A stretch of 35,449 nt of DNA, taken from NCBI GenBank assembly GCA_028868695.1, contig JAGWTZ010000034.1:1-35449 (forward strand), given 5' to 3'. Under the pieces are notes generated by a model. That model did not search any database. It worked only from the letters and a program-made list of their open reading frames with translations, and had not been told where the DNA came from. The translations under genes and the position numbers were made by a program. Positions within the stretch are counted from its first letter, which is position 1, and every line of letters starts with the position of its first letter. Of the stretch, positions 1-35,449 are shown piece by piece. The stretch is from Alphaproteobacteria bacterium. GTDB taxonomy: Bacteria > Pseudomonadota > Alphaproteobacteria > Rhizobiales > Aestuariivirgaceae.

Positions 1-369
1 TCCACCATCCGCGGCGCGGTTGAGGAACAGGGCGCGGTGAAGCGGTTTTCCGCCGATCTGCAGATTTCGGTGGCCAAGCTGGGCCTGCATGAGAGCTTCA
101 CCAGCCGTGTGGAAGCCGATGGCGCCAACAAGACGGTCGTGGCCACAAGCGCGGATGGGCCGCTGAAGAGCCTTCGCGCAGAATGGACGATGAAGCCCAT
201 CGATGGTTCGCGCAGCGAAGTGGCGATCACCATCGACTATGAATTGAAGAGCAAGCTGTTGCAGCTGGCCGCCGGCAGCATGATGGACCATGCGGTGGCG
301 CGGGTGCTGGAAGCTTTCGAGGCGCGGGGCAGGAAGCTCTATCCCGCCAGCGCGTTGCGCAACATCTGA
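1..369 (+). CDS. COQ10/RatA-like START-domain protein (5' end missing)
   Basis: The frame is open from base 1 to a TGA at 367-369, so only about 122 C-terminal residues are visible and the start lies outside the window. The visible part fits the polyketide-cyclase/START fold of the COQ10/RatA family: an ESFTSRV strand, a GPLKSLRAEW strand, an ITIDYELKSKLL segment, then a long C-terminal helix. In alphaproteobacteria this family is thought to bind ubiquinone or its precursors; the database name 'RatA toxin' comes from an E. coli report. The gene converges on cinA and their 3' ends overlap by 31 bp. The family call is fairly secure; the physiological role is inferred. Confidence 0.8.
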   Translation, partial: STIRGAVEEQGAVKRFSADLQISVAKLGLHESFTSRVEADGANKTVVATSADGPLKSLRAEWTMKPIDGSRSEVAITIDYELKSKLLQLAAGSMMDHAVARVLEAFEARGRKLYPASALRNI

Positions 370-809
370 AGCGCCTGGCCGCGGGCCGCCGCGCGAATTG
401 CAGCGCGGTCACCCTGAAACACTTCGCGCAGGTGCCAGAGCTTGCCTGACTTCATGGCGCAGGCAAAGTGCACTAGGCCGACCGGTTTGGTTTCGCTGCC
501 GCCCGTTGGCCCGGCAATCCCGGTGATGGCCACAGAAAGCGTTGCGGCGGAGTGGGCCAAGGCTCCCTCGGCCATCGCCTTGGCCACGGCCTCGCTCACT
601 GCGCCGTGGGCTTCAATGAGGCGCACAGGCACGCCCAGCATCTGGGTTTTTGCGGCGTTGGAATAGGTGACAAAGCCACGGTCAAACACGGCTGATGATC
701 CAGCGATGTCAGTAATGGCGGCGGCAACCATGCCGCCGGTACAGCTTTCAGCGGTGGCAACAAGCTGGCCACGCGCCAACAGCTGTGCGACGAGTTCGGC
801 GCTGTTCAT
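339..809 (-). CDS. cinA: CinA C-terminal domain protein (NMN amidohydrolase, PncC-like)
   Basis: This 156-residue protein is a stand-alone CinA C-terminal domain. It shows the family signatures ATAESCTGGMVAAA (about residues 18-31) and ITGIAGPTGGS (about 95-105). Members deamidate nicotinamide mononucleotide to nicotinate mononucleotide, recycling the by-product of NAD-dependent DNA ligase in the cytoplasm. The N-terminal molybdopterin-binding/COG1058 half found in two-domain CinA proteins is absent, which is common in proteobacteria. The ATG (807-809) overlaps the ispDF stop by 4 bp, implying co-transcription and translational coupling with ispDF. The 3' end overlaps the convergent START-domain gene. 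Confidence 0.9.
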   Translation of the reverse strand: MNSAELVAQLLARGQLVATAESCTGGMVAAAITDIAGSSAVFDRGFVTYSNAAKTQMLGVPVRLIEAHGAVSEAVAKAMAEGALAHSAATLSVAITGIAGPTGGSETKPVGLVHFACAMKSGKLWHLREVFQGDRAAIRAAARGQALQMLRNALAG

Positions 810-1978
810 AGCGGCAACCGCACCGTGACGCTGGCCATGGCCGCCATCCCTTCCTTGCGGCCGATGGCGCCCATCTTCTCCGTGGTGGTGGCCTTAATGG
901 CGATGCGATCGGCGGTCACATGCAGCATGGGCGCCAGTGCTGCCTTCATTGCCGGGATGTGTGGGCTGATCTTGGGCGCTTCGGCGAGGATGGTGATGTC
1001 GGCATTGGCGATGATGCCGCCTTTGGCATTCAACAACTGCATGGCCTTGGCAACAAAGATTGACGACCTTGCATTTTTCCACTGAGGATCACTGGGCGGA
1101 AAATGAATGCCGATATCGCCTTCGCCAATGGTGCCGAGGATGGCATCGGTCAGGGCATGCAAGGCCACATCTGCGTCGGAATGGCCTTTGAGCTTATGCG
1201 TGTGCGGGATTTCGATGCCGCAAAGCCACAGTGAGTTGCCCTTGTCAAAGACATGGAAATCAATGCCCTGGCCCATGCGGATGTCGGGCCTTCCCGCCAT
1301 GTCCATCTGCTTCAATTCCCTGTCTGCGGCGGTGATGTCGGCGGCTGTGGTGAGCTTGCGGTTGCGCGCTTCGCCTGGAACGACATGCACCTTCATTCCG
1401 GCCTTTTCGGCGACGGCGGCATCGTCCGTCAATGCGTTTTCGCCCTGCGCGGCCAAGGCAGCATGGGCGGCCTTGATCTTCGAGAAGTGGAACCCTTGTG
1501 GGGTTTGAATGAAGAAGAGCGATTCGCGGTTCAGCGTTTCGTCAATCACCCCGGCCTTGGCGCGCTTGATGGTATCGGCCACGGCAAGGCCGGGCACGAC
1601 AGCTTCAGTGGCGCTCAATGCGTTGGCGACGATGCTGATCAACTCCTGCGAGACGAAGGGGCGGGCGGCATCGTGGATCAGCACCAGATCAGGCCCAAAT
1701 TCTGTGCAGGCCTCAATGCCAATGCGGCAGGACGATTGGCGTGAGTCTCCGCCTTGAACGGGTGGCGGGAGGTTAAGCCCTGCTGTTGCCGTGGCAAAAT
1801 CTTGTTCCTGGCCCTTGCCTATCACCACTTGCACATGGCCAATGGCGGGGTGGGAGAGAAAGGCCTCGATGGTCCGGCGCAGCACCGGCTTGTTGCCGAT
1901 CACCTGATATTGCTTGGGCTTTTCGCCCCCCGCGCGCTGGCCAGAGCCTGCCGCGACAATCACCGCTGCCACCTTCAT
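806..1978 (-). CDS. ispDF: Bifunctional IspD/IspF (MEP pathway)
   Basis: A fusion of two non-consecutive enzymes of the non-mevalonate isoprenoid pathway. The IspD half (about residues 1-225; CDP-ME synthase) has the nucleotide-binding IVAAGSGQRAGG...KPKQY start and LIHDAARPFV. The IspF half (about 230-390; MECDP synthase) has metal ligands in GIDFH and KGHSDADV, and the ATTTEKMGAIGRKEG tail. Such fusions are typical of alpha- and epsilonproteobacteria. I chose the ATG at 1976-1978 because GGCGGGAAT lies just upstream and the protein then begins MKVAAVIVAAG. An in-frame ATG at 1988-1990 (four residues longer) and one at 2063-2065 are alternatives. It is divergent from dusB and overlaps cinA by 4 bp. 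Confidence 0.95.
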   Translation of the reverse strand: MKVAAVIVAAGSGQRAGGEKPKQYQVIGNKPVLRRTIEAFLSHPAIGHVQVVIGKGQEQDFATATAGLNLPPPVQGGDSRQSSCRIGIEACTEFGPDLVLIHDAARPFVSQELISIVANALSATEAVVPGLAVADTIKRAKAGVIDETLNRESLFFIQTPQGFHFSKIKAAHAALAAQGENALTDDAAVAEKAGMKVHVVPGEARNRKLTTAADITAADRELKQMDMAGRPDIRMGQGIDFHVFDKGNSLWLCGIEIPHTHKLKGHSDADVALHALTDAILGTIGEGDIGIHFPPSDPQWKNARSSIFVAKAMQLLNAKGGIIANADITILAEAPKISPHIPAMKAALAPMLHVTADRIAIKATTTEKMGAIGRKEGMAAMASVTVRLPL

Positions 1979-2031
1979 GATTCCCGCCATAACCGATTGA
2001 GACCCCAAACAAAAGCGCATGCTGATTTTGC

Positions 2032-2059
2032 TTGACCTTGCTGCGCTGCAGCGTAACCT
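2032..2059 (+). promoter_or_regulatory. Candidate promoter of dusB-ntrBC with spacer palindrome
   Basis: In the ispDF/dusB divergent region, TTGACC (2032-2037) and TAACCT (2054-2059) sit 16 bp apart and resemble alphaproteobacterial housekeeping -35/-10 elements. They lie 37 bp before the dusB ATG. The spacer contains the perfect 10-bp palindrome CGCTGCAGCG (2044-2053), a possible operator. It does not resemble the TGCACC/GGTGCA NtrC site. This is a pattern match only. Confidence 0.35.
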
Positions 2060-2096
2060 GCTCAAAAATTGGTCTTGGAAATTGCGTGCTTAATTT

Positions 2097-3110
2097 ATGA
2101 GCATTTCGATTGGAAAAGTGCGTGTCAGGAACCGGGTATTCCTCGCACCGATGTCGGGCGTGACGGACGAGCCCTTTCGCCTCGCGGCTCATGACGCCGG
2201 GGCAGGGCTCGTTGTTTCCGAGATGGTGGCATCCGAAGAGTTGGCGCGTTCACGGCGCGACATGGTGCGGCGGGCGCGGGGCGCCAAGCGGCTTTCACCC
2301 TTTGTGATCCAGCTTGCTGGCCGCGAAGCGAGGTGGATGGCAGAGGGCGCCAAGGTGGCCCAGGACATGGGCGCAGACATCATCGACATCAACATGGGTT
2401 GCCCGGCCCGGCAGGTGACGGGCGGGCTCTCAGGTTCGGCGCTCATGCGCAACATTGATCACGCCATCACGCTGGTTGAAGCGACAGTTGGTGCAGCCAC
2501 AGTTCCAGTGACCTTAAAGATGCGGCTTGGATGGGATGAGAAATCCCTTAACGCGCCAGAACTCGCACGGCGGGCCGAAGGAGCAGGCATCGCCATGATC
2601 ACTGTGCACGGGCGCACGCGCTGCCAGTTTTACACTGGCAAGGCCGTTTGGCGTGCCATCCGCGCCGTGCGCGAGGTAATCAAGGTTCCGCTCGTTGCAA
2701 ATGGCGATTGCCAATCCGCTGATGACGCGCGCGAGATGATGTCGCTCTCCGGCGCTGACGCGGTGATGATTGGCCGTGGCGCCTATGGCAGGCCCTGGTG
2801 GCCCGGCGTGGTGGCTGAGGGGCTGGAAAAGGGCAGCGGCTGCGCAGCGCCAAACCTGCAGCAGGAGCGGGATGTTTTGCTGCAGCAGCATGAGGCCTGC
2901 CTGATGCTTTATGGCGCTGCCTTGGGGAACAAGAATTTCCGCAAGCATCTTGGCTGGACACTCACCCGGCTGGCCGAGAGGGGGCTGCTCAGCGCTGAAG
3001 ACCTAGTGGGCCTGCGCGGAACGCTGATGACCGAACATGACAACGCCGCAGTGGCGCACCGCATTGCCGAAGTGTTCGACTGCTGCGCGGCAGGGGAGGC
3101 GGCGGCATGA
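2097..3110 (+). CDS. dusB: tRNA-dihydrouridine synthase DusB (NifR3)
   Basis: The 337-residue protein is an FMN-dependent tRNA dihydrouridine synthase that reduces uridines in the tRNA D-loop. The TIM barrel opens with FLAPMSGVTDEPFR. The catalytic cysteine is in DINMGCPARQV (about residue 101), VHGRTRCQFYTG is the RNA/FMN-contacting stretch, and the phosphate-binding end is GADAVMIGRGAYGRPW. It is the first gene of the ntr cluster, the position that earned it the name nifR3 in Rhodobacter. Its stop overlaps the ntrB start (ATGA, 3107-3110). The ATG at 2097 has no strong Shine-Dalgarno sequence, but no better start exists. Confidence 0.95.
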   Translation: MSISIGKVRVRNRVFLAPMSGVTDEPFRLAAHDAGAGLVVSEMVASEELARSRRDMVRRARGAKRLSPFVIQLAGREARWMAEGAKVAQDMGADIIDINMGCPARQVTGGLSGSALMRNIDHAITLVEATVGAATVPVTLKMRLGWDEKSLNAPELARRAEGAGIAMITVHGRTRCQFYTGKAVWRAIRAVREVIKVPLVANGDCQSADDAREMMSLSGADAVMIGRGAYGRPWWPGVVAEGLEKGSGCAAPNLQQERDVLLQQHEACLMLYGAALGNKNFRKHLGWTLTRLAERGLLSAEDLVGLRGTLMTEHDNAAVAHRIAEVFDCCAAGEAAA

Positions 3111-4201
3111 TCCTGCAAGACACGCATTTCCGCTCGATCGTCGAAGCCCTGCCGAACCCGCTGGTCATTCTCGATTCTGAAAACCGGGTTTGCATGGCCA
3201 ACAGCGCTGCTGAAGACTTCTTTCAGGCCAGTGCCACCATCTTGAAAAAGCAGCGCCTCGAGGAACTGGTCCCTTTCTCAAGCCCGGCGCTTGAGGCCGT
3301 TTCCAAGGTTCGGGCCGAGGGCGGCGTGGTGAACGAATATGCCATCAGCATGGGCACTCCGCGCTTGGGTGGGGAACGTGTGGTGGACATGCAAACCACA
3401 GGCTTTTCAGATGTGCCCGGCGCCATCATGGTAATGGTATTGCGGCAATCCATGGCCCGGAAGTTTGACCTGCAGCTCTCGCACCAGGGAGCGGCGCGTT
3501 CAGTTTCCGGTATGGCTGCGATGCTGGCGCATGAAATCAAGAACCCGCTTTCGGGCATTCGTGGCGCGGCGCAATTGATTGAGCCGGGGCTGCCGGACCA
3601 GGACAGGGCCCTTGCCCGGCTGATCTGCGATGAGACTGACCGGATCCGCAATCTGGTTGATCAGATGGAAGTGTTCTCTGACGAGCGGCCATTGGAGCGC
3701 CAGCCTGTCAATATTCATGTGGTTCTCGACCGCGTGAAACAGTTGATCTTGGCCGGCCACCCCGACGGCATCACCTTGACAGAAGACTATGACCCTTCGC
3801 TGCCGCCAGTGAGCGGCAATCATGACCAATTGGTGCAGGTGTTTTTGAACCTCGCGAAGAACGCCGTTGAGTCCATGCAGGAAAATGGCGGACGGCTGCA
3901 GTTGACCACGGCTTTCAAGCCCGGCGTGCGGCTTGCCGTGGCGGGCAGCGCTGAACGTGTTTCCCTGCCGTTGGAAGTTTGCGTGCATGATGAAGGCGGC
4001 GGAATTGCCGATGATTTGCGCCCGCACATCTTTGACCCCTTCATCACATCGAAGGCGCAGGGCAAAGGGCTTGGCCTTGCCTTGGTGGCCAAGATCGTGC
4101 GCGATCACGGCGGCGTTGTCGAATGCATTGACCGCGGGGGCGGCACCACGTTCCGCGTGCTGCTGCCGCTGGACCGGAAGTTGGAGAAGCAGGCGTCATG
4201 A
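3107..4201 (+). CDS. ntrB: Nitrogen sensor histidine kinase NtrB (GlnL)
   Basis: A 364-residue cytosolic histidine kinase with no membrane segments. It has a PAS domain (about residues 8-110), a HisKA domain with phospho-acceptor His142 in [11 protein letters not shown], and an HATPase with N box [10 protein letters not shown]1 DEGGGIADD and G2 GKGLGLALV. NtrB phosphorylates or dephosphorylates NtrC according to nitrogen status signalled by PII proteins. It overlaps dusB and ntrC by 4 bp on each side (ATGA), so the three genes are probably translationally coupled. Length and domain order are normal for the family. Confidence 0.96.
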
Positions 4202-5646
4202 GTGCAAAAACAGTTCTGCTGGCAGATGATGACAGTGCCATCCGCACGGTTTTGATCCAGGCCTTGAACAGGGCAGGATACAGCGTGCGCGCCACCTCAA
4301 CGGCGGCTGCGCTGTGGCGCTGGGTGGCAGAGGGGCAGGGTGACGTGGTGATCACCGATGTGGTGTTGCCGGACGAGAATGCCTTTGATCTGTTGCCGCG
4401 GGTACGCAAGCTGCGACCCAGGCTGCCAGTTGTGGTGATGAGCGCCCAGAACACCATCATGACGGCAATCCGCGCCACCGAACTTGGCGCCTATGACTAT
4501 CTGCCAAAGCCTTTTGACCTGAATGTCCTGTTGCAGACCGTGGCGCGGGCCCTGGAACAGGCCGCCAAGCCCAGCATGGCGCGGGCAAAGGCGGAGAGTG
4601 ACAATCTCCCAATCATTGGCCGTTCGGCTGCGATGCAGGACATTTACCGTGTGATCGCGCGGTTGACGCTGACGGAGCTCACCGTCACCATCATTGGCGA
4701 AAGCGGCACTGGCAAGGAACTGGTGGCGCGCGCGCTGCATGATTTCGGCAAGCGGCGGCGCGGGCCTTTCGTGGCTGTGAACATGGCGGCCATTCCGCGT
4801 GAACTCATCGAGTCGGAATTGTTCGGCCATGAAAAAGGGGCTTTCACCGGCGCCTCCGCGCGCATGGCGGGCCGTTTTGAACAGGCTGAAGGCGGCACGC
4901 TGTTCCTTGATGAGATCGGGGACATGCCGCTCGAAGCCCAAACGCGGCTTTTGCGTGTGCTGCAGCAGGGGGAATACACCAGCGTTGGCGGCAATGCGCC
5001 GATCAAGTCCAATGTGCGCATCATCGCCGCCACGCACCGCGATCTGCGCCAACTGATTGCGCAAGGATTGTTCCGCGAGGACCTATTCTTCCGGCTCAAT
5101 GTGGTGCCCTTGCGCCTGCCGCCGCTGCGGGACAGGGCCGAGGACATCCCGGACCTGGTGCGGCATTTCCTCGATCAGGCGCAGAAGGATGGCTTGCCGC
5201 CGAAGGACATCTCGCCAGAGGCTCTGGAGGTCCTGCGCGCCTATCGCTGGCCGGGCAATGTGCGCGAGTTGGAAAATCTTGTGAAACGCCTCATGGCCAT
5301 CGAGGTGGATGATGTGATCGGGGCGGCTTCGGTGCGCAACGAGCTTGCGGCCAATGAAACGCAGGGACCGCGGCAAGAAGCTGGTGAACTGCATATCCCG
5401 GACACAATCAGCGATTTCATGGAACGGCATCTTTCCGGATATATGGCCGGTTTTGGTGACAGGTTGCCGCCGGATGGGCTCTATGACCGGATTCTCAACG
5501 AGGTTGAGCCGCCTCTGATCCGGGCGGTCTTGAGCGCCACAAAGGGCAATCAGCTGAAAGCGGCGGAAGTTCTGGGGATCAACCGGAATACCTTGCGCGT
5601 TAAGATAAAAGCGCATGATATCAAATCTTTGCGTGGATTTTCGTGA
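4198..5646 (+). CDS. ntrC: Nitrogen response regulator NtrC (GlnG)
   Basis: A 482-residue sigma54 activator. The receiver domain has acidic residues at 10-12, phospho-acceptor Asp54 ([11 protein letters not shown]) and the conserved KPFD lysine. The AAA+ domain has Walker A GESGTGKE, an intact GAFTGA loop, Walker [12 protein letters not shown] and [11 protein letters not shown]. The C-terminal Fis-type helix-turn-helix is [17 protein letters not shown]. The intact GAFTGA implies productive contact with sigma54, unlike Rhodobacter capsulatus NtrC, which lacks it. Targets are expected to be ammonium assimilation and alternative nitrogen sources. It is the last gene of the dusB-ntrB-ntrC unit; ntrY begins about 80 bp later. 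Confidence 0.97.
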
Positions 5647-5664
5647 GCTTTGGTTGAGTTGGCA

Positions 5665-5726
5665 CTGTGGCTTGGCCGCCACAGGGAGTGTTGAAATCCT
5701 GCCACAGTTTGGGGCATAAGGGCCCC
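5665..5726 (+). promoter_or_regulatory. ntrC-ntrY intergenic hairpins; Shine-Dalgarno in a loop
   Basis: The 80-bp gap holds CTGTGGC (5665-5671) paired with GCCACAG (5678-5684), and a second GCCACAG copy at 5701-5707 that could pair alternatively with the first arm. Next to the ntrY ATG, GGGGC (5711-5715) and GCCCC (5722-5726) enclose a six-base loop, ATAAGG, holding the likely Shine-Dalgarno core. This could regulate expression of ntrYX, but no function is demonstrated. Confidence 0.35.
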
Positions 5727-7925
5727 ATGTTGAAGACGCCTGATTTTTCGATTGGCAAGCGGATCCGTGGCTTTTCTGGCCTGGCGGCGGTCGGGTTGGT
5801 TTCGATCGGCACCATCATTGGATTTGCAACCTTTCTGTTGCTGACAGGGCTGACACCCTTCCAGCCCAGCAGTTCCAATATCACCAACATGCTGATCGCC
5901 AATGGCGTTGTCGTCGTGGTGATGGTGGCGATGATTGTCGGGCAAATCATTCACCTGTTTTGGGAGCGGCGGCGGGGCACGGCTGGCGCTGGCCTGCACA
6001 TCAGGCTTGTGACGCTGTTCAGTCTCGTTTCCGTTGTTCCGGCGCTTCTGGTGGCGGCTTTTGCCAGTGTCACGCTCAACCGTGGGCTCGACACCTGGTT
6101 TTCAACGCAGACCCGCGCCATTGTCGAAACAGCCGCAACGGTAGCGGATGCCTACCTGACCAATGCTTCTGAAGCGACGCGCAATGACCTTGCCAACATC
6201 TCGGCGGATCTTGTGCAGCAATTGACGGAGTTCAATGATGACCGGCCCAATTTCCTGAGGCGGGTTGCGCGCCATGCCGCGCTTCGCAACCTTGCGGCCG
6301 TTTACATCTTCAATCCTGCGACAAAGCAGATCGAGGCCAATGTCACCGCCAATGACAACATCAACTTCATCGCACCAAATGAGGACGCCATCACCCAGGC
6401 GGAGAAGGGGGACATTGTCTTGCTTCCGCCGGGCCGGGGGGGCAACCTCATCCGTGCACTGATGAAGCTGCAGGGGTATCCCAATGAGTATGTCTATGTC
6501 TATCGCATCGTCTCTCCCGCTGTCATAGATCAGCTTACGAAAACGCGCGATGCGAAGGCGGATTACGACCGGATGCAGCAGCAGCGGGTTGTCGTTCAGC
6601 TGACTTTCGGCCTTGTCTACGCGCTTGTCGCACTGATCTTTCTGCTCGCCGCGGTTTGGGCGGGCATGTGGTTCTCGGACCGCCTGGTTTCGCCCATCGT
6701 GCGGCTGCTGAATGCCTCGCGTGATGTGGCGCGCGGGGATTTCAATGCCAAGGTCAAGGTCATCGAGGGACCGGGGGATCTGCAGCGCCTATCGCAGACT
6801 TTCAATCTGATGACGGATCAGATTGCCTCCAGCCGCGACCAGTTGCTGCTCACCAACCGGCAGTTGGACGACCGGCGCCGTTTCACCGAGGCAATGCTCG
6901 AAGGGGTGAGTGCTGGCGTCATTGGCATTGGCGCGGACCACCGCATCACTCTGGTGAACCGTTCAGCACTCATGCATCTCGGCAAGAGTGACGCTGAGTT
7001 GATGGGCCGGAAACTGGAAGACGCGCTGCCGGAATTCAGTGACATTTATCTCACAGCCCTTAGCCGCCCACATGGTTCAGCCGACGGGCAAGTGGATATC
7101 AAGGTGAAGGGGCAGGACCTCAGCTTCATTGTGCGGATCACCACAGAGCTGGGTGAACAGCCTGAGCACGGCCATGTGTTGACCTTCGATGACATCACGC
7201 AACTGGTTTCGGCGCAGCGCAACTCGGCTTGGTCGGACATTGCGCGCCGCATTGCCCATGAAATCAAGAATCCGCTCACGCCCATCCAGCTTTCGGCCGA
7301 GCGCTTGAAGCGCAAGTATTTGAAGGAAATCACCACCGACAAACAGGTTTTCGAGCAGTGCACCGACACGATCATCCGCCAGGTGGGTGATCTTGGTCGG
7401 ATTGTCGATGAGTTCTCTTCATTTGCGCGCATGCCCTCGGCCGTGCCGGAACCCAACAACCTCAATGATCTCGTGAAGGAGGCCACAGTTCTGCAGCGCG
7501 TTTCGGCCTCCGACATCGACATCACCTTCAAGCTTCAAGAGCCGCCACTGGTTTTTGCCTTTGACAGGCGCTTGCTCACCCAGGCTGTCACCAATCTTGT
7601 GAAGAATGCGCGGGAGGCCATTGAGGCGCGTGGGCCTGAGGCGCCGCGGGGGCGCATCATGATTGAGACTGGCCTGACGGGTGATGTGCCGTTCCTGTCG
7701 GTCACCGATAATGGTGTGGGCCTGCCGTCGGAGAACCGCAACAGGCTGGCTGAGCCTTACATGACGACACGCGAAAAGGGCACTGGGCTGGGCCTGGCGA
7801 TCGTCAAGCGGATCATGGAGGAGCATGGAGGCCGGTTGCGCCTTTCGGATGCTGCTGGCGGGCAGGGGGCATCCATCACGCTTGAATTCGCGCCGCAACA
7901 CCATGCGGTTCTGGAGAGTGCCTAA
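5727..7925 (+). CDS. ntrY: Membrane sensor histidine kinase NtrY
   Basis: With the ATG at 5727 (AAGGG four bases upstream) the protein has 732 residues, close to family length. A GTG at 5667 would add 20 residues of non-conserved sequence. Order: three transmembrane segments (about 17-43, 56-79, 93-117), a periplasmic region of about 170 residues, a fourth membrane segment (about 290-316), HAMP (about 317-370), PAS (about 385-490), HisKA with His511 in [11 protein letters not shown], and an HATPase with NLVKNAREA, DNGVGLP and GTGLGLAIV. NtrY partners NtrX. In related bacteria the pair responds to nitrogen and to redox or oxygen conditions and affects the envelope. The stop overlaps the ntrX start (TAATG). 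Confidence 0.95.
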   Translation: MLKTPDFSIGKRIRGFSGLAAVGLVSIGTIIGFATFLLLTGLTPFQPSSSNITNMLIANGVVVVVMVAMIVGQIIHLFWERRRGTAGAGLHIRLVTLFSLVSVVPALLVAAFASVTLNRGLDTWFSTQTRAIVETAATVADAYLTNASEATRNDLANISADLVQQLTEFNDDRPNFLRRVARHAALRNLAAVYIFNPATKQIEANVTANDNINFIAPNEDAITQAEKGDIVLLPPGRGGNLIRALMKLQGYPNEYVYVYRIVSPAVIDQLTKTRDAKADYDRMQQQRVVVQLTFGLVYALVALIFLLAAVWAGMWFSDRLVSPIVRLLNASRDVARGDFNAKVKVIEGPGDLQRLSQTFNLMTDQIASSRDQLLLTNRQLDDRRRFTEAMLEGVSAGVIGIGADHRITLVNRSALMHLGKSDAELMGRKLEDALPEFSDIYLTALSRPHGSADGQVDIKVKGQDLSFIVRITTELGEQPEHGHVLTFDDITQLVSAQRNSAWSDIARRIAHEIKNPLTPIQLSAERLKRKYLKEITTDKQVFEQCTDTIIRQVGDLGRIVDEFSSFARMPSAVPEPNNLNDLVKEATVLQRVSASDIDITFKLQEPPLVFAFDRRLLTQAVTNLVKNAREAIEARGPEAPRGRIMIETGLTGDVPFLSVTDNGVGLPSENRNRLAEPYMTTREKGTGLGLAIVKRIMEEHGGRLRLSDAAGGQGASITLEFAPQHHAVLESA

Positions 7926-9310
7926 TGGCTGCCGATATCCTGATTATTGATGATGAAGCGGACATCCGCGAACTGACGGCCGGAATCCTGCAGGACGAAG
8001 GGTTCGAAACCCGCCTGGCGCATAATTCTGATGCCGCCCTTGCGGAGATTGGCCAGCGAAAGCCTTCGCTGGTGATCCTTGATATCTGGTTGCAGGGCTC
8101 GAAGCTTGATGGGCTGGACCTGCTGCTTGAGGTCAAGCATCTGCATCCGACCCTGCCAGTCATCATCATCTCGGGCCATGGCAACATTGAAACGGCCGTG
8201 GCCGCGATCAAGCGTGGCGCCTATGAATATGTCGAGAAGCCGTTCAATTCGGACCGGCTTTTGGTTGTCGTCAATCGCGCGCTGGAAGCGACTCGGCTGA
8301 GGCGCGAGAATGAAGAGCTGAAGGGCCGTTCAGGCCTTGATGCCGAGTTGCTGGGCCAGAGCCACGCGATGCGGCTGCTGCGCGGGGCGCTGAAGAAGAT
8401 TGCGCCATCAAACAGCCGCGTGCTCATCAGCGGGCCGATGGGGGCTGGCAAGGAGTTGGTTGCGCGCCTTTTGCATTCTGCTTCGCAGCGCGCTGAACGC
8501 GCCTTTGTGACCGTGAGCGCGGCGGCCATGGCGCCCGAGCGCATGGAAGAAGAGCTGTTTGGCGTTGAAAGCCATGGCGGAGAGGCCATGCGCATTGGCG
8601 CGCTTGAAGAGGCGCATGGCGGCACTCTCTACATCGATGAAATCGCGGACATGCCGCTGGAGACGCAAGGCAAGGTTCTGCGTGTGCTGGTGGACCAGAC
8701 CTTCCAGCGGGTGGGCGGCAACAAGAAGGTCAAAGTGGATGTGCGCATCATTTCATCAACCGCCCGCGATCTGGTGGCGATGATCGGCGCACAGGCTTTC
8801 CGGGAAGATCTCTATCATCGCCTGGGTGTGGTTCCGTTGCAAGTGCCGGGGCTGGATGAACGGCGCGAAGACATTCCCGATCTTGTGGAGTTCTTTGCGC
8901 GAGCCTTTGCGTCGGCCTCGGGGCAGCTGCCACGCCGGTTTTCCCAGGAGGCAGTCATGCTGATGCAGACACGGCCCTGGCCCGGCAATGTTCGTGAATT
9001 GCGCAACAATGTGGAGCGGGCCTTGATCCTTTCATCAGGCGACGGCGCGGAGGAAGTGGCGGCGAGTTATCTGGCTGCAGAGCAGAACAACAATGTTCCC
9101 GCCGGGTTCTCCCAGGAAAGCCTGCTTGCATTGCCCCTGAGGGAGGCGCGTGACATGTTCGAGCGTGATTACATTGCCGCACAATTGTCACGTTTTGGCG
9201 GAAACATCTCCAAGACAGCAGGGTTTATCGGCATGGAGCGTTCAGCTTTACACCGTAAAATCAAGATGTTGTCGTTGACATCGAAAGATGCCGATGAAGA
9301 GCAGGACTAG
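7925..9310 (+). CDS. ntrX: Response regulator NtrX (no GAFTGA motif)
   Basis: A 461-residue NtrC-family regulator. The receiver has Asp53 (VILDIWLQG) and a VEKPFN lysine. The AAA+ domain has Walker A GPMGAGKE and Walker B GGTLYIDEIAD, and [13 protein letters not shown] follows. The C-terminal Fis helix-turn-helix is SKTAGFIGMERSALHRKI. Where NtrC has the GAFTGA loop, this protein reads GVESHGGEAMRIGALEEA, so that loop is missing. It probably does not activate sigma54 holoenzyme in the classical way and may act at sigma70 promoters or as a repressor (inference). It overlaps ntrY by one base; hfq begins 72 bp downstream. Confidence 0.95.
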   Translation: MAADILIIDDEADIRELTAGILQDEGFETRLAHNSDAALAEIGQRKPSLVILDIWLQGSKLDGLDLLLEVKHLHPTLPVIIISGHGNIETAVAAIKRGAYEYVEKPFNSDRLLVVVNRALEATRLRRENEELKGRSGLDAELLGQSHAMRLLRGALKKIAPSNSRVLISGPMGAGKELVARLLHSASQRAERAFVTVSAAAMAPERMEEELFGVESHGGEAMRIGALEEAHGGTLYIDEIADMPLETQGKVLRVLVDQTFQRVGGNKKVKVDVRIISSTARDLVAMIGAQAFREDLYHRLGVVPLQVPGLDERREDIPDLVEFFARAFASASGQLPRRFSQEAVMLMQTRPWPGNVRELRNNVERALILSSGDGAEEVAASYLAAEQNNNVPAGFSQESLLALPLREARDMFERDYIAAQLSRFGGNISKTAGFIGMERSALHRKIKMLSLTSKDADEEQD

Positions 9311-9382
9311 GCGGTTTGGCAATTGCGCCTGAATCGGCTAGGCTTGCAGTTGCCCAATAAGAACATAGAAACGGCACCCAGC

Positions 9383-9625
9383 ATGGCACAAGAAAAACAA
9401 CAAAACCTGCAAGACACGTTCCTCAACCACCTCCGCAAGACCAAGATTCCGGTGACAGTGTTTCTGGTCAATGGCGTCAAACTGCAGGGCATCATCACCT
9501 GGTTTGACAATTTCTCGATGTTGCTGCGCCGCGATGGCGTTTCCCAGCTTGTTTACAAGCATGCCATTTCGACAATCATGCCGGGCGGGCCAATCAGCCT
9601 GTTCGATGATGAGCACCGGGACTAG
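9383..9625 (+). CDS. hfq: RNA chaperone Hfq
   Basis: An 80-residue Sm-like protein starting [15 protein letters not shown]. It contains the Sm1 stretch with [16 protein letters not shown] and the Sm2 motif YKHAIST. It forms a hexameric ring that pairs small RNAs with mRNAs and affects stability and translation. I preferred the ATG at 9383 over the upstream in-frame ATG at 9323 because the conserved Hfq sequence begins there. The C-terminal tail is short ([13 protein letters not shown]), as usual in alphaproteobacteria. The ntrX-hfq-hflX order is conserved in the class; Hfq takes part in nitrogen-fixation control in several relatives. Confidence 0.97.
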
Positions 9626-9664
9626 GGCTGTCAGGTTGGCATTCATCACAAGAATGGCACGGGC

Positions 9665-11011
9665 ATGAGCGGGCCGGGCAGTGGCGTGGATTTCACGCGC
9701 GAAGGGCCGGAGCTGACGCGTGCCATCGTCCTGCATGTTGAGCGCAAGACCAACAAAGCCCAGAATGCCTGGGAACGGACCGCCGCAGCCAAGCTCGAAG
9801 AGGCCATGGGGCTTGCTGATGCCATTGATCTCGACATTGAGCTGGCCCTGATTGCCCCGTTGGTCTCGCCGCGGCCGGCGACTTATCTTGGTTCCGGCAA
9901 GGTTGACGAGATTGCCGCCAAGGTGAAGGACGCCGAGGCCGAGCTGGTGGTGGTGAATGCCCAGCTCAGCCCCATCCAGCAGCGCAATCTTGAAACTGCA
10001 TGGAAGTGCAAGGTTCTTGACCGCACCGGGCTGATCCTCGAAATCTTTGGGCGGCGCGCTGCCACACGCGAAGGCGCGTTGCAGGTTGAACTGGCGCATC
10101 TGCAATACCAGCGCTCACGGCTGGTGCGGTCATGGACCCATTTGGAGCGGCAGCGCGGCGGCTTTGGCTTTCTCGGCGGCCCGGGCGAAAGCCAGCTTGA
10201 AGCGGACAGGCGCCTCATCCAGGAGCGCATCAGCAAGATTGAGGGCGAGCTTGAAAGTGTCGTCAAAACCCGCACCTTGCACCGCAAGGGCAGGGAGCGC
10301 GTGCCTTACCCCATCGTGGCGCTGGTGGGTTATACCAACGCCGGCAAATCCACCCTGTTCAACAAGCTAACCAACGCCAATGTGCTGGCCAAGGATTTGC
10401 TGTTTGCAACGCTGGACCCGACGATGCGGACCATCAACCTGCCCAGCGCGCGCAAGGTGATCCTGTCCGACACAGTTGGTTTCATTTCGGAATTGCCCAC
10501 CACGCTGATTGCTGCCTTCCGGGCCACGCTGGAGGAGGTGCTGGCAGCGGATGTGATCCTGCATGTGCGGGACATTTCGCACCCCGAAACTGAAGCCCAG
10601 GCGCACGACGTTTATCATGTGCTGGGTGAGCTTGGCCTTTCGGAAGAGCGGCGCGGGCATATCATCGAGGTGTGGAACAAGGCTGACCTGCTGGACGATG
10701 CGCACCGTGCGGGAATGCTGGCCAAGGCGGAGAGGCGCGCTGATGTGGCGCTGGTTTCATCGCTGACGGGGGAGGGCATTGACCATCTCCTTGATCTTGT
10801 CGAGCTGCGGCTGGCGCGCAGCAGCAACCTGTTCGAAATCGTTTTCGAGCCTTCTGACGGCATGGGCCTTGCCTGGGCACACCAGCGCGGCGAGGTGCTG
10901 GACCGTCAGGTGGACGAGAAGGGCCGCACGACGCTGACGTTGCGGCTAGATGAAAATGCCGCAGGGCAGGCCAAGGCGAAATTCGGCCGGGCCATCAAGG
11001 CCAAGAAATAG
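9665..11011 (+). CDS. hflX: GTPase HflX
   Basis: A 448-residue ribosome-associated GTPase. The N-terminal HflX domain (about residues 20-200) contains YLGSGKVDEIA, the VLDRTGLILEIF region and the glycine-rich FGFLGGPGESQLE linker. The G domain has G1 GYTNAGKST, G3 DTVGFI and G4 NKAD. HflX binds the 50S E-site region and splits stalled or heat-damaged 70S ribosomes. The ATG at 9665 lies 39 bp after hfq. The following DUF1697 gene starts 2 bp after its stop, so the two are probably co-transcribed. Confidence 0.96.
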   Translation: MSGPGSGVDFTREGPELTRAIVLHVERKTNKAQNAWERTAAAKLEEAMGLADAIDLDIELALIAPLVSPRPATYLGSGKVDEIAAKVKDAEAELVVVNAQLSPIQQRNLETAWKCKVLDRTGLILEIFGRRAATREGALQVELAHLQYQRSRLVRSWTHLERQRGGFGFLGGPGESQLEADRRLIQERISKIEGELESVVKTRTLHRKGRERVPYPIVALVGYTNAGKSTLFNKLTNANVLAKDLLFATLDPTMRTINLPSARKVILSDTVGFISELPTTLIAAFRATLEEVLAADVILHVRDISHPETEAQAHDVYHVLGELGLSEERRGHIIEVWNKADLLDDAHRAGMLAKAERRADVALVSSLTGEGIDHLLDLVELRLARSSNLFEIVFEPSDGMGLAWAHQRGEVLDRQVDEKGRTTLTLRLDENAAGQAKAKFGRAIKAKK

Positions 11012-11013
11012 CC

Positions 11014-11520
11014 ATGAAGCTGGCCGCTTTCCTCAGGGCGGTGAATGTGGGCGGCACAGGCAAGCTGCCGATGTCTGAGTTGAGGGCCATTTGTGAAGGT
11101 CTTGGCTTCACTGCCGTGCAAACCTACATTGCCAGCGGGAATGTGGTGTTTGAAACCAAGCTGGCTGCGCCTGCGGCAAAGGAAAAGCTGAGCCTGGCAT
11201 TGGACAAGCACATGGGCAAGCCTGTCGGGGTTTTCCTGCGCGATGCGGCCGGGCTTCGCACATTGTTGGATGAAAACCCGTTCCCGCAGGCGGACGGGGC
11301 GCGGCACATGATCATTCTTCTGGATGAGACGCCGAATGCAGAGATGATTGCAAATGCGCGCTTCATCACGGATGAGGACATTCGCCCTGGTACGGCCGCG
11401 CTGCACGTGCACTATCCAACCGGGCAGGGCGCATCAAAGCTGAAGATCCCCGGTGCCCAGCAAGGCACGGCACGGAACCGGAACACAATCATCAAGATGC
11501 TGGCGCTGCTTGATGGTTGA
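11014..11520 (+). CDS. DUF1697 family protein
   Basis: A 168-residue protein of the DUF1697 family, recognised by the N-terminus MKLAAFLRAVNVGGTGKLPM, the IASGNVVFET segment and the C-terminal TARNRNTIIKMLAL. No enzymatic activity is established for the family. The protein is predicted soluble, with no signal peptide or membrane segment. It starts 2 bp after hflX and overlaps the YdeI-like gene by 8 bp, so the three are likely read from one transcript. The family is patchily distributed, so its place after hflX may be lineage specific (inference). Confidence 0.85.
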   Translation: MKLAAFLRAVNVGGTGKLPMSELRAICEGLGFTAVQTYIASGNVVFETKLAAPAAKEKLSLALDKHMGKPVGVFLRDAAGLRTLLDENPFPQADGARHMIILLDETPNAEMIANARFITDEDIRPGTAALHVHYPTGQGASKLKIPGAQQGTARNRNTIIKMLALLDG

Positions 11521-12079
11521 CGCCGTCACTTTTGCCTCGCCCGAGGCGTTTGAGGCCTGGCTGGAGGCGCATGGCCAAAGTGAAACGGCCATCTGGCTGC
11601 GGCTGGCGAAGAAGGCGGCTGATGTGCAGAGCCTCACCTATGCCCAGGCTTTGGATGTTGCGCTTTGCCATGGCTGGATTGATGGGGTGAAGCGCGCTGA
11701 TACGGCCCAGCATTTCCTGCAGCGCTTCACGCCACGCAAGGCTTCAAGCCCATGGTCGAAGATCAACCGGGACAAGGCCGAGGAGCTGGTGAAGTCTGGC
11801 CGGATGACTGACGCAGGGAGGGCCGCCATTGCCCAGGCTAAGGCCAGCGGCGCATGGGCGAAGGCCTATCAAGGGTCAGCGACCATTTCTGTGCCGGAAG
11901 ACCTTGCCTTGGCCTTGCGTGACAACCCGGCGGCAGCAACTTTTTTCGAGAGCCTGAACAGGCAGAACCGCTACGCCGTCTTGTACCGGATCGGCGCCGT
12001 GAAAAAGGCAGAGACGCGGGCCCGGAAGATCGCGGAGTTTGTGTCCATGCTGGCGCGGGGCGAAAAGCTTCACCCCTGA
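11513..12079 (+). CDS. YdeI/OmpD-associated family protein
   Basis: A 188-residue protein of the YdeI/OmdA type. Recognition points are FASPEAFEAWLEAHG, the CHGWIDGVKR segment with its preceding TYAQALDVAL, FTPRKASSPWSKIN, and the C-terminal FFESLNRQNRYAVLYRI...ARKIAEFV helices. In Salmonella, YdeI affects resistance to antimicrobial peptides; elsewhere the function is unknown. I chose the ATG at 11513, which overlaps the DUF1697 stop by 8 bp, over an upstream frame whose first 20 residues look non-conserved. Its 3' end overlaps convergent mazG by 10 bp. Confidence 0.83.
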   Translation: MVDAVTFASPEAFEAWLEAHGQSETAIWLRLAKKAADVQSLTYAQALDVALCHGWIDGVKRADTAQHFLQRFTPRKASSPWSKINRDKAEELVKSGRMTDAGRAAIAQAKASGAWAKAYQGSATISVPEDLALALRDNPAAATFFESLNRQNRYAVLYRIGAVKKAETRARKIAEFVSMLARGEKLHP

Positions 12080-12873
12080 GGTTCTGCCGCCTTGGCCTTG
12101 TTCCACAAGCCATCCATTTCCTCGAGATTGGATTCGGCTGGGGACTTGCCACGTTTTTCCAATTCAGCCTCAATGAAGGCGAAGCGGCGTTCGAACTTTG
12201 CGTTGGTGCCGCGCAATGCGGCTTCGGGGTCAATTCCCAGATGGCGGGCCACATTGGCGAGGGCAAAAAGAATATCCCCAAATTCTTCTGCCTTCTTGTC
12301 GGGGGGAGCGGCCTTGAACTCGGCGATCTCCTCGGAAATCTTGTCATAGACATTTTCCACTGAAGGCCAATCAAAGCCAACCTTGGCCGCCTTGGCTTGC
12401 AGCTTCACGGCGCGTGTAAGGCCAGGCAAGGGCTTGGGCACTGAGGCCAGCAGGCCTTGCCTTGGTGCGCCGGCGCGCTCCTTGGCCTTGTTGGCCTCCC
12501 AAAAGCCTTTCTGGGGCTTCTGGGCGCGGGCGGCGTCATCGCCAAAGACATGGGGGTGGCGGCGGATCATCTTGGTCACAACGGCTTCGACAACGTCATC
12601 GAAGGTGAAGGTGCCGGCCTCGGCCGCCATCTGCGCGTGGTAGATGGGCTGGAACAGCAGGTCACCCAATTCATCGCAAAGGGCGGCCATGTCGTTCTTC
12701 TGGATCGCATCGGCCACCTCATAGGCTTCCTCGATCGTATAGGGCGCAATGGTGGAGAAGTTCTGCTCAAGGTCCCAGGGGCAGCCGGTCTGCCGGTCAC
12801 GCAAGGCAGCCATCACGGCGCGCAGGGTGGCGATGTCGCGGGGATTCATCTGGGTCGGATCGGGCTTGGTCAA
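12070..12873 (-). CDS. mazG: Nucleoside triphosphate pyrophosphohydrolase MazG
   Basis: A 267-residue protein with two tandem MazG helical domains. The first has CPWDLEQNFSTIAPYTIEEAYE and DELGDLLFQ; the second has ISEEIAEFK and AEEFGDILFALAN. The acidic E-x2-E...E-x2-D residues bind Mg2+. MazG hydrolyses (d)NTPs to NMP and pyrophosphate, cleaning aberrant nucleotides and influencing (p)ppGpp in E. coli. The first start after an in-frame TGA is TTG at 12871-12873, with AAAGG upstream; an ATG at 12847-12849 would remove eight residues. In many alphaproteobacteria mazG follows hflX on the same strand (recalled); here it is inverted and separated from hflX by two genes. Confidence 0.94.
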   Translation of the reverse strand: MTKPDPTQMNPRDIATLRAVMAALRDRQTGCPWDLEQNFSTIAPYTIEEAYEVADAIQKNDMAALCDELGDLLFQPIYHAQMAAEAGTFTFDDVVEAVVTKMIRRHPHVFGDDAARAQKPQKGFWEANKAKERAGAPRQGLLASVPKPLPGLTRAVKLQAKAAKVGFDWPSVENVYDKISEEIAEFKAAPPDKKAEEFGDILFALANVARHLGIDPEAALRGTNAKFERRFAFIEAELEKRGKSPAESNLEEMDGLWNKAKAAEPQG

Positions 12874-12891
12874 AGGTCAACCTTTCGTTCG

Positions 12892-12907
12892 CATAATATA
12901 TATTATG
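12892..12907. promoter_or_regulatory. Perfect 16-bp AT-rich palindrome before mazG
   Basis: CATAATATATATTATG is an exact palindrome starting about 20 bp upstream of the mazG start. Its core is entirely A/T within otherwise GC-rich sequence, and the 106-bp mazG upstream region contains no other gene. It may include a -10 element for mazG, a dimeric repressor operator, or both. The symmetry is seen directly; the function is unknown. Confidence 0.4.
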
Positions 12908-12979
12908 GAATATTTCTGCATGTGTGGCTGGGAGTGAATGTTTGGCCCCATCAATGGGTTGCGGCGGCGGCTTGGCATT

Positions 12980-15424
12980 TCAATTGAGCGGCGCCTGCTT
13001 GGGCCAGCTTTGCACCGCGCAGCTGGGCACCTTGTTGAAACTCTTGTCCCAGACATTGCGCTGGCAATCAAACCAGTATGGCGTCTTGGCCGTCCACTCG
13101 CTGCCTGGCCATTTGGCTTTGAGCAACTCCTGGGCTGGCCTTGAATAAGTGCCATGGCCGCCATGCCAATTGCAGCCATAGCGCGTCACGCGCACAGCCA
13201 AGGCCAAGGCCTCTGGCGCGCCATCGTCTCCCTTGGCGGCCTTGGCCCAGGCCAGTGCAGCCTCTGTGAGCTTCCTAGGTGCAGACGGTGCCTGCGCGAG
13301 GGCCCGCAAGGCCCGCCAGTCCACTACCTTGATCATTGGGTGTTGGCGCAGGACGGCATCGCGCAGGCTTTGCGCCTTGGCGATGGCGCCAGGCTCCAAC
13401 AGCGGTGCCAGCGCCTTGTTGCCGCCATAGCTGGTCAAGGCGGCCAGGCCGCTGGCTGAGTCATATTCAGCGCGCAAGGCAGCGAGTTGCCGGTCTGGCT
13501 CCCATGGGCACCACCAGTTCTTGTCATTGTGGTCATAGGCATCAATTTCATCAAATTGATCGCGCTTCTGGCTCAGGCTGTCATAGGCGTCCGGCGATGT
13601 GACCAGAATGCCAAAACGCGGGTTGCGCAATATGGTTAACAGGAGGAGGTTGTTCTTGCTGAGAGATGGATAGGTTTTGGCGGTCTCGTCACGCGCGGCG
13701 GTAATCTCAGGATTGAGCTTGAGCGCGTCCAGCGGCACGGCATTCCCGGTGGCGTATTTCCGCGTCCATGCGGCGCGCTCGAGCAAGGCGCGTTCCTGTC
13801 CGGTGAAGCGCTCATCCAACGCCAAGCCCTGAAGCTCTTTGGGCGGAAGGAAATTGTAGAGCACAGAGTTCAGTCTCGTGGGCGCCTTGGCATCACCCAA
13901 CGCAAGACCGAGCCACTGCTTCTTGTCTGCCGCCAGCCAAGGCGTGGTGGTGGCGGTCCAGTCGTCACTTGCGGAAATCAACTGGCTTTTCAGCAGGGCG
14001 TGGCCCTGCCCCACATTGCCTGTGGCCAGAAGGAATTGCGTGAAGCGGTGAAGAATGGCGCTGCGTGTCTGCGTGCCTGCTAGTGGCAGCGATGAGAGAC
14101 CCTTGTAGATCTCATCAAACTTCCCGGCCTGTGCTGAGAGGCGGGTAGCCTGCTGCGCGAAGGCACCGAGAGCTGCCGTTTCAGGCGCCGCGCCACAACT
14201 CGCCTTGGCCTTGTCACCGGCCTGCCTGGCCAAAGACCAGAGCTTGGCGCGGCTAGCGTTGTCTGTTCCCGCAGTGAGGCTATCCAGCAATTCGCGCGCC
14301 AAGGCTGGCATTGCGCCGGGGCCCGGCTGCAAAGCCAGCGCGCGGCTTTCAAAGTCTTTGGCCCAGGCCTGCCACCTTGGGCCCACCATGCTCCAGGGCG
14401 CCTCATCGTAGCGCTGGGCGATGGTTTGGCCCGTCATCATCCACAAGACCATCGGAGATTTGCGGGCAGCATCCGCCAATGCGGCCGAGAGCGTGGCGTT
14501 CTTGGGCAGCTTGCGTGTGATCCACCAATCATCGCGGCTGTCGCGCACGCCTATGTGGTCAAGATCATAGATGGCATTGGCGAAGCGGGTCTTGTCGTCG
14601 GTGGCGGCAATGGTTGCAGCAGGCTGGCTCAGTGTGGAGACGAGGTCGTCAATCTGGTGGCTCCAGCTTTCCTGCGTGTCCTGCTGGTTCTGGATATAGC
14701 CCTTGAGTTCAAGCGTGATGCCCCTGACTTCGGCCAAGCCAGGATCAGCGAGGATGGCATCCACCTCTCCGCGGGCTTCATCAAACTTGCGGTCGGCGGC
14801 CAGCAGGTTGGCGATGTTGTAGCGGGCATAGGCGCGGTGTGGCGAGTTGCCGGCTGCGATGGCGCGGAACTGCTCGATCGCCTTGGGCCTGTCACGGTAA
14901 AAGGCGATGGAAGCTTGCTGATAAGCACGGTCTGCCCGTTGCAGGTCTGCCCACTCGGGCTTTGGCTCGCTGGGCTCAGGCAAATTCACTTCGCCGCCAC
15001 GGGTGTCGGCGCAAGCCCCAAACACAACGGCCTGAGCCTTGAGCCATTCAGTGATGTAGGGGCTTTTCTCGCCCAGCGCAGCGATGCGGGATTTGAGCAC
15101 CGCCAAGGGATAACCCAACCGGCAATCATAGGCAGGCTCCGCCAGCTTCTGGTTGCCGGGAGCGAGCTTGCCTACCAGTTCTTTCCAGTTTTTGGACTCC
15201 TGCCAGTCGTGGCCAAAGCCACCAGAAATGTCGCCCAGCTGTGGGTTACCCAGACCGCTGAGCTGCCGCCAGGCGGTAGCGCTGAAGGGACCGGTTTGGT
15301 AGCCACTTTGAAAGGCGTCAATGGCACTGGCAAGTTTCTCAGGCGGGCAAGGTGCTTCCTCGGCCAGGCTGCCCCCGGCCGCCGTGAAAAGTGAAATCAG
15401 CAGCACGGGCAGACGCTTCAACAT
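12980..15424 (-). CDS. Large exported protein of unknown function, TPR-like region
   Basis: An 814-residue protein I cannot assign to a named family. A signal peptide is clear: positive MLKRLP, a hydrophobic core, and likely cleavage near AGGSLA/EE. About residues 150-260 look like tetratricopeptide helices (PKAIEQFRAIAAGNSPHRAY, RYNIANLLAADRKFDEARGE). The rest appears alpha-helical and aromatic-rich, with no catalytic motif I recognise. C-terminal features are WWCPWEPDR, RYGCNWHGGHGTYS and a TAKTPYWFDC end. Eight cysteines in the mature part are compatible with disulfides. The protein is probably periplasmic and helical-repeat. It starts 16 bp after the MBL hydrolase and lies upstream of mazG, so it is likely the distal gene of the dacA-MBL transcript. 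Confidence 0.75.
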   Translation of the reverse strand: MLKRLPVLLISLFTAAGGSLAEEAPCPPEKLASAIDAFQSGYQTGPFSATAWRQLSGLGNPQLGDISGGFGHDWQESKNWKELVGKLAPGNQKLAEPAYDCRLGYPLAVLKSRIAALGEKSPYITEWLKAQAVVFGACADTRGGEVNLPEPSEPKPEWADLQRADRAYQQASIAFYRDRPKAIEQFRAIAAGNSPHRAYARYNIANLLAADRKFDEARGEVDAILADPGLAEVRGITLELKGYIQNQQDTQESWSHQIDDLVSTLSQPAATIAATDDKTRFANAIYDLDHIGVRDSRDDWWITRKLPKNATLSAALADAARKSPMVLWMMTGQTIAQRYDEAPWSMVGPRWQAWAKDFESRALALQPGPGAMPALARELLDSLTAGTDNASRAKLWSLARQAGDKAKASCGAAPETAALGAFAQQATRLSAQAGKFDEIYKGLSSLPLAGTQTRSAILHRFTQFLLATGNVGQGHALLKSQLISASDDWTATTTPWLAADKKQWLGLALGDAKAPTRLNSVLYNFLPPKELQGLALDERFTGQERALLERAAWTRKYATGNAVPLDALKLNPEITAARDETAKTYPSLSKNNLLLLTILRNPRFGILVTSPDAYDSLSQKRDQFDEIDAYDHNDKNWWCPWEPDRQLAALRAEYDSASGLAALTSYGGNKALAPLLEPGAIAKAQSLRDAVLRQHPMIKVVDWRALRALAQAPSAPRKLTEAALAWAKAAKGDDGAPEALALAVRVTRYGCNWHGGHGTYSRPAQELLKAKWPGSEWTAKTPYWFDCQRNVWDKSFNKVPSCAVQSWPKQAPLN

Positions 15425-15440
15425 GGCGGCGTTTCCGGAG

Positions 15441-16229
15441 TTAGAGCCTGATTGTCATGCCATCATAGGCGGGTTCAACGCCGGGCGGAAGTTCATGCTG
15501 CAGTGTTGCGAAGTCGAGATCAATGTGCATGTTCGTGATAATGGCGCGGCGCGGTTTCAAATCCGCGATCACCGCCAGCGTTTCGGAAAGACAGAAATGA
15601 CTGGGGTGCCTGGAATAACGCAGGGCGTCGATGATCAAGGTGTCCAACCCGCGCAGGGCGTCCATCGCGCGTGCTGGCACCGCGTTCACATCTGGCATGT
15701 AGGCGGCATTGCCGAAGCGGAAGCACAAGGCCTCGATGTTGCCGTGCTGGACGGGGATGGGCAGGCCGGAAATGATGCCCCCTGCCCCTTCAGACTCAAG
15801 GGCTTCATAGGGAGTGATCTCGTTCAGGTCGGCAATTGCCGGGTAGCCCTTGGAGGCGACAAAGCAATAGGCGAAGCGGGTTTCCAGCGTGCGCGCCGTT
15901 TGTGCATCGGCAAACAGGGGCAGACGCTTCTTCTGGAGCAGGAAGAACGCGCGCAAGTCATCCAGCCCATGGGTGTGATCGGCATGGTCATGCGTGAACC
16001 AGACGGCATCAAGGCTGGGCACATCGGCGCTCAGCATCTGTTCGCGCAGGTCCGGCGAGGTGTCGATCAGCAGCCGGGTGGTTCCGGCAAGGCCTGTGCG
16101 GCTGGCCAGCAGTGAGCAACGGCGGCGGCGATTCCTGGGTTCGGCAGGATCGCAGGCGCCCCAGTCCCCGCCCACGCGAGGCACGCCAGCCGAAGAGCCG
16201 CAGCCCAATATGGTCAGCTCCAGGCTCAC
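15441..16229 (-). CDS. PhnP-like metallo-beta-lactamase-fold hydrolase
   Basis: A 262-residue MBL-fold protein. It begins LTILGCGSSAGVPR and carries the metal-binding signature THDHADH (His80, His82, Asp84, His85), then SRHPSHFCLSE and a later TNMHIDLD histidine strand. The closest described relatives are PhnP-type cyclic phosphodiesterases, but the substrate is unknown. No phn (C-P lyase) genes are nearby, so a phosphonate role is not supported. The GTG start (16227-16229) overlaps the tatD stop by 4 bp. The tatD-MBL pair is recurrent in alphaproteobacteria, suggesting a housekeeping nucleic-acid or nucleotide role (inference). Confidence 0.88.
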   Translation of the reverse strand: MSLELTILGCGSSAGVPRVGGDWGACDPAEPRNRRRRCSLLASRTGLAGTTRLLIDTSPDLREQMLSADVPSLDAVWFTHDHADHTHGLDDLRAFFLLQKKRLPLFADAQTARTLETRFAYCFVASKGYPAIADLNEITPYEALESEGAGGIISGLPIPVQHGNIEALCFRFGNAAYMPDVNAVPARAMDALRGLDTLIIDALRYSRHPSHFCLSETLAVIADLKPRRAIITNMHIDLDFATLQHELPPGVEPAYDGMTIRL

Positions 16230-17032
16230 GCAGCAGCCCGGAACGCGTGTGGCATGGGCACCTTGTCAAACAGGCGGAAGAAGTTGGCCGATGTCAAATA
16301 GGCCATCTCGCTCTTGCTCAGGCCACGCGTGGCGGCAAGCTGTTCCAGCGTCTTGACGACAAAGCCCGGCTCGTTGCTTTTGCCGCGGAAGGGCACAGGG
16401 GCAAGAAAGGGTGCATCGGTTTCCACCAGAATGCGGTCCAGCGGCAGAGCCTTGGCCGTGGCGCGAATGTCTTCAGCGTTCTTGTAGGTGAGGATGCCGG
16501 AGAATGAGACATAGAGCCCCAGTTCCACGCCTTTCTCGGCCAACCATTGCTGTGAGGTGAAGCAATGGAGTACTGCCTTGAAGGCGCCTTTCTTCATCTC
16601 GTCCTCCAGAAGGCGGGCCGTGTCCTCCTCGGCCATGCGGGTGTGGATGACGAGCGGCAGGCCGGTTTCACGCGCGGCAGCGATATGGTTCTTGAAGCCC
16701 TGCATCTGGGCATCGCGCGGGCTCAGATCATAGTGGTAATCCAGGCCGGCCTCACCGAGCCCTGCGACCTTGGGATGCCGGGCCAGTTTTACCAACTGCT
16801 CCACCGTGACATCCAGTTCCTCATGGGCGTTGTGCGGGTGGGTGCCCACGGTGCAGAACACATTTTCATGCGCCTCCGCCAGAGCCAGCAGGCGCGGGAA
16901 ATTCTTCACCCGGCTGCTGATCGACAGCATCAACCCCACGCCCTGCTCCTTGGCGCGCGCGAGAACGGCCGCAAGCTGATCAGCGAGGCCTTCATAGTCG
17001 AGGTGGCAATGGCTATCGACAATCAGGCTCAT
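16226..17032 (-). CDS. tatD: TatD-family metal-dependent deoxyribonuclease
   Basis: A 268-residue TIM-barrel hydrolase of the TatD family. Metal and active-site motifs are DSHCHLDY near the N-terminus, [25 protein letters not shown], and [17 protein letters not shown] near the C-terminus. TatD enzymes act as 3'-5' DNases/RNases with roles in DNA repair; despite the name they are not needed for Tat export. It overlaps metG and the MBL hydrolase gene by about 4 bp each, so it is an internal cistron of the dacA-tmk-holB-metG-tatD-MBL chain. Confidence 0.95.
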
Positions 17033-18588
17033 TGCGGTTTGGCCTCCTTGGCGGCGCCCTCTTCCGCATAACGCGGGAAGATGGGTTGCGGCGGGGGCAG
17101 GCTTGTGCCTTGTTTCAGGCGCGCGGCAAAGCTGTCAAAGCCGCGGGCATTCTCCGGCACAGCCAAGGCATCCAGCAGCTTGGCAGCGGCCTGCGGCACG
17201 TAAGGCTGCACCAGCAGGCCCACCATGCGCAGCACTTCGGCCGTGACATAGAGCACGGTTTCCATCTTGGCCGGGTCTGTCTTCTTCAGCGCCCAAGGGG
17301 CTTCGCCGGCGAAATAGCGGTTGGCTTCGGCCACCACTTTCCAGATCACGTCCATGGCCTTGGAGATGGCATAGGCGGCATGGTGCTGGCGCACTTCGGC
17401 GAGCATGGCATCGGCCTGGGCCAGCATGGCTTTGTCGTTTTCCGAAAGCGCCCCGCAGGCAGGCACGGCGGCGTTGCAGTTCTTGTTGATCATGGACAAG
17501 GAACGCTGGGCGAGGTTGCCGAGGTCATTGGCAAGGTCGGCGTTCATGCGTGCCACGATCACTTCATGGCTGTAGGAGCCGTCCTGCCCATAGGGCACTT
17601 CGCGCATGAAGAAATAGCGCACCTGGTCAACGCCGTAGTCTTGCACCAGTGTCTTGTGGCTGAGCACGTTGCCGGTGCTCTTCGACATCTTCTCGCCCTT
17701 GTTGAACAGGAAACCGTGCACGACGATCTGCTTGGGCAGCGGCAGCTTGGCGGACATCAAGAAGGCTGGCCAATAGATGGCGTGGAAGCGGGTAATGTCC
17801 TTGCCGATCACATGGGCCGCCGCCGGCCAATAGTGGGCGCGCGGGCCCGTGGTGTCGGGGAAGCCGGTGGCCGTGATGTAGTTGGTGAGCGCATCCACCC
17901 AGACATACATCACGTGCTTCGGGTCTCCCGGAACGGGAACGCCCCAATTGAAGGTGGTGCGGCTAATGGAAAGGTCATTGAGCCCGCGCTTGACGAAGGA
18001 AACGATCTCGTTGCGGTAATGCTCCGGCACGATGAAATCCGGGTTCTGCTCATAGAACTTCAGCAGCGGCTCGGCATAGGCGGAGAGCTTGAAGAAATAG
18101 CTCTCCTCCTCCACCCATTCGACCAGCGTGGAGGTCTTGATTGAAAAGCGCTTGCCCTCGCGCAGTTCGGTTTCCTCCTCGCCATAGTAGGCTTCGTCCC
18201 GAACCGAATACCAGCCGGAGTATTTGGCGAGGTAAATATCGCCATTGGCTTCCATGCGGCGCCAGATTTCCTGGACGGATTCGCGGTGGCGGGCCTGCGT
18301 GGTGCGCACGATGTCATCGGTGCGGGCGTTGAGGTCCTCGCCCATCTGCTCGAAAAGGGCGGCGGTGCGGTCGGCCAATTCCTGCGGCGTGATGCCCTCG
18401 CGGGCCGCTGTTTGCTGCATCTTCTGGCCGTGCTCGTCCATGCCGGTGATGAACAGCACATCCGCGCCATCCAGCCGCTTGAAGCGGGCCATCACATCGG
18501 TGGCGATGCGCTCATAGGCGTGGCCGATATGTGGCGCGCCATTGGCATAAGGGATGGCCGTGGAGATCAGGTAGGTTTCTTTGCTCAT
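17029..18588 (-). CDS. metG: Methionyl-tRNA synthetase
   Basis: A 519-residue class I aminoacyl-tRNA synthetase that charges tRNA-Met. The HIGH-type motif is in [13 protein letters not shown] and the second signature is KMSKSTG. The tRNA-binding anticodon domain occupies about residues 370-500. The zinc-knuckle cysteines of the E. coli-type enzyme are absent from the connective region, and there is no C-terminal EMAP/Trbp111 dimerisation domain. This is the shorter form common in alphaproteobacteria. Translation is probably coupled to tatD by a 4-bp overlap; holB ends 21 bp upstream. Confidence 0.97.
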
Positions 18589-18609
18589 GGGGAGGCTAAT
18601 GCCCCGGAA

Positions 18610-19581
18610 TCACGACGCCTTCAAGGCATCATTGATGAGCTCCAGCTGGGCCAGCGTGGCCTGTTTCCGGTCAAGGTTAAAGCCTTGGGCGACGCGGGCC
18701 GCCTCGCTGATTTTCTGATGCGCCTCCGCCAAGGGCGCGCTGGCCTTGGCGCGGGCCTGGTTGGCCAGCCATTCCAGCAGCAGGCCGGTGAAGATCATGA
18801 ATTCATCCGGCCCGACGCCCTTGCCCGCGAGTTGGCTGGCAATGGCGATCATATCCGCGGGCTTGAGGCGGCCAAGGCGCTCAAAATCGGCAAAGGCCCG
18901 CGCGCCGGCAGAGGTGAGCAAGGCCAGCACCTGCCCGGGGCTGCCCTGGCTTTGCGTGACGGCCCGCTCCAGCTGTTGAGGTTCTGGTTGCTCTTCCAGC
19001 GGCAAGGCATTGATAACACTTCGAACATTATTATCAGCCAATGGTGCCAGCGGCAGGCGGAGGCAACGCGATTTGAGCGTGCGCAGCAGCTTGCCCGGCT
19101 GGTGAGAAATGAGGAATATCAATGCTTTGGGCGGCGGCTCTTCTACCAATTTGAGAATGGCGTTGGCAGATTCGCCATTCAGGTCATCGGCGGCATCCAC
19201 CAGCGCCACGCGCCAATTGCCGGAAGCTGTTCGCGCGAAGAAGCCTGCGAGTCCGCGCGCGTCATCCACCGAAATTTCGGCCCTGAGCCGGGCGGGCTTT
19301 GAATCATTCAACTGGCGTTCGAGCACAAACAGGTCCGGGTGTGCCTTGGCTTCAATCCAGTGGCGGCTCTTTTCACTGCCACCCAGGATTTGCCCTGCAA
19401 GGCTGTAGGCCAGCGTGGCCTTGCCAATGCCCTTGGGGCCGTGCAGCAGCCAGGCATGGTGCGGCTTTCCCGCGCCGAAGGCCTTCATCACCTGCGCGGC
19501 GGCCGCGTCATGGCCCAAGACGCGCTTGGCGTGGCGGGGGTGCCAGGGCACCTCGCGCGGGTCTTCGCCCTGCTCAGCCAT
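18610..19581 (-). CDS. holB: DNA polymerase III subunit delta'
   Basis: A 323-residue clamp-loader subunit. An AAA+ fold with Walker A GPKGIGKATLAY is followed by ALVDAADDLN, the sensor region ANAILKLVEEPP, and TLKSRCLRL. The Cys4 zinc module of E. coli delta' is absent: the expected place reads GGSEKSRHWIEAKAHPDLF. The C-terminal collar domain is helical. I chose the ATG at 19579-19581, which overlaps the tmk stop by 8 bp, rather than a longer frame starting at 19635 inside tmk. Its position between tmk and metG is characteristic of the alphaproteobacterial operon. Confidence 0.93.
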   Translation of the reverse strand: MAEQGEDPREVPWHPRHAKRVLGHDAAAAQVMKAFGAGKPHHAWLLHGPKGIGKATLAYSLAGQILGGSEKSRHWIEAKAHPDLFVLERQLNDSKPARLRAEISVDDARGLAGFFARTASGNWRVALVDAADDLNGESANAILKLVEEPPPKALIFLISHQPGKLLRTLKSRCLRLPLAPLADNNVRSVINALPLEEQPEPQQLERAVTQSQGSPGQVLALLTSAGARAFADFERLGRLKPADMIAIASQLAGKGVGPDEFMIFTGLLLEWLANQARAKASAPLAEAHQKISEAARVAQGFNLDRKQATLAQLELINDALKAS

Positions 19582-20197
19582 CGAGCTTTGCCCAGATGCG
19601 GGAGGCGATTTCCTCCACAGTGCCATTGGCGTCAATCACATGGCACCGTTTGGGGTGCTGGCGCGCAACATCGAGGAAGCCCGCCCGCACGCGCTGGTGA
19701 AAGGCAAGGCCCTTGCGCTCAAAGCGATCAGCCCGGGACGCTCCTGACTGCCCGTCATTGCGGCTCTTGGCGCGGGCCATGGCGATTTCCGGATCGATAT
19801 CGAGAACAAAGGTGATATCGGGCATGTGGCCAGCGATGATGGTGATGCTCAGTTCACTGAGCAGTTGCCGGCGCGCACCACCGGCGAGGCATTGATAAAC
19901 ATAAGTTGAATCGACGAAGCGGTCGCAGATCACGGTCTTGCCAGCCTGCAGTGCTGGGACGATCAATTGCCGGAGGTGGGAGCCACGGGCTGCGAAGTTC
20001 AGCAGCATTTCCTCATCCGCCGTCCAGCGGCCGACGTCACCTGAGACGAGCAGGTTGCGAAGCGCCTCGGCCTCTGCTGTGCCGCCCGGTTCACGCGTTG
20101 TGATGACCTCTCTGCCTTCAGCTTGCAGCCTGGCCGCCAGCAGCTTGACCTGCGTTGACTTGCCGGTGCCTTCGCCGCCTTCAAAGGTGATGAACAT
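19574..20197 (-). CDS. tmk: Thymidylate kinase
   Basis: A 207-residue dTMP kinase supplying dTDP for DNA synthesis. The P-loop is FEGGEGTGKST, the DRX motif is CDRFVDSTYVYQ, TTREPGGT binds dTMP, and a LID-like SGASRADRFE segment follows. The ATG overlaps the dacA stop by one base (TGATG) and the 3' end overlaps holB by 8 bp. Length and motifs are typical; nothing unusual is seen. Confidence 0.97.
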   Translation of the reverse strand: MFITFEGGEGTGKSTQVKLLAARLQAEGREVITTREPGGTAEAEALRNLLVSGDVGRWTADEEMLLNFAARGSHLRQLIVPALQAGKTVICDRFVDSTYVYQCLAGGARRQLLSELSITIIAGHMPDITFVLDIDPEIAMARAKSRNDGQSGASRADRFERKGLAFHQRVRAGFLDVARQHPKRCHVIDANGTVEEIASRIWAKLDG

Positions 20198-21375
20198 CAG
20201 CCACCGAACAGCATGATCAAGGCGCTATCGGCGGCCTTGTGCCACATGGATTTGGTTTCGGGCACGTCAGCACCTGCCTGTAGCGGCGCGTCGGCCACGG
20301 GCTTACCATCGACAAGCACCCGCAGCGTGCCCAGCGGCGCGCCAGCCTTCACCGGGGCCAGGATTGGGCCGGTGTAGGTCATGCGCACGTCAGCCTTTTC
20401 CTGTTCAAAAGGCGCCAGTGAGATATGGAAGGCATCGGGGATCACGATGTTGATCCAGCGCTCCTCCCCGCCCCACACGCGGGCCCGGGCCACCGTCTCG
20501 CCAGCGTCATACAGGTTGAAGGTCTTGAACTGGCTGAAGCCAAAATCCAGAAGCTTCTGGGCTTCCACCTTGCGCTGGGCGATGCTGTCCAGCCCGGCGA
20601 TCACCATGATCAGGCGGCGGCCATTGCGCGTGGCGGAGCCCACGAGGCCATAGCCCGCCTCCTTGGTGTAGCCCGTTTTCATGCCATCGGCGCCGGGATA
20701 ATCCTTCAGCAGCGGATTGCGGTTTTCCTGCTTGATCTTGTTCCAGGTGAATTCCGGCGTGCCGTAGATCTTGTAATAGTCAGGATGGTTCAGGATGATA
20801 TAGCGCGCCAACGATGCCAAATCCCGCGCACTCATGCGCTGGCCGGGGTCCGGCAGGCCGGTGGCATTGGCGAAATAGGAATTCTTCAGGCCCAGTTCGG
20901 CTGCCTTGGCGGCCATGCGCTGGGCGAAGGCGGGCTCGCTTCCCGCAATGCCTTCCGCAAGGGCGATGCAAGCGTCATTGGCGGATTGAATGATGGCGCC
21001 ATGCAACAGGTTGTCGATCGAGACGTGGCTGTTCACCTCGGCATACATGGTGGAGCCGCCCGCCCCCTGCCCGCCGCGCTTCCAGGCATCCGTGCTGATC
21101 ACGAATTCCTGGTCAAGCTTCAGGTCACCCTTCTTGAGCATGTCGAAAACGATGGCCTGGGTCATCAGCTTGCTCATCGAGGCGGGAGGGACTGCGGTGT
21201 CAGCATCCTTCTCGAAGAATACGTTGCCGGATTTGGCGTCGATCAGGATGGCCTGCTTGGCCGCCGTGTCGAAGGCAGGCAAATCCTGCGCAAGGGCGGA
21301 TGTGAAGTGCCACAGCAAGGCCAGCAGAATGACAAGCAAACGGGAGGGGGACATGGCCGGGGTTTTAGTGGCCAT
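20197..21375 (-). CDS. dacA: D-alanyl-D-alanine carboxypeptidase (penicillin-binding protein 5/6 type)
   Basis: A periplasmic serine DD-carboxypeptidase that trims the terminal D-Ala from peptidoglycan pentapeptides. It has an N-terminal signal peptide (SRLLVILLALLWHFTSALAQ), catalytic SxxK PASMSKLM (Ser66/Lys69), SAN in IIQSANDACIA and KTG in GMKTGYTKEAGY. A PBP5 C-terminal beta domain and a terminal amphipathic helix follow (SMWHKAADSALIMLFGG). I chose the ATG at 21373-21375; an ATG at 21352-21354 gives an equally good signal peptide. Neither has a clear Shine-Dalgarno sequence. It lies just downstream of ung and overlaps tmk by one base. Confidence 0.94.
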   Translation of the reverse strand: MATKTPAMSPSRLLVILLALLWHFTSALAQDLPAFDTAAKQAILIDAKSGNVFFEKDADTAVPPASMSKLMTQAIVFDMLKKGDLKLDQEFVISTDAWKRGGQGAGGSTMYAEVNSHVSIDNLLHGAIIQSANDACIALAEGIAGSEPAFAQRMAAKAAELGLKNSYFANATGLPDPGQRMSARDLASLARYIILNHPDYYKIYGTPEFTWNKIKQENRNPLLKDYPGADGMKTGYTKEAGYGLVGSATRNGRRLIMVIAGLDSIAQRKVEAQKLLDFGFSQFKTFNLYDAGETVARARVWGGEERWINIVIPDAFHISLAPFEQEKADVRMTYTGPILAPVKAGAPLGTLRVLVDGKPVADAPLQAGADVPETKSMWHKAADSALIMLFGG

Positions 21376-21393
21376 GGATGCGAATGCCAATTG

Positions 21394-22071
21394 CTATTTG
21401 GACGGCAATGCCCAGTTAATTTCAGCCTCGCCATGCGCCTTGAGGAAGGCATTGGCTTTGGAGAACGGCCTTGAACCAAAGAAGCCGTTGTGCGCCGATA
21501 GCGGCGACGGGTGCGCCGAGGTGAGGACAAGGTGCCGCGTGCGGTCGACGAAAGCGGCTTTCTTCTGGGCATAAGAGCCCCAAAGAATGAAAACCAGGGG
21601 GCGTGACTGGGCGTTGAGCAAGCGGATGATGGCGTCGGTGAATTGCTCCCAGCCCTTGCCCTGGTGCGAGGCTGCGCGCCCCGCTTCAACGGTGAGCACG
21701 GCGTTGAGCAGCAGCACGCCCTGCTCCGCCCAGCTTTGCAGGTGGCCATGAGCGGCTGGCGGCACGCCAAGGTCAGCCTGCATTTCCTTGTAGATGTTGA
21801 TGAGCGATGGCGGCGGGCGCACGCCATGCCGCACCGAGAAGCACAAGCCGTGGGCCTGGCCTTCGCCGTGGTAAGGATCCTGGCCGAGGATGACCACGCG
21901 GACCTTGTCCAACGGGGTCAGATCAAGCGCTGCAAACCATTCCGAACCCTTGGGGTAGATCGCCTTGCCGGCCTCGCGCTCGGCCAGCAGGAAGGCGCGC
22001 AGCGCCTGCATGTAGGGGGCGTCGAACTCCGCCTGCAGCGGTTTCAGCCAGCTTTCGTCCAGCTTGATCAC
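21394..22071 (-). CDS. ung: Uracil-DNA glycosylase
   Basis: A 225-residue family 1 UDG that excises uracil from DNA. The catalytic water-activating motif is [17 protein letters not shown] is the uracil-binding strand, and [13 protein letters not shown] is the DNA-intercalation loop with its essential histidine. The start is GTG (22069-22071), overlapping the upstream hydrolase stop by 4 bp. The gene sits between an esterase-like gene and dacA; a link to the cell-wall genes is not obvious and probably reflects simple co-transcription. Confidence 0.96.
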
Positions 22072-23012
22072 GCGGCCTTGTCCAAGTGCTTCCTGAAAAA
22101 GGCGATGTCATCCTCGATGAGGTAGTCATTCTCCACGCCCCAGAAGCAGTGGTCGGCGCCGGGCACGCGCTGCAAGGTGACATCACAGCCCTTGGCTTTC
22201 ATGGCGTGGTATAGTTCCTCGCCCTGCTCGAAGGGCACCAGCCTGTCCTTGTCGCCATATTGCAGCAGCATGGGCGGGGCCTTCTTGCTCGCGTAGGTGA
22301 TGGGCGAGGCTTCGCGGGCCTTGTCCTTCCGTTTCATCAGCGGGCCACCCACCAGCCAGCTTTCCGACGATTGCGGGTCGTTGGTGTTGCCAAGGCTGCG
22401 CAGCTTTTCCTTGTGCTTCTGCATGGTGAGGAAGTTGGTGGGGCCAAACCAGTTGACCACGCATGACACAGCGCTGGAGCCTCGTGTTTCGCCAATCTTG
22501 CCTTCCAGCTTGCGGTTGCCGCCAGTGAGGCCAACCATGGCCGCCAGATGCCCGCCGGCGGAATCGCCCATCACTGCTAAACGGTTGGGATCAACACCGA
22601 AGATGGCCGCATGCTTTCGCAGATAGCGGATGGCGGCCTTGCAGTCATGCAACTGGGCAGGAAAAGGCGCTTCCTTGCTCAGGCGGTAGGAGATGCGGGC
22701 CACGGCAAAGCCGGCCTTGTGGAAGCGGTTGTGGAAATCCAGCTTCCGGTAAAGCGGGTTGGTGATGACAGGAGAACCCATGCACCAGCCGCCACCATGG
22801 ATGAAGACGATCAGCGGATGCGGGCCTGCGCCGGCGGGAACCGCCACTTCCATCAGCAGCGGCCTGAAGCCCAGGGGCTGCGCGAAGGTGACGTCCCTGA
22901 ACAGCTTGCCACTCAGCGGATGTGCCTCGGGGTGGTGCAGCGGCCAGTCGTAATCCTGCGCGATGTCCTGAAACAGGGCTTTGAAAGAGGCGGCAGAACC
23001 GGGCTTGGCCAT
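22068..23012 (-). CDS. Alpha/beta hydrolase (esterase/HSL-like)
   Basis: A 314-residue alpha/beta hydrolase of the hormone-sensitive-lipase/BD-FAE type. The oxyanion motif is FIHGGGW, the nucleophile serine is in GDSAGGHLA, the acid is probably in [15 protein letters not shown], and the histidine is in GADHCFWG. There is no signal peptide, so it is cytoplasmic. The substrate is unknown: a small ester, perhaps an acylated amide or formamide. I use the ATG at 23010-23012, which forms TGATG with the regulator stop; a GTG directly before it (23013-23015) would add one residue. It is co-transcribed with the XRE-cupin regulator, which may respond to its substrate or product (inference). Confidence 0.88.
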
Positions 23013-23623
23013 CACTGCGCCCCAAACTGCTTGAGCGCCAGCATCATGATGGCGTGGGCCTCGCCCTGCCCGACATTGACGATGCGGTGCGGAACATCGG
23101 CGCGGTAACGCAGCGCTTCACCTGTCTTGCCCAGCTTGGCTTCACCGCCTGTGGTCACTTCCAGCTCGCCGGATACGATATAGAGGTGCTCGATGGTGCC
23201 GGGCGGATGCGGCGAGGATTCAAGTACGCCTTTCTCCTTGGCGTGAAAGTCATACCACTGGAACACATCCACAAGGTTAAGCGGACCCGCGATGGCGAGG
23301 CGGCACAGCCCGTCCTGGCTTTCCAGCATGGGAATGCCGGATTTCTGCTGGTGGTCAATGAACAGCGATTGCTGTTCGCCGCGCAGAACTTCATCCACCG
23401 TGGTGTCCAGGGCACGCGACAGGCGGACGACCGTGGAAAGGGTTGGGTTTGTTTCATTGCGTTCGATTTGCGAAATGATGGATTTGGCGACGCCCGATTG
23501 CTCCGAAAGCTCGCCAAGCGAGAGGTTGTAGGCCTTGCGCAAGCGCTGGATGGTTTTGCCGAGGTCGGCGCCGGTTTCCTCTGAGGATTTGACGTTGGTT
23601 TTGGGAATGCGGCGGCTTGACAT
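23012..23623 (-). CDS. XRE-family regulator with C-terminal cupin domain
   Basis: A 203-residue transcription regulator. The XRE helix-turn-helix covers about residues 24-80 (LSLGELSEQSGVAKSIISQIERN) and the C-terminal cupin about 125-195 (PPGTIEHLYIVSGELEV, YRADVPHRIVN). Cupin-linked XRE proteins sense small ligands; E. coli SutR, tied to sulfur use, has this architecture. I chose the ATG at 23621-23623, preceded by GAGAGA; the longer frame begins with TTG. It is divergent from the cys operon across 148 bp containing inverted repeats, so it may control both directions (inference). Its stop overlaps the hydrolase start. Confidence 0.9.
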   Translation of the reverse strand: MSSRRIPKTNVKSSEETGADLGKTIQRLRKAYNLSLGELSEQSGVAKSIISQIERNETNPTLSTVVRLSRALDTTVDEVLRGEQQSLFIDHQQKSGIPMLESQDGLCRLAIAGPLNLVDVFQWYDFHAKEKGVLESSPHPPGTIEHLYIVSGELEVTTGGEAKLGKTGEALRYRADVPHRIVNVGQGEAHAIMMLALKQFGAQ

Positions 23624-23640
23624 TGTGCTGTCTCTCAAAT

Positions 23641-23665
23641 AGAACCGGTGTTCTGTATAACGAAC
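23641..23665. promoter_or_regulatory. Overlapping inverted repeats, candidate XRE-cupin operator
   Basis: The perfect inverted repeat AGAAC-CGGT-GTTCT occupies 23641-23654. Its right arm is shared with a second one, GTTC-TG-TATA-AC-GAAC (23650-23665). The minus-strand TTATAC within it could be the -10 of the regulator gene, starting 18 bp further downstream. Three evenly arranged GAAC half-sites are what a dimeric, autoregulating XRE protein might bind. Binding is inferred. Confidence 0.45.
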
Positions 23666-23702
23666 AACAAGTGTTTGCTACTCCCTTTTATCCGTAAAGT
23701 GG

Positions 23703-23723
23703 CCGAAATTCCAGCAGTTTCGG
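23703..23723. promoter_or_regulatory. Inverted repeat CCGAAA-N9-TTTCGG before the cys operon
   Basis: A perfect 6-bp inverted repeat with a 9-base spacer lies 48 bp before the cysG-like start. Its sequence differs from the GAAC-type repeats closer to the regulator gene. It could be a second transcription-factor site or an RNA hairpin in the cys leader. There is no T-tract, so it is not an intrinsic terminator. Confidence 0.35.
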
Positions 23724-23771
23724 TAGTTTGGTGAAAGGAACGGGCGGCAAGCACCGGCAATGGAGCCTGCG

Positions 23772-24776
23772 ATGCGGTATTTCCCGCTGTTCTATGATCT
23801 GGACGGCCGTCACGTGGTTGTGGTGGGCGGCGGTGAAGAAGCGCTGCGCAAGATCCGCTTGTTATTGAAAACAAACGCCAAAATCCATTTGGTTGCGGGT
23901 GAGTTGCCGCATGAGCTTGCCGGTGTGGTTCAGGTTCAACTGGTGGCGCGCAGCTATGACGCGGCGTTGCTGCAGGGGGCAGCGCTCGTTCTTTCTGCCG
24001 ATCAGGGCCTCAATGCGCAGGTTTCGGCCGATGCCATGGCGCTGGGCATTCCGGTCAATGCCGTCGACCAGGCCGAGATTTCCAGTTTCATTGTTCCCTC
24101 GATCGTGGACCGTTCGCCGGTTGTGGTGGCCATCGGCACCGAAGGGGCGGCCCCGGTTCTGGCCCAGGGCTTGCGGGCGCGCATTGATGCGCTGCTGCCG
24201 GAGAATCTGGGCGCATTGGCCAGCCGCGCCGCGAATCTTCGCAACTGGGTTGGGACCAAGATCCCAGCAGGCGCGGCGCGCCGCGGCTTTTGGCATGACT
24301 TCTTCTTTGGCACGGTGGCCGAAGCGGCCCGGGACAATGATGAAGTTGCCATTGAACTGGCTGTGGGTGACGCTGCCTTCAACCATCTGCATGGGGCCAA
24401 GGGCCGTGTGTCGCTTGTTGCTTCACTTGGCGATGCCGAACTGATCACCCTCAAGGCGCAGCGCCGCCTGATGGAGGCCGATGTTATTTATCTCGGCAAG
24501 GGCTTCAACCCTGCTCTCCTTGAAATGGCGCGGCGGGATGCTGAACGCGTGGCCAGTGTGGATGGCGCCGCAGTCCTGGCGTCTGCCCATCAGGGCAGGA
24601 ACGCCGTGGTTCTCTCCCGGCAATTTGAAGACGCGCTCATTTGGAAGCTGGAGGCCGAAGGCCTGCCTGTTGAAGCGCTGGGTTTCAACAAGCCGGAGCC
24701 AACTTCCCAAAGCGCGTCTGACCCCTTCCCCGTGCGCGAGGATCTTCGCGCCGCATTGTTACAGGCTGCATCATGA
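23772..24776 (+). CDS. cysG: CysG-like precorrin-2 dehydrogenase/ferrochelatase with remnant SUMT domain
   Basis: A 334-residue protein. The N-terminal half (about 1-150) matches the CysG dehydrogenase/ferrochelatase: NAD-binding VVVVGGGEEALRKI, the Asp in NAVDQAE, FIVPSIVDRSPVVVAIGTEG and PVLAQGLRARI. This part makes siroheme from precorrin-2. A dimerisation region follows. The last ~100 residues resemble only the beginning of uroporphyrinogen-III methyltransferase (LGDAELITLKAQRRLMEADV...RRDAERV). The GxGPGD SAM loop is lost and the protein ends long before a full ~250-residue domain. Methylation must then come from another enzyme. The start at 23772 has GGAG six bases upstream; an ATG at 23760 is less likely. 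It overlaps the DUF2849 gene by 4 bp. Confidence 0.85.
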   Translation: MRYFPLFYDLDGRHVVVVGGGEEALRKIRLLLKTNAKIHLVAGELPHELAGVVQVQLVARSYDAALLQGAALVLSADQGLNAQVSADAMALGIPVNAVDQAEISSFIVPSIVDRSPVVVAIGTEGAAPVLAQGLRARIDALLPENLGALASRAANLRNWVGTKIPAGAARRGFWHDFFFGTVAEAARDNDEVAIELAVGDAAFNHLHGAKGRVSLVASLGDAELITLKAQRRLMEADVIYLGKGFNPALLEMARRDAERVASVDGAAVLASAHQGRNAVVLSRQFEDALIWKLEAEGLPVEALGFNKPEPTSQSASDPFPVREDLRAALLQAAS

Positions 24777-25111
24777 GCACAATTGAAAAAGGTCAGGTGA
24801 TGACCGCGAACCGTTTGGGCGATGGCTTGGTTGTTTTCCTCAACCGCGCCGGAAACTGGAGCGAGAAGATCGACGAGGCCACGCTGGCGCTTGAGCCGCA
24901 GGCGGCAGCGGCGCTGGAGGCATTGGCCGCACAGGACGTGAAAGCCAATTACGTCACCGGAACCTATCTGTTCGATGCCGAGCGGGTGGATGGCAGGATC
25001 AAGGCCAGCCACATCCGTGAGCGCATCCGCACCTTGGGGCCCACCATCCGGGTTGACCTAGGAAAACAGGCTGAAGGCAAGGCCGGCGCATTCGCGGCGG
25101 AGGAGGCATAA
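24773..25111 (+). CDS. DUF2849 family protein (sulfite-reduction operon)
   Basis: A 112-residue protein recognised as DUF2849 by TANRLGDGLVVFLNRAGNWSE, EALAAQDVKANYVTGTYLFD and SHIRERIRTLGPTIR. No biochemical function is known. The family is found in alphaproteobacteria directly before the sulfite/nitrite reductase hemoprotein, so it may be an accessory or assembly factor for CysI (inference). It is small, soluble and without cysteines, which argues against a ferredoxin-like carrier. The start overlaps the cysG-like stop (ATGA) and the stop overlaps the cysI start by one base. Confidence 0.85.
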   Translation: MSTIEKGQVMTANRLGDGLVVFLNRAGNWSEKIDEATLALEPQAAAALEALAAQDVKANYVTGTYLFDAERVDGRIKASHIRERIRTLGPTIRVDLGKQAEGKAGAFAAEEA

Positions 25112-26766
25112 TGTACCGTTACGATGAATTTGACGCCAAGTTTGTGAACGAGCGCACCGCGCAGTTCCGCGACCAGGCCAACCGCCGCCTCAAGGGCGAA
25201 TTGACGGAGGACGAGTTCCGCCCCTTGCGCCTGATGAACGGCCTTTATTTGCAGCTGCATGCCTACATGCTGCGCGTGGCCATCCCCTATGGCACGCTGT
25301 CGGGCGCGCAGATGCGCCAGCTCGCCTACATCGCCGAGAAGTGGGACAAGGGCTACGGCCATTTCACCACCCGCCAGAACATCCAATACAACTGGATCAA
25401 GCTGGAAGACGCGGCAGACATCCTGCAGGCGCTGGCCGATGTCGAGATGCATGCCATCCAAACCTCGGGCAACTGCATCCGCAACGTGACCACCGATCAT
25501 TGGGCGGGTGCTGCAGTTGACGAGTTGGCGGACCCACGCCCGGTGGGCGAGTTGATCCGCCAGTGGTCGTCCTTGCATCCGGAATTCTCTTACCTGCCGC
25601 GCAAGTTCAAGTTTGCGATCACCGGCGCGCCGCATGACCGCGCCGCTGTGAAGGTGCATGACATTGGCCTGCGCCTGCACAAGAATGCGGCCGGTGATCT
25701 GGGCTGGGAAGTGCTGGTGGGCGGTGGCCAGGGGCGCACGCCGCTGGTGGCCGTGACTGTGCGTGAATTCCTGCCGCAGAATGAGCTGGTGGCCTATCTC
25801 GAGGCCATCATGCGCGTTTACAATCTCTATGGCCGCCGCGACAACAAATACAAGGCGCGCATCAAGATTCTGGTGCATGAGCTTGGTGCCGAAAAGTTCC
25901 GCGCCGAGGTGGAAGCGGAATACGCCAAGCACCCCGCACAGCAGACGCAGGTGGAAGAGGCCGAGCTGGCGCGCATTGCCAAATATTTTGCCCTGCCCAG
26001 CTTCGAGAAGCTTTCTCGCTTTGCGCCGCACTTTGAAGACGCGAAGCTCAGCACCCCCGAATTCGCCCGCTGGGCGCGCAACAATCTCGCCGCCCACCAG
26101 GTGGATGGCTATACCATCGTCAACATCTCGCTGAAGCCCGAGGGTGGCATTCCCGGCGACGCAAGCGCTGAGCAAATGCGCGTGATGGCGCGGCTGGCCG
26201 AGCGCTATTCGCACAATGAATTGCGCGTTTCGCACGCGCAGAACATCGTGCTGCCGCATGTCAGGCTGGAAGACGCCTTCGAGGTTTGGAAGGCGCTGAA
26301 GGAAGCTGATCTGGCCACTGCCAATTATGGGCTGGCGGGCGACATCATCGCCTGCCCCGGCTTGGATTATTGCTCGCTGGCGACGGCGCGCTCGATTCCT
26401 GTTGCCCAGGCCATCAGCCGCAAGTTCGCTGATCTCGACAAGCAGCAGGATTACGGTCCGCTCAAGATCAACATCTCGGGCTGCATCAATGCCTGCGGCC
26501 ACCATCATGTCGGGCACATCGGCATTCTCGGCCTCGACAAGAAGGGCGAGGAATATTACCAGATCACGCTTGGTGGCTCATCTTCCGAGCACGCCTCGAT
26601 CGGCACGATTCTGGGCCCCGGCTTTGCCGCCGATGAGGTGCCGGACGCCATCGAGACTATTCTCAACACCTATGTGAAACTGCGGCATTCGGGAGAGGAT
26701 TTCCTCTCGGCCTATCGCCGCGTGGGGCCGAAGCCCTTCAAGGAGGCGCTCTATGCCGCTGCTTAA
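25111..26766 (+). CDS. cysI: Sulfite reductase hemoprotein (nitrite/sulfite reductase family)
   Basis: A 551-residue siroheme/[4Fe-4S] enzyme that reduces sulfite to sulfide with six electrons. Cluster ligands are Cys415 and Cys421 (CPGLDYC) and Cys458 and Cys462 (GCINAC). Two ferredoxin-reductase-like half-domains and siroheme-contacting arginine/lysine motifs (GHFTTRQNIQYNW, TSGNCIRNVT) are present. It has a strong Shine-Dalgarno sequence (GGAGGAGG). No cysJ flavoprotein gene is present in the operon, so the electron donor is probably ferredoxin or an unlinked reductase (inference). Ferredoxin-nitrite reductases share the family; the cysH neighbour favours sulfite. Confidence 0.93.
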   Translation: MYRYDEFDAKFVNERTAQFRDQANRRLKGELTEDEFRPLRLMNGLYLQLHAYMLRVAIPYGTLSGAQMRQLAYIAEKWDKGYGHFTTRQNIQYNWIKLEDAADILQALADVEMHAIQTSGNCIRNVTTDHWAGAAVDELADPRPVGELIRQWSSLHPEFSYLPRKFKFAITGAPHDRAAVKVHDIGLRLHKNAAGDLGWEVLVGGGQGRTPLVAVTVREFLPQNELVAYLEAIMRVYNLYGRRDNKYKARIKILVHELGAEKFRAEVEAEYAKHPAQQTQVEEAELARIAKYFALPSFEKLSRFAPHFEDAKLSTPEFARWARNNLAAHQVDGYTIVNISLKPEGGIPGDASAEQMRVMARLAERYSHNELRVSHAQNIVLPHVRLEDAFEVWKALKEADLATANYGLAGDIIACPGLDYCSLATARSIPVAQAISRKFADLDKQQDYGPLKINISGCINACGHHHVGHIGILGLDKKGEEYYQITLGGSSSEHASIGTILGPGFAADEVPDAIETILNTYVKLRHSGEDFLSAYRRVGPKPFKEALYAAA

Positions 26767-27283
26767 GAATGATGCCTTTGTGAATGACGCCTGGGTGAGC
26801 CTGGCGGATGACGCGGAAGTGCCGGAAAACGGCTCCATCATTGTGTCACTCGCGCGGCTTGAACGGGATTGGGATCAGCTGGTCAGCTTCACCGGCCTGT
26901 TGGGCGTGCGCCTGACCAACACTGACAAGGTGGAGGCGCTGGAATCCTACATCTCGCAGATCACGCTGGTGGTGCTGCCATTCCCGGCCTTTGCCGACGG
27001 CCGCAGCTATTCCATCGCCCGCGGCTTGCGGCTTGATGGCTACCGCGGCGAATTGCGTGCTGAAGGGAATGTCCTGCCTGACCAGCTTCAATACATGCGC
27101 CAGGTGGGGTTTGACTCCTTTGCGGTGAGTGACCGCTTCCCCCTGCAGGTCTGGCAGTCGGCGGGCAAGCAGATGTCCTTGGCTTATCAGCGCGGGCTGT
27201 TCCGGGCCGCCAATGAGGCCGAGGTGTGGTCGGCCCGCCACCGCGGGTTTGAGCCATGGGAAGAGCAGCCCCATGCCGGTTGA
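26753..27283 (+). CDS. DUF934 family protein (sulfite-reduction operon)
   Basis: A 176-residue DUF934 protein, recognised by DGRSYSIARGLRLDGYRGELRAEGNVLPDQLQY (positions about 83-115) and the following GFDSFAV. The family is conserved in proteobacteria between cysI and cysH, but its biochemical function is not established; it is sometimes labelled 'oxidoreductase' from context alone. It has no cysteines, signal peptide or membrane segments. It overlaps cysI by 14 bp and cysH by 11 bp, implying tightly coupled translation and perhaps fixed stoichiometry with both. Confidence 0.88.
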   Translation: MPLLKNDAFVNDAWVSLADDAEVPENGSIIVSLARLERDWDQLVSFTGLLGVRLTNTDKVEALESYISQITLVVLPFPAFADGRSYSIARGLRLDGYRGELRAEGNVLPDQLQYMRQVGFDSFAVSDRFPLQVWQSAGKQMSLAYQRGLFRAANEAEVWSARHRGFEPWEEQPHAG

Positions 27284-28037
27284 TTCACCCGTCAAGCAGA
27301 ACGAGGTTCTGGAAGCTTATGCCGGGCTTGAAGGACGCGGGCTGATCGCTGCCTTCGCGCGGGATTTCAAGGGCCGTGTAGCGCTGCTGTCATCCTTTGG
27401 CGCTGAATCCTCCGTGCTGCTGCACATGGTTTCGGAAGTGGACAAGCATATTCCGGTGATCTTCCTCGACACGCTGAAGCTCTTTCCCGAGACGCTGGCC
27501 TACCGTGACAGGCTGGTGCGCGAACTGGGATTGCGCGACGTGCGCGTGGTGCAGCCCAATGTTCTCGACATCGAAATGGAGGACCCGGCGGGCACGCTGC
27601 ATCTTTCAAACCCCGACCGGTGCTGCGCCATCCGCAAAACGCTGCCGATGGACAAGGCCTTCAAGGGTTTTGACGTGATGATCTCCGGGCGCAAGCGCTT
27701 TCATGGCGCAACGCGGGCGGATTTGCGCTTCATCAGCTTTGATGAAAGCCGCATCAAGATCGAGCCGCTGGCCGCCTTCTCGGCGCTCGATCTGCAGACC
27801 TACATGGTGCAACGCGCCCTGCCCTCGCATCCCCTGAAGCTCGCCGGCTATCATTCGATCGGCTGTTCGCCCGCGGCATGCACCGCCAAGGGCGGCAGTG
27901 CGGAAAACCCGCGCGAAGGCCGCTGGATGGGGCAGGAAAAAACCGAGTGCGGCATCCATTTCACCGCCAATGGCAAGATCATCCGCACCGCAGCGCGGGG
28001 CGAGCCGGAACGCATGCGTGAAGCGGCTGTGGCTTGA
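27273..28037 (+). CDS. cysH: Adenylyl-sulfate reductase, thioredoxin-dependent (CysH)
   Basis: A 254-residue reductase releasing sulfite from activated sulfate. The nucleotide-binding LLSSFGAESSVLLH is followed by FLDTLKLFPET. The cluster-binding Cys117-Cys118 pair (RCCAIRK) marks the [4Fe-4S] APS-reducing type rather than the E. coli PAPS type, and the catalytic cysteine is Cys226 in ECGIH. The second ligand pair is Cys198 and Cys203, spaced C-x4-C instead of the usual C-x2-C. I chose the ATG at 27273; upstream in-frame sequence is not family-like. Neither cysD/N nor cysC is in the window. Confidence 0.92.
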   Translation: MPVDSPVKQNEVLEAYAGLEGRGLIAAFARDFKGRVALLSSFGAESSVLLHMVSEVDKHIPVIFLDTLKLFPETLAYRDRLVRELGLRDVRVVQPNVLDIEMEDPAGTLHLSNPDRCCAIRKTLPMDKAFKGFDVMISGRKRFHGATRADLRFISFDESRIKIEPLAAFSALDLQTYMVQRALPSHPLKLAGYHSIGCSPAACTAKGGSAENPREGRWMGQEKTECGIHFTANGKIIRTAARGEPERMREAAVA

Positions 28038-28086
28038 CGCACTGAACTTTCTGAAAAAATGACGCAATGACAGGTTGGAACGCGCC

Positions 28087-28977
28087 ATGCCATCGCTAGA
28101 TACTGCTGCCTATATCCTGATTTGCATTTCGTTGTTTGCGGCCTTCGTGAATGGTGCCATCGGCTATGGCTATTCCTCGCTCACCGTGCCGCTGGCGCTG
28201 GTGTTCTACACGAACCGTGTGTTGAATCCCGCCATTGTCATCATGGAGGTGTTCATCAACCTCTATGTGTTGTTCATAAACCGCAAGGGCGTTGCGGCCG
28301 TGTGGCGGCGGGTGTTGCCGATTCTGGTCGGGCTTTTGCCGGGCGTTGCAATTGGCGCCGCGGCCCTGGCTTCGGTTCAGCCGGGCTATATCAAGCTTGT
28401 GACCTATGTTCTGATATTGCCGCTGATTCTCGTTCAGGCGGCAGGCTGGCGAAAGCCAGTTGAATCAAGCTGGCTTGTGGGCCTGCCTTTCGGGTCCGGC
28501 CTTGGCGTCCTGTATTCGCTGACCACTATTTCGGGGCCACCACTTGCGATCTTGTTCAACAACCAGGGGCTGGTCAAAAGCGAGTTCCGCGCCGGGCTTG
28601 CCTTGGTGCGCACCGTTGAATCCACGGTGACAGCCATATTCTACTATAATCTCGGGTTGTTCATCACCGAGAGCGTCAGCACGGTCTCTTTGCTGGCAGC
28701 AGGCGTGGTGATCGGCATTCCGCTCGGCTCATTTGCGATCCGGCGGCTCGACGCTGAAACGTTCCGGCGCATCTGCATGAGCTTCGATGCCTGGGTGGTG
28801 GGGTTCGGTCTGTCGCGGGTGCTGATTGAGCTCAAGCTGGCCCCAAGCCCATGGGCCTATGCCGTCATGGCGGGCACCATCCTGATTGACTGCGCCCTGC
28901 TCTACAGATTCTTTGCCGCGCACAGGAATCCGCGTCCGCTAACCCAGGACGAAGCCAGCGAAGAGCCGCTTCTTTAG
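28087..28977 (+). CDS. TauE/SafE-family permease (possible sulfite exporter)
   Basis: A 296-residue membrane protein with about eight hydrophobic segments. The N-terminal motif AAFVNGAIGYGYSSLTVPLAL and its mirror around TTISGPPLAILFNNQGLVKSEFRA are the inverted-repeat signatures of TauE/SafE transporters. Members move sulfite, sulfoacetate or other small organic anions. Placement directly after cysH suggests relief of sulfite toxicity (inference). The ATG at 28087 has GGAA six bases upstream; a TTG at 28075 is less likely. It is separated from cysH by 49 bp and converges on metZ with a 38-bp gap. Confidence 0.88.
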   Translation: MPSLDTAAYILICISLFAAFVNGAIGYGYSSLTVPLALVFYTNRVLNPAIVIMEVFINLYVLFINRKGVAAVWRRVLPILVGLLPGVAIGAAALASVQPGYIKLVTYVLILPLILVQAAGWRKPVESSWLVGLPFGSGLGVLYSLTTISGPPLAILFNNQGLVKSEFRAGLALVRTVESTVTAIFYYNLGLFITESVSTVSLLAAGVVIGIPLGSFAIRRLDAETFRRICMSFDAWVVGFGLSRVLIELKLAPSPWAYAVMAGTILIDCALLYRFFAAHRNPRPLTQDEASEEPLL

Positions 28978-29015
28978 CTGCTTAAGCGGTTTCGCCGGCG
29001 TGCTGTGGCAATAGC

Positions 29016-30221
29016 CTAGCTGTTGACTGACAGGGCCTGCTTCAGGTCGGCAATCAGGTCAGCCGCATCTTCAAGGCCCACCGAGAGGCGAAGGCAGCCG
29101 TCCTTGATGCCCATCAGGGCGCGGGCTTCCGGGCCGATGTTTTTGTGCGTGGTGGTGGCCGGATGGGTGATCAGGGATTTGGAATCACCGAGGTTGTTGG
29201 AAATGTCGATGACCTTCAGGCGGCGCAGCACATTGAACGCCTGCTCCTTGGCACCCTTCACATCAAAGGCCACCATGGTGCCGCCAAGGCGCATCTGCTT
29301 TTTTGCCAGCGCGTATTGGGAATGCGATTGGTGATGCGGGTAATAGACGCGTTCGACCTGCGGGATGGAGGCCAAGGCGTCAGCGATTTCCGCCGCCGAC
29401 TTGCATGAGGCTTCGACACGCAGCTTCATGGTTTCCATGCCCTTGAGAAGAACCCACGCGTTGAAGGGCGAAAGCGTGGGACCGGTGTGGCGCAGGAAGG
29501 GCTTCAGCAGTTCTTCCTTGAACTTCTGGGTGGAGAGGATCATGCCTCCGAAGACGCGGCCCTGCCCGTCCGTGTGCTTGGTGTTTGAGTAGAACACGAT
29601 GTCTGCGCCCAGCTCCATCGGCTTTTGCAGGATGGGTGTGGCGAACACATTGTCCACCACCACCCTGGCGCCCGCCGCGTGGGCGACGCGCGAGATCATG
29701 GCAACGTCCAGCACCTCAAGCAGCGGGTTTGACGGGGTTTCGAAGAACACCACCTTGGTTTGCGGCTTCATGGCAGCCTTCCAGGCGGCCTCATCATTGC
29801 CCGCCACCAGTGTGTAGGTGATGCCGAAGCGCGGCAGGATGTTAGTGATCACCTGATAGTTGGAGCCGAAAAGATCCTTGGAGGCAACGACATGGTCACC
29901 CGCCTTCAACTGGCAAGCCAGCGCGCCCCAGGCGGCAGCCATGCCAGAGGCCACGGCATAGGCGGCTTCGGCGCCTTCCAGCAGGCGGAAGCGCTCTTCC
30001 AGCATCGAGACGGTGGGGTTGCCATAGCGGCCATAGACATAACCCTCCTCTTCGCCGGAGAAACGGCGTTCGGCCGTTTCCGGGTCGTCATAGACATAGC
30101 CGGAGGTGAGATACATGGCTTCTGAGGTTTCACCATGCTCGGAACGGCTGAGGCCGCCGCGCACCAGCTTGGTCTGGTCGCCCCAACCGGTGGGGTTTTG
30201 TTTTTTGGTGTATTTGCCCAT
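29016..30221 (-). CDS. metZ: O-succinylhomoserine sulfhydrylase
   Basis: A 401-residue PLP enzyme of the cystathionine gamma-synthase family. The PLP lysine is Lys215 (YSNTKHTDGQG). Cofactor contacts are YGRYGNPT, ASGMAA and ETPSNPLLEV, and the C-terminus has SLITHPATTTH and RLSVGLED. The GQGRVFGG stretch after the lysine resembles MetZ, which condenses O-succinylhomoserine with sulfide to give homocysteine. This would use the sulfide made by CysI on the other side of the permease gene. I looked for a SAM-II riboswitch upstream and saw none. The rhodanese gene ends 63 bp upstream on the same strand. Confidence 0.93.
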   Translation of the reverse strand: MGKYTKKQNPTGWGDQTKLVRGGLSRSEHGETSEAMYLTSGYVYDDPETAERRFSGEEEGYVYGRYGNPTVSMLEERFRLLEGAEAAYAVASGMAAAWGALACQLKAGDHVVASKDLFGSNYQVITNILPRFGITYTLVAGNDEAAWKAAMKPQTKVVFFETPSNPLLEVLDVAMISRVAHAAGARVVVDNVFATPILQKPMELGADIVFYSNTKHTDGQGRVFGGMILSTQKFKEELLKPFLRHTGPTLSPFNAWVLLKGMETMKLRVEASCKSAAEIADALASIPQVERVYYPHHQSHSQYALAKKQMRLGGTMVAFDVKGAKEQAFNVLRRLKVIDISNNLGDSKSLITHPATTTHKNIGPEARALMGIKDGCLRLSVGLEDAADLIADLKQALSVNS

Positions 30222-30284
30222 GGGTCAATTCTCTCGTTCCGGCGGGAGTGAGCGCGCCGCGTATATCTTGTGTTGAGTGGGGGC

Positions 30285-30686
30285 CTAGCTTTGCACCCAG
30301 GGCAGTCCGGCGGCCTTCCAGCCGTTGGTCTTGGCGCGGTGGCCGCTGGCGTCCTTGTCGCCCTCGAAGCCCTGGGCCACGTTCCAGCAATTGGTGAAGC
30401 CGGCCTGGGCCAGAGCCGTGGCGGCGGAAGCCGACCGCGCGCCGGAGCGGCAGATGCAGAAAATCTCGGCGTCCTTGGGCAGGCCCATGGCGGCCACTTC
30501 CTCGGAAAAGCGGGCATTCACGTCCATGGTCGGGTAAACCTGCCAGGACAGGCGAACCAGCCTGTCGACCTGCGGCACGCCCACAAAGGTCCATTCCGGC
30601 TGGGTGCGGACGTCGATCAGCACCGCGGCAGGGTTGGCCTTGAGGCGTTGATGGACCTCGGCTGGAGGAAGATCACCTTTGTACAT
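30285..30686 (-). CDS. Rhodanese-domain sulfurtransferase
   Basis: A 133-residue single-domain rhodanese. The structural start is VLIDVRTQPEW and the active-site loop is CRSGAR with Cys79 as the probable persulfide carrier; a second cysteine lies two residues before it. The C-terminus is NVAQGFEGDKDASGHRAKTNGWKAAGLPW, split here around a family-typical GFEG...GWKxxGLPW ending. The protein is cytosolic. It precedes metZ on the same strand, so it may supply or detoxify reactive sulfur near methionine synthesis (inference); its donor and acceptor are unknown. Confidence 0.93.
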   Translation of the reverse strand: MYKGDLPPAEVHQRLKANPAAVLIDVRTQPEWTFVGVPQVDRLVRLSWQVYPTMDVNARFSEEVAAMGLPKDAEIFCICRSGARSASAATALAQAGFTNCWNVAQGFEGDKDASGHRAKTNGWKAAGLPWVQS

Positions 30687-30779
30687 TCACTTGCATCCTG
30701 TCGTTCGATAAAGCGGCAGCATAGCGAAGCGCCAATGGCGCCGCAAAGGAATTTGGCGGATTGTGCCCTCGCGGGCGCT

Positions 30780-31070
30780 TCAGATTTCGGCGACAACCGG
30801 GCCCGAGACCGGGTCTGTCACTCCCAGCCCGCCGCCCAAATCTTCCAGAAGATCGCGGAACCCGTCGAGGATCCTGATCATGTTGGGCCGCGCCGCAGCG
30901 ATGGCCTCAAAGTTGCTCCACTTGCCGATCAGGCAATAGCTGCGTTCGCCCGTCTTGATCAGGGCCACGTCTTCCATGCCCGGTTCGCGGGGGAAATTCT
31001 TGTGCATATCAATGAATTTGGCATCTTGGCCTGCCTTCACCCTAAAGCGCACGACATTGTAGGCTTTCAT
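30780..31070 (-). CDS. Small ABM-like (dimeric alpha/beta barrel) protein
   Basis: A 96-residue protein starting MKAYNVVRFRVKAGQDAKFIDMHKN, with a later SYCLIGKWSNFEAI strand-helix. This is typical of the antibiotic-biosynthesis-monooxygenase-like dimeric alpha/beta barrel superfamily. No catalytic residues can be assigned, and the family includes many proteins of unknown role. The ATG at 31068-31070 has GGAGG six bases upstream, so I reject the longer frame (58 more residues). It is divergent from the large flavoprotein gene and 93 bp upstream of the rhodanese gene. Confidence 0.75.
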   Translation of the reverse strand: MKAYNVVRFRVKAGQDAKFIDMHKNFPREPGMEDVALIKTGERSYCLIGKWSNFEAIAAARPNMIRILDGFRDLLEDLGGGLGVTDPVSGPVVAEI

Positions 31071-31127
31071 GGCACCCTCCATTGTCAGCCCCAGCTGGCT
31101 GGAGGTTATTCCCTTTGGCGGCGGCAG

Positions 31128-31146
31128 GCCAGACGTGAATTCTGGC
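31128..31146. promoter_or_regulatory. Inverted repeat GCCAGA-N7-TCTGGC in divergent region
   Basis: A perfect 6-bp inverted repeat with a 7-base spacer lies in the 152-bp region between the ABM-like gene and the flavoprotein gene. It is the most symmetric element there besides the shorter CCAGCTGG (31091-31098). It may be an operator serving one or both genes; the binding protein is unknown. Confidence 0.3.
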
Positions 31147-31222
31147 ACACAACCGACAGTTTTCTGGTGCTTCGCCCGTGCCTGGGGCAATGTTAAACCG
31201 CTGATTAAACAATGGAGCCAAC

Positions 31223-33682
31223 ATGACAAAATCCCTGCCGCCACGTGCTGACGTTGTGATCATCGGCGGTGGCGTGGTGGGCGCCTCGATCGCCTATCAC
31301 CTCACCAAAACCGGCATCACCAACGTGGTGCTGCTGGAGCGCAAGCAGCTGACTTCCGGCACCACGTGGCATGCGGCAGGTCTGGTGGGGCAGCTGCGGG
31401 CATCGCGTAACCTGACGGAATTGGCGAAGTACACCACAGGGCTGTTTGAAGGCTTGGAGAAGGAAACCGGGCAAGCCACGGGCTTCAAGCAGAATGGCTC
31501 CATCTCGCTTGCGCTGACCGAAGGCCGGCTGGAGGAATTGCTGCGCGGGGCATCCATGGCCAAGAACTTTGGCCTTGAGATCAACGTGCTCTCGCTCGGC
31601 GAGATCAAGGAGAGGATTCCGCACTACAATCTTGAAGGCGTGAAGGGCGGCGTGTTCCTGCCGAAGGATGGCCAGGTGAACCCCATCGACATCACGCAAG
31701 CCCTGGCGGCGGGTGCGCGCTCGCGCGGGGCAAAGATCTTCGAAAACACCAAGGTGACGCGCGTGCTCACCAAGGAAGGTGCTGCCATTGGTGTTGAAAC
31801 CGCCGATGGCACCATCATGGCTGACAAGGTTGTGGTGGCGGCCGGCATGTGGAGCCGTGAGCTGGGCCGCAGCATGGGGGTGAACATCCCGCTGCATGCC
31901 TGCGAACATTTCTACATCGTCTCCGAACCCATTGCCGCCCTGCCCCGCAACATGCCCGTGGTGCGCGTGCCGGATGAATGCACCTACTACAAGGAAGATG
32001 CGGGTAAGCTGATGGTGGGTGCCTTCGAGCCGGTGGCCAAGCCCTGGGGCGGCGGCGGCATCGATGATGAGCACGCCTTCGTGACGCTGCCGGAAGACAT
32101 GGACCACTTCGAGCCCATCCTGGCCAATGCGATCGGCCGCGTGCCATTGCTGGAAACGGCGGGCATCCAGCTGTTCTTCAATGGCCCGGAGAGCTTCACG
32201 CCTGATGACCGCTATTACCTTGGCGAAGCGCCAGAGCTTAAGAACCTCTATGTCGCCACAGGCTTCAACTCTATCGGTATCCAATCCTCCGGTGGGGCCG
32301 GGCTGGTGCTTTCGCAATGGATCAAGAATGGCCATCCGCCGATGGATGTGAATGGCATCGATATCCGGCGCATCCACCCATTCCAATCCAACAAGACCTA
32401 TGTGCGGGACCGCGTGACCGAGAGCCTTGGCCTGCTCTATGCCATGCACTGGCCCTACAGGCAGGTGGAGACGGCGCGCGGGGTGCGGCGCTCACCGTTC
32501 CATCCGTACACAGACAAACTGGGCGCGGTGTTCGGCGAGGTCAATGGCTGGGAGCGGCCCAACTGGTATGCCCTGCCCGGCATGAAGCGCGAATATGAAT
32601 ACAGCTATGGCCGCCAGAACTGGTTCCCCTGCGCGCAGGCAGAGGCCGATGCGCTCAAGAATGATGTGGTGTTCTTTGACCAATCCTCCTTCGCGAAATA
32701 TGACGTGCGCGGCAAGGATGCCGTGAGCGTGCTGAACCGCGTTTCCTGTGCCAATGTTGACATGGCGCCGGGCAAGATTGTCTACACCCAGTGGCTCAAT
32801 GAGCGCGGCGGCATTGAGGCCGACTTGACGGTCACCCGCCTTGCGCAGGATCATTTCATGGTGGTGACGGGGGCTGTCCCGCAGACGCGCGACATGGCCT
32901 GGCTGAAGCGGCACACGCCGGAAGGTGCCCAGTGCTCTGCCGTGGACATCACCTCCGGCCTGCCGATGATGGCGCTGATGGGGCCGAAATCACGCGCACT
33001 TTTGGAGAAGCTGTCTGGCGAGGATTTGTCCAACGCCGCCTTCCCGTTCGGCACGTCGCGTGAGATTGAAATTGGCTATGCGCGGGTGCGCGCCAGCCGC
33101 ATTACCTATGTAGGTGAGCTGGGCTGGGAGCTTTACATTCCAGCTGAGTTTGCGGCGCATGTGATGGAGACGGTGTTGGCGGCCGGGGGCGAGTTCGGCC
33201 TCAAGCCTGCGGGCATGCACAGCATGAACAACGCGCGCATGGAGAAAGGCTACCGGCATTGGGGCCATGACATATCCGATGAGGAAACGCCGTTGCAGGC
33301 CAGCCTTGGCTTCACGCTGGCCTGGGACAAGCCGGGTGGCTTCATCGGGCGCGAGGCGCTGCTGAAGCAGAAGGAGCAAGGCACGCCGGCCAAACGCATG
33401 GTGGCGCTGGCTCTCAAGGACAATTCGGAAGCGGCGGCGATGATCTATCATGAAGAGCCGATGTACCGGAATGGCGTTCTGGTGGGCTCCACCACTTCCG
33501 GCGCGTGGGGGCACCGCGTGGGCCGCTCGCTGGGCCTCGCCTATGTGAAGGCTGAAGGTGGCGTGACCAAGGAGTGGATCGAGTCAGGCGCTTGGGAAGT
33601 TGAACTTGCCTGGAAGAAGTGGCCGGTGGATGTGCAACTTGCGCCCTTTTATGACCCGCAGGGATTGAAGATCAAGGCTTGA
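31223..33682 (+). CDS. FAD-dependent dehydrogenase with GcvT domain (DMGDH/sarcosine dehydrogenase-like)
   Basis: An 819-residue two-part enzyme. The N-terminal DAO-type flavin domain has VVIIGGGVVGASIAYHL and GTTWHAAGLVG, where His50 matches the histidine covalently linked to FAD in dimethylglycine and sarcosine dehydrogenases. A middle FAO_M-type region follows (to about 430). The C-terminal GcvT aminomethyltransferase domain (about 440-815) would bind tetrahydrofolate and capture the released one-carbon unit. Substrate is probably an N-methylated glycine derivative from betaine or choline breakdown, but it cannot be fixed from sequence. The start has GGAG five bases upstream. It is a single-gene unit here. 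Confidence 0.9.
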   Translation: MTKSLPPRADVVIIGGGVVGASIAYHLTKTGITNVVLLERKQLTSGTTWHAAGLVGQLRASRNLTELAKYTTGLFEGLEKETGQATGFKQNGSISLALTEGRLEELLRGASMAKNFGLEINVLSLGEIKERIPHYNLEGVKGGVFLPKDGQVNPIDITQALAAGARSRGAKIFENTKVTRVLTKEGAAIGVETADGTIMADKVVVAAGMWSRELGRSMGVNIPLHACEHFYIVSEPIAALPRNMPVVRVPDECTYYKEDAGKLMVGAFEPVAKPWGGGGIDDEHAFVTLPEDMDHFEPILANAIGRVPLLETAGIQLFFNGPESFTPDDRYYLGEAPELKNLYVATGFNSIGIQSSGGAGLVLSQWIKNGHPPMDVNGIDIRRIHPFQSNKTYVRDRVTESLGLLYAMHWPYRQVETARGVRRSPFHPYTDKLGAVFGEVNGWERPNWYALPGMKREYEYSYGRQNWFPCAQAEADALKNDVVFFDQSSFAKYDVRGKDAVSVLNRVSCANVDMAPGKIVYTQWLNERGGIEADLTVTRLAQDHFMVVTGAVPQTRDMAWLKRHTPEGAQCSAVDITSGLPMMALMGPKSRALLEKLSGEDLSNAAFPFGTSREIEIGYARVRASRITYVGELGWELYIPAEFAAHVMETVLAAGGEFGLKPAGMHSMNNARMEKGYRHWGHDISDEETPLQASLGFTLAWDKPGGFIGREALLKQKEQGTPAKRMVALALKDNSEAAAMIYHEEPMYRNGVLVGSTTSGAWGHRVGRSLGLAYVKAEGGVTKEWIESGAWEVELAWKKWPVDVQLAPFYDPQGLKIKA

Positions 33683-33719
33683 GCTTTGCCTCGTTGGTTC
33701 GACGGGGCATGATCGGGTT

Positions 33720-34883
33720 ATGATGAGTCGAGCCATCCATTTGCTTCTTTGCCTGACACTGGCCCTCGCGGTTTCAGTGCAGCATGCCCTCGCTGATGGT
33801 GGTGAATGGAGGCGTGGGGTTTCGGTTCACCCTGGTGACGAACAGCAGGCCAAGGCCATTGCACGGGCCGGGTTTGACTTCGTGCGGCTGACCATTGATC
33901 CCTTTGCGCCGATGGCGCGGCCCTCAGGCTTTTCAGAAGATGCCTGGCTTGGCCAGGTTGAGGCAGCACTGCATCCCTACCGGCGCGCGGGCCTGCGGGT
34001 GATTGTCGACTTGCACCCCATTCCCAAATCCGGCGGACGCAGATTGGGCAATGAAGAATATGCCAGCGCGGCGATATTCACGGAATACAGCGGACTTGCG
34101 GCGCGGATTGCGGCCCGTCTGGACACGCTGAAGGACAGCGGGCTGGCATTTGAACCATTCAATGAACCAGAAGTGGATTGCGCGGCGCTAGATAAGGGCA
34201 GCGCGCTGCAATGGCCGGCCATGGCCCTGCTATTGCATTCTGCCATCCGCCTTAAGGCACCGCGTTTGACGCTCGTGCTGGAAGGCGCCTGCTGGGCAGA
34301 TGCGCGCAGCCTTGCCAGTCTAGATCCCTCGACGTTCGCCGATCCCAACCTGATCTGGTCGTTCCATGATTATGCGCCCATGGTGTTCAGCCATCAGGGG
34401 GCAAGTTGGGTCGCAGGGCCTTCGTATTTTGCCCATGGGCTTGCCTTCCCGCCCCACGCCGGAAGCGAGCCGGCGGCGATGGCCCAATCGCTTGCCGCCG
34501 CTGCGGCAACCACGCTTCAGGGTGCGGCCAAAGCCGGGATGCTGGGCGCCTTGGAGCGGGCGGTTGCGGACTATTTCAAGCCGGAGTCGCTCCGTGCACA
34601 GATGAATGCGCCGGTTGAAACGGTGGCGCGCTGGGCGAAGGCCCATGGCGTCCCGCCGTCACGGGTTCTGGTGGGGGAATTTGGCGCGCTGCAGGGTTCC
34701 GGCGCTGGGGAGCCGAGCGTCACGAGCCGCATGGCCTATCTCTCGGCCAAGCGCGAGCTGTTTGAGGCGCAGGGCTGGGGCTGGTCTCTCTGGGAATGGC
34801 GTGGCAGTTTCGGGATCAGCAGCCATGGCGCGGCCTTGCCAGTCTTCACCGTGGCCCTTGGGTTGAGGCCGAAGAAACCCTAG
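33720..34883 (+). CDS. Exported glycoside hydrolase family 5 protein
   Basis: A 387-residue secreted or periplasmic (beta/alpha)8 glycosidase. The signal peptide is about residues 1-25, cleaved near HALA/DG. GH5-type catalytic residues are Glu149 (acid/base, EPFNEPE) and Glu320 (nucleophile, VLVGEFGA). Supporting active-site residues are in VIVDLHP, WSFHDYAP and WSLWEWRG. GH5 acts on beta-glucans or mannans; no cellulose-synthase genes are visible, so the substrate is unknown. A second ATG directly follows the first (33723). It lies 37 bp downstream of the flavoprotein gene, with no functional link evident. Confidence 0.9.
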   Translation: MMSRAIHLLLCLTLALAVSVQHALADGGEWRRGVSVHPGDEQQAKAIARAGFDFVRLTIDPFAPMARPSGFSEDAWLGQVEAALHPYRRAGLRVIVDLHPIPKSGGRRLGNEEYASAAIFTEYSGLAARIAARLDTLKDSGLAFEPFNEPEVDCAALDKGSALQWPAMALLLHSAIRLKAPRLTLVLEGACWADARSLASLDPSTFADPNLIWSFHDYAPMVFSHQGASWVAGPSYFAHGLAFPPHAGSEPAAMAQSLAAAAATTLQGAAKAGMLGALERAVADYFKPESLRAQMNAPVETVARWAKAHGVPPSRVLVGEFGALQGSGAGEPSVTSRMAYLSAKRELFEAQGWGWSLWEWRGSFGISSHGAALPVFTVALGLRPKKP

Positions 34884-34981
34884 GTGGTGCGGCATTTGCG
34901 TTCTTCTCGCTGTTGATTTGGTTCTTTATTCCGAACGCATTTCGCGCTATGGATTTCAGGTGTTTTCAAAGGGAGGCCGGA

Positions 34982-35449
34982 ATGGCACTGCAACTGGGCG
35001 ACATCGCGCCGGATTTTGAAGCCGACACCACGGAAGGGCGCATCCGCTTTCACGATTACATCGATGGTTCGTGGGCGATGATCGTCTCCCACCCCAAGGA
35101 TTTCACCCCGGTCTGCACCACCGAGCTGGGCTCCATGGCGGCCAAGAAGCCGGAGTTTGACAAGCGCGGCGTGAAGATGATCGGCATTTCGGTGGACAGC
35201 GTGGACGACCATCTGCGCTGGAAGAATGACATCAAGGATGTGACTGGCGCTGCCGTCACCTATCCGCTGATCGGTGACACGGACCTGACCGTGGCCAAGC
35301 TTTATGGCATGATCCACCCCAATGCCTCCGGCAACGCCAAAAGCCGCACCGCGGCCGACAACGCCACGGTGCGCAATGTGTTCATCATCGGGCCGGACAA
35401 GCGGATCAAGCTGATCCTCACCTATCCGATGAGCACGGGCCGCAATTTT
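34982..35449 (+). CDS. 1-Cys peroxiredoxin (Prx6-like), 3' end beyond window
   Basis: 156 codons of an open frame running off the window. The start MALQLGDIAPDFEADTTEG has GGGAGG seven bases upstream. The peroxidatic cysteine is Cys45 in FTPVCTTEL, and SVDSVDDHLRWKNDI with YPLIGD places it in the Prx6/AhpC-TSA 1-Cys subfamily rather than typical 2-Cys AhpC. It reduces hydrogen and organic peroxides. About 60 C-terminal residues are expected to be missing. It is preceded by a 98-bp gene-free region in which I see no confident promoter. Confidence 0.93.
   Translation, partial: MALQLGDIAPDFEADTTEGRIRFHDYIDGSWAMIVSHPKDFTPVCTTELGSMAAKKPEFDKRGVKMIGISVDSVDDHLRWKNDIKDVTGAAVTYPLIGDTDLTVAKLYGMIHPNASGNAKSRTAADNATVRNVFIIGPDKRIKLILTYPMSTGRNF

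Follow-up and report, generated by a model that had tools for sequence, protein, structure and literature searches.

A TauE/SafE-superfamily permease as candidate sulfate importer in the exchangeable last position of an alphaproteobacterial sulfate-reduction operon

Described transporters and the layout of the locus

The TauE/SafE (TSUP) superfamily is already known to include sulfate importers. CysZ of Corynebacterium glutamicum was concluded from mutant growth to be a high-affinity sulfate transporter, and the authors state, in the available part of the paper, that biochemical proof was lacking (PMC1266029); the protein has been assigned to TSUP according to an excerpt of PMC5840216. In excerpts of a further study (PMC11535334), an E. 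coli cysA mutant is restored by a TauE homolog, and a sulfate assimilation operon contains a gene related to that homolog. A report on a Magnetospirillum TauE-like protein and sulfate assimilation (PMC7676999) was set aside as a precedent, its available text drawing no link between the two.

We analysed a stretch of alphaproteobacterial DNA of 35,449 nucleotides, referred to as the window, which is the whole of contig 101 of a 3.09-Mb genome of 99.7% completeness; its features are collected in Table 1. A regulator gene on the minus strand, with its likely start ATG at 23623, is divergent from a plus-strand run in which the cysG-like gene is followed by the DUF2849 gene, the gene of sulfite-reductase type, the DUF934 gene, cysH and the permease gene. 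Then come metZ and the rhodanese gene on the minus strand, and past them a divergent gene which we take, from domains matched by profile, to be sarcosine/dimethylglycine dehydrogenase-like. The original prediction had placed a TauE-like permease 49 bp past cysH, and its coordinates and spacing were exact: the last base of cysH is 28037, and the permease gene starts on the same strand with the ATG at 28087, its product matching PF01925 over the cut-off. The convergent metZ and rhodanese were likewise rightly named and placed, 38 bp separating permease and metZ and 63 bp separating metZ and the rhodanese gene on their common strand.

Table 1. Features of the window, with the basis of each assignment
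Feature	Coordinates	Strand	Basis
XRE-type helix-turn-helix regulator with C-terminal cupin	23012..23623	-	PF01381 53.6 bits, PF07883 41.3 bits
Palindrome GTTC-N8-GAAC, putative operator, regulator/cysG interval	23650..23665	.	exact match
CysG-like siroheme synthase, short C-terminal methylase domain	23760..24776	+	TIGR01470 202 bits vs 62.3
DUF2849 protein	24773..25111	+	PF11011 84.3 bits
Siroheme sulfite/nitrite reductase-type protein, cysI position	25111..26766	+	PF01077 and PF03460
DUF934 protein	26753..27283	+	PF06073 101.7 bits
cysH, phosphoadenylyl-sulfate reductase	27273..28037	+	NF002537 230.4 bits vs 154
Permease of type TSUP-B, TauE/SafE superfamily; probably a sulfate importer	28087..28977	+	PF01925, relatives' context, all-helical model
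metZ, O-succinylhomoserine sulfhydrylase	29016..30221	-	TIGR01325 over cut-off
Rhodanese with a single domain, upstream of metZ and co-oriented with it	30285..30686	-	PF00581 over cut-off
Second GTTC-N8-GAAC palindrome, before peroxiredoxin start	34921..34936	.	exact match
Peroxiredoxin (AhpC/TSA family), runs past window end	34982..35449	+	PF00578 110.8 bits

The metZ product scored 543.8 bits with TIGR01325 (cut-off 510.05); the MetZ models NF005870 and NF005696 gave higher scores, yet under their own cut-offs. The rhodanese reached 46.3 bits with PF00581 (cut-off 22.2) and contains a CRSGAR loop with a cysteine, presumably the active-site loop. The query of the cysH profile search started at the second codon, and the reductase-type protein was under the cut-off of each NCBIfam model that it matched. 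In the CysG-like protein PF00590 was matched at positions 9-68 of 212 only, below cut-off; the N-terminal dehydrogenase/chelatase and dimerisation parts are kept, the methylase is reduced to a short stretch, and the alignment length is similar in several relatives in the genus. A small ORF (30780-31070) without a Pfam match, which is kept in some relatives, was observed between the rhodanese and dehydrogenase genes.

The window permease, whose type we named TSUP-B, is similar in length to CysZ (309 residues, in the available part of PMC1266029) and, like it, is encoded by the last gene of an operon that includes cysH, a likeness of description and gene position; the C. glutamicum operon, unlike that of the window, also has cysD and cysN. 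It also resembles, by description, the TauE-family sulfate importers TK06_RS10770 and Ac3H11_578 (excerpts of PMC11535334), which could match a second subfamily of the genus, TSUP-A, rather than TSUP-B. The common strand and the short gap make co-transcription of the permease gene with the cys operon probable. In the proposed scheme the permease would bring in sulfate, CysD, encoded elsewhere in this genome, and its partner would activate it, and the CysH step would then give sulfite, to be turned into sulfide by the CysI-type reductase, for which CysG would supply the siroheme. The convergent rhodanese-metZ pair would be a unit of its own in which sulfide is built into homocysteine, the established role of the MetZ family. 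That the permease is a TauE/SafE sulfate importer in a replaceable last position of the sulfate-reduction operon is the account that we consider probable, though well short of certain.

Family, relatives and substrate of the permease

The permease was matched by the TauE model PF01925 with an E value of 8.6e-24 and 84.9 bits (cut-off 32.6), which places it in the TauE/SafE superfamily, and its start agrees with that of its relative in another genome of the genus (G012). The structure model was predicted, at moderate confidence, to be all-helical, with 12 helical elements (mean pLDDT 75.6, pTM 0.74). No solved homolog was found by sequence or by fold at E 0.001 or better; 22 of at least 80 TSUP-B relatives were the input to the structure alignment.

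The TSUP-B relatives came from a scan of genome contigs, which gave at least 80 loci, and cysH, cysI, cysG, cysC, cysK and sat were searched around them within 6 kb. Among the matches listed, such a marker was present at 27 of 80 (a raw rate, two of them by cysK alone), or at 26 of 79 once L099, the locus of G012 itself, had been removed. An Rrf2-type regulator was near 18 of 80 of the matches listed, and either an Rrf2-type regulator or a cys marker near 37; all these neighbourhood counts are lower bounds because many contigs stop early. As in the window, cysH immediately precedes TSUP-B in six of the listed loci, which come from Myxococcota, Rokuibacteriota, Elusimicrobiota and Acidobacteriota. 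In five Nitrospirota MAGs (L117, L123, L127, L128 and L131) the gene next before TSUP-B, 6 to 40 bp away, encodes an Rrf2-type regulator.

The original prediction had linked the permease to sulfur, which the cys neighbours bear out, and had let it export sulfite, a direction drawn from the family name; genomic context and the published relatives lead us to favour sulfate import instead. A sulfite exporter would relieve the build-up of sulfite when CysH outpaces sulfite reductase, and the Pfam family is indeed named for such exporters, the gene follows that of CysH, the maker of sulfite, and the superfamily includes one sulfite and one sulfoacetate exporter (excerpts of PMC11535334). However, the relatives from other phyla that neighbour cysH or sat, and the sulfate importers known in the superfamily, fit import at least as well, and we regard export of sulfite as unlikely. 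The TauE and SafE exporters of sulfite and sulfoacetate, with which the window permease shares the PF01925 superfamily, act in sulfonate breakdown, whereas the neighbours of the window permease are sulfate reduction genes.

A tree was built by a quick search from 79 of the at least 80 TSUP-B loci, together with the window's permease and three rows of TSUP-A; the truncated L159 was left out. Among the matches listed, the window permease fell into a clade of 31 rows (SH-aLRT 99) that includes G012, and the other 29 members, mostly from Bradyrhizobium, had no cys marker in their available flanks (up to 6 kb, some short), a point against the sulfate importer reading. Because the present copies of its lineage are not cys-linked, the association of this permease with cysH probably formed anew in the lineage of the window. 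The Bradyrhizobium copies away from cys genes would also suit an importer of another sulfur anion, such as sulfite, thiosulfate or a sulfonate, or one of broad range, as would the breadth of the superfamily and the finding that a C. glutamicum strain mutated in cysZ fails on both sulfate and sulfite (available part of PMC1266029). When the ORF lists of the window were read, however, no gene of a sulfonate or thiosulfate pathway was noticed beside the permease, and we hold such a substrate to be quite improbable.

Exchange of membrane proteins after cysH

The same-genus sample comprised 37 genomes, the window's included, and cysH was found in 33 of them, a thirty-fourth match (in G061) being excluded as weak and of the CysD kind. 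In these 33 genomes the slot after cysH held TSUP-A, a PF01925 subfamily of about 253 residues, in 17, a DUF2061 protein in seven, TSUP-B in two and none of these in the remaining seven. The three slot proteins were mutually exclusive, never two occurring in one cysH genome, and every match to them in the genus, at the thresholds used, was located at cysH. TSUP-A and TSUP-B are distant from each other, since no listed TSUP-B match at E 0.001 was a TSUP-A locus. The flanks in G012 and G022, made up of cysH on one side and of metZ, rhodanese and dehydrogenase on the other, were 80-91% identical to those of the window, and between these matching flanks the slot was occupied by TSUP-B in G012 and by DUF2061 in G022. 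TSUP-A of G004 lies about 0.9 kb from cysH, with another ORF between, and in G022 (L041, about 2520-3100) a pyridoxamine-phosphate-oxidase-like gene on the opposite strand was seen between DUF2061 and metZ.

A close TSUP-B match (E 1e-20 or better) was present in only two of the 37 genomes, those of the window and G012, which, together with nearest kin that are not cys-linked, is what a chance insertion after cysH, without a role in sulfur metabolism, would look like. But the same slot holds TSUP-A or DUF2061 in 24 other genomes, neither of them being found away from cysH in those genomes at the thresholds used, and the TSUP-B frame is open in both holders, with 79% identity between them; we consider an insertion of this sort very improbable.

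Beyond the genus, TSUP-A, TSUP-B and DUF2061 were absent from all 107 order-level cysH loci (in the stretches examined, one per genome), a search in which same-genus loci served as positive controls and which a quite different permease would escape. The absence of the slot proteins outside the genus limits the generality of the exchange. In one genome of another family (G145, L240) the same layout of cysH, metZ and rhodanese was observed without any of the three.

The slot was also compared with the sulfate ABC permease CysT. All ten same-genus cysH genomes without CysT had a filled slot, and all seven with an empty slot had CysT, a weak pattern (one-sided Fisher p 0.057, for genomes that are related and not independent); the presence of CysT in G060, G067 and G068 was scored from fragments. 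Lack of CysT does not require the slot, because in the wider order CysT was missing from 59 of 107 cysH genomes, and none of the 107 cysH loci had a slot protein. With 130 bits, a mark of our own, as the limit of a strong SulP match, six of the ten genomes without CysT fell below it (G043, G047, G062, G012, G031 and G058). No SulP match was obtained in the first three (G062 being 82% complete); G012, the other TSUP-B holder, had no CysT match over the cut-off and a SulP fragment of 43 residues only, and the weaker SulP matches of G031 and G058, at about 80 and 76 bits, still exceeded the Pfam cut-off. Two SulP genes are present in the genome of the window, which therefore has another possible route for sulfate. 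CysT was present in five of the seven DUF2061 genomes, and for this small predicted membrane protein of about 85 residues a role as stand-alone carrier is unlikely; the accessible parts of the literature searched gave no tie between DUF2061 and sulfate transport.

The GTTC-N8-GAAC palindrome and the XRE-cupin regulator

Among the 18 same-genus loci with the upstream region available, the window included, 17 had the XRE-cupin gene beside cysG and 17 had the 16-bp palindrome between the two genes; in G031, with its upstream region available, neither was found. This count was made on 21 same-genus regions, of which G053, G056 and G067 were left out at a contig end. The window contains four exact matches to the palindrome against 0.33 expected, situated before cysG, before the peroxiredoxin gene, inside the regulator gene and inside another ORF, which we take to be methionyl-tRNA-synthetase-like; the last two had low weight-matrix scores. 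The matrix had been trained on the 17 cysG sites, which fit by construction, and was used with a threshold of 14 bits. When 582,509 bases of same-genus loci were scanned, 30 sites reached the threshold, 16 of them training sites, against one in a base-shuffled copy. In the window and 20 regions there were likewise 30 sites, comprising 17 before cysG, a second one there in G048, nine at peroxiredoxin genes, two at rhodanese genes and one in G053 without an assigned gene.

The palindrome preceded the peroxiredoxin gene in all nine loci that have this gene, at 33-44 bp (45 bp in the window, by coordinates). It also preceded the sulfate-binding-protein gene, at a spacing of 60-70 bp, in G022, G039 and G004, the three testable among four CysT loci, G034 being cut by the contig end; the G004 site has the exact core and the same spacing at 9.4 bits, below the 14-bit threshold. 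Its position before sulfate ABC transporter genes weighs in favour of a sulfate importer in the slot and further against a sulfite exporter there. In G004 the sulfate-binding-protein gene is immediately preceded by an ORF (L345 4601-5083) that looks, by eye, like an Rrf2-type regulator gene. For the order-level cysH loci, a site anywhere in the stretch was present in all six with a homolog of the regulator and in five of the 101 without (p 2.6e-7), the six not being independent because four of them belong to one family (f21).

These positions make the divergent XRE-cupin protein the probable regulator of the cys operon, with a predicted binding site at the palindrome before cysG. SutR (YdcN) is an XRE-cupin protein as well, and the window regulator resembles it in being tied to sulfur use, a likeness of description. 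In E. coli SutR is a regulator of sulfur use (cited in PMC8464067, available in part). No XRE-cupin sulfur regulon of the present kind was found in the literature searched, among the matches listed. A regulator and an operator are thus proposed for sulfate assimilation in the genus.

Of the 30 metZ loci examined from the 37 genomes of the genus, 28 have the rhodanese gene next to metZ, with a gap of -1 to 63 bp and the ends often touching; the two exceptions, G041 and G052, are both without cysH. Distances between metZ and cysH in the 33 cysH genomes were up to 1.5 kb in 17, up to 10 kb in two and more than 10 kb in eight, and the genes were on different contigs in six. This gene layout is more than chance, given the 28 of 30 adjoining pairs and the 17 of 33 genomes with cysH within 1.5 kb of metZ. 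The palindrome lies before the rhodanese gene in 14 of the 28 loci, 8 bp from the start in 13 of them, and before that of G145, from another family, where five sites of 14 bits or more were observed around the locus. Outside the 14 is L091, with an exact core before the rhodanese gene at 7.3 bits; the upstream sequence of L082 covers 146 bp only. It is missing before the rhodanese gene in the window, G012, G022 and G065. The joint control of these sulfur genes suggested by the original prediction thus holds in relatives, through the shared palindrome, but only in part in the window, where it is not supported for rhodanese-metZ. The handling of persulfide that it had assigned to the rhodanese is possible, and the rhodanese may deliver or clear sulfane sulfur.

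A wider arrangement may be considered, in which the slot would be a position for sulfate uptake filled by any of the three membrane proteins, DUF2061 included, and uptake, reduction, fixation by rhodanese-MetZ and the peroxiredoxin would form one XRE-cupin regulon at GTTC-N8-GAAC. We put this forward tentatively and hold it to be rather doubtful. For the permease, sulfate importer replaces the family-name label of sulfite exporter with one that can be tested, a modest addition to known sulfur biology, and the shared slot gives a handle on the function of DUF2061.

Other signals in the window were considered and rejected. As to riboswitch control, a search of the window with Rfam gave no family at or above its gathering score, and the counts of consensus sigma-70 promoters and terminators between genes were uninformative. 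The sequence TTGACAT before cysG, a candidate -35 box, reads on the opposite strand as the beginning of the regulator gene (ATGTCAA), and because of this overlap its conservation is not promoter evidence; a combined promoter-plus-operator pattern had no match in the window.

In the genome of the window, neither SulP locus had a palindrome site of 14 bits or more, and the same was found for 12 loci around cysD matches (L330 and L333 to L343), the five that were checked with NCBIfam (L330, L334, L335, L340 and L342) being named CysD. The CysD frames of L330 (3477-4625), L334 (6919-8031) and L340 (6530-7657) are longer at the N terminus by about 70-80 residues, in a stretch that is alike between genomes, lies outside the CysD models and is missing in L335 and L342; either a misplaced start codon or a genuine additional domain may account for it.
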